Assembly (NCBI GenBank): GCA_004010935.1
Contig: CP026511.1
Span: 2,108,001-2,172,000 of the forward strand
Direction of reading: 5' to 3'
From: Pseudomonadaceae bacterium SI-3
GTDB taxonomy: Bacteria; Pseudomonadota; Gammaproteobacteria; Pseudomonadales; Pseudomonadaceae
DNA: 64,000 nt
The stretch's first letter is position 1; each line of letters starts with the position of its first letter. The notes beneath the pieces were generated by a model. The model was given only the letters and a program-made list of their open reading frames with translations. It ran no database searches and was not told the origin of the DNA. Shown here piece after piece: positions 1 through 64,000 of the stretch. The position numbers and the translations under genes are program-made.

Positions 1-1031
1 TTGAGCAGCAATTCGAGCGTGCGGTCGAACGCCGCGAACAACTGAGCTTGAATCTGGAAGAGGGCGAGGCGCCACTCGAAGAGCTGCGCATCAAGCTCGA
101 GGAGCTGCTGGAGCGGCGCATGGGCGTTGAAGACGAGCTCAAGCTGGCACGCTTGGCCCTCGAAGATGCTGATCGCGAATTGCGAGATGCCGAGAAGCGC
201 CGAACCCAGGCCGAGCAGCAGGCGCAGTTGCTGCGTGGCCAGCTTGAGCAGCAGCGGATGGACTGGCAGGCCCTTAGCGTTCGGCGTAAGACGGTACAGG
301 ACCAGTTGCATGAGGAGGGCTTCGATCTGCATGGCGTACTGGCGACGCTGCCCGCCGAGGCCGGCGAGGCCGAGTGGGAAGTCGAGCTCGAGCGTCTGGG
401 TGCCCGCATCCAGCGCCTCGGGCCGATCAACCTCGCGGCGATCGATGAATATCAGCAGCAATCGGAACGTAAACGCTACCTCGATGCACAGAACGACGAC
501 CTTGCCGAAGCGCTCGATACGCTGGAAAACGTTATTCGCAAGATCGACAAGGAAACGCGAAATCGCTTCAAGGAGACGTTTGATCAGATCAACAGTGGTC
601 TGCAGGCGCTTTTCCCAAAGGTTTTCGGCGGCGGCAACGCTTATCTGGAACTTACCGGGGAAGATTTACTCGATACCGGGGTGGCGATCATGGCGCGACC
701 ACCCGGGAAGAAGAACAGCACCATCCACCTCCTGTCTGGCGGTGAGAAGGCACTGACCGCGCTGGCATTGGTGTTTGCGATCTTTCAGCTCAACCCGGCA
801 CCGTTTTGCATGCTGGACGAAGTGGACGCGCCTTTGGACGACGCTAACGTCGGGCGCTATGCGCGTCTGGTCAAGGAGATGTCGGAAAAGGTGCAGTTCA
901 TTTACATCACGCACAACAAGATCGCGATGGAAATGGCCGACCAGCTGATGGGAGTCACCATGCACGAGCCGGGTTGTTCACGGCTGGTCGCGGTTGATGT
1001 GGAGCAGGCGGTGGCGCTCGTGGAGGCTTGA
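1..1031 (+). CDS. smc: Chromosome partition protein SMC, C-terminal part (5' truncated by window)
   Basis: The frame is open from base 3, so the gene starts outside the window and 342 residues are visible. The first half is a charged coiled coil rich in Glu, Arg, Gln and Leu. The second half is the C-terminal ATPase lobe, with the signature [14 protein letters not shown] followed by the Walker B segment [18 protein letters not shown] is the condensin ATPase that organises and segregates the chromosome in the nucleoid, working with ScpA and ScpB. The neighbouring zipA and ligA on the same strand are the usual Pseudomonas order. Identification is sure; only the upstream head and hinge are missing. 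Confidence 0.97.
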
Positions 1032-1213
1032 GGGGAGCGCAGTTTAAAGCGCAGTAGAAGGTGTTCATTGACCAATAAAAGAGCCGCGCCGGGCGGTGCA
1101 AATCTACCGTTCGTCGTGATAGTTTAGAGCGCAATTTTTACGATGCGCAGATGAGCCTGTTCAGCGGCTGTGAATCTGCGTCTTTATCATCGATTTCAGG
1201 GGTTCAAGCATTA

Positions 1214-2032
1214 ATGGATATCGGTCTGCGCGAGTGGCTGATCGTCATCGGCATCATTGTCATCGCCGGCATTCTTTTTGACGGCTGGCGGCGGATGCGT
1301 GGTAGCAAGGGCAAGTTGAAATTCAAGCTGGACAGCAATATCGCGAGCAATCTTCCTGATGAAGACGAGCCGAACGAGCTGTTGGGCCCGCCGCGTGTCG
1401 TGAGTCGCAACAACGAGCCCTCACTGGACGAAACCGATCTTCCCTCGATGAGCGCACGTGAGACCGGTAAGCGTCGCACTGCAGAACCACGCCAAGGCGA
1501 CCTGCATTTTTCCAGCGATGATGCCCCAGTCCCTACGCTGCTTGACCCGGTAGCGGATGATGAAAACAAACTCAGCGAGCCCAATGAGGACCTGCCTCCG
1601 GTAGAGGAAGTGCTGGTTATCAATGTGATCTCCCGCGATTCGCATGGCTTCCGTGGTCCCGCTCTGCTGCAGAATATTCTTGAAAGCGGTTTGCGCTTTG
1701 GCGAGATGGACATCTTCCATCGCCACGAGAGCATGGCGGGTAACGGTGAAGTGCTCTTCTCCATGGCCAATGCGGTCAAGCCTGGAACCTTCGATCTGGA
1801 CGACATTGACCATTTCACTACGCCAGCCGTGAGCTTCTTCCTAGGTCTGCCCGGTCCGCGTCATCCGAAACAGGCTTTCGATGTCATGGTCGCCGCCGCT
1901 CGGAAGTTGTCGCAGGAGCTGAACGGCGAACTCAAGGATGATCAGCGCAGCGTGCTGACAGCTCAGACCATCGAGCATTATCGCCAGCGCATCGTCGATT
2001 ATGAACGCAGGCAAATGACGACCAAGCGTTGA
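1214..2032 (+). CDS. zipA: Cell division protein ZipA
   Basis: ZipA is an inner-membrane protein that tethers and stabilises the FtsZ ring. The 272-residue protein begins [20 protein letters not shown], a short periplasmic end and one transmembrane helix at about residues 5-22, followed by a basic stretch, a variable acidic linker to about residue 135, and the C-terminal FtsZ-binding domain ([20 protein letters not shown] onward). The start at 1214 puts the membrane anchor at the N-terminus as in the family. The frame extends upstream to 1151, but that extension does not look like ZipA and was not used. It lies between smc and ligA and ends at a strong terminator. Confidence 0.95.
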
Positions 2033-2037
2033 TCCAG

Positions 2038-2065
2038 AAAACCGCTCCCAGGAGCGGTTTTTTTT
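2038..2065 (+). terminator. Intrinsic terminator after zipA
   Basis: A stem ACCGCTC/GAGCGGT (2041-2047 with 2052-2058) with a CCAG loop, preceded by A residues and followed by a run of eight T, a few bases after the zipA stop. It separates smc-zipA from ligA. Confidence 0.9.
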
Positions 2066-2067
2066 AG

Positions 2068-4647
<2,580 letters not shown>

Positions 4648-4667
4648 CCGTCAATCGGTGCGCGGCT

Positions 4668-4688
4668 GGGACCTGCATGGCAGGTCCC
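4668..4688. other. Perfect hairpin downstream of ligA
   Basis: Stem GGGACCTGC/GCAGGTCCC with a three-base loop, 20 bases after the ligA stop and between convergent ligA and queD. There is no T tract, so it is either a weak terminator or an RNA-end-stabilising hairpin. Confidence 0.5.
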
Positions 4689-4801
4689 GCTACGTGGCCA
4701 TGGAAGCGAAGGTCGCTCAGGTTGCTAACGGGGCGCCATTTGTTCACTGCTTTACGCGCCCGGTGAAGCGGGCAAAACAGCGCTGACCTAGCCTTTCGCT
4801 A

Positions 4802-5158
4802 TCACTGGCCGCGGTATTCGCAGCCACTGGTGCAGGTTTCATGGATGCGTATCCGTGAGAGCTCCGGTAATAACGGCTTCAGCTCGTTCCAGATCCATAT
4901 CGCGAGATTTTCGCTGGTCGGGTTGTCGAGGCCCGGCAGATCGTTCAGATAGTGATGGTCGAGCCGTTCGTAGATGGGGTTGAAAATCTGCTTGATCTCG
5001 CTGAAATCGCGGATCCAGCCTGTCTGGGCGTTCACCTCGCCCTCGAGATAAATCGCGACTCGGAACGAGTGCCCGTGCAAACGGCCACACTTGTGCCCCT
5101 CGGGTACGTGGGGCAAGCGGTGGGCGGACTCGAAGGTGAACTCTTTGAATATTTCCAC
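4802..5158 (-). CDS. queD: 6-carboxy-5,6,7,8-tetrahydropterin synthase QueD
   Basis: QueD converts 7,8-dihydroneopterin triphosphate to 6-carboxytetrahydropterin in the cytosolic pathway to preQ0 and queuosine. The 118-residue protein shows the zinc-binding histidines His13 (ESAHRL), His28 and His30 (LHGHSF), the catalytic Cys24 in [11 protein letters not shown], and the conserved LDHHYLND and NPTSENLA segments. Length fits the family (about 120 residues). It is transcribed toward ligA and divergently from the antiporter gene at 5340, so it is probably a single-gene unit. I did not find a preQ1 riboswitch in the 180-base upstream gap by eye. Confidence 0.93.
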
Positions 5159-5339
5159 TGGTGCATCCGGATAAGGGCGAAAGGCGGCATTCTACTGGTT
5201 TGTACTCAGCTGTCGTTGCTGGACAGCAGCCTGCAAGGTGCAACTTCACCACTGCTTGCGCGGTGCTTTTGACACTCCCTCAAGCTTGGGGCAAAGTGCC
5301 CGGCTTTTTATCGGCGTTCGCCGCTTTCGGGGAGTTGAA

Positions 5340-6656
5340 ATGAATGCAGTGGTAGCGGCAGTCGGCATCATGCTGATTCTTAGCCTGTGCAGGGTCCATG
5401 TGGTGGTGGCGCTGATTGCGGGCGCTCTAGCTGGCGGCGTTTTGGGTGGGTTGGGGCTGGAAGGGACCCTCGCCGCGTTCAACAAGGGGCTGGGTGGCGG
5501 CGCGACGGTAGCGCTTTCTTACGCTTTGCTGGGTGCGTTCGCTGTTGCGATCGGCAAGAGCGGGTTGGCCCACGCGCTGGCTGATCGGGCACTGGCCATG
5601 GTAGGCAAACGCGAATCGGAGTCGGCTGGAGCCGTGAAGTGGTTGATGATCGGGCTGCTGCTGGCGGTCGCTGTATCGTCGCAGAATATCCTGCCGATCC
5701 ATATCGCCTTCATCCCGCTGCTGGTGCCGCCGTTGCTTTACGTGCTGAGCAAACTGCAGATCGACAGACGTCTGATTGCTTGCGTGCTGGCGTTCGGTCT
5801 GGTCACACCCTACATGTTCCTGCCGGTGGGCTTCGGCAGCATCTTTCTGCACGAGATTCTGCTGGCGAACGTAGCCAAGAGCGGTGCTGACATCGCCGGG
5901 ATCAACGTAAGCCAGGCCATGTTGATTCCAGCTATCGGCATGCTGACCGGACTGCTGATCGCCATGTTCAGCTATCGCAAGTCGCGAACGTACGACCTGA
6001 CCAAAGTCGACCAGTCAAAGGCAATCAGTGTCAGCTACAGCCCGCTGACCTTGTTGGTTGCAGGGCTAGCGGTCGCAGCCGCTTTTGTTGTTCAGCTGTG
6101 GTTGGACTCGATGATCATCGGTGCGCTGGTCGGTTTCGTGACGTTTTCCGTATCCGGCGTGGTGCGCTGGAAGGAGGCCGATGACCTGTTTACCGAGGGC
6201 ATGAAGATGATGGCCATGATTGGCTTCATCATGATTGCTGCAGCGGGATTTGCTGAAGTGATGCGCGAGACCGGCGAGGTAAAAACCCTTGTCGATGCGT
6301 CTGCAGCCTGGATTGGCAACAGCAAAGCCGTCGGCGCGCTGCTGATGCTACTGGTGGGGTTGCTGGTCACCATCGGCATCGGTTCCTCTTTCTCGACTGT
6401 GCCAATCATCGCAGCGATCTTCGTTCCGCTCGGGTTGGAACTCGGCTTCAGTCCGCTGGCAATCGTCAGCCTGGTGGGTACGGCTGGTGCGCTCGGAGAC
6501 GCCGGTTCGCCAGCATCGGACTCGACCCTTGGCCCAACCGCCGGGTTGAATGCTGATGGCCAGCACAACCATATCTGGGACACCGTGGTGCCGACCTTCC
6601 TGCACTACAACCTGCCGCTACTCGCATTCGGCTGGATTGCCGCAATGACGCTCTAA
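5340..6656 (+). CDS. COG2056-family permease (putative Na+/H+ antiporter)
   Basis: A 438-residue integral membrane protein with about ten hydrophobic segments, starting [20 protein letters not shown] after a GGGGAG ribosome binding site. It resembles the YuiF/COG2056 group annotated as Na+/H+ antiporter family proteins, within the ion transporter superfamily. A glycine/alanine-rich stretch [19 protein letters not shown] near residue 380 and [12 protein letters not shown] near residue 115 look like the duplicated re-entrant motifs of that superfamily. The substrate cannot be read from sequence; homologues have been suggested to carry amino acids as well as cations. It stands alone between queD and the AI-2E family gene. 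Confidence 0.75.
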
Positions 6657-6772
6657 CGCTTCCCAGGTGCCGTACGCGTCGTTGTTGCAACGGCGCGTTC
6701 ACTCCATCTCTGTTAGCACTCCTGACAACAATCGCTGACTAACGGATACAACCGCAGCGATAGGATGCATCC

Positions 6773-7831
6773 GTGAAATCAACCCTTGAGCAGAAAGTCT
6801 TTCTTGCTCTGTTGCTCGTCGTGAGCATTGCCTTTGGCTGGATACTTTATCCGTTCTACGGGGCGGTATTTTGGGCCGTCATTCTGGCAATCATCTTTTC
6901 GCCGCTGCAACGCCGCTTGCAACGCCATATGGGGTACCGGCGAAACCTGACAGCGATCATTACCTTATTGGTTTGCCTGATCGTTGCAGTGCTGCCGGTG
7001 ATTCTAATTACCGGTCTTCTGGTCCAGGAAGGTTCGTCACTCTACCAACAGATGGAAAGTGGTGAGCTTGACGTCGGCCAGTTCGTGGGTGGGATGAAGG
7101 ACCTGCTGCCGGACTCGCTGCAGCAGCAGCTGCAACGCTTCGGTTTTGGCAATCTGGATCAGATGCGTGAACGCCTTGCCAGTGGCGCGTTGCAGGGCAG
7201 CCAGTACCTCGCGACCAAGGCGTTCAGTTTCGGACAGGGCACCTTCCAGTTCCTCGTCAGCTTTTTTGTGATGCTGTATTTGCTGTTCTTCTTCATCCGG
7301 GACGGGCGCGAGCTGGTTCTGAAAATCCGCCGCGCGCTGCCGCTAAGCGATAACCAGAAACGCAGGCTGTTCAGCAAGTTCACCCGAGTGGTTCGCGCCA
7401 CTGTCAAAGGCAACATCGTGGTGGCAGCTACTCAGGGATTTCTCGGCGGGGTGATCTTTGCGATTCTTGGGATACCGGCATCGTTGCTCTGGGGCGTGCT
7501 GATGGCGTTTCTATCCTTGCTGCCAGCTATCGGTGCCGGCCTGATCTGGACGCCGGTTGCGATCTACTTTCTGGTACAGGGCATGGTCATCCAGAGCGTG
7601 ATCCTGACGCTCTACGGGATTCTGGTGATTGGACTGGTAGACAATTTCCTCAGGCCGGTCCTGGTGGGTAAGGACACCAAGATGCCTGACTATCTGGTGC
7701 TAATCTCGACGTTGGGCGGTCTCGCCCTGTTTGGCCTGAATGGCTTCGTCATCGGGCCGCTGATTGCTGCCTTGTTCATGTCGTCGTGGGCCTTGTTCAT
7801 CACCCCTGACGCTAAACCTACACCCGAGTAG
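6773..7831 (+). CDS. AI-2E family transporter (YdiK/PerM-type permease)
   Basis: A 352-residue membrane protein starting at GTG. It has two N-terminal helices (residues 8-50), a third helix near 65-85, a soluble region around 95-140 (DLLPDSLQQQLQRFGF), then further helices after residue 150. The family signature is seen in NFLRPVLVGKDTKMPDYLVL near residue 285. Family members are broadly called AI-2E transporters after E. coli TqsA, but most have no proven substrate and some act as ion or peptide exporters, so signalling should not be assumed. It is followed by a hairpin and the convergent phoX gene. Confidence 0.85.
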   Translation: MKSTLEQKVFLALLLVVSIAFGWILYPFYGAVFWAVILAIIFSPLQRRLQRHMGYRRNLTAIITLLVCLIVAVLPVILITGLLVQEGSSLYQQMESGELDVGQFVGGMKDLLPDSLQQQLQRFGFGNLDQMRERLASGALQGSQYLATKAFSFGQGTFQFLVSFFVMLYLLFFFIRDGRELVLKIRRALPLSDNQKRRLFSKFTRVVRATVKGNIVVAATQGFLGGVIFAILGIPASLLWGVLMAFLSLLPAIGAGLIWTPVAIYFLVQGMVIQSVILTLYGILVIGLVDNFLRPVLVGKDTKMPDYLVLISTLGGLALFGLNGFVIGPLIAALFMSSWALFITPDAKPTPE

Positions 7832-7854
7832 GCGTCCGGGCGGAGCCGGACGCC
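7831..7854. terminator. Hairpin between convergent AI-2E permease gene and phoX
   Basis: Stem GGCGTCCGG/CCGGACGCC (7831-7839 with 7846-7854), loop GCGGAG, filling the 32-base gap between two convergent stop codons. The T-rich tail is poor, but position suggests a shared bidirectional terminator. Confidence 0.6.
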
Positions 7855-7863
7855 GCTCTTGGG

Positions 7864-9852
7864 CTAGAGAATACGCCCGCCATAGTCACGCGTGATGATC
7901 ACCGTCGCCGAACGCGGTCTGCGGCCAGGGCCGTCGGGCCAGGTGCTGGTGTATTCCGTTGGCGTTGATCCTTCCCCTGGGTGCTGGATGTTCACAAACA
8001 GCGTGCGGAAGTCCGGAGTCGCGGTGATACCGGTCACTTCGGCTCCCAGGGGTCCGACCAGGAAGCGCTTGGTCTCGCCGCTCTTCGGGTCCGATATCAG
8101 CATCTGGTTGTTGCCGAAGGGGCCGCTTCTGAGCTGACTTCCGCTCATGTCGGTCTGGATCCAGAGTCGTCCTTCCTCGTCGAACCAAAGCCCGTCCGGG
8201 CTCGCCATGATGTTTTCGTCAGTCAGTGGCCGACCGCGCGGATCTCGGCTGTCACTCTGTGGCCCAGCGAGCAAATACAGATCCCACTGGAACTGCGTGC
8301 CAATCTGATTCTTGCCAAGCTCACGCCAACGAATGATGTGTCCGGTGGGGTTCGGCGCGCGAGGGTTGGCTGCGTCGGCTTCCTCCCGCGAGCTGTTGTT
8401 GGTGAGCGTGAAATACACCTCACCGGTGTCGGGATGAACGGCGCCCCACTCAGGGCGGTCCATTTTGGTCGCGCCAACGACGTCCGCTGCCAGACGAGTA
8501 TTGATCAGTACCTCGCCCTGATCAGCAAAGCTGACGTTTGCTGCAGCGCAAGCCTGCTGGAAGGCCGCGTCTTCGATATCCAACGCCAGCCAGTCGCCGC
8601 TGCCGTCCGGGTTGAAGCGCGCGACGTACAGCGTGCCATCGTCGAGTAGCCGGCCGTCGCTGCGCTGCGGGCGGTACTTGTCGCGACTGATGTACTTGTA
8701 GATGTATTCGTTCTGCGAATCGTCGCCGGAGTAGCAGACGAGCGGCCAGCCCGGTTTGGTAGGTGCAAACACCAAGCCTTCGTGACCAAAGCGGCCCAGG
8801 GCAGTGTGCTTGACCGGAGTGGAATCCGGGTCGAAGGGATCGATTTCGACAATCCAGCCAAACGTATTCGGTTCGTTACGATAGTCGGCTCGCGCGTCTG
8901 CGGCTGTCGCGGTCGCATCGAAACGCTCGAATTCGTCGCCGCGAACCGTCTCCCAGCCGTAACGCCCGCTCGAACGAAGGCCGTAGCGCTCCAGGTGGCG
9001 AGGCAATTCAGCGTCGCGCACTGCGAAATAGCCCGCCCAGTTTTCTTCGCACGTTAGGTAGGTGCCCCATGGCGTGTAGCCATTCGAGCAGTTGTTCAGC
9101 GTACCGCGGGTCGACGTACCGCTTGGGCTGTAGCGGGTTTGCATCAGCTCATGGCCACGAGCCGGACCTTCGATATGCATCGGCGTCGCGCCGGTTATGC
9201 GGCGGTTGCGTGCGGATGGCAGTACCGACCATTCTCCCTGAGGGCCACGGCGTACCTCGACGACCGAAACACCGTGCGCGTTGATCTCCTTGCGCACTTC
9301 ATCGGCATCCACGCGTTTGCCATTGACCACCGTTGGGCCGTTGGGATGCAGCAGCGGGGCATCAATGTACTCATGATTCAGTACGAGCAGACCGTGATCA
9401 CTTTTACGGCCCTTGAAGCGCGCGTCCATCGGGAAGAAATGCATGCCGTCGTGATGCATGCCGGTCTGCTGAGCCTGGTCTTCTGCACTGTTGCTGGCGT
9501 CTTCCAGAAAAGCGGGGTAGCTACCGCAGATTGGCGTGCCCCACGGAATGAACGTCTTGGCGGAAAAACCGGCGGGCACGGTGATGGTGTCGGCGCGGGT
9601 TACCGGCACTGCACCAAAGGGGAGGCGATTACGCAGCTGGAAGGGCTGACCACTGCCGATCTTGGCCGGCTCGGCTGCTCCTGCTATCGAAGGCAGGCCG
9701 CCCAGAAAGGCAAGCGCACCGAACGCTGCTCCGCTCGCCACGACCTTGCGACGGCCTTGGTTGATGACATCCTGGATGTGAGGGTTGGCGGAATGGTTAC
9801 TTGGCAGTTCATCGCCGTTGCCGAACAGTATGTTTTGACTATCGTCAGTCAC
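7864..9852 (-). CDS. phoX: PhoX-family alkaline phosphatase (Tat-exported)
   Basis: PhoX-type enzymes are Ca/Fe-dependent periplasmic phosphomonoesterases that release phosphate from organic esters when phosphate is scarce. The 662-residue protein (DUF839/PhoX family) has a twin-arginine signal: RR at residues 34-35 in NQGRRKVVAS followed by a hydrophobic Ala/Gly/Leu stretch and AGAAEP. Downstream segments typical of the family include LLVLNHEYIDAPLLHP, TCEENWAGYF, YSGDDSQNEYIYKYIS, and DGLWFDEEGRLWIQTD. Start is GTG at 9852 with GGAG nine bases upstream. A strong Pho box lies 50 bases upstream (9902-9919), supporting PhoB control. Family assignment is good; substrate range is inferred. Confidence 0.88.
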   Translation of the reverse strand: MTDDSQNILFGNGDELPSNHSANPHIQDVINQGRRKVVASGAAFGALAFLGGLPSIAGAAEPAKIGSGQPFQLRNRLPFGAVPVTRADTITVPAGFSAKTFIPWGTPICGSYPAFLEDASNSAEDQAQQTGMHHDGMHFFPMDARFKGRKSDHGLLVLNHEYIDAPLLHPNGPTVVNGKRVDADEVRKEINAHGVSVVEVRRGPQGEWSVLPSARNRRITGATPMHIEGPARGHELMQTRYSPSGTSTRGTLNNCSNGYTPWGTYLTCEENWAGYFAVRDAELPRHLERYGLRSSGRYGWETVRGDEFERFDATATAADARADYRNEPNTFGWIVEIDPFDPDSTPVKHTALGRFGHEGLVFAPTKPGWPLVCYSGDDSQNEYIYKYISRDKYRPQRSDGRLLDDGTLYVARFNPDGSGDWLALDIEDAAFQQACAAANVSFADQGEVLINTRLAADVVGATKMDRPEWGAVHPDTGEVYFTLTNNSSREEADAANPRAPNPTGHIIRWRELGKNQIGTQFQWDLYLLAGPQSDSRDPRGRPLTDENIMASPDGLWFDEEGRLWIQTDMSGSQLRSGPFGNNQMLISDPKSGETKRFLVGPLGAEVTGITATPDFRTLFVNIQHPGEGSTPTEYTSTWPDGPGRRPRSATVIITRDYGGRIL

Positions 9853-9901
9853 GGTGCAGCTCCATAGGTAATCGACGGGACTGTGACGTTATGTGCGGCG
9901 T

Positions 9902-9919
9902 GCGACAGCTTTATGACAC
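9902..9919 (-). promoter_or_regulatory. Pho box (PhoB operator) for phoX
   Basis: On the minus strand the bases read GTGTCATAAAGCTGTCGC, two TGTCA/TGTCG repeats in the 11-bp register of the Pho box (consensus CTGTCATAWAWCTGTCAY). It lies 50 bases upstream of the phoX start; a possible -10 CATAAC follows about 10 bases downstream, the spacing at which PhoB replaces the -35 element. Confidence 0.8.
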
Positions 9920-9997
9920 AGGTTTTCGCGGTCGACGAGCGGTACGTGTTTTATCTCTGCGGTACCATCACAGCCCTGTTTCGGAACGGCCGCTTAA

Positions 9998-11125
9998 ATG
10001 AACACCAGCGCTCCGCTTGCCATGTATCGGCAAGCCATCGCCCGTGAGGGCTACGTCAGTGATGCAGCTCAGCTGCGCACGGTGGAACGGCTGCAGCACT
10101 GCTACGAGACGCTGCATGGCAACGTGGCCCGTGAATTGCGCTGCGGTGTCTATCTGTGGGGACCGGTCGGGCGCGGCAAGACCTGGCTGATGGACATGTT
10201 CCATCGCAGCCTCAAAGTGCCGGCGAGGCGTCAGCATTTTCACCACTTCATGCGCTGGGTACACATTCGTCTGTTTCAGCTCAACGGCACGTCAGATCCG
10301 CTACAGGCGTTAGCGACGGAGCTGAGCGAAGACGTGCGGGTGCTGTGTTTCGACGAGCTGTTCGTGGCGGATATCGGCGATGCGATTATCCTGGGCCGCC
10401 TGTTTCAGGTGATGTTCGAACAGGGCGTGGTCATCGTTGCGACGTCCAACCAGCCACCTCATCAGCTTTATGCTGACGGTTTCAACCGCGAGCGCTTCCT
10501 GCCTGCCATCGATGCAATCGAGCGCCACATGCATGTAGTAAACGTGGACGGTGGTGCTGATCATCGCTTGCGTCCAGGTGTGGGCGAGCAGCGTTACTGG
10601 GTGCGTGATCCCCACGAAGACGGGGTGCTACGTTCGGTCTTCGACAGGTTGAACGGCGGGGCGACCACTACGACCGAGCCGGTCCTCATCGGACGCCGGC
10701 CGCTTCAAGTTGTGTGCAGCAGCGACTCCGTACTCTGGTGTCGCTTTGCAGACCTGTGCGCACAGCCATTCTCGGCGTTGGATTTCATCGAGCTATGCGA
10801 TCGCTACCAGTCGATCCTGATTGGCGACGTGCCGCGTTTGGGCAGTGAACAGCGTGAAGGACGCATCGCTCGTGGAACCGAGGATGGTGCGGCGCGGGTG
10901 GCAGCGGGGGATCGTGAGCTACCTAAGTTGGCTGCTCACGATGATAGTGTCCGGCGATTCATCGCTCTGGTGGATGAATGCTATGACCGGGGGGTGCCGC
11001 TGTATCTCGAAGCCCGGGTTGCCATGGACGAGCTTTACACCGAGGGCTATCTGTCGTTTGCCTTTCGCCGCACGCTGAGCCGATTGCGCGAGATGCAGTT
11101 GCAGCGTTTCGGTAGGGCCGATTGA
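9998..11125 (+). CDS. zapE: AFG1/ZapE-family ATPase
   Basis: ZapE is a P-loop ATPase that associates with the FtsZ ring at constriction in E. coli. The 375-residue protein has Walker A GPVGRGKT at residues 55-62, Walker B VLCFDE at 115-120, an FVAD-D sensor segment, and ATSNQPPHQLYADG, all typical of the AFG1-like family. The C-terminal lobe carries SFAFRRTLSRLREMQ. Length fits the family. The gene is divergent from phoX and ends four bases from the convergent ppiC. Pseudomonads often have more than one AFG1-like protein, so whether this copy has the division role is uncertain. Confidence 0.85.
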   Translation: MNTSAPLAMYRQAIAREGYVSDAAQLRTVERLQHCYETLHGNVARELRCGVYLWGPVGRGKTWLMDMFHRSLKVPARRQHFHHFMRWVHIRLFQLNGTSDPLQALATELSEDVRVLCFDELFVADIGDAIILGRLFQVMFEQGVVIVATSNQPPHQLYADGFNRERFLPAIDAIERHMHVVNVDGGADHRLRPGVGEQRYWVRDPHEDGVLRSVFDRLNGGATTTTEPVLIGRRPLQVVCSSDSVLWCRFADLCAQPFSALDFIELCDRYQSILIGDVPRLGSEQREGRIARGTEDGAARVAAGDRELPKLAAHDDSVRRFIALVDECYDRGVPLYLEARVAMDELYTEGYLSFAFRRTLSRLREMQLQRFGRAD

Positions 11126-11128
11126 GCC

Positions 11129-11407
11129 TCAGTCGCGGTAGAACACCTGCACGAGGTGATAACCGAACTGGCTTTTGATTGGACCATGCACTTCACGCAG
11201 CGGCTTTTTGAAAATCACCTGATCGATGCTGCGCACCATTTGCCCCGGTCGAACTTCGCCTAGATCACCGCCTTTCTTGCCCGACGGGCAGGTCGAAAAC
11301 TTCCTTGCTAGCACATCGAAGGCTTCGCCGTTGGCGATGCGCTTTTTCAGCTGCGCGGCTTCAGCTTCGGTCTTGACCAGGATGTGGCGGGCCATGGCTT
11401 TGGGCAT
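11129..11407 (-). CDS. ppiC: Peptidyl-prolyl cis-trans isomerase PpiC (parvulin)
   Basis: A 92-residue single-domain parvulin that catalyses proline isomerisation in the cytoplasm; there is no signal peptide. Family motifs are present in order: ARHILVK at the start, FSTCPSGKKGGDLGEVRPGQM in the middle and VHGPIKSQFGYHLVQV at the end. The length is that of stand-alone PpiC. The start at 11407 has GGAG seven bases upstream; the second Met (11395) is the alternative. It converges on zapE with only three bases between stop codons. Confidence 0.92.
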   Translation of the reverse strand: MPKAMARHILVKTEAEAAQLKKRIANGEAFDVLARKFSTCPSGKKGGDLGEVRPGQMVRSIDQVIFKKPLREVHGPIKSQFGYHLVQVFYRD

Positions 11408-11530
11408 TGTGAATCTCCTCGGATGCGGCGGCGATTGTAGTCATCCAGCCCGGGAAACCGAAGCGGGAATCGAATGGGATCGACCTTTGGTCTGCAAACA
11501 AACCCGACGAACGGTGTTTATGGTTGCTAT

Positions 11531-11546
11531 ATGTTAGCGCTACCAT
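11531..11546. promoter_or_regulatory. Probable GntR operator upstream of the gluconokinase-DctQ gene
   Basis: ATGTTAGCGCTACCAT is a 16-bp palindrome with one mismatched pair around the core TAGCGCTA. It resembles the ATGTTA-N4-TAACAT operators of E. coli GntR, a LacI-family protein, and carries the TAGCGCT core I recall for Pseudomonas GntR. It overlaps a possible -10 (TATATG, 11528-11533), 49 bases before the chosen start, a position fit for repression. Confidence 0.7.
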
Positions 11547-11594
11547 CCGGTCCACAAACATAATGTGGCACAACGATGCCGCCGGAGACCGACA

Positions 11595-12800
11595 GTGGAT
11601 TACCACTCCCACAGCGAATTTCCCGCAAATCGCCGCGCATTGGTGGTCATGGGCGTCAGTGGTTCGGGCAAGACCGAAACCAGCCATGCCGTGGCTGATG
11701 CACTGGGCTTTCGACACATCGAAGCCGATCATTTCCATCCCGAAGAAAACGTTGCGCGCATGCGTGCCGGCACGCCTTTGTCGGATGCCGACCGGGTCGA
11801 GTGGCTGCAAAGGCTCGTCATCGAAATGCAGCGTGCCATCGACGACGACGTTGGCTTCGTTCTCGCCTGTTCTGCCCTGAAGCGCCGTTACCGCGACCTG
11901 TTGCGCGACGCCGTGCCTGGCCTGTGCTTTGCGCATCTTTCCATCGATTACGACACGGCTATCCAGCGCGTTGGTGGGCGGGCCGGTCATTTCATGCCGA
12001 TTTCGCTGGTGGACAGCCAGTTCGCGACGCTCGAGTCGCCGGCAGGCGAGCCCCACGTGCTTGTGGTCGATGCCAGCCAGCCGCGAGAGCAGGTTCTGAA
12101 CGAGATCACCCGCTGGATGAATCAGGACAGCGGCTTGGCTATTAATGCCAAGGAAGACCTTTCCGCGGCTCCGCTTGATAGCGCTAACAAGCGCGGCGGC
12201 GCGCACGGCAGTCAGCGCAGTAGCGAGCCTGCCAAGATGGTGGATAGTCAGGACGTCGAGCCCAAGGGCGCCGAGCTGACTACTCAGCCGATCTACGGCG
12301 GCAAGTTCGCTCAAGGTTTCGACCGGATCACTGACTGGCTGATGGCAGCGCTGCTGGCCTTCATGGTCATCGTGGTGTTCAGCAGTGTGGTCTTGCGCTA
12401 TGCCTTCGGTACTGGTTGGACGGGCGCAGAAGAGCTCTCGAGGCTGGCCTTCGTCTGGCTGGTGTTCGTCGGTGTGGCTTCGAGCATGCGCCGAGGCGAG
12501 CTGATGGCGTTCAGCATGATTCGTGACCGGTTTCCCCATCTGCTCCGCCGCTTGGTGGACTCGGTCAGCTGGATCATGGTCGCAGTGGCCAGTGCGTTGG
12601 CCGCAATGGGCGGATGGAATCAGATGCAGTTCGGCTGGACCATCAACAGCCCGGTGGTGGGGTATCCGCTGGCCGTGGCCATGGTTCCGGTTGCGGCCAG
12701 CATGGTCGCTCTCGCCGTCCTTGCGCTGATCCAGCTGGTGAATGTCTGGCGCCGACAGCCGCCGTTACCCATCGCCGAAGCCAACGTAACGGCCGATTGA
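11595..12800 (+). CDS. Fusion of GntK-type gluconokinase and TRAP small permease subunit (DctQ)
   Basis: One 401-residue frame joins two normally separate proteins. Residues 13-175 are a thermoresistant-gluconokinase domain: Walker A GVSGSGKT at 20-27, then EADHFHPEENVARMRAGTPL and ACSALKRRYRDLLR, expected to phosphorylate gluconate to 6-phosphogluconate. Residues about 177-240 are a hydrophilic linker. Residues about 242-385 are a four-helix DctQ subunit (DRITDWLMAALLAF, TGAEELSRLAFVWLVFVG). The GTG start at 11595 has GGAG seven bases upstream; a GTG at 11565 is in frame but has no ribosome site. An internal ATG at 12237 could give a separate DctQ. It is followed by dctM, dctP and a repressor gene, which supports gluconate or a related sugar acid as substrate. 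Confidence 0.88.
   Translation: MDYHSHSEFPANRRALVVMGVSGSGKTETSHAVADALGFRHIEADHFHPEENVARMRAGTPLSDADRVEWLQRLVIEMQRAIDDDVGFVLACSALKRRYRDLLRDAVPGLCFAHLSIDYDTAIQRVGGRAGHFMPISLVDSQFATLESPAGEPHVLVVDASQPREQVLNEITRWMNQDSGLAINAKEDLSAAPLDSANKRGGAHGSQRSSEPAKMVDSQDVEPKGAELTTQPIYGGKFAQGFDRITDWLMAALLAFMVIVVFSSVVLRYAFGTGWTGAEELSRLAFVWLVFVGVASSMRRGELMAFSMIRDRFPHLLRRLVDSVSWIMVAVASALAAMGGWNQMQFGWTINSPVVGYPLAVAMVPVAASMVALAVLALIQLVNVWRRQPPLPIAEANVTAD
12172..12193. promoter_or_regulatory. Second operator-like palindrome inside the fusion-gene linker
   Basis: A 22-bp inverted repeat with a single mismatched pair (half-sites CGCTTG and CAAGCG around core TAGCGCTA). Its centre, TTGATAGCGCTAACAA (12175-12190), shares the pattern nTGnTAGCGCTAnCAn with the site at 11531-11546. 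It lies within codons of the linker between kinase and DctQ, about 45 bases before the internal ATG at 12237. Confidence 0.65.
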
Positions 12801-12808
12801 TCCCCGAT

Positions 12809-12816
12809 AACAACAA
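12809..12816 (+). promoter_or_regulatory. Candidate Hfq/Crc CA motif before dctM
   Basis: AACAACAA fits the AANAANAA motif bound by Hfq with Crc for catabolite repression of translation. It lies in the 43-base gap between the fusion gene and dctM, 28 bases before the dctM start. Confidence 0.5.
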
Positions 12817-12843
12817 GGGCATGCGCCCACCCGAGGTCCGTAC

Positions 12844-14121
12844 ATGACTGTCGTCGTCTTCTTATCGTCATTGTTTGGCTTCATGGCCTTCGGTATGCCG
12901 ATTGCCTTCGCGCTGATTCTTACCGGCGCGGTGCTGATGTGGTACCTGGATTTCTGGGATGTGCAGCTGCTGGCGCAGAACCTTCAGGCTGGTGCCGACA
13001 GCTTCCCGCTATTGGCAGTGCCATTCTTCATCCTGGCTGGCGAACTGATGAATGCGGGCGGCATCTCGCGCCGGATCATCAACATGGCGCAGGCCTACTT
13101 CGGCCATAAGCGCGGTGGCCTTGGCTACGTGGCCATTGCGGCGTCGGTCCTGCTGGCAAGCATGTCCGGCTCGGCCCTGGCGGATACCGCCGCGCTGGCA
13201 ACACTGTTGCTCCCAATGATGCGTGAGCGCGGTTACCCGCTGAGCTCGTCTTCGGGCTTGGTGGCCGCCGGCGGCATCATCGCGCCGATCATCCCGCCGT
13301 CGATGCCGTTCGTGATCTACGGCGTTGTCACCAATACCTCCATCAGCCAGCTGTTCCTTGCCGGTATGGTGCCGGGCCTGATCATGGGAGTAGGACTGGT
13401 GGTGGCCTGGACGATGATCGCCCGCCGGATCGATGAACCCCCACAGGAAAAAGCCAGCGGAGCTGAACGCCGTAAGGCACTGGTCGATGGCGCGGCTGCG
13501 CTGATGCTGCCGGTGATCATCGTGGGCGGCTTGCGTTTCGGTCTGTTCACGCCGACCGAGGCGGCTGTGGTGGCTGCTGTCTATGCATTGCTGGTGTCGA
13601 CGCTGCTGTACCGCGAACTGAGCTGGAACGGTGTGATTGAGGTGTTGACCCGCGCCAGCCGCACCACGGCGTCGGTCATGTTCCTTTGCGCAGCGGCAAT
13701 CGTCTCCGCCTACATGATTACGCTGGCCCAGTTGCCGGACGAGATCGCTTCGATGCTCGGCCCATTGGCCGAAGATCCCAAGCTGCTGATGGTCGCCATC
13801 ATGGTGTTGATGATCGCGATCGGCATGGTGCTCGACCTGACCCCGACCATCCTGATTCTCGGGCCGGTGTTGGCGCCGATTGCAGTGAAGGCCGGGATCA
13901 ACCCGGTGTACTTCGGCGTGATGTTCGTGCTGATCGGCTCGATCGGGCTGATCACGCCGCCCGTTGGCACGGTACTCAACGTTGTCGGCGGAATAGGGCG
14001 GCTGCGCATGGAAACGCTGGTGCGCGGTGTCATCCCGTTCTTCCTCATCTATCTGGCCATCGTTGTTCTGCTGATAGCAGTGCCGTCGATCATCACCGTG
14101 CCGTTGGAATGGCTGCGGTGA
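12844..14121 (+). CDS. TRAP transporter large permease subunit (DctM)
   Basis: The 425-residue protein is the 12-helix DctM channel subunit that uses the sodium gradient to move substrate delivered by the periplasmic DctP. Family motifs include PFFILAGELMNAGGISRRII near residue 60, ASMSGSALADTAAL near 115, GLFTPTEAAVVAAVYAL near 235, and ITPPVGTVLNVVGG near 375. The start at 12844 has GAGG eight bases upstream. It sits between the kinase-DctQ fusion and dctP in one operon. The substrate is inferred as gluconate or a similar sugar acid from the fused gluconokinase. Confidence 0.93.
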   Translation: MTVVVFLSSLFGFMAFGMPIAFALILTGAVLMWYLDFWDVQLLAQNLQAGADSFPLLAVPFFILAGELMNAGGISRRIINMAQAYFGHKRGGLGYVAIAASVLLASMSGSALADTAALATLLLPMMRERGYPLSSSSGLVAAGGIIAPIIPPSMPFVIYGVVTNTSISQLFLAGMVPGLIMGVGLVVAWTMIARRIDEPPQEKASGAERRKALVDGAAALMLPVIIVGGLRFGLFTPTEAAVVAAVYALLVSTLLYRELSWNGVIEVLTRASRTTASVMFLCAAAIVSAYMITLAQLPDEIASMLGPLAEDPKLLMVAIMVLMIAIGMVLDLTPTILILGPVLAPIAVKAGINPVYFGVMFVLIGSIGLITPPVGTVLNVVGGIGRLRMETLVRGVIPFFLIYLAIVVLLIAVPSIITVPLEWLR

Positions 14122-14156
14122 CGGACACGAGGCTCGAGCTTCAACCCTTCATCCAC

Positions 14157-14164
14157 AACAACAA
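14157..14164 (+). promoter_or_regulatory. Candidate Hfq/Crc CA motif before dctP
   Basis: AACAACAA, followed by AAAGGTAAG which is the dctP ribosome binding site. The motif is 14-21 bases before the ATG at 14178, where Hfq/Crc binding would directly block initiation. Confidence 0.6.
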
Positions 14165-14177
14165 AAGGTAAGTGAAC

Positions 14178-15194
14178 ATGAAACGATTTCTCATCGCGGC
14201 CCTGGCCGCCACTACGCTTAGCAGCGCTATCACCGCAGTGACCGCTCAGGCCGCCGACGATATCCGGCCACGGATGATTCGCTTCGGCTACGGGCTCAAC
14301 GAAGACAGCAATCAGGGGCGCGCCGCGAAGCTGCTGGCCGAGGAGATCGCCAAGGCATCTGATGGCAAGCTCAAGGTTCGCACTTTCGGTTCTGCCAGCC
14401 TGGGGTCCGATGATCAGATGCAGAACGCGCTGATGGGCGGCGCGCAGGAAATGATGGTCGGCTCGACGGCCACCCTGGTCGGTGTTGCCGAAGAAATGGC
14501 GGTCTGGGACACGCCGTTCCTGTTCGAGAGCGAGAAGCAGGCCGACCACGTGCTGGATGGCCCGGTCGGTCAGAAGGTCATGGATGCGCTGGAAGAAAAG
14601 GGCCTCGTTGGCTTGGCGTATTGGGAAAACGGCTTCCGTAACCTGACCAACAACGTGCGTCCTGTCGAGAAGCTGGAAGACTTCGACGGCATCAAGCTGC
14701 GCGTGATGCCAAACCCCGTGTTCATCGATACCTTCAAGCTGATGGGCGCCAACGCTGTCCCGCTGCCGTTCTCCGAGCTGTTCACGGCACTGGAAACCAA
14801 GGCAGTCGACGGTCAGGAAAATCCCTATAACACCATCCTCTCGTCCAAGTTCTACGAGGTACAGAAGTACCTGAGCGTGACCAATCACGTGTACAGCCCA
14901 TGGATCGTCACGGCATCCAAGCGCTGGTGGGATGGCCTGTCGAAAACTGAGCAGGACATCATCATGAAGGCGGCGCAGACGGCTCGTGATTTCGAACGTG
15001 AGGACACTCGCGCCGAAGCCCGCGAGGCCCTGGCCAAGATCAAGGAGCAGGGTATGGAGGTGAACAAGGTCAGCCCGGAAGAGATCCAGCGCATGCGGGA
15101 ACAGGCTAAACCGGCCATCCAGACCGTCATCGATACGGTTGGCGAGCCGTTGTTCAACGAAGTACAGGCAGCGGTCGAGAAAGCCCCGAAGTAA
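14178..15194 (+). CDS. TRAP transporter periplasmic substrate-binding protein (DctP)
   Basis: The 338-residue protein starts MKRFLIAALAATTLSSAI, a signal peptide cleaved near AQAADD. DctP family landmarks are ENGFRNLTNN at about residue 150 and IKLRVMPNPVFIDTFKLMGA at about 170, whose Arg normally binds the substrate carboxylate, then LETKAVDGQENP. This ATG is preferred over a GTG six bases upstream because an AAGGT ribosome site is well spaced from it. It completes the DctQMP set with the fusion gene and dctM. A carboxylate substrate is expected; gluconate is inferred from the operon. Confidence 0.93.
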   Translation: MKRFLIAALAATTLSSAITAVTAQAADDIRPRMIRFGYGLNEDSNQGRAAKLLAEEIAKASDGKLKVRTFGSASLGSDDQMQNALMGGAQEMMVGSTATLVGVAEEMAVWDTPFLFESEKQADHVLDGPVGQKVMDALEEKGLVGLAYWENGFRNLTNNVRPVEKLEDFDGIKLRVMPNPVFIDTFKLMGANAVPLPFSELFTALETKAVDGQENPYNTILSSKFYEVQKYLSVTNHVYSPWIVTASKRWWDGLSKTEQDIIMKAAQTARDFEREDTRAEAREALAKIKEQGMEVNKVSPEEIQRMREQAKPAIQTVIDTVGEPLFNEVQAAVEKAPK

Positions 15195-15200
15195 TCGGAC

Positions 15201-15265
15201 GCGCCCCATGCAGGCCATGTAAAACCCAGCGAGCAATAGCGTTCGCATGGCCTGCTTCGGGGCGC
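15201..15265. terminator. Long bipartite hairpin between dctP and the gntR-like gene
   Basis: Two stacked stems: GCGCCCC/GGGGCGC (15201-15207 with 15259-15265) and GCAGGCCATG/CATGGCCTGC (15210-15219 with 15246-15255), separated by a small internal loop and a 26-base apical loop. No T run follows, so Rho-independent termination is uncertain; it may protect the upstream transcript or reduce read-through into the regulator gene. Confidence 0.55.
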
Positions 15266-15308
15266 CTTCCCGTATAGAATCTCCGCCCCCTCGCTGCTGG
15301 ATCCCGCT

Positions 15309-16328
15309 ATGAGCTCTCGCCGTCGCCGTTCGCTGGAGCGGGCCACATTATCCGATGTGGCTCGCACTGCCGGTTGTTCGCTGATGTCCGCCTCGCGTGC
15401 GCTGTCGCAACCCGAACGGGTGTCGGACGCCTTGCGCGAGCGGGTGATGGCAGCGGTCAAAACCTTGGGTTACGTCCCGCACACGGCTGCGCGAAACCTG
15501 GCGAGCGCACGTTCGAATCTTGTCGCGGTGATCATTCCTTCATTGTCGAACGCAGTATTTGTCGACACCGTTGAAGCCATTCAGCGTGTGCTAATGCCGG
15601 CGGGCTACGAGCTGATGATCGGCGTCAGCCATTACCATCCCGAAGAAGACGAACGCCTGTTGCGTGCCTACCTCGCGCATCAACCGGCGGGGCTGCTGGT
15701 CACCGGCTTCGAGCGCAGCGATGCCGCGCGCGAAGTGCTTGGCAGCTACACCAGCCCGATCGTGACCTTGATGGAGCTGAGCGATGGCGAGGAAGAGTAC
15801 TGCGTCGGTTTTTCGCAGTTGGAAGCCGGTGCGGCCATGACCCGCAAGCTGCTCGAACGCGGCTATCGCAACATCGCGTTTGCGGCCGCGCAACTTGACC
15901 CCCGAACCTTGCAACGTGCCGAAGGTTATCGGCAGGTCATGCGCGCGGCCTCGCGTTACGATGCCGCACTTGAGGTGCTCACACCGCAGGTTTCATCCAT
16001 CGGGCTGGGCGCCGAGTTGCTCGATCGGTTACTGGCGCAGCATCCAGAAATCGATGCGATTTTCTTCAACAACGATGACTTGGCGTTGGGCGCACTGTTT
16101 CGTGCTCGCCAGCTGAACTTGGCCGTGCCGGAGCGGCTGGCGGTTGCCGGGTTCAACGACTTGCCGGCCGCGGCCTGGATGCACCCGGCGCTGACCACGG
16201 TCCGCACCATCCGCGGCGAGATTGGCAAGCTGGCTGGGCAAATGCTGTTGAGCCTGATGCGCGGCGAGTCGCCACCGCAGCGGCGTATCGATGTAGGTTT
16301 TGAAGTGGTGATGCGCGAAAGCGCATGA
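15309..16328 (+). CDS. gntR: LacI-family transcriptional regulator, GntR-like gluconate repressor
   Basis: A 339-residue repressor with an N-terminal LacI helix-turn-helix (ATLSDVARTAGCSLMSASRA, residues 12-31) and hinge (YVPHTAARNLASARSNLVAV), followed by a periplasmic-binding-like ligand domain with IDAIFFNNDDLALGALF and GFNDLPAAAWMHPALTTVR. In gluconate systems this protein represses uptake and kinase genes until gluconate or a derivative binds. It is the last gene of the locus on the same strand, separated from dctP by a long hairpin, with a possible -10 TATAGAAT at 15273. The two TAGCGCTA palindromes at 11531 and 12172 are its probable targets. The gluconate role is an inference from context. 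Confidence 0.85.
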   Translation: MSSRRRRSLERATLSDVARTAGCSLMSASRALSQPERVSDALRERVMAAVKTLGYVPHTAARNLASARSNLVAVIIPSLSNAVFVDTVEAIQRVLMPAGYELMIGVSHYHPEEDERLLRAYLAHQPAGLLVTGFERSDAAREVLGSYTSPIVTLMELSDGEEEYCVGFSQLEAGAAMTRKLLERGYRNIAFAAAQLDPRTLQRAEGYRQVMRAASRYDAALEVLTPQVSSIGLGAELLDRLLAQHPEIDAIFFNNDDLALGALFRARQLNLAVPERLAVAGFNDLPAAAWMHPALTTVRTIRGEIGKLAGQMLLSLMRGESPPQRRIDVGFEVVMRESA

Positions 16329-16333
16329 GTCAA

Positions 16334-16354
16334 ACCGGCACGCATTGCACGTGC
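16334..16354. terminator. Hairpin between convergent regulator genes
   Basis: CGGCACG/CGTGCCG (16334-16340 with 16348-16354) in the 54-base gap between the convergent gntR-like and LysR genes. There is no clear T tract; assigned as a shared terminator by position. Confidence 0.45.
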
Positions 16355-16382
16355 CGTCCGATCTGGCATTTAAGCGGGCAAA

Positions 16383-17297
16383 TCAGTCGGCCTGCTGCGC
16401 CGCCGTAACCTGCTGAGCGATCTCAATCATTTGTTCGCGCATCCAGCGGTTGGCCGGGTCCTGATCGGTGCTCTCGTGCCAGTAGATGTGTGTTTCCAAC
16501 GGTGGGATATCCACCGGCAGTGGCACCTGATACAGGTCATGACGCCGGGCGAAACGCTCGGGAACGGTCACCGCCATATCGGTCTGTTGAATCACCTGGG
16601 TGGCCATCATGTAGTGCTGCGAGCGCAAGGCGATTTTGCGCTGTTGGCCCATCTTGCCGAGTGCCAGGTCAACCATGCCGAGCCCGCTGCGACGGCTGGA
16701 AATATGGATGTGCGACAACGACAGGTATTCCTCGACGCTGAGCTTGTCCTTAGCCAGTGGATGTCCGCGGCGCATGGCACAGACGTAGCGGTCCTCCAGC
16801 AGCTTGACGTGGCGCACCTGCGGATCGGTATTCAACGGCGCGTCCATGGCGAAATCCAGGCGTCCGGCCGCCAATTCCTTCGTGGTTTCGCGGCGCTTGG
16901 CGAGCATGCTTTCGATTTTCACGTTTGGCGCCAGTCGACGCAGGCGCTGGAACAGCGGCGGCAGCACCACGGCCTCGGTTAGGTCGGTCATGCTGATTCG
17001 AAAGGTCTTGTTTGCCTGCAGCGGGTTGAAGGTGCGGCTTTCCTGCACCGAGACGCGCAGCAACTGCAGCGCGTTGCGCACAGGGCCGATGATGTTCTGC
17101 GCCATCGGCGTCGGCACCATGCCTTGCGCGGTGCGCACAAATAGCGGGTCGTTGAAGGTTTCCCGCAGGCGGGCCAGGGCGTTCGAAACGGCTGGCTGGG
17201 TGATGCCGACGATCTGCCCGGCGCGGGTCAGGTTCGCTTCGGTGTAAATGGCATCGAAGACGATGAAAAGATTCAGATCGACCTTGTTCAGGTTCAT
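16383..17297 (-). CDS. LysR-family transcriptional regulator
   Basis: A 304-residue LysR regulator. The N-terminal winged helix-turn-helix runs MNLNKVDLNLFIVFDAIYTE then ANLTRAGQIVGITQPAVSNA (residues 20-40), followed by LARLRETFNDPLFVRTAQGM; this layout resembles the NahR/LeuO-like branch. The effector domain follows from about residue 90. The start at 17297 has GGAGAG eight bases upstream; a further ATG at 17336 would run through the inverted repeat in the promoter region. It is divergent from the acyl-CoA dehydrogenase gene at 17444 and is its likely regulator. The effector is unknown. Confidence 0.9.
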   Translation of the reverse strand: MNLNKVDLNLFIVFDAIYTEANLTRAGQIVGITQPAVSNALARLRETFNDPLFVRTAQGMVPTPMAQNIIGPVRNALQLLRVSVQESRTFNPLQANKTFRISMTDLTEAVVLPPLFQRLRRLAPNVKIESMLAKRRETTKELAAGRLDFAMDAPLNTDPQVRHVKLLEDRYVCAMRRGHPLAKDKLSVEEYLSLSHIHISSRRSGLGMVDLALGKMGQQRKIALRSQHYMMATQVIQQTDMAVTVPERFARRHDLYQVPLPVDIPPLETHIYWHESTDQDPANRWMREQMIEIAQQVTAAQQAD

Positions 17298-17326
17298 TGT
17301 TGTGCTCTCCGGCGTGTATCGGAATT

Positions 17327-17345
17327 CGCCGATCATATATCGGTG
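17327..17345. promoter_or_regulatory. Candidate LysR binding site in the divergent promoter region
   Basis: An imperfect inverted repeat, CGCCGAT and ATCGGTG, separated by CATAT, within the 146-base gap between the LysR gene and the acyl-CoA dehydrogenase gene. It has the size and place of a LysR recognition site, but no binding consensus is known to me for this regulator. Confidence 0.45.
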
Positions 17346-17443
17346 ATGAATGTTTATACACGAGGAAAATAGCTTAGATAAATCACCAGGCCTCCTCTAG
17401 CATTCAAAACTACAAAACATTACCTGCCAGAAGGTTGTCGCCC

Positions 17444-18670
17444 ATGGATTTCGCCTACTCCCCGAAGGTTCAAGAGCTGAGAGAGCGCGTGCAAGCGTTC
17501 ATGGATGCTCACGTCTATCCCGCCGAAAAGGTCTTCTATCAGCAGGTTGCAGAGGGTGACCGCTGGCAGCCGACCGCTATCGTCGAGGAGCTTAAGGCCA
17601 AGGCTAAAGCCGAGGGCCTATGGAACCTGTTTCTGCCAGATTCCGAGCTGGGCGCCGGCCTGACCAACACCGAATATGCGCCGCTGGCAGAAATCATGGG
17701 CAGCTCGGGCCTTGGCCCGGAGGCGTTCAACTGCTCGGCGCCGGACACCGGCAACATGGAGGTGCTGGTTCGCTACGGCAGCGAAGCGCATAAGAAGCAG
17801 TGGCTGGAGCCGTTGCTGCGCGGCGAGATCCGTTCCGCCTTCGGCATGACCGAGCCAGGCGTAGCTTCGTCCGACGCCACGAACATGGAAGCCCGCGCTG
17901 TTCGCGAGGGTGACGAATGGGTCATCAACGGCCGCAAGTGGTGGACCTCCGGTGCCTGCGATCCGCGCTGCAAGGTCATGATCTTCATGGGCCTTACCAA
18001 CCCGGACGCGCCGCGCCACCAGCAGCACTCGATGATCCTCGTACCGATGGATGCGCCGGGTCTGAAAGTGCTGCGTCCGCTGCCGGTGTTCGGCTACGAC
18101 GATGCCCCGCACGGCCACGCTGAAGTGCTGCTGGAAAACGTTCGCGTGCCATACGAGAACGTGCTGCTGGGTGAGGGCCGTGGCTTCGAGATTGCTCAGG
18201 GCCGCCTCGGCCCGGGCCGTATTCACCACTGCATGCGCTCCGTCGGCGTAGCCGAGCGCGCATTGAAGCTGATGTGCGAGCGCTCGGTGAACCGCACGGC
18301 GTTCGGCAAGCCGCTGGCGCGCCTGGGTGCCAACCTCGACCACATCGCTGAGTGCCGCATCGAGATCAACATGGCGCGCCTGCTGACGCTCAATGCCGCG
18401 TACATGATGGACACGGTGGGCAACAAGATCGCGGCGAGCGAAATTGCGCAGATCAAGGTTGTGGCGCCAAACGTTGCGCTGAAGGTGATCGACCGCGCTA
18501 TTCAGATTCATGGTGGTGCCGGTGTGTCCGAAGACTTCCCGCTGGCCCACTGGTGGGCCATGCAGCGCACCCTGCGTCTGGCGGACGGCCCGGACGAGGT
18601 ACACCGCGCTTCGATCGCCAAGCATGAACTGGGTAAGTACTTCCCGCGGGAAATGTTGCGTAGCCGCTGA
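17444..18670 (+). CDS. Acyl-CoA dehydrogenase (ACAD10/11-like)
   Basis: The 408-residue flavoprotein would introduce a trans-2,3 double bond into an acyl-CoA, passing electrons to ETF. Seen are [20 protein letters not shown] (the FAD/substrate loop), the substrate loop near [20 protein letters not shown], and the C-terminal [20 protein letters not shown] followed by [19 protein letters not shown]. The DGPDEVH ending is the form found in ACAD10/11-like and several Pseudomonas enzymes. The ATG at 17444 gives the usual MDFAYSPK start. It is single, divergent from a LysR gene, and followed by a strong terminator. The acyl substrate is unknown. Confidence 0.92.
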
Positions 18671-18693
18671 CGGTTAGCTGGCGTTACCAAGAA

Positions 18694-18726
18694 GGCAGAG
18701 CCGTAGAACATGGCTCTGCCTTTTTT
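18694..18726 (+). terminator. Intrinsic terminator after acyl-CoA dehydrogenase
   Basis: A perfect 9-bp stem GGCAGAGCC/GGCTCTGCC (18694-18702 with 18712-18720), a 9-base loop, and six T residues. Confidence 0.93.
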
Positions 18727-18840
18727 GTGTTTGTTTTTGCGCTACAAGCGGGATATGGAGAGTTAGCTTGCGTCTGCCGGCACCTGCGGTGCGGTGGCGT
18801 TGGTTCGCGAGCACATTCGGCCCAGCAGCAGACGGCTCGG

Positions 18841-18910
18841 ATCGCCAGCAAGCTGGCTCCTACAGGTGAACAACTGAGTCGCTTTTGTAGGAGCGAGCTT
18901 GCTCGCGATC
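18841..18910. repeat. REP doublet (REPIN) of Pseudomonas type
   Basis: Two inverted copies of the REP sequence. The right copy (18886-18910) reads TGTAGGAGCGAGCTTGCTCG and continues CGATC; the left copy (18841-18864) is its imperfect reverse complement, starting ATCGCCAGCAAGCTGGCTCC. The spacer is 21 bases. Each REP has its own short internal palindrome. It lies in the 316-base gap (18671-18986) between the convergent acyl-CoA dehydrogenase and xylulokinase genes; apart from this element and the terminator, I see nothing else in the gap. Confidence 0.85.
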
Positions 18911-18986
18911 AGGGGGCGAAAAATCGCAGACGTCAGCCCCGGACCTACGAGCTTCGCTTCTCAAGGTAATTACCACGCTCAATTCA

Positions 18987-20510
18987 TCACGGCGCAACCG
19001 TCGTCAGACCCGGCGGTGTGTTCTGACCGTAGGTGCTGCTAACCAGTCCTCGATACCGCCGGTAGGCCCGTTCATAGCTCTGAACTGCGCTGGGTTCAGG
19101 CTCGACCGCGGATGCCTCGTCAATACTGACGCAGCGCTCGCAAAGGGCTGCGAGGCTGGCATGCGAATCGCTCTGTCTCGCATGGCACCATGCAGCCTGA
19201 ATTGCACCGCCGAGCGCGGCGGCCTCGCTATGGGTGGTACAGACCACCGGTGTCGCCATCATGTCGGCAACCATCTGCCGCCACTGCGGACTCTGCGCGC
19301 CGCCGCCAATAAGTTGGATGCGTTCGCTGCGAATCCCGCTTTCCCGCAACAGATCCAACCCATAGCGCAGGCCAAAGGTTACGCCCTCGACCACGGCACG
19401 ACAGAGATTGGCCCGAGTCAGGTTGTCTGCAGTCAGGCCGTGCAGGCTGGCTGTGGCCTGGGGCAGGGCAGGCACGCGCTCGCCATTCAGGAATGGCAGC
19501 AGGGTGACGCCTTCGGCTCCAATCGGCGCCTGCGCCACCAGAACATTGAATTGATCGAGGTCCAGCTGGAGCAGATCGCGAATGGCGCCGTTCGCGTTGG
19601 TCAGGTTCATGGTGCAGATCAGTGGCAACCAGCCGCCGCTGGACGAGCAGAAGGTGGCGACTGAGGGCTGCGGGCTGATCCGGGGTTCTTCTGCGAATGC
19701 GTACAAGGTGCCGGAGGTGCCGAGGCTCATGGTGATCGCGCCTGGGCTGATATTGCCGGTGCCTATAGCGCCCATCATGTTGTCGCCGCCGCCGCTGGCC
19801 ACGAGCGCCTGAGGATTCAGGCCCAGCTGGGCGGCCAGTTCAGGGTGTATTCGCCCGGCCGGCTGGTAGGGCTCGATCAGCTCGGGCAGTGCGGCTTCGA
19901 GCCGGCCCGTTGGATCGATCTGGCGCAGAATGGTGTAATCCCATTGCCGGCAGCGGACATTGAAATAACCCGTCCCTGACGCGTCGCCGTATTCGCTGGT
20001 ACAGCGTCCGGTCAGCCAGTAGTTGAGGTAGTCGTGGGGCAGCAGGATATGGGCGATGCGTTCGAACAGTTCGGCATGCTGCTCCTTCATCCACAAGAGT
20101 TTGGACACTGTGTAGCCAGGGGCGATGACGACCCCGAGGCGTTGCAGCGAGCCCTGTTCGCCGCCCAGCCAATCGAGGAGCCGCTGGTTCTCCTTGGCAG
20201 ACTCCGTGTCGCACCAGAGCTTGGCCGGGCGCAACACCTGACCGTCTGCATCGAGCGTCACAAGGCCATGCTGCTGTCCGGAAACACCGATGCCCAGCAC
20301 GGCGCTGCCGTCCACCCCCGCCTCGGTCAGCGCTGCTGCAGTGGCGGTCGCGAAGGCAGAGGTCCATTGCTCGGTACCCTGTTCGCGACGACCGTTTGGG
20401 CCACTGATGAGCACATGACTGGCCGAGCCCTGGCCCAGTACTCGACCGCTGGCGGCGTCGAGCAGCAGTGCCTTAGTTCCCTGGGTGCCGCAATCGATAC
20501 CTAAGAACAT
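18987..20510 (-). CDS. mtlY: Xylulokinase (FGGY family), mannitol/arabitol cluster
   Basis: A 507-residue FGGY carbohydrate kinase. It begins MFLGIDCGTQGTKALLLDAA (first ATP-binding element), has GVSGQQHGLVTLD near residue 95, and the second lobe shows SLGTSGTLYAFAE near 260 and LIGGGAQSPQWRQMVADMMA near 400. It would phosphorylate D-xylulose, the product of arabitol oxidation by the neighbouring mannitol dehydrogenase, giving xylulose-5-phosphate. The start has a GGAGG site. It is the last gene of the mtl operon, ten bases after mtlD, which matches the MtlY position in Pseudomonas mannitol operons. Confidence 0.93.
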   Translation of the reverse strand: MFLGIDCGTQGTKALLLDAASGRVLGQGSASHVLISGPNGRREQGTEQWTSAFATATAAALTEAGVDGSAVLGIGVSGQQHGLVTLDADGQVLRPAKLWCDTESAKENQRLLDWLGGEQGSLQRLGVVIAPGYTVSKLLWMKEQHAELFERIAHILLPHDYLNYWLTGRCTSEYGDASGTGYFNVRCRQWDYTILRQIDPTGRLEAALPELIEPYQPAGRIHPELAAQLGLNPQALVASGGGDNMMGAIGTGNISPGAITMSLGTSGTLYAFAEEPRISPQPSVATFCSSSGGWLPLICTMNLTNANGAIRDLLQLDLDQFNVLVAQAPIGAEGVTLLPFLNGERVPALPQATASLHGLTADNLTRANLCRAVVEGVTFGLRYGLDLLRESGIRSERIQLIGGGAQSPQWRQMVADMMATPVVCTTHSEAAALGGAIQAAWCHARQSDSHASLAALCERCVSIDEASAVEPEPSAVQSYERAYRRYRGLVSSTYGQNTPPGLTTVAP

Positions 20511-20520
20511 GGGGCCTCCG

Positions 20521-21999
20521 TCAGCGGGTCAACAGCAGTTCGAGCGTGCCGCTGACACCGAGTGTCTTCAACCGGAGTAGGTTGCGCTCGAAGGCGTCGC
20601 GAAACGCGGGCGAGCGAGGGATCTGAGCACCAAAGATCTCCTCCCGGCCAAGTAACCGTTCGGTGAGACCTTCGTCTTCCTCAACCAGCGACTGGCAGAA
20701 CTCCGCGCGCGGGTCTGGAATCCGGTAGGTGTCGCCGTTTTCATCGACGCCGCGCAAATACAGCGCCCACGCCGCCACAACCAGTGCAGCCCGTTCAAGC
20801 TGGGCACTGTCTGCGATCAGGCGGTTGATCGTTGGTACGCTGAACTTGGGAAACTTCGACGAGCCGTCGGAGCAGACGCGCTCCAGCTGATCGGCGATGG
20901 CGCAATTGGAGAAGCGGTCGATCAGCGTCTGCTTGTACTGCGTCAGATCAATGCCCGGCACAGGCGCCAACTGCGGCGTCACATCTTCGTCCATATATTG
21001 GCGGATGTAGTCGACGAACAGCGGATCGGCCATGGTTTCGTGAACGAAGCGGTAGCCGCGCAGAAAGCCCAGGTAGGTCAGGGCAAGGTGGCTGCCGTTG
21101 AGCAGTTTGATCTTCATCTCTTCATAGGGCGAGACGTCATCAGTGAACTGCACACCGACCTTTTCCCAGGCTGGCCGCCCGGCGACGAACGTGTCTTCCA
21201 GCACCCATTGGACGAAGGGCTCGCAGACCACGGGCCAGGCGTCATCGATACCGTGTTTCTGTCGCAGATCCTTGCGGTGCGCGGCGCTGGTCATCGGCGT
21301 AATGCGGTCGACCATGGCATTGGGGAAGCTGACGTTATGGACGATCCAGCTAGCCAAGTCCGCATCAACCAGATTGGCGAAGGCCAGTGTGGCCTTGCGG
21401 GTGACGTCGCCGTTGTGCGGCAGGTTATCGCAGGACATGATCGTGAAAGGGCCGTGACCTTCGCCGCGGCGCCTGGCAAGTGCTGCGCAAAGCAGGCCGA
21501 AAACGCTGATCGGGGTGCGCGGGTTTTCCAGGTCGTGCTTGATGTGCGGCAGCGTGGCGTTGAACTGGCCGGTGCTATCGTCCAGGCAATAGCCGCCTTC
21601 GGTGATGGTCAGCGAGACGATGCGAATCGCCGGGTCGGCCAGTCGGGCAACGACGGCTTCTGAGCCATCCACCCCGACCAGCAGCATGTCGCGAATGCAG
21701 CCAATCACGCGGACTTCGGTATCGGGTCGGTCGTCGAGCTCGACCAACGTGTAGAGATAGTCCTGCGAGGCGAGGGCATCGCGCATGGACAGCTCATCGA
21801 TACGCGTGCCGATCCCGCAGATGCCCCACTCGAGCCCTTCACCGGTGTTCATCAGCGCATCGGTGTAGGCCGCCTGGTGAGCACGATGAAAACCACCCAC
21901 GCCAATGTGGGCGATGCCGGCCGTAACCTCTTTCAACGCATAGGTCGGCTGGGCAATGTGCGCTGGAAGTTGCGGCAGATTCTGTTCTTTCAACTTCAT
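20521..21999 (-). CDS. mtlD: Mannitol 2-dehydrogenase (long-chain polyol dehydrogenase)
   Basis: A 492-residue NAD-dependent enzyme of the polyol-specific long-chain family, oxidising mannitol to fructose and usually arabitol to xylulose. The N-terminal nucleotide site is IAHIGVGGFHRAHQAAYTDA; the catalytic Lys/Asn/His region is MKIKLLNGSHLALTYLGFLR near residue 295. The start MKLKEQNLPQLPAH at 21999 matches the family; the frame runs upstream to 22197 into mtlK and is discarded. It follows mtlK after a 100-base gap that holds a hairpin, and precedes the xylulokinase gene by ten bases. Confidence 0.95.
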   Translation of the reverse strand: MKLKEQNLPQLPAHIAQPTYALKEVTAGIAHIGVGGFHRAHQAAYTDALMNTGEGLEWGICGIGTRIDELSMRDALASQDYLYTLVELDDRPDTEVRVIGCIRDMLLVGVDGSEAVVARLADPAIRIVSLTITEGGYCLDDSTGQFNATLPHIKHDLENPRTPISVFGLLCAALARRRGEGHGPFTIMSCDNLPHNGDVTRKATLAFANLVDADLASWIVHNVSFPNAMVDRITPMTSAAHRKDLRQKHGIDDAWPVVCEPFVQWVLEDTFVAGRPAWEKVGVQFTDDVSPYEEMKIKLLNGSHLALTYLGFLRGYRFVHETMADPLFVDYIRQYMDEDVTPQLAPVPGIDLTQYKQTLIDRFSNCAIADQLERVCSDGSSKFPKFSVPTINRLIADSAQLERAALVVAAWALYLRGVDENGDTYRIPDPRAEFCQSLVEEDEGLTERLLGREEIFGAQIPRSPAFRDAFERNLLRLKTLGVSGTLELLLTR

Positions 22000-22042
22000 G
22001 TCAGGCCTCGCTGGGCATGAGAATGGATAAGCCGGGGGCGCG

Positions 22043-22066
22043 ATCGCTGCCTGGATAGGCAGCGAT
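22043..22066. other. Intra-operon hairpin between mtlK and mtlD
   Basis: A perfect stem ATCGCTGCC/GGCAGCGAT (22043-22051 with 22058-22066), loop TGGATA, in the 100-base gap within the operon. No T tract follows on the minus strand, so mRNA processing or stability is more likely than termination. Confidence 0.55.
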
Positions 22067-22099
22067 TTGCGAAAGAATTGCTTCCTGCAGATCGGGGTG

Positions 22100-23203
<1,104 letters not shown>

Positions 23204-23218
23204 GTTCGGAATCCTCTG

Positions 23219-23226
23219 TTGTTCTT
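23219..23226 (-). promoter_or_regulatory. Candidate Hfq/Crc CA motif before mtlK
   Basis: On the minus strand AAGAACAA fits AANAANAA and lies 16-23 bases before the mtlK ATG, just upstream of the GAGGA ribosome site. Confidence 0.45.
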
Positions 23227-23240
23227 CTCAGCTCAGCGCG

Positions 23241-24074
<834 letters not shown>

Positions 24075-24084
24075 CGGTCTGTCC

Positions 24085-25029
24085 TCAGTACTTTTCGGTG
24101 AGATTCTTGCCGAGCATCCGCACCAGGATGATCGCCGCGATGTTGGCGATCACCACCGCGATCAGGCCACCGGCCGATGCCATGCCGACGTCGAATTGCA
24201 GCAGCGCCTGGGTGTAGATCAGGTAGGCAAGGTTGGTCGAGGCGTATCCGGGACCACCGCTGGTGGTGGTGAAGATCTCGGCGAAGACGGAAAGCAGAAA
24301 GATGGTTTCGATCATCACCACTACCGCGATGGGCCGCGCCAGGTGTGGCAGGGTCAGGTGCCAGAAAATGGCGATTGGACCGGCACCATCGAGGCGGGCG
24401 GCTTCCTTTTGTTCCTGGTCGAGGGACTGCATGGCGGTCATCAAGATAAGGATCGCGAAGGGCAGCCATTGCCAGGACACGATGATGATGATCGAGAGCA
24501 GCGGATGCTGAGCCAGCCAGTCCACCGGTTGTGCACCAAAGAACTTCCAGACGGCCGCTAGGATTCCCGAGACGGGGTGGTAGATCAGGTTCTTCCAGAC
24601 CAGCGCACTGACGGTCGGCATGATGAAGAACGGCGAGATCAACATGACGCGGACGATGCCGCGGCCAGTGAAATCCGCCGCTTCCAATAGTGCCGAGATC
24701 AGCACACCGAGCACGACGCTGATCAGCAGCACGCTGCCAACCAACAACAAGGTGTTGGTCATGCCGGGCATGAAGCCAGCGTCGGTCAGAAAGTAGTGAA
24801 AATTCTCCAGCCCGACGAAATCATTCTCGCCGGGGTAAAGCAGGTTGTAGCGAATCACCGAAAAGTAGACGGTCATCGACAGCGGAACCAGCATCCACAG
24901 CAGCAACAGCGCAACGGACGGGCTGACGAGAAACCAGCTGGGGCCGAACCGGCGCGGCTTGCGCTCGCTCGGCTCGCTTGCCATATCGGTAAGGGGCGCC
25001 TTGGGCAAGGCTGTTGAGGTGGTAGCCAT
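24085..25029 (-). CDS. mtlF: Mannitol ABC transporter permease (MalF-type)
   Basis: A 314-residue permease with six helices, starting MATTSTALPKAPLTDMASEP. The first helix is WFLVSPSVALLLLWMLVPLS and the EAA coupling loop is ALMTAMQSLDQEQKEAARLDGA-type sequence near residue 210, followed by GPIAIFWHLTLPHLARP. The Met at 25029 is preferred; the frame continues upstream to 25089 without family similarity. It pairs with MtlG and lies 96 bases downstream of mtlE in the operon. Confidence 0.93.
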   Translation of the reverse strand: MATTSTALPKAPLTDMASEPSERKPRRFGPSWFLVSPSVALLLLWMLVPLSMTVYFSVIRYNLLYPGENDFVGLENFHYFLTDAGFMPGMTNTLLLVGSVLLISVVLGVLISALLEAADFTGRGIVRVMLISPFFIMPTVSALVWKNLIYHPVSGILAAVWKFFGAQPVDWLAQHPLLSIIIIVSWQWLPFAILILMTAMQSLDQEQKEAARLDGAGPIAIFWHLTLPHLARPIAVVVMIETIFLLSVFAEIFTTTSGGPGYASTNLAYLIYTQALLQFDVGMASAGGLIAVVIANIAAIILVRMLGKNLTEKY

Positions 25030-25125
25030 GGCTGTGCTCCGGCTGAAAGAAGGCCATGAGGGCTCGGGCGAGCCCTGCCTGGTGTTCACCTTCGGTGAGG
25101 AAGGGACGTTGCCTGCTTGCGGTGC

Positions 25126-26436
25126 CTATTTGGGGTAGCCGGCGCGCTTCATTTCCCGCGTGGTCGACTGCTGCACGGCCGTGAGCATCTGCTCGACTGG
25201 CATCTGGCCGGTGAGGGCGGCTGCGAACATTTTGCCGACCTGAGTGCCAATGGCCTGGAATTCGGGAATGGTCACCAGCTGGATGCCGACATAGGGCACA
25301 GGTTTGGCGGACGGCGAGGCGGGATCAGCCTGTTTCAGCGACTCCAGCGTGATCTTCGCGAACGGCGCGGCGGCCATGTATTCATTGCTGTAGGTGGACT
25401 CGCGAGTGCCCGGCGGTACGTTAGCGACGCCGTCGGTCTCGGCAACCAGTTCGGCATAGTCCTGCGAGGTGGCCCAGGCTGCGAAGGTCTTGGCGGCTTC
25501 CTGCTTGTTCGAGCTAGCAGGAATGGCCAGCGCCCAGGAGTAAAGCCAGGCGGAGCCTTTATCGGTCGTTTGTTGAGGCGCGAAGGTGAAGCCGACTTTG
25601 TCCGCCACCTTGCTCTGTGAGGCATCGGTGACGAATGAACCGGCTACGGTGGCATCGACCCACATGGCGCATTTGCCGCTGTTGAACAGCGCCAGGTTTT
25701 CGTTGAAGCCGTTGCTGGAAGCACCTGGCGGGCCGTACTTGCTCAGCAGGTCCACGTAGAAGTTGGCTGCTTTGGTCCATTCGGGTCCGTTGAATTCCGG
25801 CTGCCATTTCTCATTGAACCAGCGCGCGCCGAAGGAATTGGCAACGGTGGTGACCAGCGCCATGTTCTCACCCCAACCGGCCTTGCCGCGCAGGCAGATG
25901 CCGTATTGCTCTTCGCTGGGCTTGTGCAGCTTCTCAGCGAATTCGGCCATCTGTGTCCAGGTCGGATGCTCCGGCATCTCCAGCCCGGCCTGCTCGAACA
26001 GGTCCTTGCGGTAGTAGGTCATCGAGCTTTCGGCATAGAACGGCAGCGCATACAGAGTGCCATCGACCGACAGGCCCTCACGCACCGAGGGGAAGACGTC
26101 ATCGAGGTTGTAGTCATCAGGCAGGTTGGTCATGGGGGCCAACCAGCCTTTGTCGCCCCAGAGTGAAGCTTCGTACATGCCAATGGTGAGTACATCGAAT
26201 TGACCGCCTTGGGTGGCGATGTCGGTGGTCAGGCGCTGGCGCAGGACATTTTCTTCGAGCACGACCCAGTTGAGGTCGATGTCGGGATGTTGCTCTTCGA
26301 AGGTCTTGGAGAGGCGCTGCATGCGGATCATGTCAGCGTTGTTGACGGTCGCAACGGTCAGCGTCTCGGCGACAGCCTGAGTCGCGCCGATCATGGCAAA
26401 ACAGGTGGTTCCGATTAGCAACTTCGCAAATTTCAT
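25126..26436 (-). CDS. mtlE: Mannitol ABC transporter periplasmic substrate-binding protein
   Basis: A 436-residue family 1 sugar-binding protein. The signal peptide MKFAKLLIGTTCFAMIGATQ ends near AVAETLTV. Landmarks are FEEQHPDIDLNWVVLEENVL, FDVLTIGMYEASLWGDKGWL, and YALPFYAESSMTYYRKDLFE. It captures mannitol, and probably sorbitol or arabitol, for MtlFGK. It is the first gene of the mtlEFGKDY operon, downstream of a 308-base gap with candidate MtlR and Hfq/Crc sites. Substrate is assigned from the operon. Confidence 0.93.
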   Translation of the reverse strand: MKFAKLLIGTTCFAMIGATQAVAETLTVATVNNADMIRMQRLSKTFEEQHPDIDLNWVVLEENVLRQRLTTDIATQGGQFDVLTIGMYEASLWGDKGWLAPMTNLPDDYNLDDVFPSVREGLSVDGTLYALPFYAESSMTYYRKDLFEQAGLEMPEHPTWTQMAEFAEKLHKPSEEQYGICLRGKAGWGENMALVTTVANSFGARWFNEKWQPEFNGPEWTKAANFYVDLLSKYGPPGASSNGFNENLALFNSGKCAMWVDATVAGSFVTDASQSKVADKVGFTFAPQQTTDKGSAWLYSWALAIPASSNKQEAAKTFAAWATSQDYAELVAETDGVANVPPGTRESTYSNEYMAAAPFAKITLESLKQADPASPSAKPVPYVGIQLVTIPEFQAIGTQVGKMFAAALTGQMPVEQMLTAVQQSTTREMKRAGYPK

Positions 26437-26473
26437 CGAGGGCTCCTCTTCCGCGGCCGGAGGGCGGAAGCAC

Positions 26474-26489
26474 TTATTGTTTTTGTTGT
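26474..26489 (-). promoter_or_regulatory. Candidate Hfq/Crc CA motifs in the mtlE leader
   Basis: On the minus strand AACAAAAACAATAA contains two overlapping AANAANAA matches (AACAAAAA and AACAATAA), 38-53 bases before the mtlE start. A Crc site in the mtlE leader fits the known catabolite repression of mannitol uptake in pseudomonads. Confidence 0.5.
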
Positions 26490-26574
26490 GGCTCGCGTAC
26501 TGCGGTACGAGCGGCTCGCGAGCATTACAACTCTGGGAGTGTCAGGCTCACAAAGCCCTGACTGCACATCATCT

Positions 26575-26629
26575 GGTACTTTTTTGCACCGTTACGGTTG
26601 ATCGATGAGGTTGATTCGGTACCTGTGCA
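26575..26629 (-). promoter_or_regulatory. Candidate MtlR sites upstream of mtlE
   Basis: Within the 308-base gap 26437-26744, two similar minus-strand boxes occur in the same orientation: TGCACAGGTACC (26618-26629) and TGCAAAAAAGTACC (26575-26588), their left ends 41 bases apart. Direct repeats of this type suit an AraC-family activator. A hairpin CGTAC/GTACG (26497-26510) lies nearer the gene. No other gene is visible in the gap. Confidence 0.4.
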
Positions 26630-26744
26630 AACGCTCGCTTAGTGGGGGCTAGCGCTCTGAAACCTCGGGGAAAAGCGGTGCGACCGGCCTTTAACCGTTC
26701 ATGGCGGCGGGAGATCCTCATGTGACACGCAGCGACGAAGCGTA

Positions 26745-27650
26745 TCAGCTGGCGAGGTTCTGCTCGGTCAACCGCTGCTCAACCAGACGGCGGTAGCAGG
26801 AGGGGGTCATGCCCTTGAGCTGCTGAAAGCGCCGATTGAAATTGGACAGGTTATTGAAGCCTGACTCAAAGCAGACGTCGGTGACCGGTTTGTCGTTGTC
26901 CAGCAGCAGCTCGCAGGACTTGCTGATGCGCAGGCTGTTGACGAACTCGACATAACAGCGGCCCGTGGCGCGTTTGAAAAAGCGTGAAAAATAGGTGGGC
27001 TTCATGCCCAGGTGACTCGCGACTTCTTCGAGCGGCAGTTCGCGCATGTAATGGTCGAAGATGTAGTTGACCGCCATGTTGGTGCGGTCGGCGTGGTGCT
27101 CATCTCCCAGCTGCGACGAGGTGGCGCCGGAGAGCAGCTGATAGTCGTCGCAGCTGGCCAGCAGCTCTAGCATGATCAGGAAATAGCCGAGGCGGGTGGC
27201 CCCGCTGCTGCCGGCGACCCGATGCATCAGCCTGCTGGCCTCGGCAATGGTCTGCGGACAGCGGTACTCGATCCCATAGCGTGAACGCTCGAGCATCGGC
27301 GTCAAACTGCGTAGTTCGGAAAACACGTTGTGGCCCGCTTCGAACAGTTCGTCGGTGAAATTGACGAGCATGTCGCGCTTGGCGACCGCTTCACCCTCAT
27401 CGACCTGGCTGATCCAGTTGTGTGGCAGATTCGGGCCGGTCAAGAACAGGCTGTTGGGACCGAAATTGCCGACATAATCCCCAACGAAGACCTTGCCCGA
27501 ACTGGCGACGATCAAATGCAGTTCGTATTCCTTGTGATTGTGCCAGCGCACCAGCGGGCACGGAAAACCATGTTCACGGTAGATCAGCGAGTTGCCGTGG
27601 TGATCGTCCATCAGTTCGTAGGATGGGTCAGAGATCTTTAACGCTTTCAT
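26745..27650 (-). CDS. mtlR: AraC-family regulator of mannitol genes
   Basis: A 301-residue AraC/XylS regulator with an N-terminal cupin-like sensing domain (RWHNKEYELHLIVASSGKVF is close to HNHKEYELHLIV in this protein at residues 36-50) and a C-terminal double helix-turn-helix: LEEVASHLGMKPTYFSRFFK at about 205-225 and PVTDVCFESGFNNLSNFNRR at about 255-275. It lies directly upstream of mtlE on the same strand, as MtlR does in other pseudomonads, and should activate mtlE when polyol is present. A 68-base gap separates it from the upstream fructokinase gene. Confidence 0.9.
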   Translation of the reverse strand: MKALKISDPSYELMDDHHGNSLIYREHGFPCPLVRWHNHKEYELHLIVASSGKVFVGDYVGNFGPNSLFLTGPNLPHNWISQVDEGEAVAKRDMLVNFTDELFEAGHNVFSELRSLTPMLERSRYGIEYRCPQTIAEASRLMHRVAGSSGATRLGYFLIMLELLASCDDYQLLSGATSSQLGDEHHADRTNMAVNYIFDHYMRELPLEEVASHLGMKPTYFSRFFKRATGRCYVEFVNSLRISKSCELLLDNDKPVTDVCFESGFNNLSNFNRRFQQLKGMTPSCYRRLVEQRLTEQNLAS

Positions 27651-27718
27651 GCCCGTTTCCGTCGTCCTTATTGTTATCCCCTTGGGGTTATAGACGTTCG
27701 CGCTGTTGTGGCCAACCG

Positions 27719-28654
27719 TCAGACAATTTCGTATCGGTAGGGCAGGTCCGGGCCGCGACGGGAACAGGTGATCGCCGCTGCCTGAACGGCAAACGCCAGC
27801 ATGGCCTGCAACTGGTCGCGCTGAATCTGCGCCAGGGCTGCGGCTGTATCCAGCTTGTGTTCGTGCAGGTAGCTGAGCAGCGCGGCCTGGAAGGTATCGC
27901 CGGCACCAACCGTATCGCGCACGTTCACAGGTTTTGCCTCCACATAAAACTCGCCCTGGCGGCGGCTGAACAACTGTGCGCCTTCTCTGCCTCGGGTCAA
28001 CACCACCAGTTCGCAGCCTCCTTGCAACCAGCGCCGGGCGATGGATTCGGGGGTTTCGCCAGGATAAAGCAGAGCCAGATCCTCATCGCTGACCTTGATG
28101 AGATGCGCAAGCGCAGCGATCGCCTCGACACGCTCGCGCCAGCGGGCCAGGTCCGGTTCGACGTTTAGGCGGATGTTGGGATCGAAGGAAATGAGCCGGC
28201 GCTCGCTTTCGCGGCGGACCAGCGACAGCAGGGTGTCAGCGATCGGGGCGGTGACGATGGAGTAGGAGCCGACGTGAATGCCGCGGATCTCATCGCTGAG
28301 CGAGGCGAGATGCTCGTCGCGTGGGAGGCGATCGGCACAGCCTTCGCCGCGAAAGCTGTAGACGGGTGAACCGTTGGCACCCAGGGCGACCATCGCCAGT
28401 GTGGTGGGTGCATCGAAGTCGATCAGATAGCGCGTATTGACTCCTTCGTCCTCAAGCACTTGCCGCAGTTGCTGCCCCAAGTGGTCTCGGGACATGCCCG
28501 TGAGCAAAGCCGACGGCGTCCCGAGGCGGGAGAGGCCGACCGCTACGTTAAAGGGCGAGCCGCCAGCCACCGCGTCGAGACTCAAGCGGTTGCGCAGGGT
28601 GCCCCCGGGCGCTACAAAAACGTCGAACAGGGCTTCGCCACAAACCAGATACAT
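27719..28654 (-). CDS. mtlZ: Fructokinase (PfkB family)
   Basis: A 311-residue ribokinase-fold sugar kinase that would phosphorylate the fructose made by mannitol dehydrogenase. It starts MYLVCGEALFDVFV, has the substrate-side AGGSPFNVAVGLSRLG near residue 30, and the catalytic ATP-side signature VRDTVGAGDTFQAALLSYL near residue 245, where the Asp is the base. The Met at 28654 is preferred because GGA lies eight bases upstream; a Met two codons earlier sits on the ribosome site. In the Pseudomonas operons I recall, mtlZ is the last gene after mtlY; here it is upstream of mtlR. Confidence 0.92.
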   Translation of the reverse strand: MYLVCGEALFDVFVAPGGTLRNRLSLDAVAGGSPFNVAVGLSRLGTPSALLTGMSRDHLGQQLRQVLEDEGVNTRYLIDFDAPTTLAMVALGANGSPVYSFRGEGCADRLPRDEHLASLSDEIRGIHVGSYSIVTAPIADTLLSLVRRESERRLISFDPNIRLNVEPDLARWRERVEAIAALAHLIKVSDEDLALLYPGETPESIARRWLQGGCELVVLTRGREGAQLFSRRQGEFYVEAKPVNVRDTVGAGDTFQAALLSYLHEHKLDTAAALAQIQRDQLQAMLAFAVQAAAITCSRRGPDLPYRYEIV

Positions 28655-28761
28655 GATCATTTCCGCTGCTGGAAATCGTTTGAGCTTAATCGTGGCCGTC
28701 GCGACATAACAGTACGCCGCAGGCTATCGATCGATACGATTTTGCACAGGTCCGACGCCGC

Positions 28762-30132
28762 TCAATACACCCATACCTCGACACGGCGGTTCTTTACGCG
28801 ACCGCTATGCGTGTTCGAGGCTACTGGAAGTTCGTCGCCTAAACCGTTGATTTCTCTAACGAGTATTCCGCCCCGGGCGAGCTCTCTACGAACCGCCATG
28901 GCACGAAGTTTGGAGAGCAAAGCGGTACGCGCCGGGTCGCCCGAAGCGTCTCCGAATCCAACCAGGACCGCCGCGCTCATCGTTTTGTTGGTGCTCTGCA
29001 GGTACTCGATCAGCCGCTCGACGTCACGTTGCGCCTTGTTGTCCAAGCGCGCGCTACCTTCATCGAAGCGGAAGTTAACCGTCAGACGCTGCGCCTGGCT
29101 GGCGAGGTTTTGGTACGGCTGCGGCATGCCAGGCGATGGAGAGAGGGTGATCGCGTTGATTGCTTGCCCGATGTAGCCCGACTTGGCGACGATGGCTTGG
29201 CCAGCAGCACTGTGCACGAAGCTTAGAAAGGTTCGGGTCCACTCCGACTGCTGAGCCGGGTTCGCATAGAAAAACAACCGCCGCGACAATGGATAGTCCT
29301 CGGTCGCCACCAGTGCTGTGCTGGGTAGCATGGGCTGCGAATCACCGTCTGCTATTGCCAGTGCGCGGGCTTTACCCACCGATGCGAGGCCGACGAAACC
29401 AATCGCGCCGGGGCGACCACTGACGATCTGTGAGAGTTGGTCATTGGATTCATAGCGGGCGGCATCGGCGGCCAACGTCTTCCCCTGTGCTCCGAGCACC
29501 AGCTCCTTGAAGGTGTCGAAGGTGCCGGACTGGTCATCCCGCGCGTGCAGCTCCACAGGTATGTCTTTGCCGCCGAGCGCTTTCCAGTTGCGGATTTCAC
29601 CGGCAAACAGGTTGGCGACCTGCTCAACGCTGAGTGAGGAGACTGGGTTGTCGGGGTTTACGATGATTGCCAGTCCGTCGATCGCAATCACCTGCTCGGC
29701 TGCTGCGCTGCGCAAGTCGCCGAGGGCGGAGAGGCTTGCATACTCGCTGTCCTTGATGGGGCGCGAAGCAGCCGCGAGATCGGAGGAGCCGTCTTTAAGC
29801 CCGGCGAAACCGGTGCCGGTGCCGTGTGCTGCAACAAGGGCATGAACCGCTCGGCCGGAGCTGTCGATGGCACTGATGCGCTGTTCGTTCTCCTTGCCGG
29901 CCGGGCTGATTCGCACCGAACTCAGGCCCTGCGCTTCGAAGAGGCCGGCCAGCAGCATCGGTGCGAGCTTCGCACCGACCGTGTTGGATCCCTGAATACG
30001 CAGGACCGGACTGTTGTTTACGGGGGTAGCCAATGGCTCGCCTAGCGCGAGCGGGCTGGCGCAAAGTAGGCCGAAGGCCCACAGGCGCAGCGCCCGTTTT
30101 CCCTTGCCGCTTACGGACGCTGAACCTGTCAT
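28762..30132 (-). CDS. PstS-like phosphate-binding domain fused to OmpA domain
   Basis: A 456-residue exported protein. After a signal peptide (residues about 12-32, ending ALGEP) comes a PBP-like domain of the PstS kind: RIQGSNTVGAKLAP, SDLAAASRPI, VNPDNPVSSLSVEQVANLFA, DDQSGTFDTFKELVLG, SGRPGAIGFVGLA. From about residue 345 a C-terminal OmpA/MotB-like domain follows: VNFRFDEGSARLDNKAQRDV, VLVGFGDASGD, and the ending RVKNRRVEVWVY. The combination suggests a phosphate-binding protein held to peptidoglycan. It stands alone; a weak Pho-box-like site lies 47 bases upstream. Ligand and role are inferred. Confidence 0.82.
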   Translation of the reverse strand: MTGSASVSGKGKRALRLWAFGLLCASPLALGEPLATPVNNSPVLRIQGSNTVGAKLAPMLLAGLFEAQGLSSVRISPAGKENEQRISAIDSSGRAVHALVAAHGTGTGFAGLKDGSSDLAAASRPIKDSEYASLSALGDLRSAAAEQVIAIDGLAIIVNPDNPVSSLSVEQVANLFAGEIRNWKALGGKDIPVELHARDDQSGTFDTFKELVLGAQGKTLAADAARYESNDQLSQIVSGRPGAIGFVGLASVGKARALAIADGDSQPMLPSTALVATEDYPLSRRLFFYANPAQQSEWTRTFLSFVHSAAGQAIVAKSGYIGQAINAITLSPSPGMPQPYQNLASQAQRLTVNFRFDEGSARLDNKAQRDVERLIEYLQSTNKTMSAAVLVGFGDASGDPARTALLSKLRAMAVRRELARGGILVREINGLGDELPVASNTHSGRVKNRRVEVWVY

Positions 30133-30178
30133 GCGATGACTCTCCCTTTCAAAGAAGCGGGGAGATTAAGACGCTTTG

Positions 30179-30196
30179 CTTACCGTTATGTGACAG
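30179..30196 (-). promoter_or_regulatory. Weak Pho-box-like site upstream of the PstS-OmpA gene
   Basis: On the minus strand CTGTCACATAACGGTAAG: the first half matches the Pho box exactly (CTGTCAC), the second half (GGTAA) matches only in part. Its distance from the start, 47 bases, is close to that of the phoX site (50 bases). Confidence 0.4.
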
Positions 30197-30279
30197 TCGG
30201 CCGCGGCGGGTCGAGGTTGTCGATCAGATCGCAAAACTATGTGCAGGCTCACCCAACTGCGGCATCGGCAGCATGATGA

Positions 30280-31092
30280 TCAGCGCAGCGCGATCCACAC
30301 GGGGCAGTGGTCCGAGGGTTTTTCCATGCTGCGGATGTCATAGTCGACACCGCAATCTGTGACGCGCTCATGCAGGCCTGCAGTGGTCAGGATCAGGTCG
30401 ATGCGCAGCCCTCGGCGTGGGTCATCTTCGAATCCGCGGCTGCGGTAATCGAACCAGCTGAAACGATCGACGACTTCAGGGTTGAGCGTACGGAAGCTGT
30501 CTTGCAATCCCCAGTTCTTCAGGCGAGCTAACCACTCGCGTTCTTCCGGCAGAAAGCTGCATTTGCCGGTGCGCAGCCAGCGCTTGGCGTTCACCTCCCC
30601 AATGCCGATGTCACAGTCTTCGGGCGAGATGTTGAAGTCGCCCATCACGGCTACGGATTGCTCCGGGGTAAAGCGCTCTTCGAGCAGCGCCTGAAGATCT
30701 GCGTAGAACTTGGTTTTGGCGGGAAACTTGGTGGGATGAATGCGGCTTTCGCCTTGTGGGAAATAACCGTTCATGACGGTAACCGGCTCGCCGTTGGCAT
30801 CGGCAAAGCGGCCCCAGATGAAACGCTTCTGCGATTCTTCGCCGTCGCCGGGAAAGCCTTTGTGGATCTCAAGTGGAGCCTGTCGAGATAACAGCGCGAC
30901 ACCGTAGTGCCCTTTTTGGCCATGAAAATGAACGTGATAGCCAAGGGCTTCGATTTCGGCTTGAGGAAACTGCTCGTCCGCCACTTTGGTTTCCTGCAGA
31001 CCGATCACGTCGGGCTGATGCTTCTCAATAATGGCAGAAAGCTGATGAGGTCTAGCTCTTAAGCCATTGATATTAAAAGAAACAAGCTTCAT
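30280..31092 (-). CDS. xthA: Exodeoxyribonuclease III
   Basis: A 270-residue Mg-dependent enzyme of the exonuclease/endonuclease/phosphatase fold that cuts at abasic sites and degrades duplex DNA 3'-5'. Motifs in order are [27 protein letters not shown] (catalytic Glu), [34 protein letters not shown] and the C-terminal [10 protein letters not shown] (Asp-His pair). The start at 31092 matches the family start [10 protein letters not shown]; six upstream codons are not needed. It is divergent from the acetyltransferase gene, as I recall for Pseudomonas. Confidence 0.95.
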
Positions 31093-31237
31093 CGGCAGCG
31101 GCTCCGGCAAAACCGCAATTCTACTGGTATGGCGGTGCTACGGCGAGCCGTAATAATCGATCCGGTTCTCGTCCGGCAGAACTCCGATACGGGTGCTAAC
31201 GTGAAACAAGCTCCGAGGACATAACAAGAGAACCGCT

Positions 31238-31876
31238 ATGCCGATGACTGCAGAAGTACGAATGCTCGACAGTGGTTACGCCAGGGAAATACGCTCGCTT
31301 CTGTACAACGCTTACCGACACGAACCGACCTTCGCCTATCTATTCGAAGCTGATCGCCCCGGCTACGAGCAGCGTGTCCGCGCAACCGTCCGCGAGCTGG
31401 TCAATCAGCACCTGCTGCAGGATCAGCCCGCGCTTGGGCTGTTGCTCGATGATCGGCTGATCGCTGCCGCGCTGATTGCGCCACCGCAGCGTCGGCTGGA
31501 CATTACCGAAAGCTGGGCCTGGCGAATGCGCATGCTGCTCACAGCGGGCTTTCGCTGTACGCGGCGTTACCTTGATTACCACGCCGCGGTGCTGGGTTGT
31601 CTGCCGCCGGGCTCCTATCATGTATTGCCGCTGATGGCGGTTCATCCCAAGTGCCAGGGGCAACACTACGGCGAACAGCTGCTTGAAGCGCTGCATAACT
31701 GGTGTGCTGCGGACTCGGCATCGGAAGGCCTCGTGATCGACACTGGCAACCCGCGCTACCTGCATTTTTATGAACGTCAGGGCTACCAAGACATTGGCCA
31801 GGTGGCGATCGGCCCGGTCGTTGAGCATGTGTTCTTCCATCCGGCGCCGCGACAGGTCGAATCATCTACTGCATAG
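31238..31876 (+). CDS. GNAT-family N-acetyltransferase
   Basis: A 212-residue acetyltransferase. The acetyl-CoA site is seen in LMAVHPKCQGQHYGEQLLEA at about residues 130-150 (QGxGxG-like loop, here QGQHYG), and the closing part has YLHFYERQGYQDIGQVAIG, the usual last strand. An N-terminal hydrophobic-aromatic region precedes it. Substrate is unknown. It has an AAGAG ribosome site before the ATG at 31238 and lies between xthA and tamA, nine bases into the upstream region of the longest tamA frame. Confidence 0.85.
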   Translation: MPMTAEVRMLDSGYAREIRSLLYNAYRHEPTFAYLFEADRPGYEQRVRATVRELVNQHLLQDQPALGLLLDDRLIAAALIAPPQRRLDITESWAWRMRMLLTAGFRCTRRYLDYHAAVLGCLPPGSYHVLPLMAVHPKCQGQHYGEQLLEALHNWCAADSASEGLVIDTGNPRYLHFYERQGYQDIGQVAIGPVVEHVFFHPAPRQVESSTA

Positions 31877-32019
31877 AGCGAATTTTGCGCCGGGGCGACA
31901 GTCGTACTGATGTTGTCCAAAGAAGTGCTCCCATGCTCTCGTCTGACGCTGTAAATGCCGAGCTACACGCATCGACACTTCGCCAAAGCCCAGTGCGCAG
32001 CGTGCTAGCATCCTTGGCC

Positions 32020-33747
32020 ATGCCTATTTCTCTCCTTCGCCGTGTCGTTCCGACAGGCCTCATGTTGTGCTGTGCATCAGCGGTGTACGCAGCTGAACTC
32101 GACGTCAAGCTCACGCCATCAAACGATGCGCTGCGGGAAAACGTCGAGAACTACATCGGCGAGCTAGGCGATCGCAACGAAGAAGAACTGCTGCGCTACA
32201 GCCGTATCGCCCAGGAGCAGGCGAACAAAGCCCTCCAGGCGTTGGGCTATTACCATGCTGAAATCGAAACCAGGGTCACCGATGGGGAAAATCCGCAGTT
32301 AGCGCTGCGAATCAGGCCCGGCGAGCCGGTTCGTCTGCGAGATATCAAGGTGCAGGTCAACGGACCGGCCGCCGAGCTGCAGACGTTTCGGGTGCCGCGC
32401 AACACATTGAAACCAGGCGCTGTGCTCAATCACGGGCAGTACGAAGCGGTCAAACAACGGATTCTCAACCAGGCCTCGCGTTATGGGTTTTTCGACGGAC
32501 GTTTCGAGCGCCAACGTCTGGAGATCAACCCCGACACGAATGCCGCTGACGTCGAGTTGGTCTTCAACAGCGGGCCGCGCTATCTGCTCGGCGATGTTGG
32601 GTTCGAGGGTGACTCGCCGTTTGACCCGGATCTGCTGACGCGCATGGTGCCTTTCGAACCCGGCACGCCGTATGACTCGGAGCTGATTGCCGAGCTCAAC
32701 CAGGCGATGCAGTCCAGCGGCTATTTTGAAGGTGTGCGGGTCGATGCCAATCCGGCCAACGCCAATCAACAGCGCATTCCCGTCGCTGTGCAGTTGACCA
32801 CGCGAGAGCCGCGCACGCTCGGACTTGGATTGGGCTACTCGACCGACGTCGGTCCGCGTATACGCTTCGATTTCACCCGTCATTGGGTCAACCCGCAGGG
32901 CCACAGCTACGGCATCGAGTCCGAACTGTCCGCCCCGCGGCAGAACGTCGGCGTCTTCTATGACGTGCCGCTGGACCCACCTTTGACCGACAAACTGCGC
33001 TACGCGGCTGGCTATCAGTACGAAGAGCTGAGCGACAAAGATAGCCTGAGTCGACTACTGACGGTTGGCCCCGAGTGGCACCGCAGGTTGCCCAGCGGCT
33101 GGCAGCGCGTTTGGGCGTTGAAGTGGCGCCATGAGCAGTACGAGCTGGGCGATGATTCTGGGGTCAGCACCTTGTTGATGCCTGGTGTGGCCTACAGCTT
33201 TCTGCGCAGCGACAACCGCCTCGATCCCAGTCATGGCTATCGCTTGAGGTTCGAGCTGGGCGCGGCGAAGGAAGGCGTGTTCTCGGATGCTGATCTGGTC
33301 CATGCCAACGCGACGGTCAAGGGCCTGACCACGCTGGGCGCTCGGCATCGCTTTCTCGGGCGGGTGGAAGTGGGCGGCAACTGGACGGACGAATACACCA
33401 ACGTGCCGCCATCGCTGCGCTATTTCGCCGGTGGTGACCAAAGCGTGCGGGGCTACGACTACCAGAGCCTGTCACCGACCAACTCCGATGGCGACCGAAT
33501 CGGCGGGCGTTACCAGCTCGCGGTCAGCGCCGAGTACCAGTATTCACTGACCGAGAAATGGCGCCTGGCGACCTTTGTCGATCAGGGTAATTCGTTCAAC
33601 TCGTTAGAGCTGCCGAGCCTCAAAAGCAGCGTAGGTGTCGGCGTGCGCTGGGTCTCGCCGGTTGGGCCGATTCGCGTGGATCTGGCTCATCCGCTGGATG
33701 GGGAAGGTGGTGTTCGGTTGCATTTTTCCATGGGGCCGGAGCTTTGA
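32020..33747 (+). CDS. tamA: Translocation and assembly module outer-membrane protein TamA
   Basis: TamA is an Omp85 outer-membrane barrel that, with TamB, helps place autotransporters and lipids in the outer membrane. The 575-residue protein has a signal peptide (MPISLLRRVVPTGLMLCCAS, cleaved near VYAAE), three POTRA repeats to about residue 260, and a C-terminal barrel with GLGLGYSTDVGPRIRFDF, FFAGGDQSVRGYDYQSL-type L6 loop (YFAGGDQSVRGYDY) and the last strand GVRLHFSMGPEL. Start at 32020 is chosen for the signal peptide; the frame is open from 31885. It overlaps tamB by four bases. Confidence 0.93.
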   Translation: MPISLLRRVVPTGLMLCCASAVYAAELDVKLTPSNDALRENVENYIGELGDRNEEELLRYSRIAQEQANKALQALGYYHAEIETRVTDGENPQLALRIRPGEPVRLRDIKVQVNGPAAELQTFRVPRNTLKPGAVLNHGQYEAVKQRILNQASRYGFFDGRFERQRLEINPDTNAADVELVFNSGPRYLLGDVGFEGDSPFDPDLLTRMVPFEPGTPYDSELIAELNQAMQSSGYFEGVRVDANPANANQQRIPVAVQLTTREPRTLGLGLGYSTDVGPRIRFDFTRHWVNPQGHSYGIESELSAPRQNVGVFYDVPLDPPLTDKLRYAAGYQYEELSDKDSLSRLLTVGPEWHRRLPSGWQRVWALKWRHEQYELGDDSGVSTLLMPGVAYSFLRSDNRLDPSHGYRLRFELGAAKEGVFSDADLVHANATVKGLTTLGARHRFLGRVEVGGNWTDEYTNVPPSLRYFAGGDQSVRGYDYQSLSPTNSDGDRIGGRYQLAVSAEYQYSLTEKWRLATFVDQGNSFNSLELPSLKSSVGVGVRWVSPVGPIRVDLAHPLDGEGGVRLHFSMGPEL

Positions 33748-36700
33748 GGCGTAGTGCGAAAATAGTCAGCTGGGTTCTGCTGTTTCCGTTGGCCCTGCTC
33801 ATGGCCATCGTTCTGGCGGTTGGCCTGCTGGTCGGTACCGAAGCCGGTAGTCGTTGGGTGTTGGGCAAAGTCCCTGGGCTGCAGGTCGAAGCATTCAGCG
33901 GGCGTCTAGGCGGCCGTTGGCAGGCGGACGGTCTGGTATGGGAACAAGATAGTCGCCGGGTCGAGGTGGCGTCGCCGCAGATGAGCTGGTCGCCCAGTTG
34001 CTTGCTGCGTAAGACCCTTTGCATTGAAGAGCTGGTCACTGGCGATATCGATTTGCAGTTTCCTCCTGCTGACGAAGAAGAGACAGCAAGCGAGCCCTTC
34101 CAATTGCCTGAGCTTGATCTGCCGCTCGAGCTGCGTATCGAGCGAGTCGACATCGGTGCGGTCAAGCTCAACGGCGTTCAACAGTTGCAGGGGGCCGAAC
34201 TGCAGGCAGACTGGGACGAGCAGGGGCTCGCCATCAGGTCTTTGACGGTTCGCCGTGATGACGTTGTGCTCGAGCTTGCGGGCCGCCTACTGACCAAAGC
34301 CGACTGGCCGCTGGCGCTGGAGGGGACCGCGGCGATCCGCTCGCCAAACGCGCAGCCCTGGGCGTTGAAGTTCGAGGTTGATGGCGAGCTGCGCGAACAT
34401 TTGATGGTCGACGTGCAAAGCCAGGGCTACCTGGACGCCAAACTCAGCGGCTGGGTGCGCCCGCTTGAACCGGACGTGCCAGCAAATCTGCTGTTGGCGT
34501 TGGAGAATTTCAAGGCCGCACCGGAGCTGCCAGATGCCTTGCGTCTGGAGGCGCTGGAGCTGACCGTCAAAGGCGATATGGAACAGGGCTACCGCTTGGA
34601 CGGTAACGGGAGCCTACAAGGCGAGGGCGGTGCGGTGGCTGTTGCGCTGAACGGCCTGGTGGACAAAGTGCACGCAGAGATCGAGGCCTTTAGCCTGGAT
34701 GCGGGCGAGCAGCAGGGCGTCGACTTGAGCGGTGCCGTTAGCTGGCAGGACGGTCTGGATGCACAAGCCCAGTTGGCTTGGCGTAATTTCCCATGGCGCC
34801 GCCTCTATCCCGATATTGAGGAACCACCTGTTGCGCTGCGAACCCTCGATGCGCAGATCCAGTATGACGACGGTAACTACCTCGGGAATTTCAATGCTGC
34901 GCTGACAGGCCCTTCCGGTGATTTCACGCTGCAGAGCCCTGTCAGCGGCAACCTCGAAGTGGTGCACCTCCCGCAGCTGGAACTGCAAGCCGGACAGGGC
35001 AGAGCCGAAGGAAACCTCAGCGTCGGGTTCGCAGACGGCGTCGACTGGACGACTCGGCTTAAGCTGAGCGAATTCGATCCGTCTTATTGGGTCGCGGAGC
35101 TGCCAGGGCAGATCGGCGGCACGTTGAGCAGTAGCGGAGCCTTGCGAAACGAAAATCTGCAGGCTGAGGCCGCTCTCGACTTGAATGGCACGTTGCGCAA
35201 ACAGCCGCTCAAGCTTCAGCTACAGGCGAGCGGCGAAAACGCCACCTGGAACCTGCCGACGGTCGATCTGCGTCTTGGCGACAACCGCATCCAGGGCAGT
35301 GGCCGCTGGGCTGAGACGCTTGAGGCGAACCTGGCGCTCGATCTCTTGCGTCTGGGCCAGCTTTGGCCTGACCTGAGCGGCAAACTGACGGGTAACCTCG
35401 ACCTGGCAGGCACGCCAGACGCACCTCAGGGAAAGCTGGCGCTGAGCGGCGCTGATGTTGCGTTCCAGAACAATCGAATCCAGCGCTTGCAACTTGCCGC
35501 CAGTCTCTCGGAGGGCGAGCGCGGCCAGCTCAGCCTGGACGCAACAGGCTTCCAGGCCGGAGCGACCGAAGTGGGTCAGTTGCAACTGAGCGCCGAAGGC
35601 ACGCAAACCGACCACCAGGCGAGCCTGCTGCTACAAGGGCCATTGCTCGACTTGTCGTTGGCGTTGACCGGCGGGCTCAAAGGTGGCGATTGGCGGGGCC
35701 GGTTGGTAGAAGCCGAACTGGATGCTCAGGGGCAGCAGTGGGCCTTGCGGGACCCAGCGACCCTGCAGCGCCTGGAGAACGGCCGGATTACGTTCGGCGC
35801 GCACTGCTGGCTCTCAGGGCAAGCCACGCTGTGTGCCGACGATCAGCGGCTGCAACCTGACCCACAGTTGCGCTACCGCCTGCGCGACTTTCCGCTCGAG
35901 TCGCTTGCCGAATACCTGCCGGACAATCTGATCTGGCAGGGCGAAGTCAATGCGGATCTAGCGCTGGATCTGCCGAGTGCGGGTCCAAGCGGGTCTATCC
36001 GTGTCGACGCCGGCCCTGGCATGTTGCGCATGCGCGACGGTGAGCAGTGGCTCGATTTCCCGTACCAGACCTTGTCGTTGACTAGCCAACTAGCCCCGAA
36101 ACAGGTGGATAGCAGGCTGCGATTCGAGGGAGGTGATCTTGGCGATCTGGATGCCCGACTGCGGGTAGACCCCAGTGGTGAGGTCAAGCCAATCTCTGGC
36201 AATTTCCAGCTAAGCAATTTCGATCTGTCTGTTATCAAGCCTTTTGTTGTGCAGGTCGAGCGACTCGACGGACAACTGAACGGCAATGGCCAGATCTCGG
36301 GCACGCTGCAACAGCCACAGATCAACGGAGAACTGAGGCTTACTGAAGGCGAGATTGCGGGCGCTGAGCTGCCGGTCAGCTTCGAGCAGCTGCAGGTCAC
36401 GGCCATCATCGACGGCGAGCGGGTTCGTGTCGACGGTGACTGGCGCAGCGGCGAGCAGGGCCAGGGGCATATTGCAGGAACGATCGATTGGGCACAGGCG
36501 CTGGACCTCGATCTGCGAATCAGCGGCAGTCAGTTGCCTGTGATAGTCGAGCCCTATGCTGAGCTCGAAATCGCGCCCGATCTACGCATTCAGTTGGCTG
36601 ACGAGCAGCTGGCCGTAAGCGGGAAGCTTCGTGTGCCACGCGGCGAAATTACCGTCCGCGAGCTGCCGCCCTCGACGGTGAAGGTGTCTGAGGATGCGGT

Positions 36701-37436
36701 CATCGTCGGCGCCGAAGCGGAAGAGAACAAGCCACCCATGGCCATTCGCATGGATGTCGACGTTGAAGTTGGGCAGGACAGGCTGCGCTTTTCCGGCTTC
36801 GGTCTAACGGCGGATCTTGCCGGCTACCTGCACATAGGCGACGACTTCGATGCGCGTGGTGAGCTCAGCCTCAACAAGGGTCGTTACCGCGCTTACGGCC
36901 AGCGCCTGACGATCCGCCGTGCCCGGTTGTTGTTCACCGGTGTGCTGTCGCAACCCTACCTGGATATCGAAGCCATTCGGCGTATCGAAGACGAGAATGT
37001 CATTGCGGGCCTGCGTATTACCGGCAGTGCAGAGCAGCCACGCGTCGATGTATTTGCCGAACCCGCCATGAGTCAGGAGCAGGCATTGTCCTACCTGGTG
37101 CTTGGCCGGCCCCTTGGCGCCGAGACGGGTGACAGCAATCTGCTGGCCCAAGCGGCCCTTGGACTCGGCTTGGCCGGCAGCGCGTCGATTACCGGCAACG
37201 TCGCGCAACGCCTGGGTATCGAGGATTTTCAGCTGGACACTGAAGGTAGCGGTGCAGACACCAGTGTAGTCGCGAGCGGGAAGCTAACGGATCGGCTGAC
37301 CTTACGTTATGGCGTAGGGGTGTTCGAGCCTGCCAATACGGTTGCGTTGCGCTATCAGCTGACCAAGCGGATTTTCCTCGAAGCGGCCAGCGGGCTCGCC
37401 AGTTCATTGGACGTCTTTTACAGGCGGGATTTCTGA
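33744..37436 (+). CDS. tamB: Translocation and assembly module inner-membrane protein TamB
   Basis: A 1230-residue AsmA-like protein with an N-terminal anchor helix (about residues 7-30, VSWVLLFPLALLMAIVLAVG), a very long beta-rich periplasmic body, and the C-terminal DUF490 domain (ALSYLVLGRPLGAETGDSNL, then VASGKLTDRLTLRYGVGVFE and RYQLTKRIFLEAASGLASSL). It bridges the periplasm and contacts TamA; related proteins carry phospholipids in a hydrophobic groove. Start is TTG at 33744, overlapping the tamA stop in TTGA, so translation is probably coupled. No good ATG start keeps the anchor helix whole. Confidence 0.93.
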   Translation: MRRSAKIVSWVLLFPLALLMAIVLAVGLLVGTEAGSRWVLGKVPGLQVEAFSGRLGGRWQADGLVWEQDSRRVEVASPQMSWSPSCLLRKTLCIEELVTGDIDLQFPPADEEETASEPFQLPELDLPLELRIERVDIGAVKLNGVQQLQGAELQADWDEQGLAIRSLTVRRDDVVLELAGRLLTKADWPLALEGTAAIRSPNAQPWALKFEVDGELREHLMVDVQSQGYLDAKLSGWVRPLEPDVPANLLLALENFKAAPELPDALRLEALELTVKGDMEQGYRLDGNGSLQGEGGAVAVALNGLVDKVHAEIEAFSLDAGEQQGVDLSGAVSWQDGLDAQAQLAWRNFPWRRLYPDIEEPPVALRTLDAQIQYDDGNYLGNFNAALTGPSGDFTLQSPVSGNLEVVHLPQLELQAGQGRAEGNLSVGFADGVDWTTRLKLSEFDPSYWVAELPGQIGGTLSSSGALRNENLQAEAALDLNGTLRKQPLKLQLQASGENATWNLPTVDLRLGDNRIQGSGRWAETLEANLALDLLRLGQLWPDLSGKLTGNLDLAGTPDAPQGKLALSGADVAFQNNRIQRLQLAASLSEGERGQLSLDATGFQAGATEVGQLQLSAEGTQTDHQASLLLQGPLLDLSLALTGGLKGGDWRGRLVEAELDAQGQQWALRDPATLQRLENGRITFGAHCWLSGQATLCADDQRLQPDPQLRYRLRDFPLESLAEYLPDNLIWQGEVNADLALDLPSAGPSGSIRVDAGPGMLRMRDGEQWLDFPYQTLSLTSQLAPKQVDSRLRFEGGDLGDLDARLRVDPSGEVKPISGNFQLSNFDLSVIKPFVVQVERLDGQLNGNGQISGTLQQPQINGELRLTEGEIAGAELPVSFEQLQVTAIIDGERVRVDGDWRSGEQGQGHIAGTIDWAQALDLDLRISGSQLPVIVEPYAELEIAPDLRIQLADEQLAVSGKLRVPRGEITVRELPPSTVKVSEDAVIVGAEAEENKPPMAIRMDVDVEVGQDRLRFSGFGLTADLAGYLHIGDDFDARGELSLNKGRYRAYGQRLTIRRARLLFTGVLSQPYLDIEAIRRIEDENVIAGLRITGSAEQPRVDVFAEPAMSQEQALSYLVLGRPLGAETGDSNLLAQAALGLGLAGSASITGNVAQRLGIEDFQLDTEGSGADTSVVASGKLTDRLTLRYGVGVFEPANTVALRYQLTKRIFLEAASGLASSLDVFYRRDF

Positions 37437-37835
37437 TCATTTCCCCCAAAATAATGCCGCGGTTCGACTGGCATTGGCGCTGCGCTAGGCTACGCTCACA
37501 GGCTTCCGTATGCGGCAACCTGGCGCGGGTTCGCAGGCTGACTAACCGGTCGCTCGCTCGTCCCGCTCATACGCTACAGATCCCACACAAAGGGTGTGGC
37601 GCCAAGGGCTAAAGGTGGTGGTAGGATCGCTCGGTCGCTCCTTGCATGGCGGCTGATGCGAGGCTCTAGCATGAGTCTTGCAGGTTGTCGGTAACGCTCC
37701 GGACATTGAAGTCGGAGTATTACCGGGTCGTTCGGGCAGCAGTTGAAGTCGCGTTCTCCACGCGCCGTTCAGTGTTCGTACCGACTCGGCCCGCTCGGGC
37801 AAGGATGTCTAACATAATCAATAAGGGTGCTTTGA
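37437..37835. other. 399-base gap between tamB and the symporter gene
   Basis: No convincing gene or RNA is seen. It holds a small hairpin CCACAC/GTGTGG (37583-37599) and, just before the symporter gene, CATAAT (37813-37818), a possible -10 with no clear -35. Open frames here are short and lack ribosome sites. Confidence 0.5.
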
Positions 37836-39188
37836 ATGGAATTCCTGCAAAACCTGGTTAATAGCGTCAACGGTCTCGTCTGGGGACCGCCCATGCTGGT
37901 GCTGATTCTCGGTACCGGTCTTTTCCTTATGGTCCTGCTCAAGTTCATGCCGCTGGTGCGCATAGGTACTGGTTTCGCACTGATTTGGCGCGGACGTACA
38001 AAAGGCGACGACGACACAGGGGAAATCAGCCCGTTTCAAGCGCTGATGACGTGTCTGGCCGCAACCGTGGGCACCGGCAACATTGCCGGTGTCGCCACCG
38101 CAATTTTTCTCGGCGGGCCTGGCGCGCTGTTCTGGATGTGGTGCACGGCGCTGGTGGGAATGGCGACCAAGTACTGCGAAGTCGTGCTGGCGGTGCATTA
38201 CCGGGAAAAGGATGACCGCGGCGAGCATGTCGGCGGACCGATGTACGCCATCAAGAACGGCTTGCACAAGCGTTGGTTATGGCTGGGCGGCGCCTTTGCC
38301 ATCTTTGGCGGCTTGGCTGGGTTCGGTATCGGCAACATGGTGCAGGTCAACAGCATGGCGCTGGCGCTGGAGGCCACTTTCTCAGTACCGCTGTGGGTCA
38401 CCGGTCTGGTCACCATGCTGTTCGTTGGGCTGGTCATTCTTGGCGGCATCAAGCGCATCGGTGCGGTAGCCGCAGCGTTGGTGCCGTTCATGTGCGTGGC
38501 CTATGTCATCGCCGGCATCGTGGTGCTGGTGGTGCACGCTGCTGAGCTGCCGGCTGCGTTCGACTTGATCTTCACGCACGCCTTCTCGCCAATCGCTGCG
38601 ACCGGCGGCTTTGCCGGTGCGGCTGTGATGGCTGCGATTCGCTTCGGCGTGGCGCGTGGCATCTTCTCCAACGAAGCGGGGCTGGGCACTGCAGGTATCG
38701 CGCAGGCCGCCGGCACCACCAAAAGCTCGGTACGCTCGGGTCTTATCGGCATGATGGGTACCTTTATCGACACCATCATCATCTGCTCGATCACCGGCCT
38801 GGCGATCATCTGCTCCGGTGTCTGGACCGGTGGCGAAAGCGGTGCGGCGCTGTCTGCAGCAGCCTTCGAGTCGGCAATGCCTGGTGTTGGTGCGGCGTTG
38901 TTAACTATTGCACTGGTGGTGTTCGCGTTCACCACGATCCTGGGCTGGAGCTATTTCGGCGAAAAGTGCTGGGAGTTCTTGGTCGGTACCAAGGCGATCT
39001 GGCCGTTCCGGGTCATCTGGGTCCTGGCTGTTCCGTTCGGCGCGATCGCTCAGCTCGATTTCGCCTGGCTGTTGGCGGACACCCTGAATGGCCTGATGGC
39101 AATTCCTAACCTCGTCGCGCTGCTGCTGCTGAGCCCGGTGGTGGTCAAGTTGACCAAGGAATACTTTGCCCGCACACACGCCGCTTAA
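37836..39188 (+). CDS. Alanine or glycine:cation symporter (AGCS family)
   Basis: A 450-residue sodium-coupled amino-acid symporter of the inner membrane with about eleven helices. Family signatures are SPFQALMTCLAATVGTGNIA near residue 65, HVGGPMYAIKNGL near 130, ARGIFSNEAGLGTAGIAQAA near 275 and TTILGWSYFGEKCWEF near 365. It probably carries alanine or glycine. An AAGGGT ribosome site is eight bases before the ATG. It is followed by tpx after 48 bases, the same order I recall from P. aeruginosa. Confidence 0.93.
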   Translation: MEFLQNLVNSVNGLVWGPPMLVLILGTGLFLMVLLKFMPLVRIGTGFALIWRGRTKGDDDTGEISPFQALMTCLAATVGTGNIAGVATAIFLGGPGALFWMWCTALVGMATKYCEVVLAVHYREKDDRGEHVGGPMYAIKNGLHKRWLWLGGAFAIFGGLAGFGIGNMVQVNSMALALEATFSVPLWVTGLVTMLFVGLVILGGIKRIGAVAAALVPFMCVAYVIAGIVVLVVHAAELPAAFDLIFTHAFSPIAATGGFAGAAVMAAIRFGVARGIFSNEAGLGTAGIAQAAGTTKSSVRSGLIGMMGTFIDTIIICSITGLAIICSGVWTGGESGAALSAAAFESAMPGVGAALLTIALVVFAFTTILGWSYFGEKCWEFLVGTKAIWPFRVIWVLAVPFGAIAQLDFAWLLADTLNGLMAIPNLVALLLLSPVVVKLTKEYFARTHAA

Positions 39189-39236
39189 AACCCGCGCCGC
39201 GGGTACGCCCGCGGCCCATGACTGAGAGGAGTTCGC

Positions 39237-39737
39237 ATGACTGAAGTAACCCTGAAAGGCAATCCGATCCAGGTTGCCGGCAACTTTCCGCAGGCTGGCC
39301 AGAAGGCGGCGCCGTTCAGCCTGGTAGGCGGAGATCTGTCCGACGTGACGCTTGCGAGCTTCGCGGCTAAGCGAAAGATCTTGAACATCTTCCCAAGCAT
39401 CGATACGCCGACCTGTGCCACCTCGGTGCGCAAGTTCAATGCACAGGCCAACGAACTGGCTAATACAGTGGTGCTGTGTATCTCTGCCGATTTGCCTTTC
39501 GCGCAAAAGCGCTTCTGCGGCTCTGAAGGCCTGGATAATGTCATCAACCTATCCACCATGCGCGGGCGCGAGTTCCTGGAGAACTACGGTGTACTGATCG
39601 CGAGCGGCCCGCTTGCCGGTGTGTCGGCTCGCGCTGTCGTAGTGCTGGATGAACAGGACCAGGTGCTTCACAGCGAGCTGGTTGCCGAGATCGGTTCCGA
39701 GCCGGACTACGACGCTGCGATTGCGGCGCTTAAATAA
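39237..39737 (+). CDS. tpx: Thiol peroxidase (atypical 2-Cys peroxiredoxin)
   Basis: A 166-residue periplasmic/cytosolic peroxidase that reduces alkyl and hydrogen peroxides with thioredoxin. The peroxidatic Cys60 is in [17 protein letters not shown] and the resolving Cys94 in QKRFCGSEG, the exact spacing of Tpx. Other family features are [10 protein letters not shown] and [29 protein letters not shown] ribosome site precedes the ATG. It ends at a probable terminator. Confidence 0.96.
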
Positions 39738-39748
39738 GCGCTGCCAAT

Positions 39749-39780
39749 AGGAAGCGGTGCAACGCCGCTTCCTTTGTCTC
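39749..39780 (+). terminator. Probable terminator after tpx
   Basis: Stem AGGAAGCGG/CCGCTTCCT (39749-39757 with 39765-39773), a 7-base loop, then TTGTCTC. The stem is good and the T tract short. Confidence 0.7.
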
Positions 39781-39979
39781 TGAAATCTGACGACAAAAAT
39801 ACACCCCAGCCGCACCTCTTCTTTGCCATTAATCAATTGGCTGAATAACCCTACTGACGCTTAGCTTCAGTACGTGGTTTTCCAAACGCAGCCGTGCCAG
39901 GCAACGGCGACAGGCGCTGATTTGCAGCACCGTAAAATCTTTTTCTGTCGCTGCGGTCAGAGCATTCGTTGCCTATTGA

Positions 39980-41215
39980 ATGGATTCGCTTATGTCTAGC
40001 TCGCACATCAAGAAAAAGATCGGTGTATCCGGCACAGGGATGATCGCGCACTGCTTCATCCGGCTGATCAAGCAGCACTATCACGATCTGGAAATCTCGC
40101 GAGTTCTGACTCGCCGCCCATTGAATTCCTTCACTGATTTTCCGCTGTCTGAACGCCTTACCAATTCGATTGATCATCTGATCGCTGATTCTGACTTGAT
40201 CGTCGAGTGCAGCGGTGATGTCTTTCATGGCACCGAGGTCATCGAGCGAGCGTTCGAGGCTGGCTTGCCGGTTGTGACAATCAATGCTGAGCTTCAGGTC
40301 ACCACGGGTTCGTACTTGGCTGGCAAGGGCTTCATTACCGAGGCCGAGGGCGACCAGCCGGGGTCATTAGCGGCGCTTCATGAAGAAGCGTTGATGATGG
40401 GCTTCAAACCGTTGGTCTACGGCAACATGAAGGGCTACCTGAACCACGATCCCTCGGTTGAGGACATGCGGTACTGGGCAAAGCGCCAAGGCATAAGCGT
40501 AGACCAGACCACTTCGTTCACCGACGGCACCAAAGTGCAGATCGAACAGGCAATAGTCGGCAACGGCCTGGGCGCAACGATCACCAAGCAGGGGCTGGAA
40601 GGCTTGGCTTCGACCAATTTGACGGAATCGGGCAACCTGCTTGGCATGATGGCCGAGCGGCTGGGGCAACCCTTTGTGGATTATCTGATTCCTTCCGGTT
40701 ATCCCGCGGGCGGTGTTTTCCTGGTCTGTCGCCATGATGACGATCAGCGCGCTGCCATCGAGTATTTCAAGCTCGGCCCCGGCCCGTATTACACGCTGGT
40801 GCGCCCATTCCATCTCTGTTCGCTGGAAGTCGGTAAAACCGTGCGCCGAGTGCTCAGTGGTGGTGATGTGCTGCTGAACAACTCAGTCACACCGACTCTG
40901 GGTGTGGGCGCAATTGCCAAGCGAGCCATGCGCCCAGGTGAGCTGATCGAGCGAGGCATCGGCGGATTCCAATTTCGCGGCGAGGCCCTAAAGCTCGATC
41001 AGCATCCCGATCATGTCCCGATCGGCCTGTTGCGCAAGACTGCATTGAGGAGGGCGGTCGAGCCGGGGCAGCTCATCACCTTCGATGACGTCGATATCCT
41101 GCCCAGTCGTGCTCTAGACATCGTCATGCAACAGCGCGCTGCATCTGGGGCAAGCGTTCTGCAGAAACCGCCGGCCGACCATGGGCGCGCCGCTTTGGCG
41201 GTGATGGGCAGCTGA
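39980..41215 (+). CDS. Homoserine dehydrogenase-like oxidoreductase with SAF domain (COG4091 type)
   Basis: A 411-residue protein. Residues 12-140 form a Rossmann dinucleotide fold (KKIGVSGTGMIAHCFIRLIK, then DSDLIVECSGDVFHGTEVIE and PVVTINAELQVTTG). A central part (YGNMKGYLNHDPSVEDMRYW, FTDGTKVQIEQAIVGNGLG) and a C-terminal SAF domain (LLRKTALRRAVEPGQLITFD near residue 350) follow, the layout of COG4091 proteins. The reaction is unknown; related proteins act on sugar-acid or branched-polyol intermediates. It is a single gene, convergent with a TRAP transporter operon. The ATG at 39992 is an alternative start; neither has a strong ribosome site. Confidence 0.75.
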   Translation: MDSLMSSSHIKKKIGVSGTGMIAHCFIRLIKQHYHDLEISRVLTRRPLNSFTDFPLSERLTNSIDHLIADSDLIVECSGDVFHGTEVIERAFEAGLPVVTINAELQVTTGSYLAGKGFITEAEGDQPGSLAALHEEALMMGFKPLVYGNMKGYLNHDPSVEDMRYWAKRQGISVDQTTSFTDGTKVQIEQAIVGNGLGATITKQGLEGLASTNLTESGNLLGMMAERLGQPFVDYLIPSGYPAGGVFLVCRHDDDQRAAIEYFKLGPGPYYTLVRPFHLCSLEVGKTVRRVLSGGDVLLNNSVTPTLGVGAIAKRAMRPGELIERGIGGFQFRGEALKLDQHPDHVPIGLLRKTALRRAVEPGQLITFDDVDILPSRALDIVMQQRAASGASVLQKPPADHGRAALAVMGS

Positions 41216-41302
41216 CAGCTGACCAGTACTGAGCGAAAGCCAGCCGACTGTTTTTCTGTTAGTTCAAGCGTTCGGAGCACCACCCTAATTTCACGCGTCG
41301 AG

Positions 41303-41335
41303 AACAGCCGATCTCGGTGACCGGGATCGGCTGTT
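41303..41335. terminator. Bidirectional terminator between SAF oxidoreductase and TRAP operon
   Basis: A perfect 11-bp stem AACAGCCGATC/GATCGGCTGTT (41303-41313 with 41325-41335), with a small inner CGG/CCG stem in the loop, in the 174-base gap between convergent genes. Few T residues follow, but on either strand the stem is strong. Confidence 0.7.
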
Positions 41336-41389
41336 GTTGCAGCCGTTCCGACGACTGACTCGTGCGCTCGGGTAGGAGCTCCAGCTCAA

Positions 41390-42685
41390 CTAGACCGCAT
41401 AGCCAAGCATCCTAGGCAGCCAAAGGGCGATTTCCGGAAAAACCGCCACTAGGATCAGTGCACTGCCCATCACCAGAACGAACAGCAAGGCCCAACCAAC
41501 CGTTTGCTCCAGGCGGATCTTGGCGACTTCCGCGGTCACCATAAGATTAATTGCGACCGGTGGGGTGAATTGGCCGATGGCAATGTTCATCGCGAGCAAA
41601 ATACCGAACCACACCGGGTTCCAGCCGAAGTGCTGCATCACGGGAATCAGGATCGGCATCAGAATCAGGTAGATGGAAATTGCATCTAGCAGCATGCCGG
41701 CCAGCAACACTGCGACCATCACCAGGATGAGCAGTACCGCTCCGCTATCTGACAGCGAAATCAGCCATTCGGCGAGGTGGCGGAAGGTGCCGAGCATCGT
41801 GCCAGCCCAGGCGAAGATGCCCGCCAACGCGATAATCAACATCACTACGCCAGAGATCACCGCTGCCTCGCCACAGAGCCGCCAGAGGTTGCGCCAGTCC
41901 AATTCGCGCGTAACGAACAAGCCGATGACCACGCCATAGGTCACGCCGGCAACCGCTGCCTCGGTCGGCGTGAAAAGGCCGCTGCGAAGGCCACCCAGAA
42001 TCAGTACAGGGGCAAAGAGCGCTGGCAATGCCTGGCGGAAACTGTCAGCCAGCGGTGGACGTTCAGCACCTTCTGGATTTTCCCAACCGTAGCGGCGCGC
42101 CAACAGCCAGGCAGGTAGCAGCAACACAAGGCCTGCAAGTATTCCCGGGAAAAGTCCGGCTGCAAACAAGGCTCTCAGGTCGACGCCGGGAACCACGATG
42201 GAATAGAGGATCAGCGCAATGGAAGGCGGAATCAGAATTGCCGTCGAGGCGGATGCGGCGATCAGCGTGGCTGAGAATGGCTTGGGGTAGCCGGCGCGGG
42301 TCATGCTCGGCAACATCACCATGGCCACCGCGGCAGCATCGGCGGGGCCGGAGCCGCTCATGCCACCCATGATCAGGCAGACCAGGATGGCGACCATCGC
42401 CAGGCCGCCGTGGCGCGGGCCGATCAGGGCCTGGGCGAAGCGCACCAGACGTAGCGCCACGCCGGATTTCTCGAATACGAGGCCGGTGAGGATGAACAGC
42501 GGAATGGCAATCAGGGGATATTTGGCTACGCCGTTGTAGGTGTTGGTGCCGAGCGTGGCGAGCATGTCCGGTGATAGACCAGCAAGGATGCCAATGGCGC
42601 CGGAGAGCGCCAGGGAAAATGCAACCGGTACGCCAATCAGCAACAACACTAGAAAGCTTGCGAGCATCCAGAGATCAGGGCTCAT
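41390..42685 (-). CDS. TRAP transporter large permease subunit (DctM)
   Basis: A 431-residue DctM subunit with about twelve helices. Motifs are IPLFILTGLVFEKSGVALRL near residue 60, GGMSGSGPADAAAVAMVMLP near 110, GLFTPTEAAVAGVTYGVVIG near 225 and FTPPVAINLMVTAEVAKIRL near 385. The ATG at 42685 has GGAGG seven bases upstream and overlaps the dctQ end by 11 bases; a GTG at 42700 is the alternative. It is the last gene of a dctPQM set distinct from the gluconate-type one. Substrate unknown. Confidence 0.92.
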   Translation of the reverse strand: MSPDLWMLASFLVLLLIGVPVAFSLALSGAIGILAGLSPDMLATLGTNTYNGVAKYPLIAIPLFILTGLVFEKSGVALRLVRFAQALIGPRHGGLAMVAILVCLIMGGMSGSGPADAAAVAMVMLPSMTRAGYPKPFSATLIAASASTAILIPPSIALILYSIVVPGVDLRALFAAGLFPGILAGLVLLLPAWLLARRYGWENPEGAERPPLADSFRQALPALFAPVLILGGLRSGLFTPTEAAVAGVTYGVVIGLFVTRELDWRNLWRLCGEAAVISGVVMLIIALAGIFAWAGTMLGTFRHLAEWLISLSDSGAVLLILVMVAVLLAGMLLDAISIYLILMPILIPVMQHFGWNPVWFGILLAMNIAIGQFTPPVAINLMVTAEVAKIRLEQTVGWALLFVLVMGSALILVAVFPEIALWLPRMLGYAV

Positions 42686-43151
42686 CGGTGAGCCTCCCAC
42701 GCAGCCTGTCGATCGTCATCTGGGTCAGGCGTATAAGCATCATCAGCGCCAGCAGTGGCAGCCAGACCACATACCACCAGTTCGGCAGCCCCAGGCCGGG
42801 AGACTCGGATTCCCACTGGTATTCCTCCAGCGCGAACTGCCCGCCGTACCAGAGGACCATACCGAGCACCAATACGCTGGCCAGCCACTGCAACAGGATC
42901 AGCGGCGTACGCAGGCGCGGAAACATCCGCTCGGCAAAGCCTATGCGGATGTGGCGGTTACTGCGCATGGCCACCGAGGCGCCGGCGAAGGTGAGAATCA
43001 CAAGGAGAAAAACGGAAATTTCTTCGGTAAAGGCGAAGGAGGCATCGGTGAAATAGCGCACTACCACGTTGGCCAGGCTGATCAGGCTGATGATCACCAG
43101 CGCTAGGGTAGCCAGCACGCGCTCAAGGCGCGCGTCCTGTCGATTGTTCAT
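42675..43151 (-). CDS. TRAP transporter small permease subunit (DctQ)
   Basis: A 158-residue four-helix membrane protein of the DctQ family, with LISLANVVVRYFTDASFAFT, EEISVFLLVILTFAGASVAM and RSNRHIRIGFAERMFPRLRT. It supports the DctM channel. It is a normal stand-alone DctQ, in contrast to the kinase fusion at 11595. It lies 48 bases after dctP and overlaps dctM. Confidence 0.9.
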   Translation of the reverse strand: MNNRQDARLERVLATLALVIISLISLANVVVRYFTDASFAFTEEISVFLLVILTFAGASVAMRSNRHIRIGFAERMFPRLRTPLILLQWLASVLVLGMVLWYGGQFALEEYQWESESPGLGLPNWWYVVWLPLLALMMLIRLTQMTIDRLRGRLTDEP

Positions 43152-43199
43152 GGGTTTCCTCGAATCCCGGCGGCATCGCGCCGCCGGGTAGAACGGTTT

Positions 43200-44195
43200 T
43201 TACTTTGCTACGGCCGTGCGGGCTGCTTCGACCAGATCGGCGCCGATCTTAGATGTCCACTTCTCTTGCACGCTGCGAGTCGCATCGACGAACGCTTGAT
43301 GCTCGGCCTCGCTCAGTTCGGTGACTTCGACGCCGCGAGCGCGGATGTCTTTCAATCGCTTGGCTTCGGCGTTGCGCGATAGCTCGATTTCCCACTTGCC
43401 AGCGTCGATGGCGGCCTGGCGCAGCAGCTCGCGGTCGGCCTCCGGCAGTTCCTTCCAGACACGCTGGTTGACCGCGAAGATCAACGGGTCGGCCATGTAA
43501 TGCCAGAGCGTCAGGTACTTCTGCCCAACCTGATCGACCCGCGCCACATCGAACACCGAGAGCGGGTTTTCCTGGCCATCAACTGCGCCGGTGGTCAGCG
43601 CCGGTTTGGCATCGGCCCAGCTCATCTGCGTCGGGTTGGCGCCCAGGGCGGTGAAGGTGTCCTGAAAAAGCGGCGAACCGACTACGCGAATCTTCAACCC
43701 CTTCAGGTCGGCGGGCGTCTTCACAGGCTTGACCGAGTTGGAAATCTCGCGAAATCCGTTCTCACCCCACGCGAGCGGGACAATGCCTCGTTTCTCGATA
43801 GCAGCGAACGTCTGCTTGCCAGCCTCACCCTGAGTGATGGCGTCGAGATCGGTGCTGTCGGCCATTAAAAAGGGCAGGGAAAAAAGATTCAGCTCTGGTA
43901 CTTGTGGTGACCAGTTGATGGTCGAACCGACAGCCATGTCGATCAAGCCGGAGCGCATGGCGGAAAATTCCTTGGTCTGGTCGCCTGCAACCAATTGCGC
44001 GTTGGGGTATACGCGCAGAGTTATCTCGCCATTCGACCGCTCCTCGACCAGGTCAGCCCACTTCTGGGCGGCTTGTCCCCAGGGGAAGGCGTCGGAAAGC
44101 ACAGTGGAAACGGAATACTCACGAGCCGAAGCGGCAAAAGTAACAGAAAGCGCAGCAGCGGCAGCCAGCGCGGTCAAGCAGCGGGTCAGTTTCAT
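43200..44195 (-). CDS. TRAP transporter periplasmic substrate-binding protein (DctP)
   Basis: A 331-residue exported protein with signal peptide MKLTRCLTALAAAAALSVTF ending near AASARE. DctP landmarks are GENGFREISNSVKPV near residue 145, LKIRVVGSPLFQDTFTALGA near 170 with the carboxylate-binding Arg, and TGAVDGQENPLSVF. It should deliver an organic acid to the DctQM pair encoded downstream. The next gene upstream on the same strand (44483) is unrelated and 287 bases away, so this is probably the operon's first gene. An AATAAAAA (44220-44227) before it fits the Hfq/Crc motif. Confidence 0.92.
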   Translation of the reverse strand: MKLTRCLTALAAAAALSVTFAASAREYSVSTVLSDAFPWGQAAQKWADLVEERSNGEITLRVYPNAQLVAGDQTKEFSAMRSGLIDMAVGSTINWSPQVPELNLFSLPFLMADSTDLDAITQGEAGKQTFAAIEKRGIVPLAWGENGFREISNSVKPVKTPADLKGLKIRVVGSPLFQDTFTALGANPTQMSWADAKPALTTGAVDGQENPLSVFDVARVDQVGQKYLTLWHYMADPLIFAVNQRVWKELPEADRELLRQAAIDAGKWEIELSRNAEAKRLKDIRARGVEVTELSEAEHQAFVDATRSVQEKWTSKIGADLVEAARTAVAK

Positions 44196-44219
44196 GGGGC
44201 GTCCTTGTTCGGATCGGAA

Positions 44220-44227
44220 TTTTTATT
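44220..44227 (-). promoter_or_regulatory. Candidate Hfq/Crc motif before the second dctP
   Basis: On the minus strand AATAAAAA fits AANAANAA, 25-32 bases before the dctP ATG. A/T-rich leaders give such matches by chance, so this is weaker than the AACAACAA sites at the gluconate locus. Confidence 0.35.
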
Positions 44228-44482
44228 GGCGAACGGTCGGCACTGAGCATAGTGCTCGGCTCGACGATGGCTGGTAAACCATCGAAACGCGCGGGTTGCG
44301 CGAAGGACGCGGTAGGCTGCGTGCGGATAGGAAGCAGCGAGACTCGCAAGGCGTCACAGTTGCCGCCGGCCTTGTGGGCAGGTGGCATACCGGCCGGATT
44401 CGACTGGTCGTACAACTATCGCAGATGGCAACGGTGAGTGCCATTGCGGATAGCTCATCTTTCGTCGGAGTGCGAGCGCTAG

Positions 44483-44887
44483 TCAGGCATCGCGCAAAAG
44501 GTCGTGTGCGTTGAGCAGGCTGAAGGCAATTTCCGGGCGCTTTTCCAAGCCGCGACGGATCGCAGCCGGAATAGATTGCCGGGTTTTGCGACACAAGCCA
44601 GGCAGCTCAGACATATCGATGCGAATGCCGCGCATGCTGCGCACTTCGTTGATGCCCGGCGCAATATGCAGGCGAATCCCCAGTTGTTCGTAGATTCGTT
44701 GCTGCATGCGCTCAAGGTCAGCCAGATTTTCAATGTTCTCCAGGCGCGCTAGCAGGCGATTCTCCTCTTGGCGGGTCAGCCGCAGAATGCGCAGGTCGGC
44801 TTTGCTTGGGTCTTCCAGCAACTGCTCGCGCCCGCAGATGCAGGCGGCAGGCGGGCAGGGTTGACGGATCGGCACGGAGGCGGTCAT
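44483..44887 (-). CDS. Conserved hypothetical protein with N-terminal Cys motif
   Basis: A 134-residue soluble protein that I do not recognise by function, although similar proteins occur in pseudomonads as far as I recall. The N-terminus has three Cys residues, PCPPAACICGREQLLEDPS. The middle is predicted helical and charged (RLTRQEENRLLARLENIENL, DLERMQQRIYEQLGIRLHIA), and the C-terminus reads IPAAIRRGLEKRPEIAFSLL. A metal or nucleic-acid role would be a guess. It stands alone between dctP and the doxX-like gene. Confidence 0.65.
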   Translation of the reverse strand: MTASVPIRQPCPPAACICGREQLLEDPSKADLRILRLTRQEENRLLARLENIENLADLERMQQRIYEQLGIRLHIAPGINEVRSMRGIRIDMSELPGLCRKTRQSIPAAIRRGLEKRPEIAFSLLNAHDLLRDA

Positions 44888-45053
44888 GGGCTGATAATAG
44901 CTACGATCATGTGTTTGCTGCGCCGACGAAGCGATCGGAGACCATGTGAGTTTTGATAAGGGCGAAGCGCGTCAGTGTTTGCAAGAAGGCTTATGCCCTA
45001 TAGCGATCGACGTCCGATTCTTGTTGCCGAAGCGGGCTATCGATACACGTTCA

Positions 45054-45452
45054 TTAGTTGTAGCGCCCCGCAATGCCCCCAACGCTGAATCTGCCGGCGC
45101 CAAGCAGGGCTATCGCAATCGCGCCAAGCAAAAACATGCCTTGTAGCTCGAGTGCCCAGCCACCCATTTTGCCGAGCGAGAAAAGCTCCTGCATGTGGGC
45201 GAGTAGAAACGCGACGAGCATGTTGCCCGCTATGAGTAATGCGCCAATCCGGGTAAACACACCCAGAATGACCAGGGCTGGTCCGACTACTTCGCCTATA
45301 TAAACGCCATAAGCCAAAAACGCGGGTAGGCCATTATTACCGAGCATGCCGGCAATGCCGTCGACTCCGTTTTGCAACTTGAAGATGCCATGCAAGAGAA
45401 TCAGTACACCCACCGAAACCCTTAATACCAGTTTGCCCAGATCATCGGTCAT
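45054..45452 (-). CDS. DoxX-family membrane protein
   Basis: A 132-residue protein with four hydrophobic helices, starting MTDDLGKLVLRVSVGVLILL. Family features are LLHGIFKLQNGVDGIAGML, YGVYIGEVVGPALVILGVFT, and the final glycine-rich ALLGAGRFSVGG. DoxX proteins are found near thiol, redox and detoxification genes, but most, like this one, have no proven role. An ATG four codons upstream (45464) is the alternative start; the ribosome site GGA suits 45452 slightly better. Confidence 0.85.
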   Translation of the reverse strand: MTDDLGKLVLRVSVGVLILLHGIFKLQNGVDGIAGMLGNNGLPAFLAYGVYIGEVVGPALVILGVFTRIGALLIAGNMLVAFLLAHMQELFSLGKMGGWALELQGMFLLGAIAIALLGAGRFSVGGIAGRYN

Positions 45453-45464
45453 GGTTCGTTTCAT

Positions 45465-45858
45465 CCTTCGCGCTCAGGATCGGTCGTAACGCTACTCAAA
45501 AGATAGACCACTGAGAGGGTGGATGCTCCGGCAAGTTCCTAAGAACTAGGCGTCATAGGGAGGCCCCGTTGCTCGTTCCAGCTACGAGGTACGTCGGTGA
45601 ATGCTGCGTGCATGGCGAATCGTCATCGACCGCAGCCTCCGTGTGCGTTTGAGATCAGATCAATCTCCTATCAGCTACAGCAATTTGTGTACAGCTGCCA
45701 GCGCTCAGGTTGCGTTCCGGCCGCTGCAACTGAACCACTCGCTGCTGTGTTTGGTTGCGGCCTGATAGGCAGGGTGACTTCTCTGGTACGAGCCACTAGA
45801 ATGCTTGCCCATTCTGGGGCCGGAACGCCGGCTTATGTCTGTGCAACGAGGAAAATCC
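45465..45858. other. 394-base gap upstream of tig
   Basis: It holds the divergent promoter regions of the doxX-like gene and tig. A possible tig promoter is GTGACT (45774-45779) with TAGAAT (45797-45802) at 17-base spacing. No tRNA or protein gene is convincing; a frame continuous with tig from 45805 is not used because tig has its own GAGG site and start. Confidence 0.5.
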
Positions 45859-47169
45859 ATGCAAGTTTCTGTTGAAAGCACCTCCGCTCTTGAGCGCCGC
45901 ATGACCATTGGCGTGCCGGTCGAGCGCATCGAGACCGAAGTCAACAAGCGTCTGCAACAGACCGCCAGTCGTGCAAAGATTCCAGGCTTCCGTCCCGGCA
46001 AGGTGCCGATGAGCGTCATTCGCCAGCGTTACGAAGCGGCTGCCCGCCAGGAAGCATTAGGCGACCTGATTCAAGCGACCTTCTATGAAGCTGTCGTTGC
46101 GGAAAAGCTGAACCCTGCCGGCGCGCCAGCGGTCGAGCCTAAGGTGTTCGAAAAGGGTAAGGATCTCGAGTACGTAGCCACATTCGAAGTGTTCCCAGAG
46201 TTCAAGGTGGCTGGTCTGGACGCCATCGAAGTCGAGCGTCTGCAGGCCGAAGTGGCGGATTCCGATGTCGACAACATGCTTGAGATTCTGCGCAAGCAGA
46301 ACACACGTTTCGAAAAGGTTGACCGTGCTGCCGAAGACGGCGATCAGCTGAACATCGATTTCGTTGGCAAAATCGATGGCGAGGCCTTCGCTGGCGGGTC
46401 CGCTCAGGGCACGCAGCTGGTCTTGGGTTCCGGTCGCATGATTCCCGGCTTCGAATCCGCACTCGTTGGCGCCAAGGCTGGTGAAGAGCGGGTTATCAAC
46501 CCAGCGTTCCCTGAGGACTACCAGAACCTCGACCTGGCAGGCAAAACGGCTGAGTTCACTGTTACCGTGAACGGCGTAGAAGCCCCGCAACTACCAGAGC
46601 TGAATGATGAGTTCTTCGCCCAGTTCGGCGTGCAGGAAGGTGGTCTGGAAGGCTTCCGTGCCGAAGTTAAAAAGAACATGGAGCGCGAGCTGCGCCAGGC
46701 CATCAAGACCAAGGTCAAGAACCAGGTTATGGACGGTCTGGTTAGCGCCAACCCGATCGAAGTGCCAAAGGCCCTGATCGATAACGAAGTGAACCGTCTG
46801 CGCGTTCAGGCTGTTCAACAGTTCGGCGGTAATATCAAGCCTGATCAGCTGCCTGCCGAGTTGTTCGAGGAACAGGCCAAGCGTCGTGTTGTGCTGGGTC
46901 TGATCGTTGCCGAAGTGGTCAAGCAGTACGAGCTCAAGCCTGATGATGCGCGCGTTCGCGAGCTGATCGAGGAAATGGCCTCCGCCTATCAAGAGCCGGA
47001 ACAGGTCGTGTCCTGGTACTACAAGAACGACGAGCAGTTGAACGAAGTCCGGTCTGTTGTGCTCGAAGAGCAAGTTGTAGATACTGTCCTGCAGCAGGCT
47101 AAAGTGACCGACAAATCGGTCTCCTACGAAGAAGCAGTGAAGCCTGCGGAAGCCCCGCAAGCTGCCTGA
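45859..47169 (+). CDS. tig: Trigger factor
   Basis: The 436-residue ribosome-bound chaperone and prolyl isomerase meets nascent chains at the exit tunnel. The N-terminal ribosome-binding loop is [17 protein letters not shown] at about residues 43-60, the FKBP domain runs about 155-245 ([40 protein letters not shown]), and the rest is the helical C-domain. The ATG at 45859 follows GAGGAAAATCC. It begins the tig-clpP-clpX-lon-hupB-ppiD block in the standard order and is followed by a strong hairpin before clpP. Confidence 0.97.
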
Positions 47170-47195
47170 GTTTCTTTAATCGTTTAATGCACATT

Positions 47196-47228
47196 CATAA
47201 GCCAGCCTCGAGCTGGCTTATGTCTTTG
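47196..47228 (+). terminator. Hairpin between tig and clpP
   Basis: A perfect 11-bp stem CATAAGCCAGC/GCTGGCTTATG (47196-47206 with 47212-47222), loop CTCGA, then TCTTTG. It looks like a terminator or attenuator that partly separates tig from clpPX. Confidence 0.75.
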
Positions 47229-47250
47229 CGGCGTAACATAGGGAGTATCG

Positions 47251-47895
47251 TTGGACATGTCCGGCAATCCGTTTATGCAAGCACCAGACATTCAGGCCGC
47301 TGGCGGCCTCGTGCCGATGGTCGTCGAGCAGTCCGCTCGTGGCGAGCGGGCGTATGACATTTATTCCCGTCTCCTTAAGGAGCGGGTGATTTTCATGGTT
47401 GGCCAAGTTGAAGACTATATGGCCAACCTGATTGTCGCGCAGATGCTATTCCTTGAGGCGGAAAACCCTGAGAAGGACATTCACCTGTACATCAACTCCC
47501 CTGGTGGGTCGGTGACTGCTGGTATGGCTATCTACGACACCATGCAGTTTATCAAGGCTGACGTTTCTACTACCTGTATCGGTCAAGCGTGCAGCATGGG
47601 TGCGTTCCTTCTCGCTGGCGGGGCCAAAGGCAAGCGTTTCTGTCTGCCAAACGCCCGAGTGATGATCCACCAGCCATTGGGTGGTTTTCAGGGGCAGGCG
47701 TCGGATATCGATATTCATGCCCGCGAAATCCTCTACATTCGCGAGAGGCTGAACCAGTTGCTGGCTCACCATACCGGCCAGGATTTGGAAACGATCGAGC
47801 GCGATACCAATCGTGACTACTTCATGAGTGCTACACGAGCGCTGGAATATGGCGTTGTCGATGCAGTTCATGAGAAGCGGCAGCTGCCGGTCTAA
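47251..47895 (+). CDS. clpP: ATP-dependent Clp protease proteolytic subunit ClpP
   Basis: ClpP forms the double-heptamer serine protease chamber served by ClpX or ClpA. The product is 214 residues from the TTG at 47251, or 212 from the ATG at 47257. GGAG stands five bases before the TTG and eleven before the ATG, so the TTG is possible; the family start MSGNPF-like favours the ATG. Catalytic Ser is in [11 protein letters not shown] (residue 115 from TTG) and His in [13 protein letters not shown] (residue 140). It lies between the tig hairpin and clpX. Confidence 0.97.
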
Positions 47896-48013
47896 CGCTG
47901 GTCTAGGAGGGCGTAGTTAGCGGGCATCCGTCATGTGCGCTTTGCGCGCCCTTGAAAATGCCTGCATTTGCCTTCATCTTGTATTACAAGCCTTCCCCGA
48001 TTGGATCGATCGA

Positions 48014-49294
48014 ATGACTGACACCCGCAACGGCGAGGATTCCGGCAAGCTGCTCTATTGCTCTTTCTGCGGCAAAAGCCAGCATGAAGTACGCAAATTG
48101 ATTGCCGGGCCCTCGGTTTTTATCTGCGACGAGTGCGTCGACCTGTGCAATGACATCATCCGTGAGGAGGTGCAAGAGGCACAGGCTGAGAGCACATCGC
48201 AAAAGCTGCCCGCACCCAAGGAAATCAGCGGCATCCTTGACCAGTACGTAATTGGTCAGGAGCGAGCCAAGAAGATCCTGGCTGTGGCTGTGTACAACCA
48301 TTACAAGCGACTCAACCAGCGCGATAAGAAGGAAGAAGTCGAGCTGGGCAAGAGCAACATACTGCTCATCGGACCGACCGGTTCTGGTAAGACGTTGCTT
48401 GCGGAAACGCTGGCCCGTTTGTTGAATGTTCCCTTCACTATCGCTGACGCTACTACGCTGACTGAAGCCGGTTACGTGGGCGAAGACGTTGAAAACATCA
48501 TTCAGAAACTGCTGCAAAAGTGTGATTACGATGTGGAGAAGGCCCAGATGGGCATTGTCTATATCGACGAGATCGATAAGATCTCGCGTAAGTCTGACAA
48601 TCCCTCGATCACCCGTGACGTCTCTGGCGAAGGTGTGCAGCAGGCGTTGCTGAAGCTGATCGAAGGCACGGTTGCCTCCGTACCACCGCAAGGTGGACGT
48701 AAGCATCCGCAGCAGGAATTCCTGCAGGTGGACACGCGAAACATTCTGTTTATCTGCGGCGGTGCGTTTGCCGGACTCGAGAAGGTTATTCAGGGTCGTG
48801 CAACCAAAGGCGGCATCGGCTTCAATGCAGAGGTCCGCAGTACGGAGCCGGGCAAAAAGATTGGCGAGTCGCTGCGTTCGGTTGAGCCGGACGATCTAGT
48901 GAAGTTTGGTTTGATTCCCGAGTTCGTCGGTCGTCTGCCGGTAATCGCTACGCTCGACGAACTCGACGAGGCGGCGCTGATTCAGATCCTCACCGAGCCG
49001 AAGAACGCGCTCACCAAGCAATACGGCAAGCTTTTCGAGCTTGAAGGTGTCGATCTGGAATTCCGTGCCGACGCACTGAAAGCAGTCGCAGCTCGTGCGC
49101 TGGAGCGCAAAACAGGTGCTCGAGGGCTACGTTCAATCCTCGAAGGCGTATTGCTGGATACCATGTATGAGATTCCTTCTCAGAAGGATGTCAGCAAGGT
49201 AGTCATCGACGAGAGCGTCATCGAAGGGACTTCTCAGCCGCTGCTCATATACGAGAACAGCGAGCCGCCTGCCAAGGCCGCGCCGGACGCGTGA
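48014..49294 (+). CDS. clpX: ATP-dependent Clp protease ATPase subunit ClpX
   Basis: ClpX is the AAA+ unfoldase that feeds tagged proteins to ClpP. The 426-residue protein has an N-terminal zinc-binding domain (CSFCGKS at residues 16-22 and CDECVDLC near 42-49), Walker A GPTGSGKT at 120-127, Walker [10 protein letters not shown], the pore loop GYVGEDVE, and the ClpP-contacting region [14 protein letters not shown] of the C-lobe with the IGF-type loop replaced in the usual position ([10 protein letters not shown]). The ATG at 48014 gives [16 protein letters not shown]; the frame upstream to 47933 is not used. It ends with a terminator. Confidence 0.97.
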
Positions 49295-49300
49295 TAGAAC

Positions 49301-49328
49301 AAGGGGGCCTCCGGGCCCCTTTGCTTTT
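49301..49328 (+). terminator. Terminator after clpX
   Basis: AAGGGG/CCCCTT (49301-49306 with 49316-49321) with inner CC/GG pairs, then TTGCTTTTC. It separates clpX from lon. Confidence 0.8.
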
Positions 49329-49365
49329 CTACAGTCTCCTTGTTTTTTGCGTTGCGCGCCCTCAT

Positions 49366-49397
49366 CTTGATTGCCAAGGGTATGAATTTCCCGTTTA
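49366..49397 (+). promoter_or_regulatory. Possible heat-shock (sigma-32) promoter of lon
   Basis: CTTGATT (49366-49372) and CCCGTTTA (49390-49397) with 17 bases between them resemble CTTGAAA and CCCATNT. The match is partial; lon is heat-shock regulated in related bacteria. Confidence 0.35.
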
Positions 49398-49427
49398 CCG
49401 CCGTATGGCCGTCGTAGAGCTGAATTT

Positions 49428-51824
49428 ATGAAGACAACCATCGAATTGCCCCTTTTGCCGCTGCGCGACGTAGTGGTCTACCCGCATATGGTGATTCCGC
49501 TGTTCGTTGGGCGGGAAAAATCCATTGAGGCCCTTGAAGCAGCAATGGCTGGCGACAAGCAGATTTTGCTCTTGGCCCAGAAGAACCCAGCCGATGACGA
49601 CCCGAGCGAAGAGGGGCTCTATCGTGTGGGTACGGTCGCAACGGTGCTGCAACTGCTGAAGCTGCCGGATGGCACAGTAAAAGTGCTTGTCGAAGGCGAA
49701 CAGCGTGGCGTCATAGACCGGTTTTTCGACGTTGAAGACCATTGCCGGGCCGAGGTCTCACTGATCGACGAATCGGAGATCGAAGAGCGTGAAGCCGAAG
49801 TCTTCACCCGCAGCCTTTTGAGCCAGTTCGAGCAATATGTTCAGTTGGGCAAAAAGGTGCCCTCCGAGGTGCTGTCCTCGCTTGCCAGCATCGACGAGCC
49901 GGCGCGTCTGGTCGATACCATGGCTGCGCACATGGCGCTAAAAATCGAACAGAAGCAGGCAATTCTCGAAATCACCGATTTGCCGGCGCGAGTCGAACAT
50001 GTGTTGGCCTTACTTGATGCTGAAATCGATCTGCTACAGGTGGAAAAACGCATTCGTGGCCGAGTCAAGAAGCAGATGGAGCGCAGCCAGCGCGAGTACT
50101 ATTTGAATGAGCAGATGAAGGCCATTCAAAAAGAGCTGGGCGATATCGACGAAGGCCACAATGAAATCGATGATCTCAAGAAGCGCATCGAGAATGCCGG
50201 CCTGAGCAAGGACGCCTATGCCAAGGCGACCACCGAGCTGAACAAACTCAAGCAGATGTCACCGATGTCGGCTGAGGCTACCGTGGTCAGGACCTACATC
50301 GATTGGCTGGTCAACGTACCGTGGAAAGCGGCCAGCAAGGTTCGCCTTGATCTCGCCAAGGCTGAGGAAGTGCTTGATGCCGATCACTACGGCCTCGAAG
50401 AGGTCAAGGATCGGATTCTTGAGTACCTCGCAGTGCAGAAACGTGTGAAGAAACTAAAAGGTCCGGTTTTGTGCCTGGTCGGTCCACCAGGCGTGGGTAA
50501 GACCTCGCTGGCCGAGTCCATTGCGCGCTCGACGAATCGCAAGTTCGTGCGCATGGCGCTGGGTGGGGTGCGGGACGAAGCCGAGATCCGTGGACACCGT
50601 CGTACCTATATCGGCTCCATGCCGGGTCGGTTGATCCAGAAGATGAGCAAGGTCGGTGTGCGCAATCCGTTGTTCCTACTCGACGAGATCGACAAGATGG
50701 GTAACGACATGCGCGGAGACCCTGCGTCTGCTCTGCTTGAGGTGCTAGACCCTGAGCAGAACCACAACTTCAACGATCACTATCTCGAGGTCGACTACGA
50801 CCTGTCAGACGTGATGTTCCTTTGCACAGCCAACTCCATGAACATCCCGGCGCCACTGCTTGATCGTATGGAGATCATTCGTCTGCCCGGCTATACGGAA
50901 GACGAGAAGATCAATATTGCCACCCGCTATCTGGTCCCGAAGCAGGTTCAGGCCAATGGCCTTAAAAAGACCGAGTTGCTGTTCGATGATGAAGCTATTC
51001 GCGACATCATTCGTTACTACACTCGCGAGGCCGGCGTTCGCGGACTGGAGCGTCAGATAGCCAAGGTATGCCGCAAGGTGGTGAAGGAGCATGCCGCAGA
51101 GAAGCGCTTTGAAGTCAGTGTTACAGCCGAATCGCTGGAGCACTTCCTGGGGGTTCGCAAATTCCGCTACGGGCTTGCCGAGCTGCAAGATCAGGTCGGT
51201 CAGGTCACCGGCTTGGCATGGACTCAGGTTGGTGGCGAGTTGCTCACCATCGAAGCAGCCGTCGTTCCAGGGAAGGGGCGGCTGACCAAAACTGGGTCGC
51301 TGGGCGATGTGATGGGTGAGTCCATCACCGCAGCGTTAACCGTGGTGCGTAGCCGCGCGAAGAGTCTCGGTATCCCTGTCGATTTCCACGAAAAACAGGA
51401 TATTCATATCCATGTCCCGGAAGGCGCTACGCCGAAGGATGGTCCTAGCGCAGGCATCGGCATGTGCACGGCGCTGGTTTCGGCAATGACCCAGATTCCT
51501 GTTAGGGCCGAAGTTGCCATGACCGGCGAGATTACCCTGCGCGGGCAGGTGCTGGCGATTGGCGGTTTGAAAGAGAAACTGCTCGCGGCACACCGCGGCG
51601 GTATCAAGACAGTGATCATTCCTGAAGAAAACCAGCGTGATCTGAAAGAGATTCCTGAGAATATTAAGCAGGACCTGCAGATTAAACCGGTCAAGTGGAT
51701 TGACGAAGTCCTCCAAATTGCGCTGCAATACGCGCCGGAGCCCTTGCCCGATGCGGCTCCAGATATCGTTGCAAAGGATGACAAGCGCGAGTCTGATTCC
51801 AAGGAGCGAATCAGCACGCATTAG
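49428..51824 (+). CDS. lon: ATP-dependent protease Lon
   Basis: Lon degrades misfolded and regulatory proteins in the cytosol. The 798-residue protein has the N-terminal substrate domain (LPLLPLRDVVVYPHMVIPLF), a coiled region near 190-245, Walker A GPPGVGKT at residues 352-359, Walker B FLLDEIDKM, and the protease domain with catalytic Ser674 in TPKDGPSAGIGM and Lys717 in IGGLKEKLLAAHRGG, at the spacing of the Ser-Lys dyad. Length fits the family. It has its own promoter region after the clpX terminator and is followed by hupB. Confidence 0.98.
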   Translation: MKTTIELPLLPLRDVVVYPHMVIPLFVGREKSIEALEAAMAGDKQILLLAQKNPADDDPSEEGLYRVGTVATVLQLLKLPDGTVKVLVEGEQRGVIDRFFDVEDHCRAEVSLIDESEIEEREAEVFTRSLLSQFEQYVQLGKKVPSEVLSSLASIDEPARLVDTMAAHMALKIEQKQAILEITDLPARVEHVLALLDAEIDLLQVEKRIRGRVKKQMERSQREYYLNEQMKAIQKELGDIDEGHNEIDDLKKRIENAGLSKDAYAKATTELNKLKQMSPMSAEATVVRTYIDWLVNVPWKAASKVRLDLAKAEEVLDADHYGLEEVKDRILEYLAVQKRVKKLKGPVLCLVGPPGVGKTSLAESIARSTNRKFVRMALGGVRDEAEIRGHRRTYIGSMPGRLIQKMSKVGVRNPLFLLDEIDKMGNDMRGDPASALLEVLDPEQNHNFNDHYLEVDYDLSDVMFLCTANSMNIPAPLLDRMEIIRLPGYTEDEKINIATRYLVPKQVQANGLKKTELLFDDEAIRDIIRYYTREAGVRGLERQIAKVCRKVVKEHAAEKRFEVSVTAESLEHFLGVRKFRYGLAELQDQVGQVTGLAWTQVGGELLTIEAAVVPGKGRLTKTGSLGDVMGESITAALTVVRSRAKSLGIPVDFHEKQDIHIHVPEGATPKDGPSAGIGMCTALVSAMTQIPVRAEVAMTGEITLRGQVLAIGGLKEKLLAAHRGGIKTVIIPEENQRDLKEIPENIKQDLQIKPVKWIDEVLQIALQYAPEPLPDAAPDIVAKDDKRESDSKERISTH

Positions 51825-51838
51825 TCCGAGAGGCTTGG

Positions 51839-51868
51839 TTGACACATTTTCGGTGGCCTTGATATAAG
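51839..51868 (+). promoter_or_regulatory. Sigma-70 promoter of hupB
   Basis: TTGACA (51839-51844) and TATAAG (51863-51868), spacing 18 bases, 14 bases after the lon stop and about 90 bases before hupB. Good consensus match. Confidence 0.75.
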
Positions 51869-51957
51869 CCGGCCTTTTGTGTAGTTGCTATTTCGGCACC
51901 GCTTTGCTTACACCTAAAAATTATAGATACGACTCAACAGAAATAAGGGGACTTAGA

Positions 51958-52230
51958 GTGAACAAGTCGGAACTGATCGATGCTATCGCCGCATCTGCTG
52001 ATATCCCGAAAGCTGTTGCTGGCCGCGCGCTGGATGCAGTAATTGAATCCGTTACAGGCGCTCTGAAGGCTGGTGATTCCGTGGTGCTGGTTGGTTTCGG
52101 TACTTTCGCTGTCAAGGAGCGCGCTGCTCGCACTGGCCGCAATCCCCAGACTGGCAAGCCGATCGACATCGCCGCGGCCAAGATCCCGGGATTCAAGGCA
52201 GGTAAGGCTCTGAAAGACGCTGTCAACTAA
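51958..52230 (+). CDS. hupB: DNA-binding protein HU-beta
   Basis: A 90-residue histone-like protein that bends and compacts DNA. It starts at GTG ([20 protein letters not shown]), with AAGGGG upstream. The DNA-binding arm region is [20 protein letters not shown], ending in the family close [18 protein letters not shown] frame extends upstream to 51877 without family similarity. It lies between lon and ppiD with its own strong promoter, the usual arrangement. Confidence 0.97.
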
Positions 52231-52353
52231 GCGTTTTCGATCCGGCCAGTTGCCAGTTAGCGCTGGCCCTGGCTTGGGGCGGTTATTCGAACAGGCACTG
52301 CTTGTTGCGTTCGGGCTTGGGGGATTAGGCCCAGCTGCTCCAAAAGCTCCGAG

Positions 52354-52386
52354 AAGGCGCATCCCTGGATGCGCCTTTCTTTTTAT
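52354..52386 (+). terminator. Intrinsic terminator after hupB
   Basis: A long stem AAGGCGCATC/GATGCGCCTT (52354-52363 with 52368-52377) with tail TTTCTTTTTAT. It sits 52 bases before ppiD. Confidence 0.92.
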
Positions 52387-52437
52387 CCGGATTCCCGCGC
52401 TGCAGCGACGACTGCGCAGCTGACTCCTGGGGGACGC

Positions 52438-54291
52438 ATGCTTCAGAATATCAGGGACAATTCACAAGGCTGGATTGCCAAAACCATCATAGGCATCATC
52501 GTGATGCTGCTGGCTTTGACCGGCTTTGACGCCATTTTCAATGCCGCCAGCAACAGCCGAAATGCCGCTGAGGTCAACGGTGAGGAAATCTCACTGGACG
52601 AGCTCAACCAGGCCATGAACATGCAGCGTCGCCAACTGGCTCAGCAGCTAGGAGGTAACTTCGACCCGTCGATGCTGGACGACAAGCTGGTACGCGAGTC
52701 ATCACTACGCGCGCTCATTGACCGTGCGCTTTTGCTGCAAGGTGCCCGCGATGCGGATTTCGCCTTCTCCGAAACGGCGCTTGATCAGCTGATCCTGCAA
52801 ACTCCTGAGTTTGCCGTGGACGGCGCATTTAATGCTGCGCGTTTCGATCAGGTAATTCAGCAAATGGGTTATACCCGGCTGCAGTTCCGCGAGCTGTTGA
52901 AACAGGAAATGTTGATTGGCCAACTTCGCGCCGGCATTTCCGGTTCCGGTTTCGTCACAGATGACCAGATCGAAGCCTTCGCTCGGCTTGAGCAGCAGAC
53001 ACGTGATTTCGCAACCATCACCGTGCCGGCTGATACCGACGCCGTTGAAGTGAGCAGTGACGAGGCGCGCGAGTATTACGAACAAAATACCGACCGCTTT
53101 CGCTCGCCCGAGCAGGTCATCGTCGAGTATGTCGAGCTGAATAAGGAGTCCTTCTTTGACCAGGTCGAGGTGTCGGAGGAGGAGGTGCAGGATCTGTATC
53201 AGCAGCGTATCGCTAACCTGGCAGAACAACGCCGTGCGGCGCATATCTTGATCGAGACCGATGAGGCTGGCGATGCAAGCGCCAGGGAGAAGATCGACGA
53301 GGTCGCTAAGCGTTTGGCCTCAGGCCAGGACTTCTCAGCGTTGGCTAAGGAGGTTTCCGAAGATCCGGGATCCGCGAGTGAAGGGGGCGACCTCGGCTTT
53401 GCTGGTCCAGGCGTTTACGACCCTGCTTTCGAGGAGGCGCTCTACGCTTTGGAGGAGGGCCATGTCTCTGCGCCGGTTCGCTCCGATTTCGGCTGGCACT
53501 TGATTAAGCTTCTGGATGTTCAGTCGCCAGAGATCCCAACACTGGAAAGCCTAAAACCTGAACTGGTGCGGGAACTCAAAGCTCAACAGGTTGAGCAGCG
53601 CTTCGTCGAGGCCAGCAAGCAGCTCGAGGACACCGCATTCGAATCTGCCGATCTTGCCCAGCCGGCACAGGAATTGGGTCTTTCGGTACAAACGACCGAG
53701 GCGTTCGGCCGTGAAGGTGGAGCTGACGTCGCATCAAATCGGCAGGTCATCCAGGCTGCGTTTAGTGATGAGGTTCTGATCGACGGTGCTAATAGCGGTG
53801 TGATCGAACTGGATCCGGACACCGTCGTTGCTGTGCGAGTGAAGGAACACCTGAAACCCGAAGTGCTGCCTTTCGATACAGTGAAGGACGACATCATCAC
53901 TCAACTCAAGCGCAGTAAGGCAGCAGAACAAGCAATTGAAGCCGGTGAGCAGCTGATCGCTACCCTACGTGATGGCGGACAGGTTCAGCAGCAGTGGCAG
54001 CCTGTCGAAGCCGCCTCGCGCAACCAGGAAGGGGTTGAGCCGGCAGTACTCCAACAAGTGTTTCGGATGCCGAAACCGGTGGAAGGCGACAAGCCGAGCT
54101 ACAGCAGTGTTCGCATGCCCGACGGAGATCTCGTCGTGGTTCGTCTGAGCGGTGTAAGCGAGCCCAAAGCGGAACTCTCGCAGGAAGACAAGCAGAACTA
54201 TCGTCGTTTCCTGGCGTCGCGGAGTGGCCAGCAAGATTTCGCTGCCTACCGTCAGATGCTCCATGCGGACGCTGAGATCGAGACCTTCTGA
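52438..54291 (+). CDS. ppiD: Periplasmic folding chaperone / peptidyl-prolyl isomerase PpiD
   Basis: The 617-residue protein is anchored in the inner membrane by a helix at about residues 13-36 (IAKTIIGIIVMLLALTGFDA) and faces the periplasm. A SurA-like N-domain (NGEEISLDELNQAMNMQRRQ onward) is followed by a parvulin domain at about 265-360 (RRAAHILIETDEAGD, ASGQDFSALAKEVSEDPGSA, DFGWHLIKLLDVQSPE). It helps outer-membrane and secreted proteins leaving the Sec channel. The ATG at 52438 gives MLQNIRDNSQGWIAK as in the family; the frame upstream crosses the hupB terminator. It ends at a strong terminator shared with fabI. Confidence 0.96.
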   Translation: MLQNIRDNSQGWIAKTIIGIIVMLLALTGFDAIFNAASNSRNAAEVNGEEISLDELNQAMNMQRRQLAQQLGGNFDPSMLDDKLVRESSLRALIDRALLLQGARDADFAFSETALDQLILQTPEFAVDGAFNAARFDQVIQQMGYTRLQFRELLKQEMLIGQLRAGISGSGFVTDDQIEAFARLEQQTRDFATITVPADTDAVEVSSDEAREYYEQNTDRFRSPEQVIVEYVELNKESFFDQVEVSEEEVQDLYQQRIANLAEQRRAAHILIETDEAGDASAREKIDEVAKRLASGQDFSALAKEVSEDPGSASEGGDLGFAGPGVYDPAFEEALYALEEGHVSAPVRSDFGWHLIKLLDVQSPEIPTLESLKPELVRELKAQQVEQRFVEASKQLEDTAFESADLAQPAQELGLSVQTTEAFGREGGADVASNRQVIQAAFSDEVLIDGANSGVIELDPDTVVAVRVKEHLKPEVLPFDTVKDDIITQLKRSKAAEQAIEAGEQLIATLRDGGQVQQQWQPVEAASRNQEGVEPAVLQQVFRMPKPVEGDKPSYSSVRMPDGDLVVVRLSGVSEPKAELSQEDKQNYRRFLASRSGQQDFAAYRQMLHADAEIETF

Positions 54292-54305
54292 GGAAGTCCT
54301 AGCGC

Positions 54306-54338
54306 AAAAAAAACCCGCATCCATATGCGGGTTTTTTT
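54306..54338. terminator. Bidirectional terminator between ppiD and fabI
   Basis: Stem CCCGCAT/ATGCGGG (54314-54320 with 54325-54331) flanked by eight A on the left and seven T on the right, so it can stop transcription from both sides. Confidence 0.95.
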
Positions 54339-54353
54339 ATAGCGCCGGGTGGA

Positions 54354-55148
54354 TCAGTCTTCCATTGCGCCCATCGCAGTGGTGTTGAAACCACCGTCGA
54401 CATAGAGAACTTCGCCACTAATACCGGAAGCCAGATCTGAACAGAGGAAGGCACCCGCATTGCCGACCTCGTCAATGGTGACATTGCGGCGTAGCGGCGT
54501 CTGCTTTTCGTTGGCCGCCAGCATCTTGCGGAAGCTTTTGATCCCAGAGGCTGCCAGCGTACGGATTGGGCCAGCGGACACAGCGTTGACGCGAGTGCCC
54601 TCTGGGCCCAGGCTGCCGGCGAGGTAGCGAACACCTGCCTCGAGACTGGCCTTGGCCATGCCCATTACGTTGTAGTTGGGCATGGTGCGTTCAGCGCCGA
54701 GGTAGGAGAGCGTGAGGATGCTGCCATTGCGCCCCTTCATCATCGGACGTCCAGCCTTGGCCAGCGCGACGAGGCTGTAGGCGCTGATGTCATGGGCGAT
54801 GCGGAAGCCGTCACGTGTAGTGACCTCGGTAAAGTCGCCGTCGAGCTGATCGCCCGGAGCAAAGCCGACTGAGTGAACGATACCGTCCAGACCGTCCCAC
54901 TTTTTGCCGAGCTCTTCGAATACCTTGACGATCTCGTCGTCGCTGGCGACATCACAAGGAAAGCACAACTCCGGCCCCGAGCCCCAGCCAGCAGCGAACT
55001 CCTCGACGCGGCCCTTGAGCTTTTCATTTTGATAGGTGAAAGCCAGCTCGGCGCCCTCACGATGCATGGCCGCGGCGATTCCGGAGGCAATCGACAGCTT
55101 GCTGGCGACGCCGACGATCAATACGCGCTTACCGGTTAGAAAACCCAT
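54354..55148 (-). CDS. fabI: Enoyl-[acyl-carrier-protein] reductase (NADH) FabI
   Basis: FabI makes the last reduction in each cycle of fatty acid elongation. The 264-residue protein starts [20 protein letters not shown], where the nucleotide-binding [13 protein letters not shown] is the FabI form of the SDR loop, and has catalytic Tyr149 and Tyr159 with Lys166 in [19 protein letters not shown]. It ends [12 protein letters not shown]. The start at 55148 has AGAGGG nine bases upstream, inside the end of the preceding ABC ATPase gene, which it overlaps by 20 bases. So fabI is read from the end of the peptide transporter operon or from a promoter within it. Confidence 0.97.
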
Positions 55149-56778
55149 GTGCTTGTCCCTCTTCTGGTTGTTCATCAGTAGCTGGGACCATGAACGCTGA
55201 TTCCAGTAACTGTTGTGTATATGGATGTTGGGGAGCGGCGAAGATTGCTTCTGCCATTCCCTGCTCAACGACCTTACCTTGCTTGACCACCATCATCTGA
55301 TGGCTCAGCGCCCGAACCACTGCCAAGTCGTGGCTGATGAACAGGTAGGTCAGGTTGTACTTGGCCTGAAGTGAGCGCAGTAGCTCGACTACTTGCCGCT
55401 GTACGGTTCGATCCAATGCCGAGGTTGGTTCATCAAGCAGGATCAGATCAGGCTTGAGGACCAAGGCCCTGGCAATGGCGATTCGCTGCCGTTGGCCTCC
55501 CGAAAACTCATGGGGGTAACGGTGCCGACTTTCTGGGTCGAGTCCAACCTCGACCAGTGCATCGATGATTGCTTGCGCTTGCTCCTCGGCCGAACCCAAG
55601 CCATGGATACTGAGCCCCTCTCCAACGATCTGCCCCACCGACATGCGAGGGCTCAGACTGCCGAAAGGATCCTGAAACACGACCTGCATTTGCCGGCGCA
55701 ATGGACGTACCGCCCGTTGTGACATCGCCTCAAGCGCATGGCCCTGGAAGCGGATTTCGCCGCTGCTCGAAAGCAGACGCAGAATAGCCAAACCCAGCGT
55801 GGATTTCCCCGAGCCGCTTTCGCCGACGATGCCCAGCGTCTGACCTTTCGGCAGGTTGAACGTGACGCCATCTACTGCCTTGATATGGTCGACGGTGTGC
55901 CTGAAAAGCCCCTTCTTGATAGGGAACCAGACCCGCAGATCATTCACTTCCAGCAGTGATGCCGACGAGGGCTCAACCGGCACCGGTCCGCCGCTAGGTT
56001 CTGCCCCGAGCAGTTCCCGTGTATAGGGATGCTGCGGTGATCGGAACAATTCCTCGCAAGGTGCCTGTTCGACGACACAACCGCTCTTCATGACACATAC
56101 ATGGTGAGCGATTCGGCGAACCAGGTTCAGGTCGTGACTGATCAGCAGCAGAGCCATGCCTAGTCGGGCCTGCAGCTCCTTGAGCAGCTCGAGTATTTTC
56201 AGTTGCACTGTGACGTCCAGTGCAGTGGTGGGTTCGTCGGCGATCAGTAACTCGGGTTCGTTTGCCAGAGCCATGGCGATTACGACGCGCTGGCGCTGGC
56301 CGCCCGAAAGTTCGTGAGGGTAGGCTCGGATTCGCTTGGTAGGCTCGGGTATTCCAACCAGCTCAAGCAGCTCAAGGGTACGGGCTGTAGCTGCCTTGCC
56401 GTTGAGCCCCTTGTGAATCTGCAGCACCTCATTGATCTGCTTGCCAATGGTGTGCAGCGGGTTCAGCGAGGTCATCGGCTCCTGGAACACCATCGCGATG
56501 CGGTCGCCGCGTATACCGCGCATGCGTTTTTCGCTCGCTTTGAGCAAGTCCTCACCACCATAGCGAATTTCACCTACCGGATGCTGTGCGAGGGGGTATG
56601 GCAGCAGCCGCAGGATCGAGTGCGCCGTGACGGATTTGCCGGATCCGCTTTCGCCAACCAGCGCCAGCGTCTCGCCTTTGCGGATATCGAAGCTCACACC
56701 CGTCACCACGCGCTGGGCCTGACCATTCGTGACGAACTCGACGGCCAGATCGCGGACCTCGATAAGGTTCTCGGTCAT
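55129..56778 (-). CDS. nppD: Peptide ABC transporter, double ATP-binding protein (NppD/YejF type)
   Basis: A 549-residue protein with two fused ABC ATPase domains. Domain 1 has Walker [14 protein letters not shown] near residue 43, [20 protein letters not shown], and [16 protein letters not shown]. Domain 2 has [13 protein letters not shown] near residue 325, [20 protein letters not shown] and [16 protein letters not shown]. Each domain ends with the oligopeptide-type QHPYTRELL or QHPYTQQLL. It powers the NppBC channel at the membrane. It starts at 56778, one base after nppC ends, and its 3' end overlaps fabI by 20 bases. Confidence 0.94.
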
Positions 56779-56779
56779 G

Positions 56780-57799
56780 CTATTTCCTTGGGTCGAAAGC
56801 ATCGCGAGCAGCCTCTCCGATAAACACCAGGAGGGTCAGCATGACGGCTAGCACCATGAATGCGCTAATGCCCAGCCACGGCGCCTGCAGATTCGCCTTG
56901 CCTTGTGCGACTAGCTCACCCAGCGAAGGCGCGCCAGGCGGCAAGCCGAAGCCAAGGAAATCCAAGGCGGTCAGGGTGCCGATCGCTCCTGTGAGGATGA
57001 ATGGCATGAAGGTCATGGTCGACACCATCGCGTTGGGCAGAATGTGGCGGAACATGATTGCGCCGTTGCGCATGCCCAGGGCGCGTGCTGCCCGTACGTA
57101 TTCGAGATTACGGCCGCGTAGGAACTCAGCCCGAACTACATCGACCAGGCTCATCCAGGAGAACAACAGCATGATGCCGAGCAGCCACCAGAAGTTCGGC
57201 TGCACAAAGCTTGCAAGGATGATCAGCAGATAGAGCACCGGCAGGCCGGACCATATTTCCAGGACTCGCTGACCAACGAGGTCGACCCAGCCGCCGTAGA
57301 AACCCTGCAGCGCGCCGGCAATTACGCCGATCACCGAGCTGATAAGTGTCAGGGTCAGCGCAAACAAAACCGAGATCCGAAAGCCGTAGATGACTCTTGC
57401 GAGCACGTCGCGCCCCTGGTCATCGGTGCCTAGCCAGTTCTCCCAGGATGGCGGGGCGGGAGCGGGTACCTGCAGATCGTAGTTGATACTGGAATGATGA
57501 AAGGGAATCGGCGGCCAGACCATCCAGCCACCTTTCTTCTCGATCAGTTCCTGAATGTAAGGTCCTTTGTAGTTGGCCTGCAGTGGAAACTCGCCCCCGA
57601 AGACGGTCTCTGGATAGCGCTTGAACACGGGCACATACCAGTCGCCATCGAAACGAACCACGATCGGCTTGTCGTTGGCAATCAGCTCGGCGCCTAGGCT
57701 GAGTACGAACAGGGTCAGAAAGATCCACAGTGACCACCAGCCGCGCTTGTGGGCCTTGAACAGGGCGAACCGGCGCTGGTTCAGCGGCGAAAGCTTCAT
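56780..57799 (-). CDS. nppC: Peptide ABC transporter permease (NppC/YejE type)
   Basis: A 339-residue permease with an N-terminal helix (WWSLWIFLTLFVLSLGAELI), a large periplasmic segment at about 50-115, and the OppC-like domain: NWLGTDDQGRDVLARVIYGF, YVRAARALGMRNGAIMFRHI (EAA loop) and LDFLGFGLPPGAPSLGELVA. It forms the channel with NppB. One base separates it from nppD and one from nppB, so the operon is tightly translated. Confidence 0.94.
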   Translation of the reverse strand: MKLSPLNQRRFALFKAHKRGWWSLWIFLTLFVLSLGAELIANDKPIVVRFDGDWYVPVFKRYPETVFGGEFPLQANYKGPYIQELIEKKGGWMVWPPIPFHHSSINYDLQVPAPAPPSWENWLGTDDQGRDVLARVIYGFRISVLFALTLTLISSVIGVIAGALQGFYGGWVDLVGQRVLEIWSGLPVLYLLIILASFVQPNFWWLLGIMLLFSWMSLVDVVRAEFLRGRNLEYVRAARALGMRNGAIMFRHILPNAMVSTMTFMPFILTGAIGTLTALDFLGFGLPPGAPSLGELVAQGKANLQAPWLGISAFMVLAVMLTLLVFIGEAARDAFDPRK

Positions 57800-57800
57800 C

Positions 57801-58874
57801 TCAAGCCTCCCTGCTTTCGAAGTCGATTCGGGGATCGACGAGCGTATAGGTCAGGTCGCCGATGAGCTTGACCACCAGACCGAGCAAGGTGAAGAGGAAA
57901 AGCGTGCCGAACACGACGGGATAATCACGATTGATGGCTGCCTCGAAACTAAGCAGGCCAAGGCCGTCTAGCGAGAAAATGACCTCGATCAGCAGTGAGC
58001 CGGTGAAAAACATGCCGATAAATGCTGAGGGGAAGCCAGCAATAATGATCAGCATTGCGTTACGGAACACGTGGCCATACAACACGCGATTTTTGCTCAA
58101 GCCTTTGGCGCGTGCCGTGATGACGTACTGCTTGTTTATTTCATCGAGGAAGCTGTTTTTCGTCAGCAAGGTGAGCGTCGCGAAATTTCCGATCACCAAT
58201 GCCGTAACGGGAAGCGCAAGATGCCAGAAGTAGTCGATGATCTTGCCGGTGAGCGAAAGCTCTTCAAAGTTTCCGGAGGTCAGCCCCCTCAGTGGGAACC
58301 AGTTCCAATAACTGCCTCCGGCGAACAGCACGATCAGCAGGATGGCGAACAGGAACGCAGGTATTGCATAGCCAATGATGATGGCCGAACTGGTCCAGAC
58401 GTCGAATGCACTGCCATGTCGAGTTGCCTTAGCGATCCCTAGTGGGATCGATGCCAAGTACATGATGAGCGTGCTCCATAGCCCCAGCGAGATCGACACC
58501 GGCATTTTTTCGATAATCAGATCGGTCACGCTGGCATCGCGGAAAAAACTTTCACCGAAATCCAGCCGCAAGTAGTTGCTGAGCATGATCCAGAAGCGTT
58601 CTGGTGCCGGCTTGTCGAAGCCGTACAGGCGTTCGATTTCGGCTATCAGGTCAGGGTCCAGGCCTTGCCCGCCTCGATAGCTGTTGCTCCCAGTCGCGAC
58701 TTCGGATCCTCCGCCGGCGATCCGGCTGGTTGCGCCTTCGAAGCCCTCCAGCTTGGCAATCGCCTGTTCGACGGGGCCGCCAGGTGCGGCCTGAATGATG
58801 ATGAAATTGATCAGCAAGATGCCGAACAGAGTTGGGATGATCAGCAGTAGGCGCCGGAAAATGTACGCGAGCAT
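57801..58874 (-). CDS. nppB: Peptide ABC transporter permease (NppB/YejB type)
   Basis: A 357-residue OppB-like permease, starting [20 protein letters not shown] with [20 protein letters not shown]. It has a periplasmic insert near 55-100, then helices with [20 protein letters not shown] and the coupling loop [24 protein letters not shown] near residue 245 and [20 protein letters not shown]. It lies two bases after nppA2 and one before nppC. Confidence 0.94.
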
Positions 58875-58876
58875 GC

Positions 58877-60754
58877 CTATTGTTCCGTCGTACGGGTGAC
58901 GCTGGTATCGGTTTCGGTCGCTGGCTCGTCTTCAAGCGGTTCCGGCTCGGGCTTGTCTACGTCTGGCTTGTTCCACCAGGTCATCAGGGCGACATCATAA
59001 CGTGGCGTTATCTCTGGGTGTGCGAGATGGTTCCAGTACGCGACACGCCAGGTCTTGATGTGCCAGTTCGGAATTACGTAGTGACCTGCGAGCAATACAC
59101 GGTCCAGCGCACGAGTGCGTGTAATCAACTCGTCCCGCGAGTCAGCGGCAATCAGCTTTTCGACTAGCACATCGATGGCGGGGTCTTTCAGCCCGATGTA
59201 ATTGCGGCTTCCTGGATTATCGGCACTCGCCGAATGCCAGTATTCACGTTGCTCATTGCCTGGCGAGCTCGACTGACCGAACCCGCTGACAATCATGTCG
59301 TAGTCACGAGAACGCAGCCGGTTGATGTATTGCGATACGTCGACGCGGCGGAGCTCAAGGTCGATGCCCAGGCTGGCGAGGTTACGCTTGTAGGGCAGCA
59401 GCACGCGCTCGAAGTCTGCTTGCAATAACAGAAACTCGAGTTTGACCGGCTTGCCCTTGGCGTCCACCATCTGGTCGTTTTCAATCTTCCAGCCGGCTGC
59501 CGTAAGCAGCTCGTAGGCCCGGCGCTGCTGTGCTCGGATGATGCCATCGGCGTTGGTTTGTGGCAGTTCGAAAGGTTTTTCGAATACCTGATCCGGAATT
59601 TTGCCGCGTAGTGGTTCGAGGATGCTCAACTCCTGCTCACTGGGCAGGCCCGAGGACGCCAGCTCGGAGTTATCGAAATAGCTGGTGGTGCGTGTGTAGG
59701 CACCATTGAATAATTGGCGATTTGTCCATTCGAAATCGAAGAGCAGCGCCAGGGCTTCTCGAACCCTTTGATCCTGCAATCGGCCTCTGCGGGTGTTGAA
59801 TATGAATCCCTGCATGCCTTGGGGATTGTGATTGGCGATCTCCTCCTTGAGGATCCGCCCGTCTTTGACGGCCTCGATATCATAGGCAGTGGCCCAGTTC
59901 TTCGCGCTCGTCTCCAGCCAGTAATCGAAGTGACCAGCCTTGAAAGCCTGGAGCGCTACGGTGTTATCGCGGTAGTAATCGATGTTGACGTGATCAAAGT
60001 TATAGAAACCTCGGTTCACCGCGAGGTTTTTGCCCCAGTAATCTTCGACGCGGGCATAACGGACTGAGCGACCCGCTTCTGCTCGCTCGATGCGATAGGG
60101 CCCGCTGCCCAACGGGGCTTCCATGCTGCCAGAGGCGAAATCTTTGTCTGCCCACCAATGCTTCGGCAGGACGGGCAGCTGGCCGAGGATCAGCGGCAGC
60201 TCTCGATTCCCTGCATGCTTGAAATCGAACCGGACGCGACGCGGGCCTTCTATCACGGCTTTTTCGACGTCAGCGTAGTAGCCACGGTAATGCGGCGCGC
60301 CCTTGCTGATCAGCGTTTCGAAAGTGAACACGACGTCCTCAGCTTCAACCGGCTCGCCGTCATGAAACTTCGCCTCGGGCCGCAGGTAGAAACGCACCCA
60401 CTCATTGTTTGGTCCTTTCTCGATCTTTTCTGCGAGCAGGCCATAAACCGTGAAGGGCTCGTCAAGGCTGTTAGTCGTCAGCGTGTCATAGACAAGGCCT
60501 ATGTCATCCGCAGCTACGCCTTTGTTGATGAACGGGTTGAGCGAATCAAAACTGCCGAAACCTGCCTGGCGCAGCGTTCCGCCTTTGGGGGCGTCCGGAT
60601 TGACATACTCAAAATGAGAAAAGTCAGACGGATATTTGGGCAGCTCACCATACAAGGTCAGCGCATGCTGCGGTGCCGCTTCGGCCAGGCCCGTGAGGGA
60701 GAGTAGGGCGAAGGTGCCCGCTTGTAGAAACACCCGACGTATCTTGCTTGTCAT
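58877..60754 (-). CDS. nppA2: Peptide ABC transporter substrate-binding protein 2 (NppA2/YejA type)
   Basis: A 625-residue family 5 extracellular solute-binding protein. The signal peptide is [20 protein letters not shown] ending near GLAEAAP, and the mature part opens [20 protein letters not shown] then [20 protein letters not shown]. Further shared features are [20 protein letters not shown] and the C-terminal proline- and glutamate-rich tail. The start at 60754 overlaps the nppA1 stop by four bases. It is closely alike to the next gene upstream. In P. aeruginosa this transporter takes up peptidyl-nucleoside antibiotics; the natural substrate is likely small peptides. Confidence 0.92.
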
Positions 60755-62604
60755 TGAGCCTTCTCCTCCAGGTCCTTCAACCACCACGCGCGCAATCCCA
60801 GCGTGTAGGGCGGTGTGGTGACGTGGGCAAACCGATTACGGTATGCCAGACGGTGGTAACTGATGTACCAATTGGGGATGGTGTAGTGATTCCAGAGCAG
60901 AACGCGGTCGATAGCGCGTGTGGCGGCTATCTGCTCGTCACGGGTCTTCGCCGCAAGCAGCTTCTCGATCATTGAGTCGACGATGGGGTTGGCGACGCCG
61001 GCGTAGTTGCGACCGCCCTTTACGTTCACCTGGCTTGAATGGAAATACAGCCACTGTTCCAGCCCAGGGCTGAGACTCTGCCCGAGTGTGGTCAAGATCA
61101 TGTCGTAGTCATACTGATCAAGCCGCTGCTTGTACTGCGCGCCATCGACAGTTCGCAGGCGGGCTGATATGCCGATCCGCGACAGGTTTTCCACATAGGG
61201 CTGAAGTATCCGCTCGAGCCCCGGATTGACCAGCAGAATCTCGAAGCTGAATGGGCGCCCCGCCTTGTCTCGAAGGCCGTCGGGCGTCAGCTTCCAGCCG
61301 GCATCCCCGAGCAAAGCCAGCGCCTTGCGCAAAGTGTCGCGTGGAATTCCGCGCCCGTCCGTTTTCGGTAATTTGAATGGCTCGGTGAAGAGCTGCGCCG
61401 GAAGTTGCTCCCTGAATGGCGAGAGCAGGAGCCATTCCCCACCTTCTGGTGTGCCGGTCGCGGAGAACACGCTGTTCGGATAGTAGCTTTCGCTGCGCTG
61501 GTAGGCCCCATAGAACAGGGCGCGGTTAGTCCACTCGAAGTCGAACAGCAGGCCCAAAGCCTGCCGCACCCTGATGTCGGCAAAGGTCGAACGACGCGCG
61601 TTCATGAACATTGCCTGGGTCTGGGTAGGGATTTCGTGCGGAATCTCTGCGCGAATCACGTCACCGCGCAGAACCGCAGGGAATTGATAGCCATTGGCCC
61701 AGTTTTTTGCTTGGTGCTCGATGTAGTAGTCGAACTCACCGACCTTAAAGGCTTCGAAGGCGACAGTCGTGTCGCGATAGAACTCCACGTCGACCCGATT
61801 GAAGTTGTACTTACCGCGATTGGCGGGGAGATCACTACCCCACCAGTTCTTCACTTTCTCGAAGGTGACGCGCCGTCCTGGCTGAACATCGCTGATTCTG
61901 TAAGGGCCACTGCCCAATGGTGGCTCGAACGTGGTTGCGCGGAAATCCCGGTCCTTCCAATAGTGTTGCGGCAGCACCGGCAATTCACCCAGGCGCATAA
62001 TCAGCAACGGCTGGCCCGGTTTGTCGAACACGAAACGAATGCGATGGCGATTAAGTATGTCGACGCGATCAACGCCCTGCAGATCGGTGCGGTAGCTCGG
62101 GTGACCATCTTTGATCAACAGCCGATAAGAAAATGCAACGTCGTAAGCCGTGATCGGGCGACCGTCGTGAAAGCGCGCCGAGTCGCGCAGGTTGAAAACC
62201 ACCCAACTATGGTTGTCGCTATACTCGATGGTCTCGGCGATCAGGCCGTACGCTGAAGCGGGTTCGTCGCCTGATGGATCATAGACGCCTGTCCCAACCA
62301 TCAGCGGCTCGTTCAGTTCAGAGACGCCATACTGGAAAAAGCCAGGTGTTGCGGTTGGGCTGGTTCCCTTGAATGTGTAAGGATTCAGCGTGTCAAACGT
62401 GCCGGAAGCCATCAGCCGCACGTTGCCACCCTTAGGCGCATCGGGGTTCACCCAATCGAAATGAGTAAAGTCTTCCGCATATTTAAGGGTGCCGAACTGC
62501 GCATAACCGTGGCTTTCGCTGATGGTGGCGAACGACGGAAAGCTCAGTCCCAGACAGCTCAACAGTAATAGGATGGGTCGCATCAAACGGTGAATCCGAT
62601 CCAT
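60751..62604 (-). CDS. nppA1: Peptide ABC transporter substrate-binding protein 1 (NppA1/YejA type)
   Basis: A 617-residue family 5 solute-binding protein with signal peptide MRPILLLLSCLGLSFPSFAT (from the Met at 62583, or seven residues longer from 62604). It shares with nppA2 the blocks [59 protein letters not shown] and [20 protein letters not shown], so the two arose by tandem duplication. It is the first gene of the operon nppA1-A2-B-C-D-fabI and overlaps nppA2 by four bases. Confidence 0.92.
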   Translation of the reverse strand: MDRIHRLMRPILLLLSCLGLSFPSFATISESHGYAQFGTLKYAEDFTHFDWVNPDAPKGGNVRLMASGTFDTLNPYTFKGTSPTATPGFFQYGVSELNEPLMVGTGVYDPSGDEPASAYGLIAETIEYSDNHSWVVFNLRDSARFHDGRPITAYDVAFSYRLLIKDGHPSYRTDLQGVDRVDILNRHRIRFVFDKPGQPLLIMRLGELPVLPQHYWKDRDFRATTFEPPLGSGPYRISDVQPGRRVTFEKVKNWWGSDLPANRGKYNFNRVDVEFYRDTTVAFEAFKVGEFDYYIEHQAKNWANGYQFPAVLRGDVIRAEIPHEIPTQTQAMFMNARRSTFADIRVRQALGLLFDFEWTNRALFYGAYQRSESYYPNSVFSATGTPEGGEWLLLSPFREQLPAQLFTEPFKLPKTDGRGIPRDTLRKALALLGDAGWKLTPDGLRDKAGRPFSFEILLVNPGLERILQPYVENLSRIGISARLRTVDGAQYKQRLDQYDYDMILTTLGQSLSPGLEQWLYFHSSQVNVKGGRNYAGVANPIVDSMIEKLLAAKTRDEQIAATRAIDRVLLWNHYTIPNWYISYHRLAYRNRFAHVTTPPYTLGLRAWWLKDLEEKAQ

Positions 62605-62724
62605 GGCGCTTTCGGTCTTTTCGGCCGGCTACAGTAACAGCTTGTATCCGCTGGAAAAAGGCCGGCCATCTGGGCAAACTGCCTTTCCCTTCAGCCGCCC
62701 GATCCTTGGGTGAGGTCTCAAATT

Positions 62725-64000
62725 TTGAGTGAAACCAGTTACGGTCTGCAGGCCTGGATAGACCGCCTGAACCAATCCGAACTGCCGGCGTTGGCGGCGG
62801 TCGTGCAGGATCTTCAGCGGATTACCGAGCAAGAGCATGCGTCTGTTCAGCAGCTGGCGGACGTGCTCCTGCGCGATGCAGCCCTGACGTCGAAGGTGCT
62901 TCGGGTTGGCAATAGCAGTTACTACAACCCGTCCCAGGAAACGATCAAGACCATCTCTCGAGCCATCGTCATGATCGGCTTCGATAACGTCCGGCTGATC
63001 AGTCTTTCGGTCAGCCTGATCGACGGTTTACTGGATCGTACGCCGCGACAACAGCTGCAGGAATTGCTCGCCCGGTCCTTTCATGCGGCGGTGCAGGCAC
63101 GCAACATTGCCGGCTACGTTCTGACCAAGCATGAGGAAGAGGTTTTCATCGCCGCGTTGCTGCACGAGGTGGGCGAGCTCGCGTTCTGGGGCTGCGGTGG
63201 CCAGCAGGCCGATGAGTTGGGTGATGCCTTGGCGGCCGGCACGGATCACGATCAAGCTGTCGAGCAGGTGCTTGGTACCAGTTTTCGCCAGCTTAACCTC
63301 GGTCTGATCAAGAGCTGGAATATCGGTGAGTTGGCAAGCTTCGCTCATGGGGCGGGCAATCTTCGGGATCCCGCAGTGCACTCCGTAAGCCTGGGGGTTC
63401 GCATTGGCGCAGCGGCCTTGAATGGGTGGGGCTGCCCGGAAATGGAAGGGCTGGTCAAGGAGTTAGCCGATTTCAGCGGCATCTCTGAAGCGGATGCGAT
63501 GCAGCAAGTCCTTGCTAGCGCGGACGAGGCGGTGAACGTTGCGACTACTTTTGGTGCCAGTCGACTGGGCAAGCTGATACCGTCCACTGACCCGGAACAG
63601 GTTCAATTGCAGCAGGCACAGCGCGCCGCGAGCCTCTTGCAGCCTGACCTGCTATTGATGCAGCAGGCCATGCAGGACCTCGGCATGATGGCCACCAATC
63701 GGGGTGATGTCGGTTTGATACTCGATACGTTGCTCAAGGGGCTGCACCAAGGCGCAGGGCTGGAGCGCGTTATGCTCACCGTTCTTGCCGATCAGCAGCG
63801 GTCGTTCCGTGCTAAGTGTGCAGTGGGTGATCAAACTCAGTCCTGGCTTGAGCAATTCGTGTTGCCCGTTGATCCGTCAGGCCAGTCGCACATCTTCAGT
63901 TATGTACTGCGCCAGCGTCAGCCACTGTGGATGGGCATTCCGGCAAGCTATAACCTCGACGAGCTGGTGAGTTTGCCGCTTCGCCAACAGTTGGGAAAAG
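62725..64000 (+). CDS. HDOD-domain protein (3' truncated by window)
   Basis: A frame open to the window end, at least 425 residues. The N-terminal HDOD domain covers about residues 15-210: LPALAAVVQDLQRITEQEHA, LRDAALTSKVLRVGNSSYYN, TISRAIVMIGFDNVRLISLS and FIAALLHEVGELAFWG. A second helical region follows, and from about residue 310 a GAF-like part (DVGLILDTLLKGLHQGAGLE) seems to start. HDOD proteins are signalling or regulatory proteins related to HD-GYP, usually without phosphodiesterase activity. The TTG at 62725 has GAGG nine bases upstream; a GTG at 62710 is in frame. It is divergent from nppA1. Confidence 0.85.
   Translation, partial: MSETSYGLQAWIDRLNQSELPALAAVVQDLQRITEQEHASVQQLADVLLRDAALTSKVLRVGNSSYYNPSQETIKTISRAIVMIGFDNVRLISLSVSLIDGLLDRTPRQQLQELLARSFHAAVQARNIAGYVLTKHEEEVFIAALLHEVGELAFWGCGGQQADELGDALAAGTDHDQAVEQVLGTSFRQLNLGLIKSWNIGELASFAHGAGNLRDPAVHSVSLGVRIGAAALNGWGCPEMEGLVKELADFSGISEADAMQQVLASADEAVNVATTFGASRLGKLIPSTDPEQVQLQQAQRAASLLQPDLLLMQQAMQDLGMMATNRGDVGLILDTLLKGLHQGAGLERVMLTVLADQQRSFRAKCAVGDQTQSWLEQFVLPVDPSGQSHIFSYVLRQRQPLWMGIPASYNLDELVSLPLRQQLGK

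Follow-up and report, generated by a model that had tools for sequence, protein, structure and literature searches.

A widespread gluconokinase-DctQ fusion in the Pseudomonadaceae with a predicted GntR-type operator inside its interdomain linker

Gluconokinases of the GntK/IdnK type are normally separate, soluble enzymes, and TRAP import followed by a kinase runs on an ion gradient and ATP. An intragenic operator of a LacI-family repressor is exemplified by lac O2, which lies in lacZ. The Pseudomonas gntR-gntK-gntP systems use a GntP transporter, keep kinase and transporter as separate genes, have a divergent gntR and carry their second operator in an intergenic position. In the available text of work on P. 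aeruginosa, TAGCGCT is given as the GntR operator core and gluconate or 6-phosphogluconate as the GntR effectors (PMC5902321), and a report on P. plecoglossicida, also available in part, describes GntR-protected sites with the core AGCGCT (PMC12195362). The TRAP fusions named in the accessible part of a review join DctQ to DctM (PMC5812351).

The locus analyzed here shares with the Pseudomonas systems the kinase family, a LacI-type GntR and the core AGCGCT both at gntK and at the junction between gntK and the transporter, and, as in TRAP DctPQM systems, all three transporter subunits are encoded in one cluster. It differs in the partner of DctQ, here a catabolic kinase, whereas the TRAP fusions named in that review join one transporter part to another; compared to other gluconokinases, the kinase here belongs to a membrane protein, of which it makes up the N-terminal half. 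As for lac O2, the second operator lies within the first gene of the operon, but here it is located in an interdomain linker and is apparently of intergenic descent. The fusion and its linker operator combine known parts, and we found no description of either in the literature searched, which was seen partly in excerpt and left subscription papers mostly outside its scope. The features below are numbered from the first letter of the window, that is, the whole 64,000-nucleotide stretch of DNA analyzed.

11532 to 11545, no strand assigned: predicted upstream GntR-type operator TGTTAGCGCTACCA, present before the kinase in 72/72 fusions and a perfect match to TGNTAGCGCTANCA
11595 to 12800, plus strand: fused gluconokinase-DctQ gene, 401 aa, GTG start (TIGR01313, PF04290, relatives)
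11634 to 12125, plus strand: GntK/IdnK-type gluconokinase domain, residues 14 to 177, Walker A at 11649 to 11672 (TIGR01313, solved kinases)
12126 to 12302, plus strand: hydrophilic linker, predicted to be disordered (pLDDT <50 over residues 180 to 232; pN/pS)
12176 to 12189, no strand assigned: predicted GntR-type operator in the linker, palindrome TGATAGCGCTAACA, read as D-S-A-N
12303 to 12752, plus strand: DctQ domain, TRAP small membrane subunit (PF04290), with helices at residues 237 to 271, 278 to 299, 316 to 349 and 356 to 386 in the predicted model
12844 to 14121, plus strand: dctM, TRAP large membrane subunit (PF06808, TIGR00786)
14172 to 15194, plus strand: dctP, TRAP solute-binding protein (PF03480, TIGR00787), closest solved relative 7bbr (CxaP, by our assignment)
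15309 to 16328, plus strand: gntR, LacI-family gluconate repressor (NF052440, 478.2 bits; cut-off 400)

The initial annotation had described a complete GntK-type kinase and a complete DctQ domain in one 401-residue frame followed by dctM and dctP, and our analysis confirmed this description. Positions 11595 to 12800 form a single open frame of 401 codons, with a GTG start and a GGAG ribosome site (11584 to 11587) ending seven bases 5' of it; an alternative, longer GTG start at 11565 would give 411 aa. On the 411-aa version, TIGR01313 (GntK/IdnK gluconokinase) matched residues 26 to 185 with 177.8 bits (cut-off 113.75) and PF04290 (DctQ) residues 267 to 397 with 82 bits (cut-off 28.3). The Walker A motif MGVSGSGK occupies residues 19 to 26 of the 401-aa protein. 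Sequence comparison matched the kinase half to the solved kinases 4eun, 3t61 and 1knq, with which it shares the complete domain, the Walker A motif and the predicted fold, while the match of the DctQ half to solved TRAP permeases was weak. In the predicted model, the kinase (residues 10 to 178) was confident and the DctQ helices lay between residues 237 and 386; the first ten Foldseek rows for this model were a sugar kinase and gluconate kinases. PF04290, PF06808 and PF03480 were all over cut-off in adjacent genes, giving a complete set of TRAP subunits. The opposite strand of the fusion holds a 392-codon frame (11361 to 12539, minus), probably a codon-bias shadow of a high-GC gene.

Judging from gene content and homology, the substrate of the importer is likely gluconate. 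A profile search of the genome identified the fusion as its only GntK/IdnK-type gluconokinase, two FGGY kinases matched the FGGY-type gluconokinase far below cut-off in the whole genome, and the profile search for GntP found no permease of this family in the genome. Some membrane PQQ dehydrogenases turn glucose into gluconate in the periplasm, and the genome has three matches to this family over cut-off, one of them partial, which suggests a periplasmic source of gluconate. The solved protein closest to DctP is 7bbr, which we take to be CxaP of Advenella, with 163 identical residues out of 330 aligned (49%). In the accessible text, 7BBR is named as a sugar-acid binder (PMC11668362) and CxaP is reported to take xylonate, fuconate, galactonate and gluconate, and the same parts of both papers mention no kinase fusion for CxaP (PMC12076931; PMC11668362). 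One of the two FGGY kinases is the xylulokinase gene at 18987 to 20510, minus strand (XylB equivalog, 595.8 bits; cut-off 380.25). A second DctQ domain in the window (42699 to 43088, minus) belongs to another TRAP system, DctQ having eight matches genome-wide, and a Defence-system library gave no match.

The initial annotation had also suggested counting the architecture in protein databases. A search over 5.8 billion proteins returned 348 relatives; among the 120 listed, PF04290 was present in all 120, and MGVSGxGK together with the DctQ motif RRGE, i.e., kinase plus DctQ, in 118. NCBI and UniRef annotate some relatives as "gluconokinase" or "Multifunctional fusion protein". Within the family, 301/398 genomes matched the query at 1e-20, and at least 72/398 carry an intact fusion (counted by hand among matches listed down to about E 3e-47). 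Each of these 72 was re-read as one open frame; 45 belong to the genus of the window and 2, 3 and 22 to three other genera. One further family genome, G241, carries a broken fusion frame. The fusion was also found in thirty named genome contigs partly overlapping the 72; that scan covered one strand only and missed fusions on the other, and the family set was later re-read instead. Fusions occur in Stutzerimonas and related Pseudomonas. With a more distant fusion (L057) as query, 205 matches were obtained; among those listed, DctQ was present in all 120, and the named ones were Pseudomonas, Stutzerimonas or carried broad Pseudomonadaceae or Pseudomonadota labels. At the level of the class, 33 of 369 sampled genomes matched the fusion alignment A1 at 1e-30, and in this sample no match extended beyond the kinase half except in the window's own genome. 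Five class matches were read: the long frames of four (L169, L171, L174, L175) owe their extra length to stop-free sequence before the kinase motif, and in the fifth (L178) no frame with a kinase motif was found.

The possibility of an assembly error, raised at the outset, was rejected, the same intact frame being present in 72 species genomes and many metagenome contigs, and the at least 72 intact fusions in the family exclude chance as the cause of the frame. It had been conceded that a fusion shared by many relatives would be real but not new. Indeed, the fusion is real, but it is common among relatives and already has database entries, so that as an annotation it is not novel.

Perfect matches to TGNTAGCGCTANCA occur only twice in the whole 4.84-Mb genome, at the upstream site and at the linker site. 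Allowing up to one mismatch gave 11 genome hits against 16 for a backwards control, so that only the perfect matches are informative. A looser scan of the 64-kb window returned the same two sites, but this count was reached in 12/100 shuffles and on its own proves little. Both sites match the published core TAGCGCT within a palindrome. By eye, TGATAGCGCTAACA agrees in this core but does not match the full published consensus (AC-N1-AAG-N1-TAGCGCT or AG-N2-AGCGCT-N-TCT), from which its outer arms differ. We regard both as putative GntR-binding sites. The linker operator was present in 67/72 fusions (42 perfect, 25 with one mismatch), always in the same reading phase (phase 2), compared to three hits with two mismatches each in the remaining 66 kb of the 72 fused frames. 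Both operators were present in 30/30 of the named contigs. Their spacing ranges from 629 to 664 bp across fusions, no common helical phase was seen across the 72, and the spacing neither supports nor excludes looping. The linker had at first been read as a hydrophilic spacer, which it is, but the operator-like site inside it had been missed.

In the 67 fusions with a linker operator, to which the codon counts at DSAN/T refer, serine is encoded by AGC in 67/67, alanine by the rare codon GCT in 67/67 (background 0.10), aspartate by GAT in 64/65 and asparagine by AAC in 45/45. The peptide exists in two versions, with N or T as the last residue, and the palindrome is intact in both. Among 179 conserved four- or six-fold codon columns, S196 and A197 rank 1 and 2. 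In 15 of the 45 same-genus fusions, pS was 0.116 at the operator codons (residues 194 to 199), whereas it reached 0.557 for the remaining linker codons, 0.558 for the kinase and 0.529 for DctQ. For the same 15 fusions, pN/pS of the linker without the operator codons was 0.54, against 0.12 for the kinase and 0.11 for DctQ. The linker site is thus likely maintained by selection on the DNA rather than on the peptide. Five of the 72 fusions (L053, L057, L071, L081 and L082) are without it and still have an intact frame; the linker operator is therefore dispensable, and these five suggest that the fused protein is retained for its own sake.

For comparison, we read eight loci in which gntK is unfused and gntR divergent (L072 to L079); their GntRs are 49 to 51% identical to that of the window. 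In five of them (L072 to L076), the TGA stop of the kinase is followed two bases later by AGACAGCGCTACCC, which has three mismatches to the fusion operator consensus, an intact AGCGCT core and the same phase as the linker operator; read through the kinase stop, it gives R-D-S-A-T. L077 has a related site 13 bases past the stop, and L078 and L079 have no operator-like site near it. The gene 3' of the kinase is GntP (PF02447) in all three loci tested (L072, L075, L077). Given the post-stop site in five of eight unfused loci, the linker seems to be a former intergenic control region turned coding. The simplest reading would be that, in a gntK-operator-transporter arrangement, loss of the kinase stop merged the genes into one; we infer the order of events, in which TRAP genes may have taken the place of gntP before the fusion. 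L108, which comes from another family within the order, is an unfused gluconate-type TRAP operon with a divergent gntR, overlapping gntK (175 aa) and dctQ (185 aa), dctM and dctP. Its kinase start is overlapped by the operator-like TGTTAGCGCTAACA, and no such site lies between gntK and dctQ. Nine DctM loci outside the family or present as second copies were read in the order (L108 to L116), and among them a GntK-type kinase adjoins only that of L108.

A kinase tree of 80 rows, rooted on L108 as a long-branched outgroup and leaving out L040 and L072 to L076 (five of the eight unfused kinases), in which the motif failed, needs three changes of the label "fused". This fits one gain followed by two later events, a kinase-only clade and one broken copy. 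Since the support of the clade of fused and derived kinases (93/98) falls just under the tool's mark (95/80), a single origin in the Pseudomonadaceae is likely but not proved. The kinase-only loci L088, L089 and L090 (genomes G217, G164 and G237, same genus) are nested inside the fusion clade, and because of this nesting their lineage probably lost the transporter. The 7-kb stretches around them contain neither TRAP genes nor the operator. They share neighbors with the window's fusion: zapE (L088, L089), a LysR-type gene and an acyl-CoA dehydrogenase-like gene. The only broken copy seen is L091 (genome G241): a stop closes its kinase frame shortly past the linker operator, and a TTG of the DctQ frame overlaps this stop. 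Either a genuine split or a sequencing error might explain it. Going by these sequences, the fusion is not essential, and the frame break and the transporter loss represent natural controls.

Taken as a whole, we consider it probable that the locus encodes a bifunctional, tethered kinase-importer of single origin with a retained operator. Gluconate formed in the periplasm would be captured by DctP, pass inward through DctQM and be converted to 6-phosphogluconate by the kinase, held through the linker on the cytoplasmic N terminus of DctQ, with a kinase:transporter stoichiometry set at 1:1. During its origin, a kinase stop next to a GntR operator would have been lost, translation then running through the operator into DctQ. 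The linker operator and the upstream site together would still let GntR repress the operon, and gluconate or 6-phosphogluconate would free GntR from them. According to the accessible part of one source, both ends of TRAP Q subunits are cytoplasmic (PMC9971032), so the kinase is expected at the inner face, where the inward-facing cavity opens. The earlier proposal of a kinase tethered there is well supported by this topology, by the only GntK/IdnK-type kinase of the genome being the fused one and by the absence of GntP.

Walker A and the first DctQ helix are separated by 13 different lengths across the 72 fusions, with differences of up to 35 residues. Tight channelling through a fixed channel is disfavored by this hypervariable linker, which is also predicted to be disordered; judging from the model, a docked channel would be a poorer fit to it than a kinase on a string, locally concentrated and at fixed stoichiometry. 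The initial interpretation was supported in part: the fusion is real, under coding constraint and in a gluconate-type setting. As first proposed, import may be vectorial, PTS-like or irreversible: uptake and phosphorylation would be physically coupled as in the PTS, if the tethering reading is right, but here phosphorylation would come after import and the energy from an ion gradient and ATP. No PTS EI, HPr or EII domains were found when the fusion and its neighbors, six proteins of the window in all, were scanned with Pfam. Gluconokinase of Escherichia coli is a dimer, and if the same holds here, the fusion would join two transporters. More tentatively, and with clearly less confidence than an even chance would warrant, the roughly 60 linker codons may do two jobs, tethering the kinase and serving as the distal operator in a loop through which GntR represses; the fusion's own substrate and product would then release GntR at both sites, and the former intergenic operator would explain the fusion point. 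With a kinase on DctQ, one could ask directly whether uptake becomes faster or committed once an enzyme is tethered to a secondary importer. The linker, for its part, clearly illustrates how a DNA site that is likely regulatory can be preserved within coding sequence, and it offers a plausible route from two genes to one.

Tethering might also bring no channelling at all: the fusion would then only fix the amounts of kinase and transporter and place them under joint control, the kinase being a freely moving domain on a string. We give this almost an even chance; it overlaps our main explanation and differs solely in the benefit of tethering. The disordered, hypervariable linker fits it, as do the unfused operon of L108 and the kinase-only loci persisting in three same-genus genomes. 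Yet an operon alone gives joint control, and the frame has stayed intact in 72 genomes despite many changes in linker length, against one broken. It appears improbable that kinase and transporter mainly handle one or more other sugar acids instead of gluconate. CxaP, to judge from the part of the report available, binds several, with KD values of 1.9 to 8.0 µM (PMC11668362), and both the fusion and DctM match 2,3-diketo-L-gulonate transporter models below cut-off; on the other hand, the gluconokinase model and the GntR equivalog both score above cut-off, in a genome with neither GntP nor a second gluconokinase over cut-off. Far less credible still is that the linker site is a conserved DSAN peptide and no DNA site. 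The protein alignment does show D195 and A197 as nearly invariant, but the codons are nearly frozen too, including the rare GCT, the N and T versions both keep the palindrome, S196 and A197 head the conserved columns, and the equivalent 14-mer pattern is also found upstream of the gene.

We also consider it unlikely that two proteins arise from the fused frame, whether through proteolysis, a start within the linker or a promoter internal to the gene at the linker operator. In its favor, the comparable P. plecoglossicida site lies between gntK and gntP, in what is assigned as the gntP promoter region, according to the accessible text (PMC12195362), and the L091 break places a TTG of the DctQ frame over the kinase stop. 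Additionally, a CTTTC element (12159 to 12163 and equivalents), which precedes the first DSAN codon by 18 nt, is nearly frozen in many fusions, its leucine being encoded by CTT in 38/39 (background 0.03), and could be part of an internal promoter. Against it, an in-frame ATG, GTG or TTG occurs in the linker of 47/72 fusions, accompanied by a ribosome-site-like sequence in only 8/72, the commonest start position (a TTG) is shared by 22/72, and no conserved linker start with a ribosome site for a separate DctQ exists across the 72. A scan of 11300 to 12900 found no sigma-70-like site, but it found none at the upstream promoter either and is thus uninformative. As a further detail of the linker DNA, L052, L054, L056 and some relatives (genus g15) have an extra partial operator, GATAGC or ATAGCGCT, about 12 to 18 nt upstream of the linker operator.
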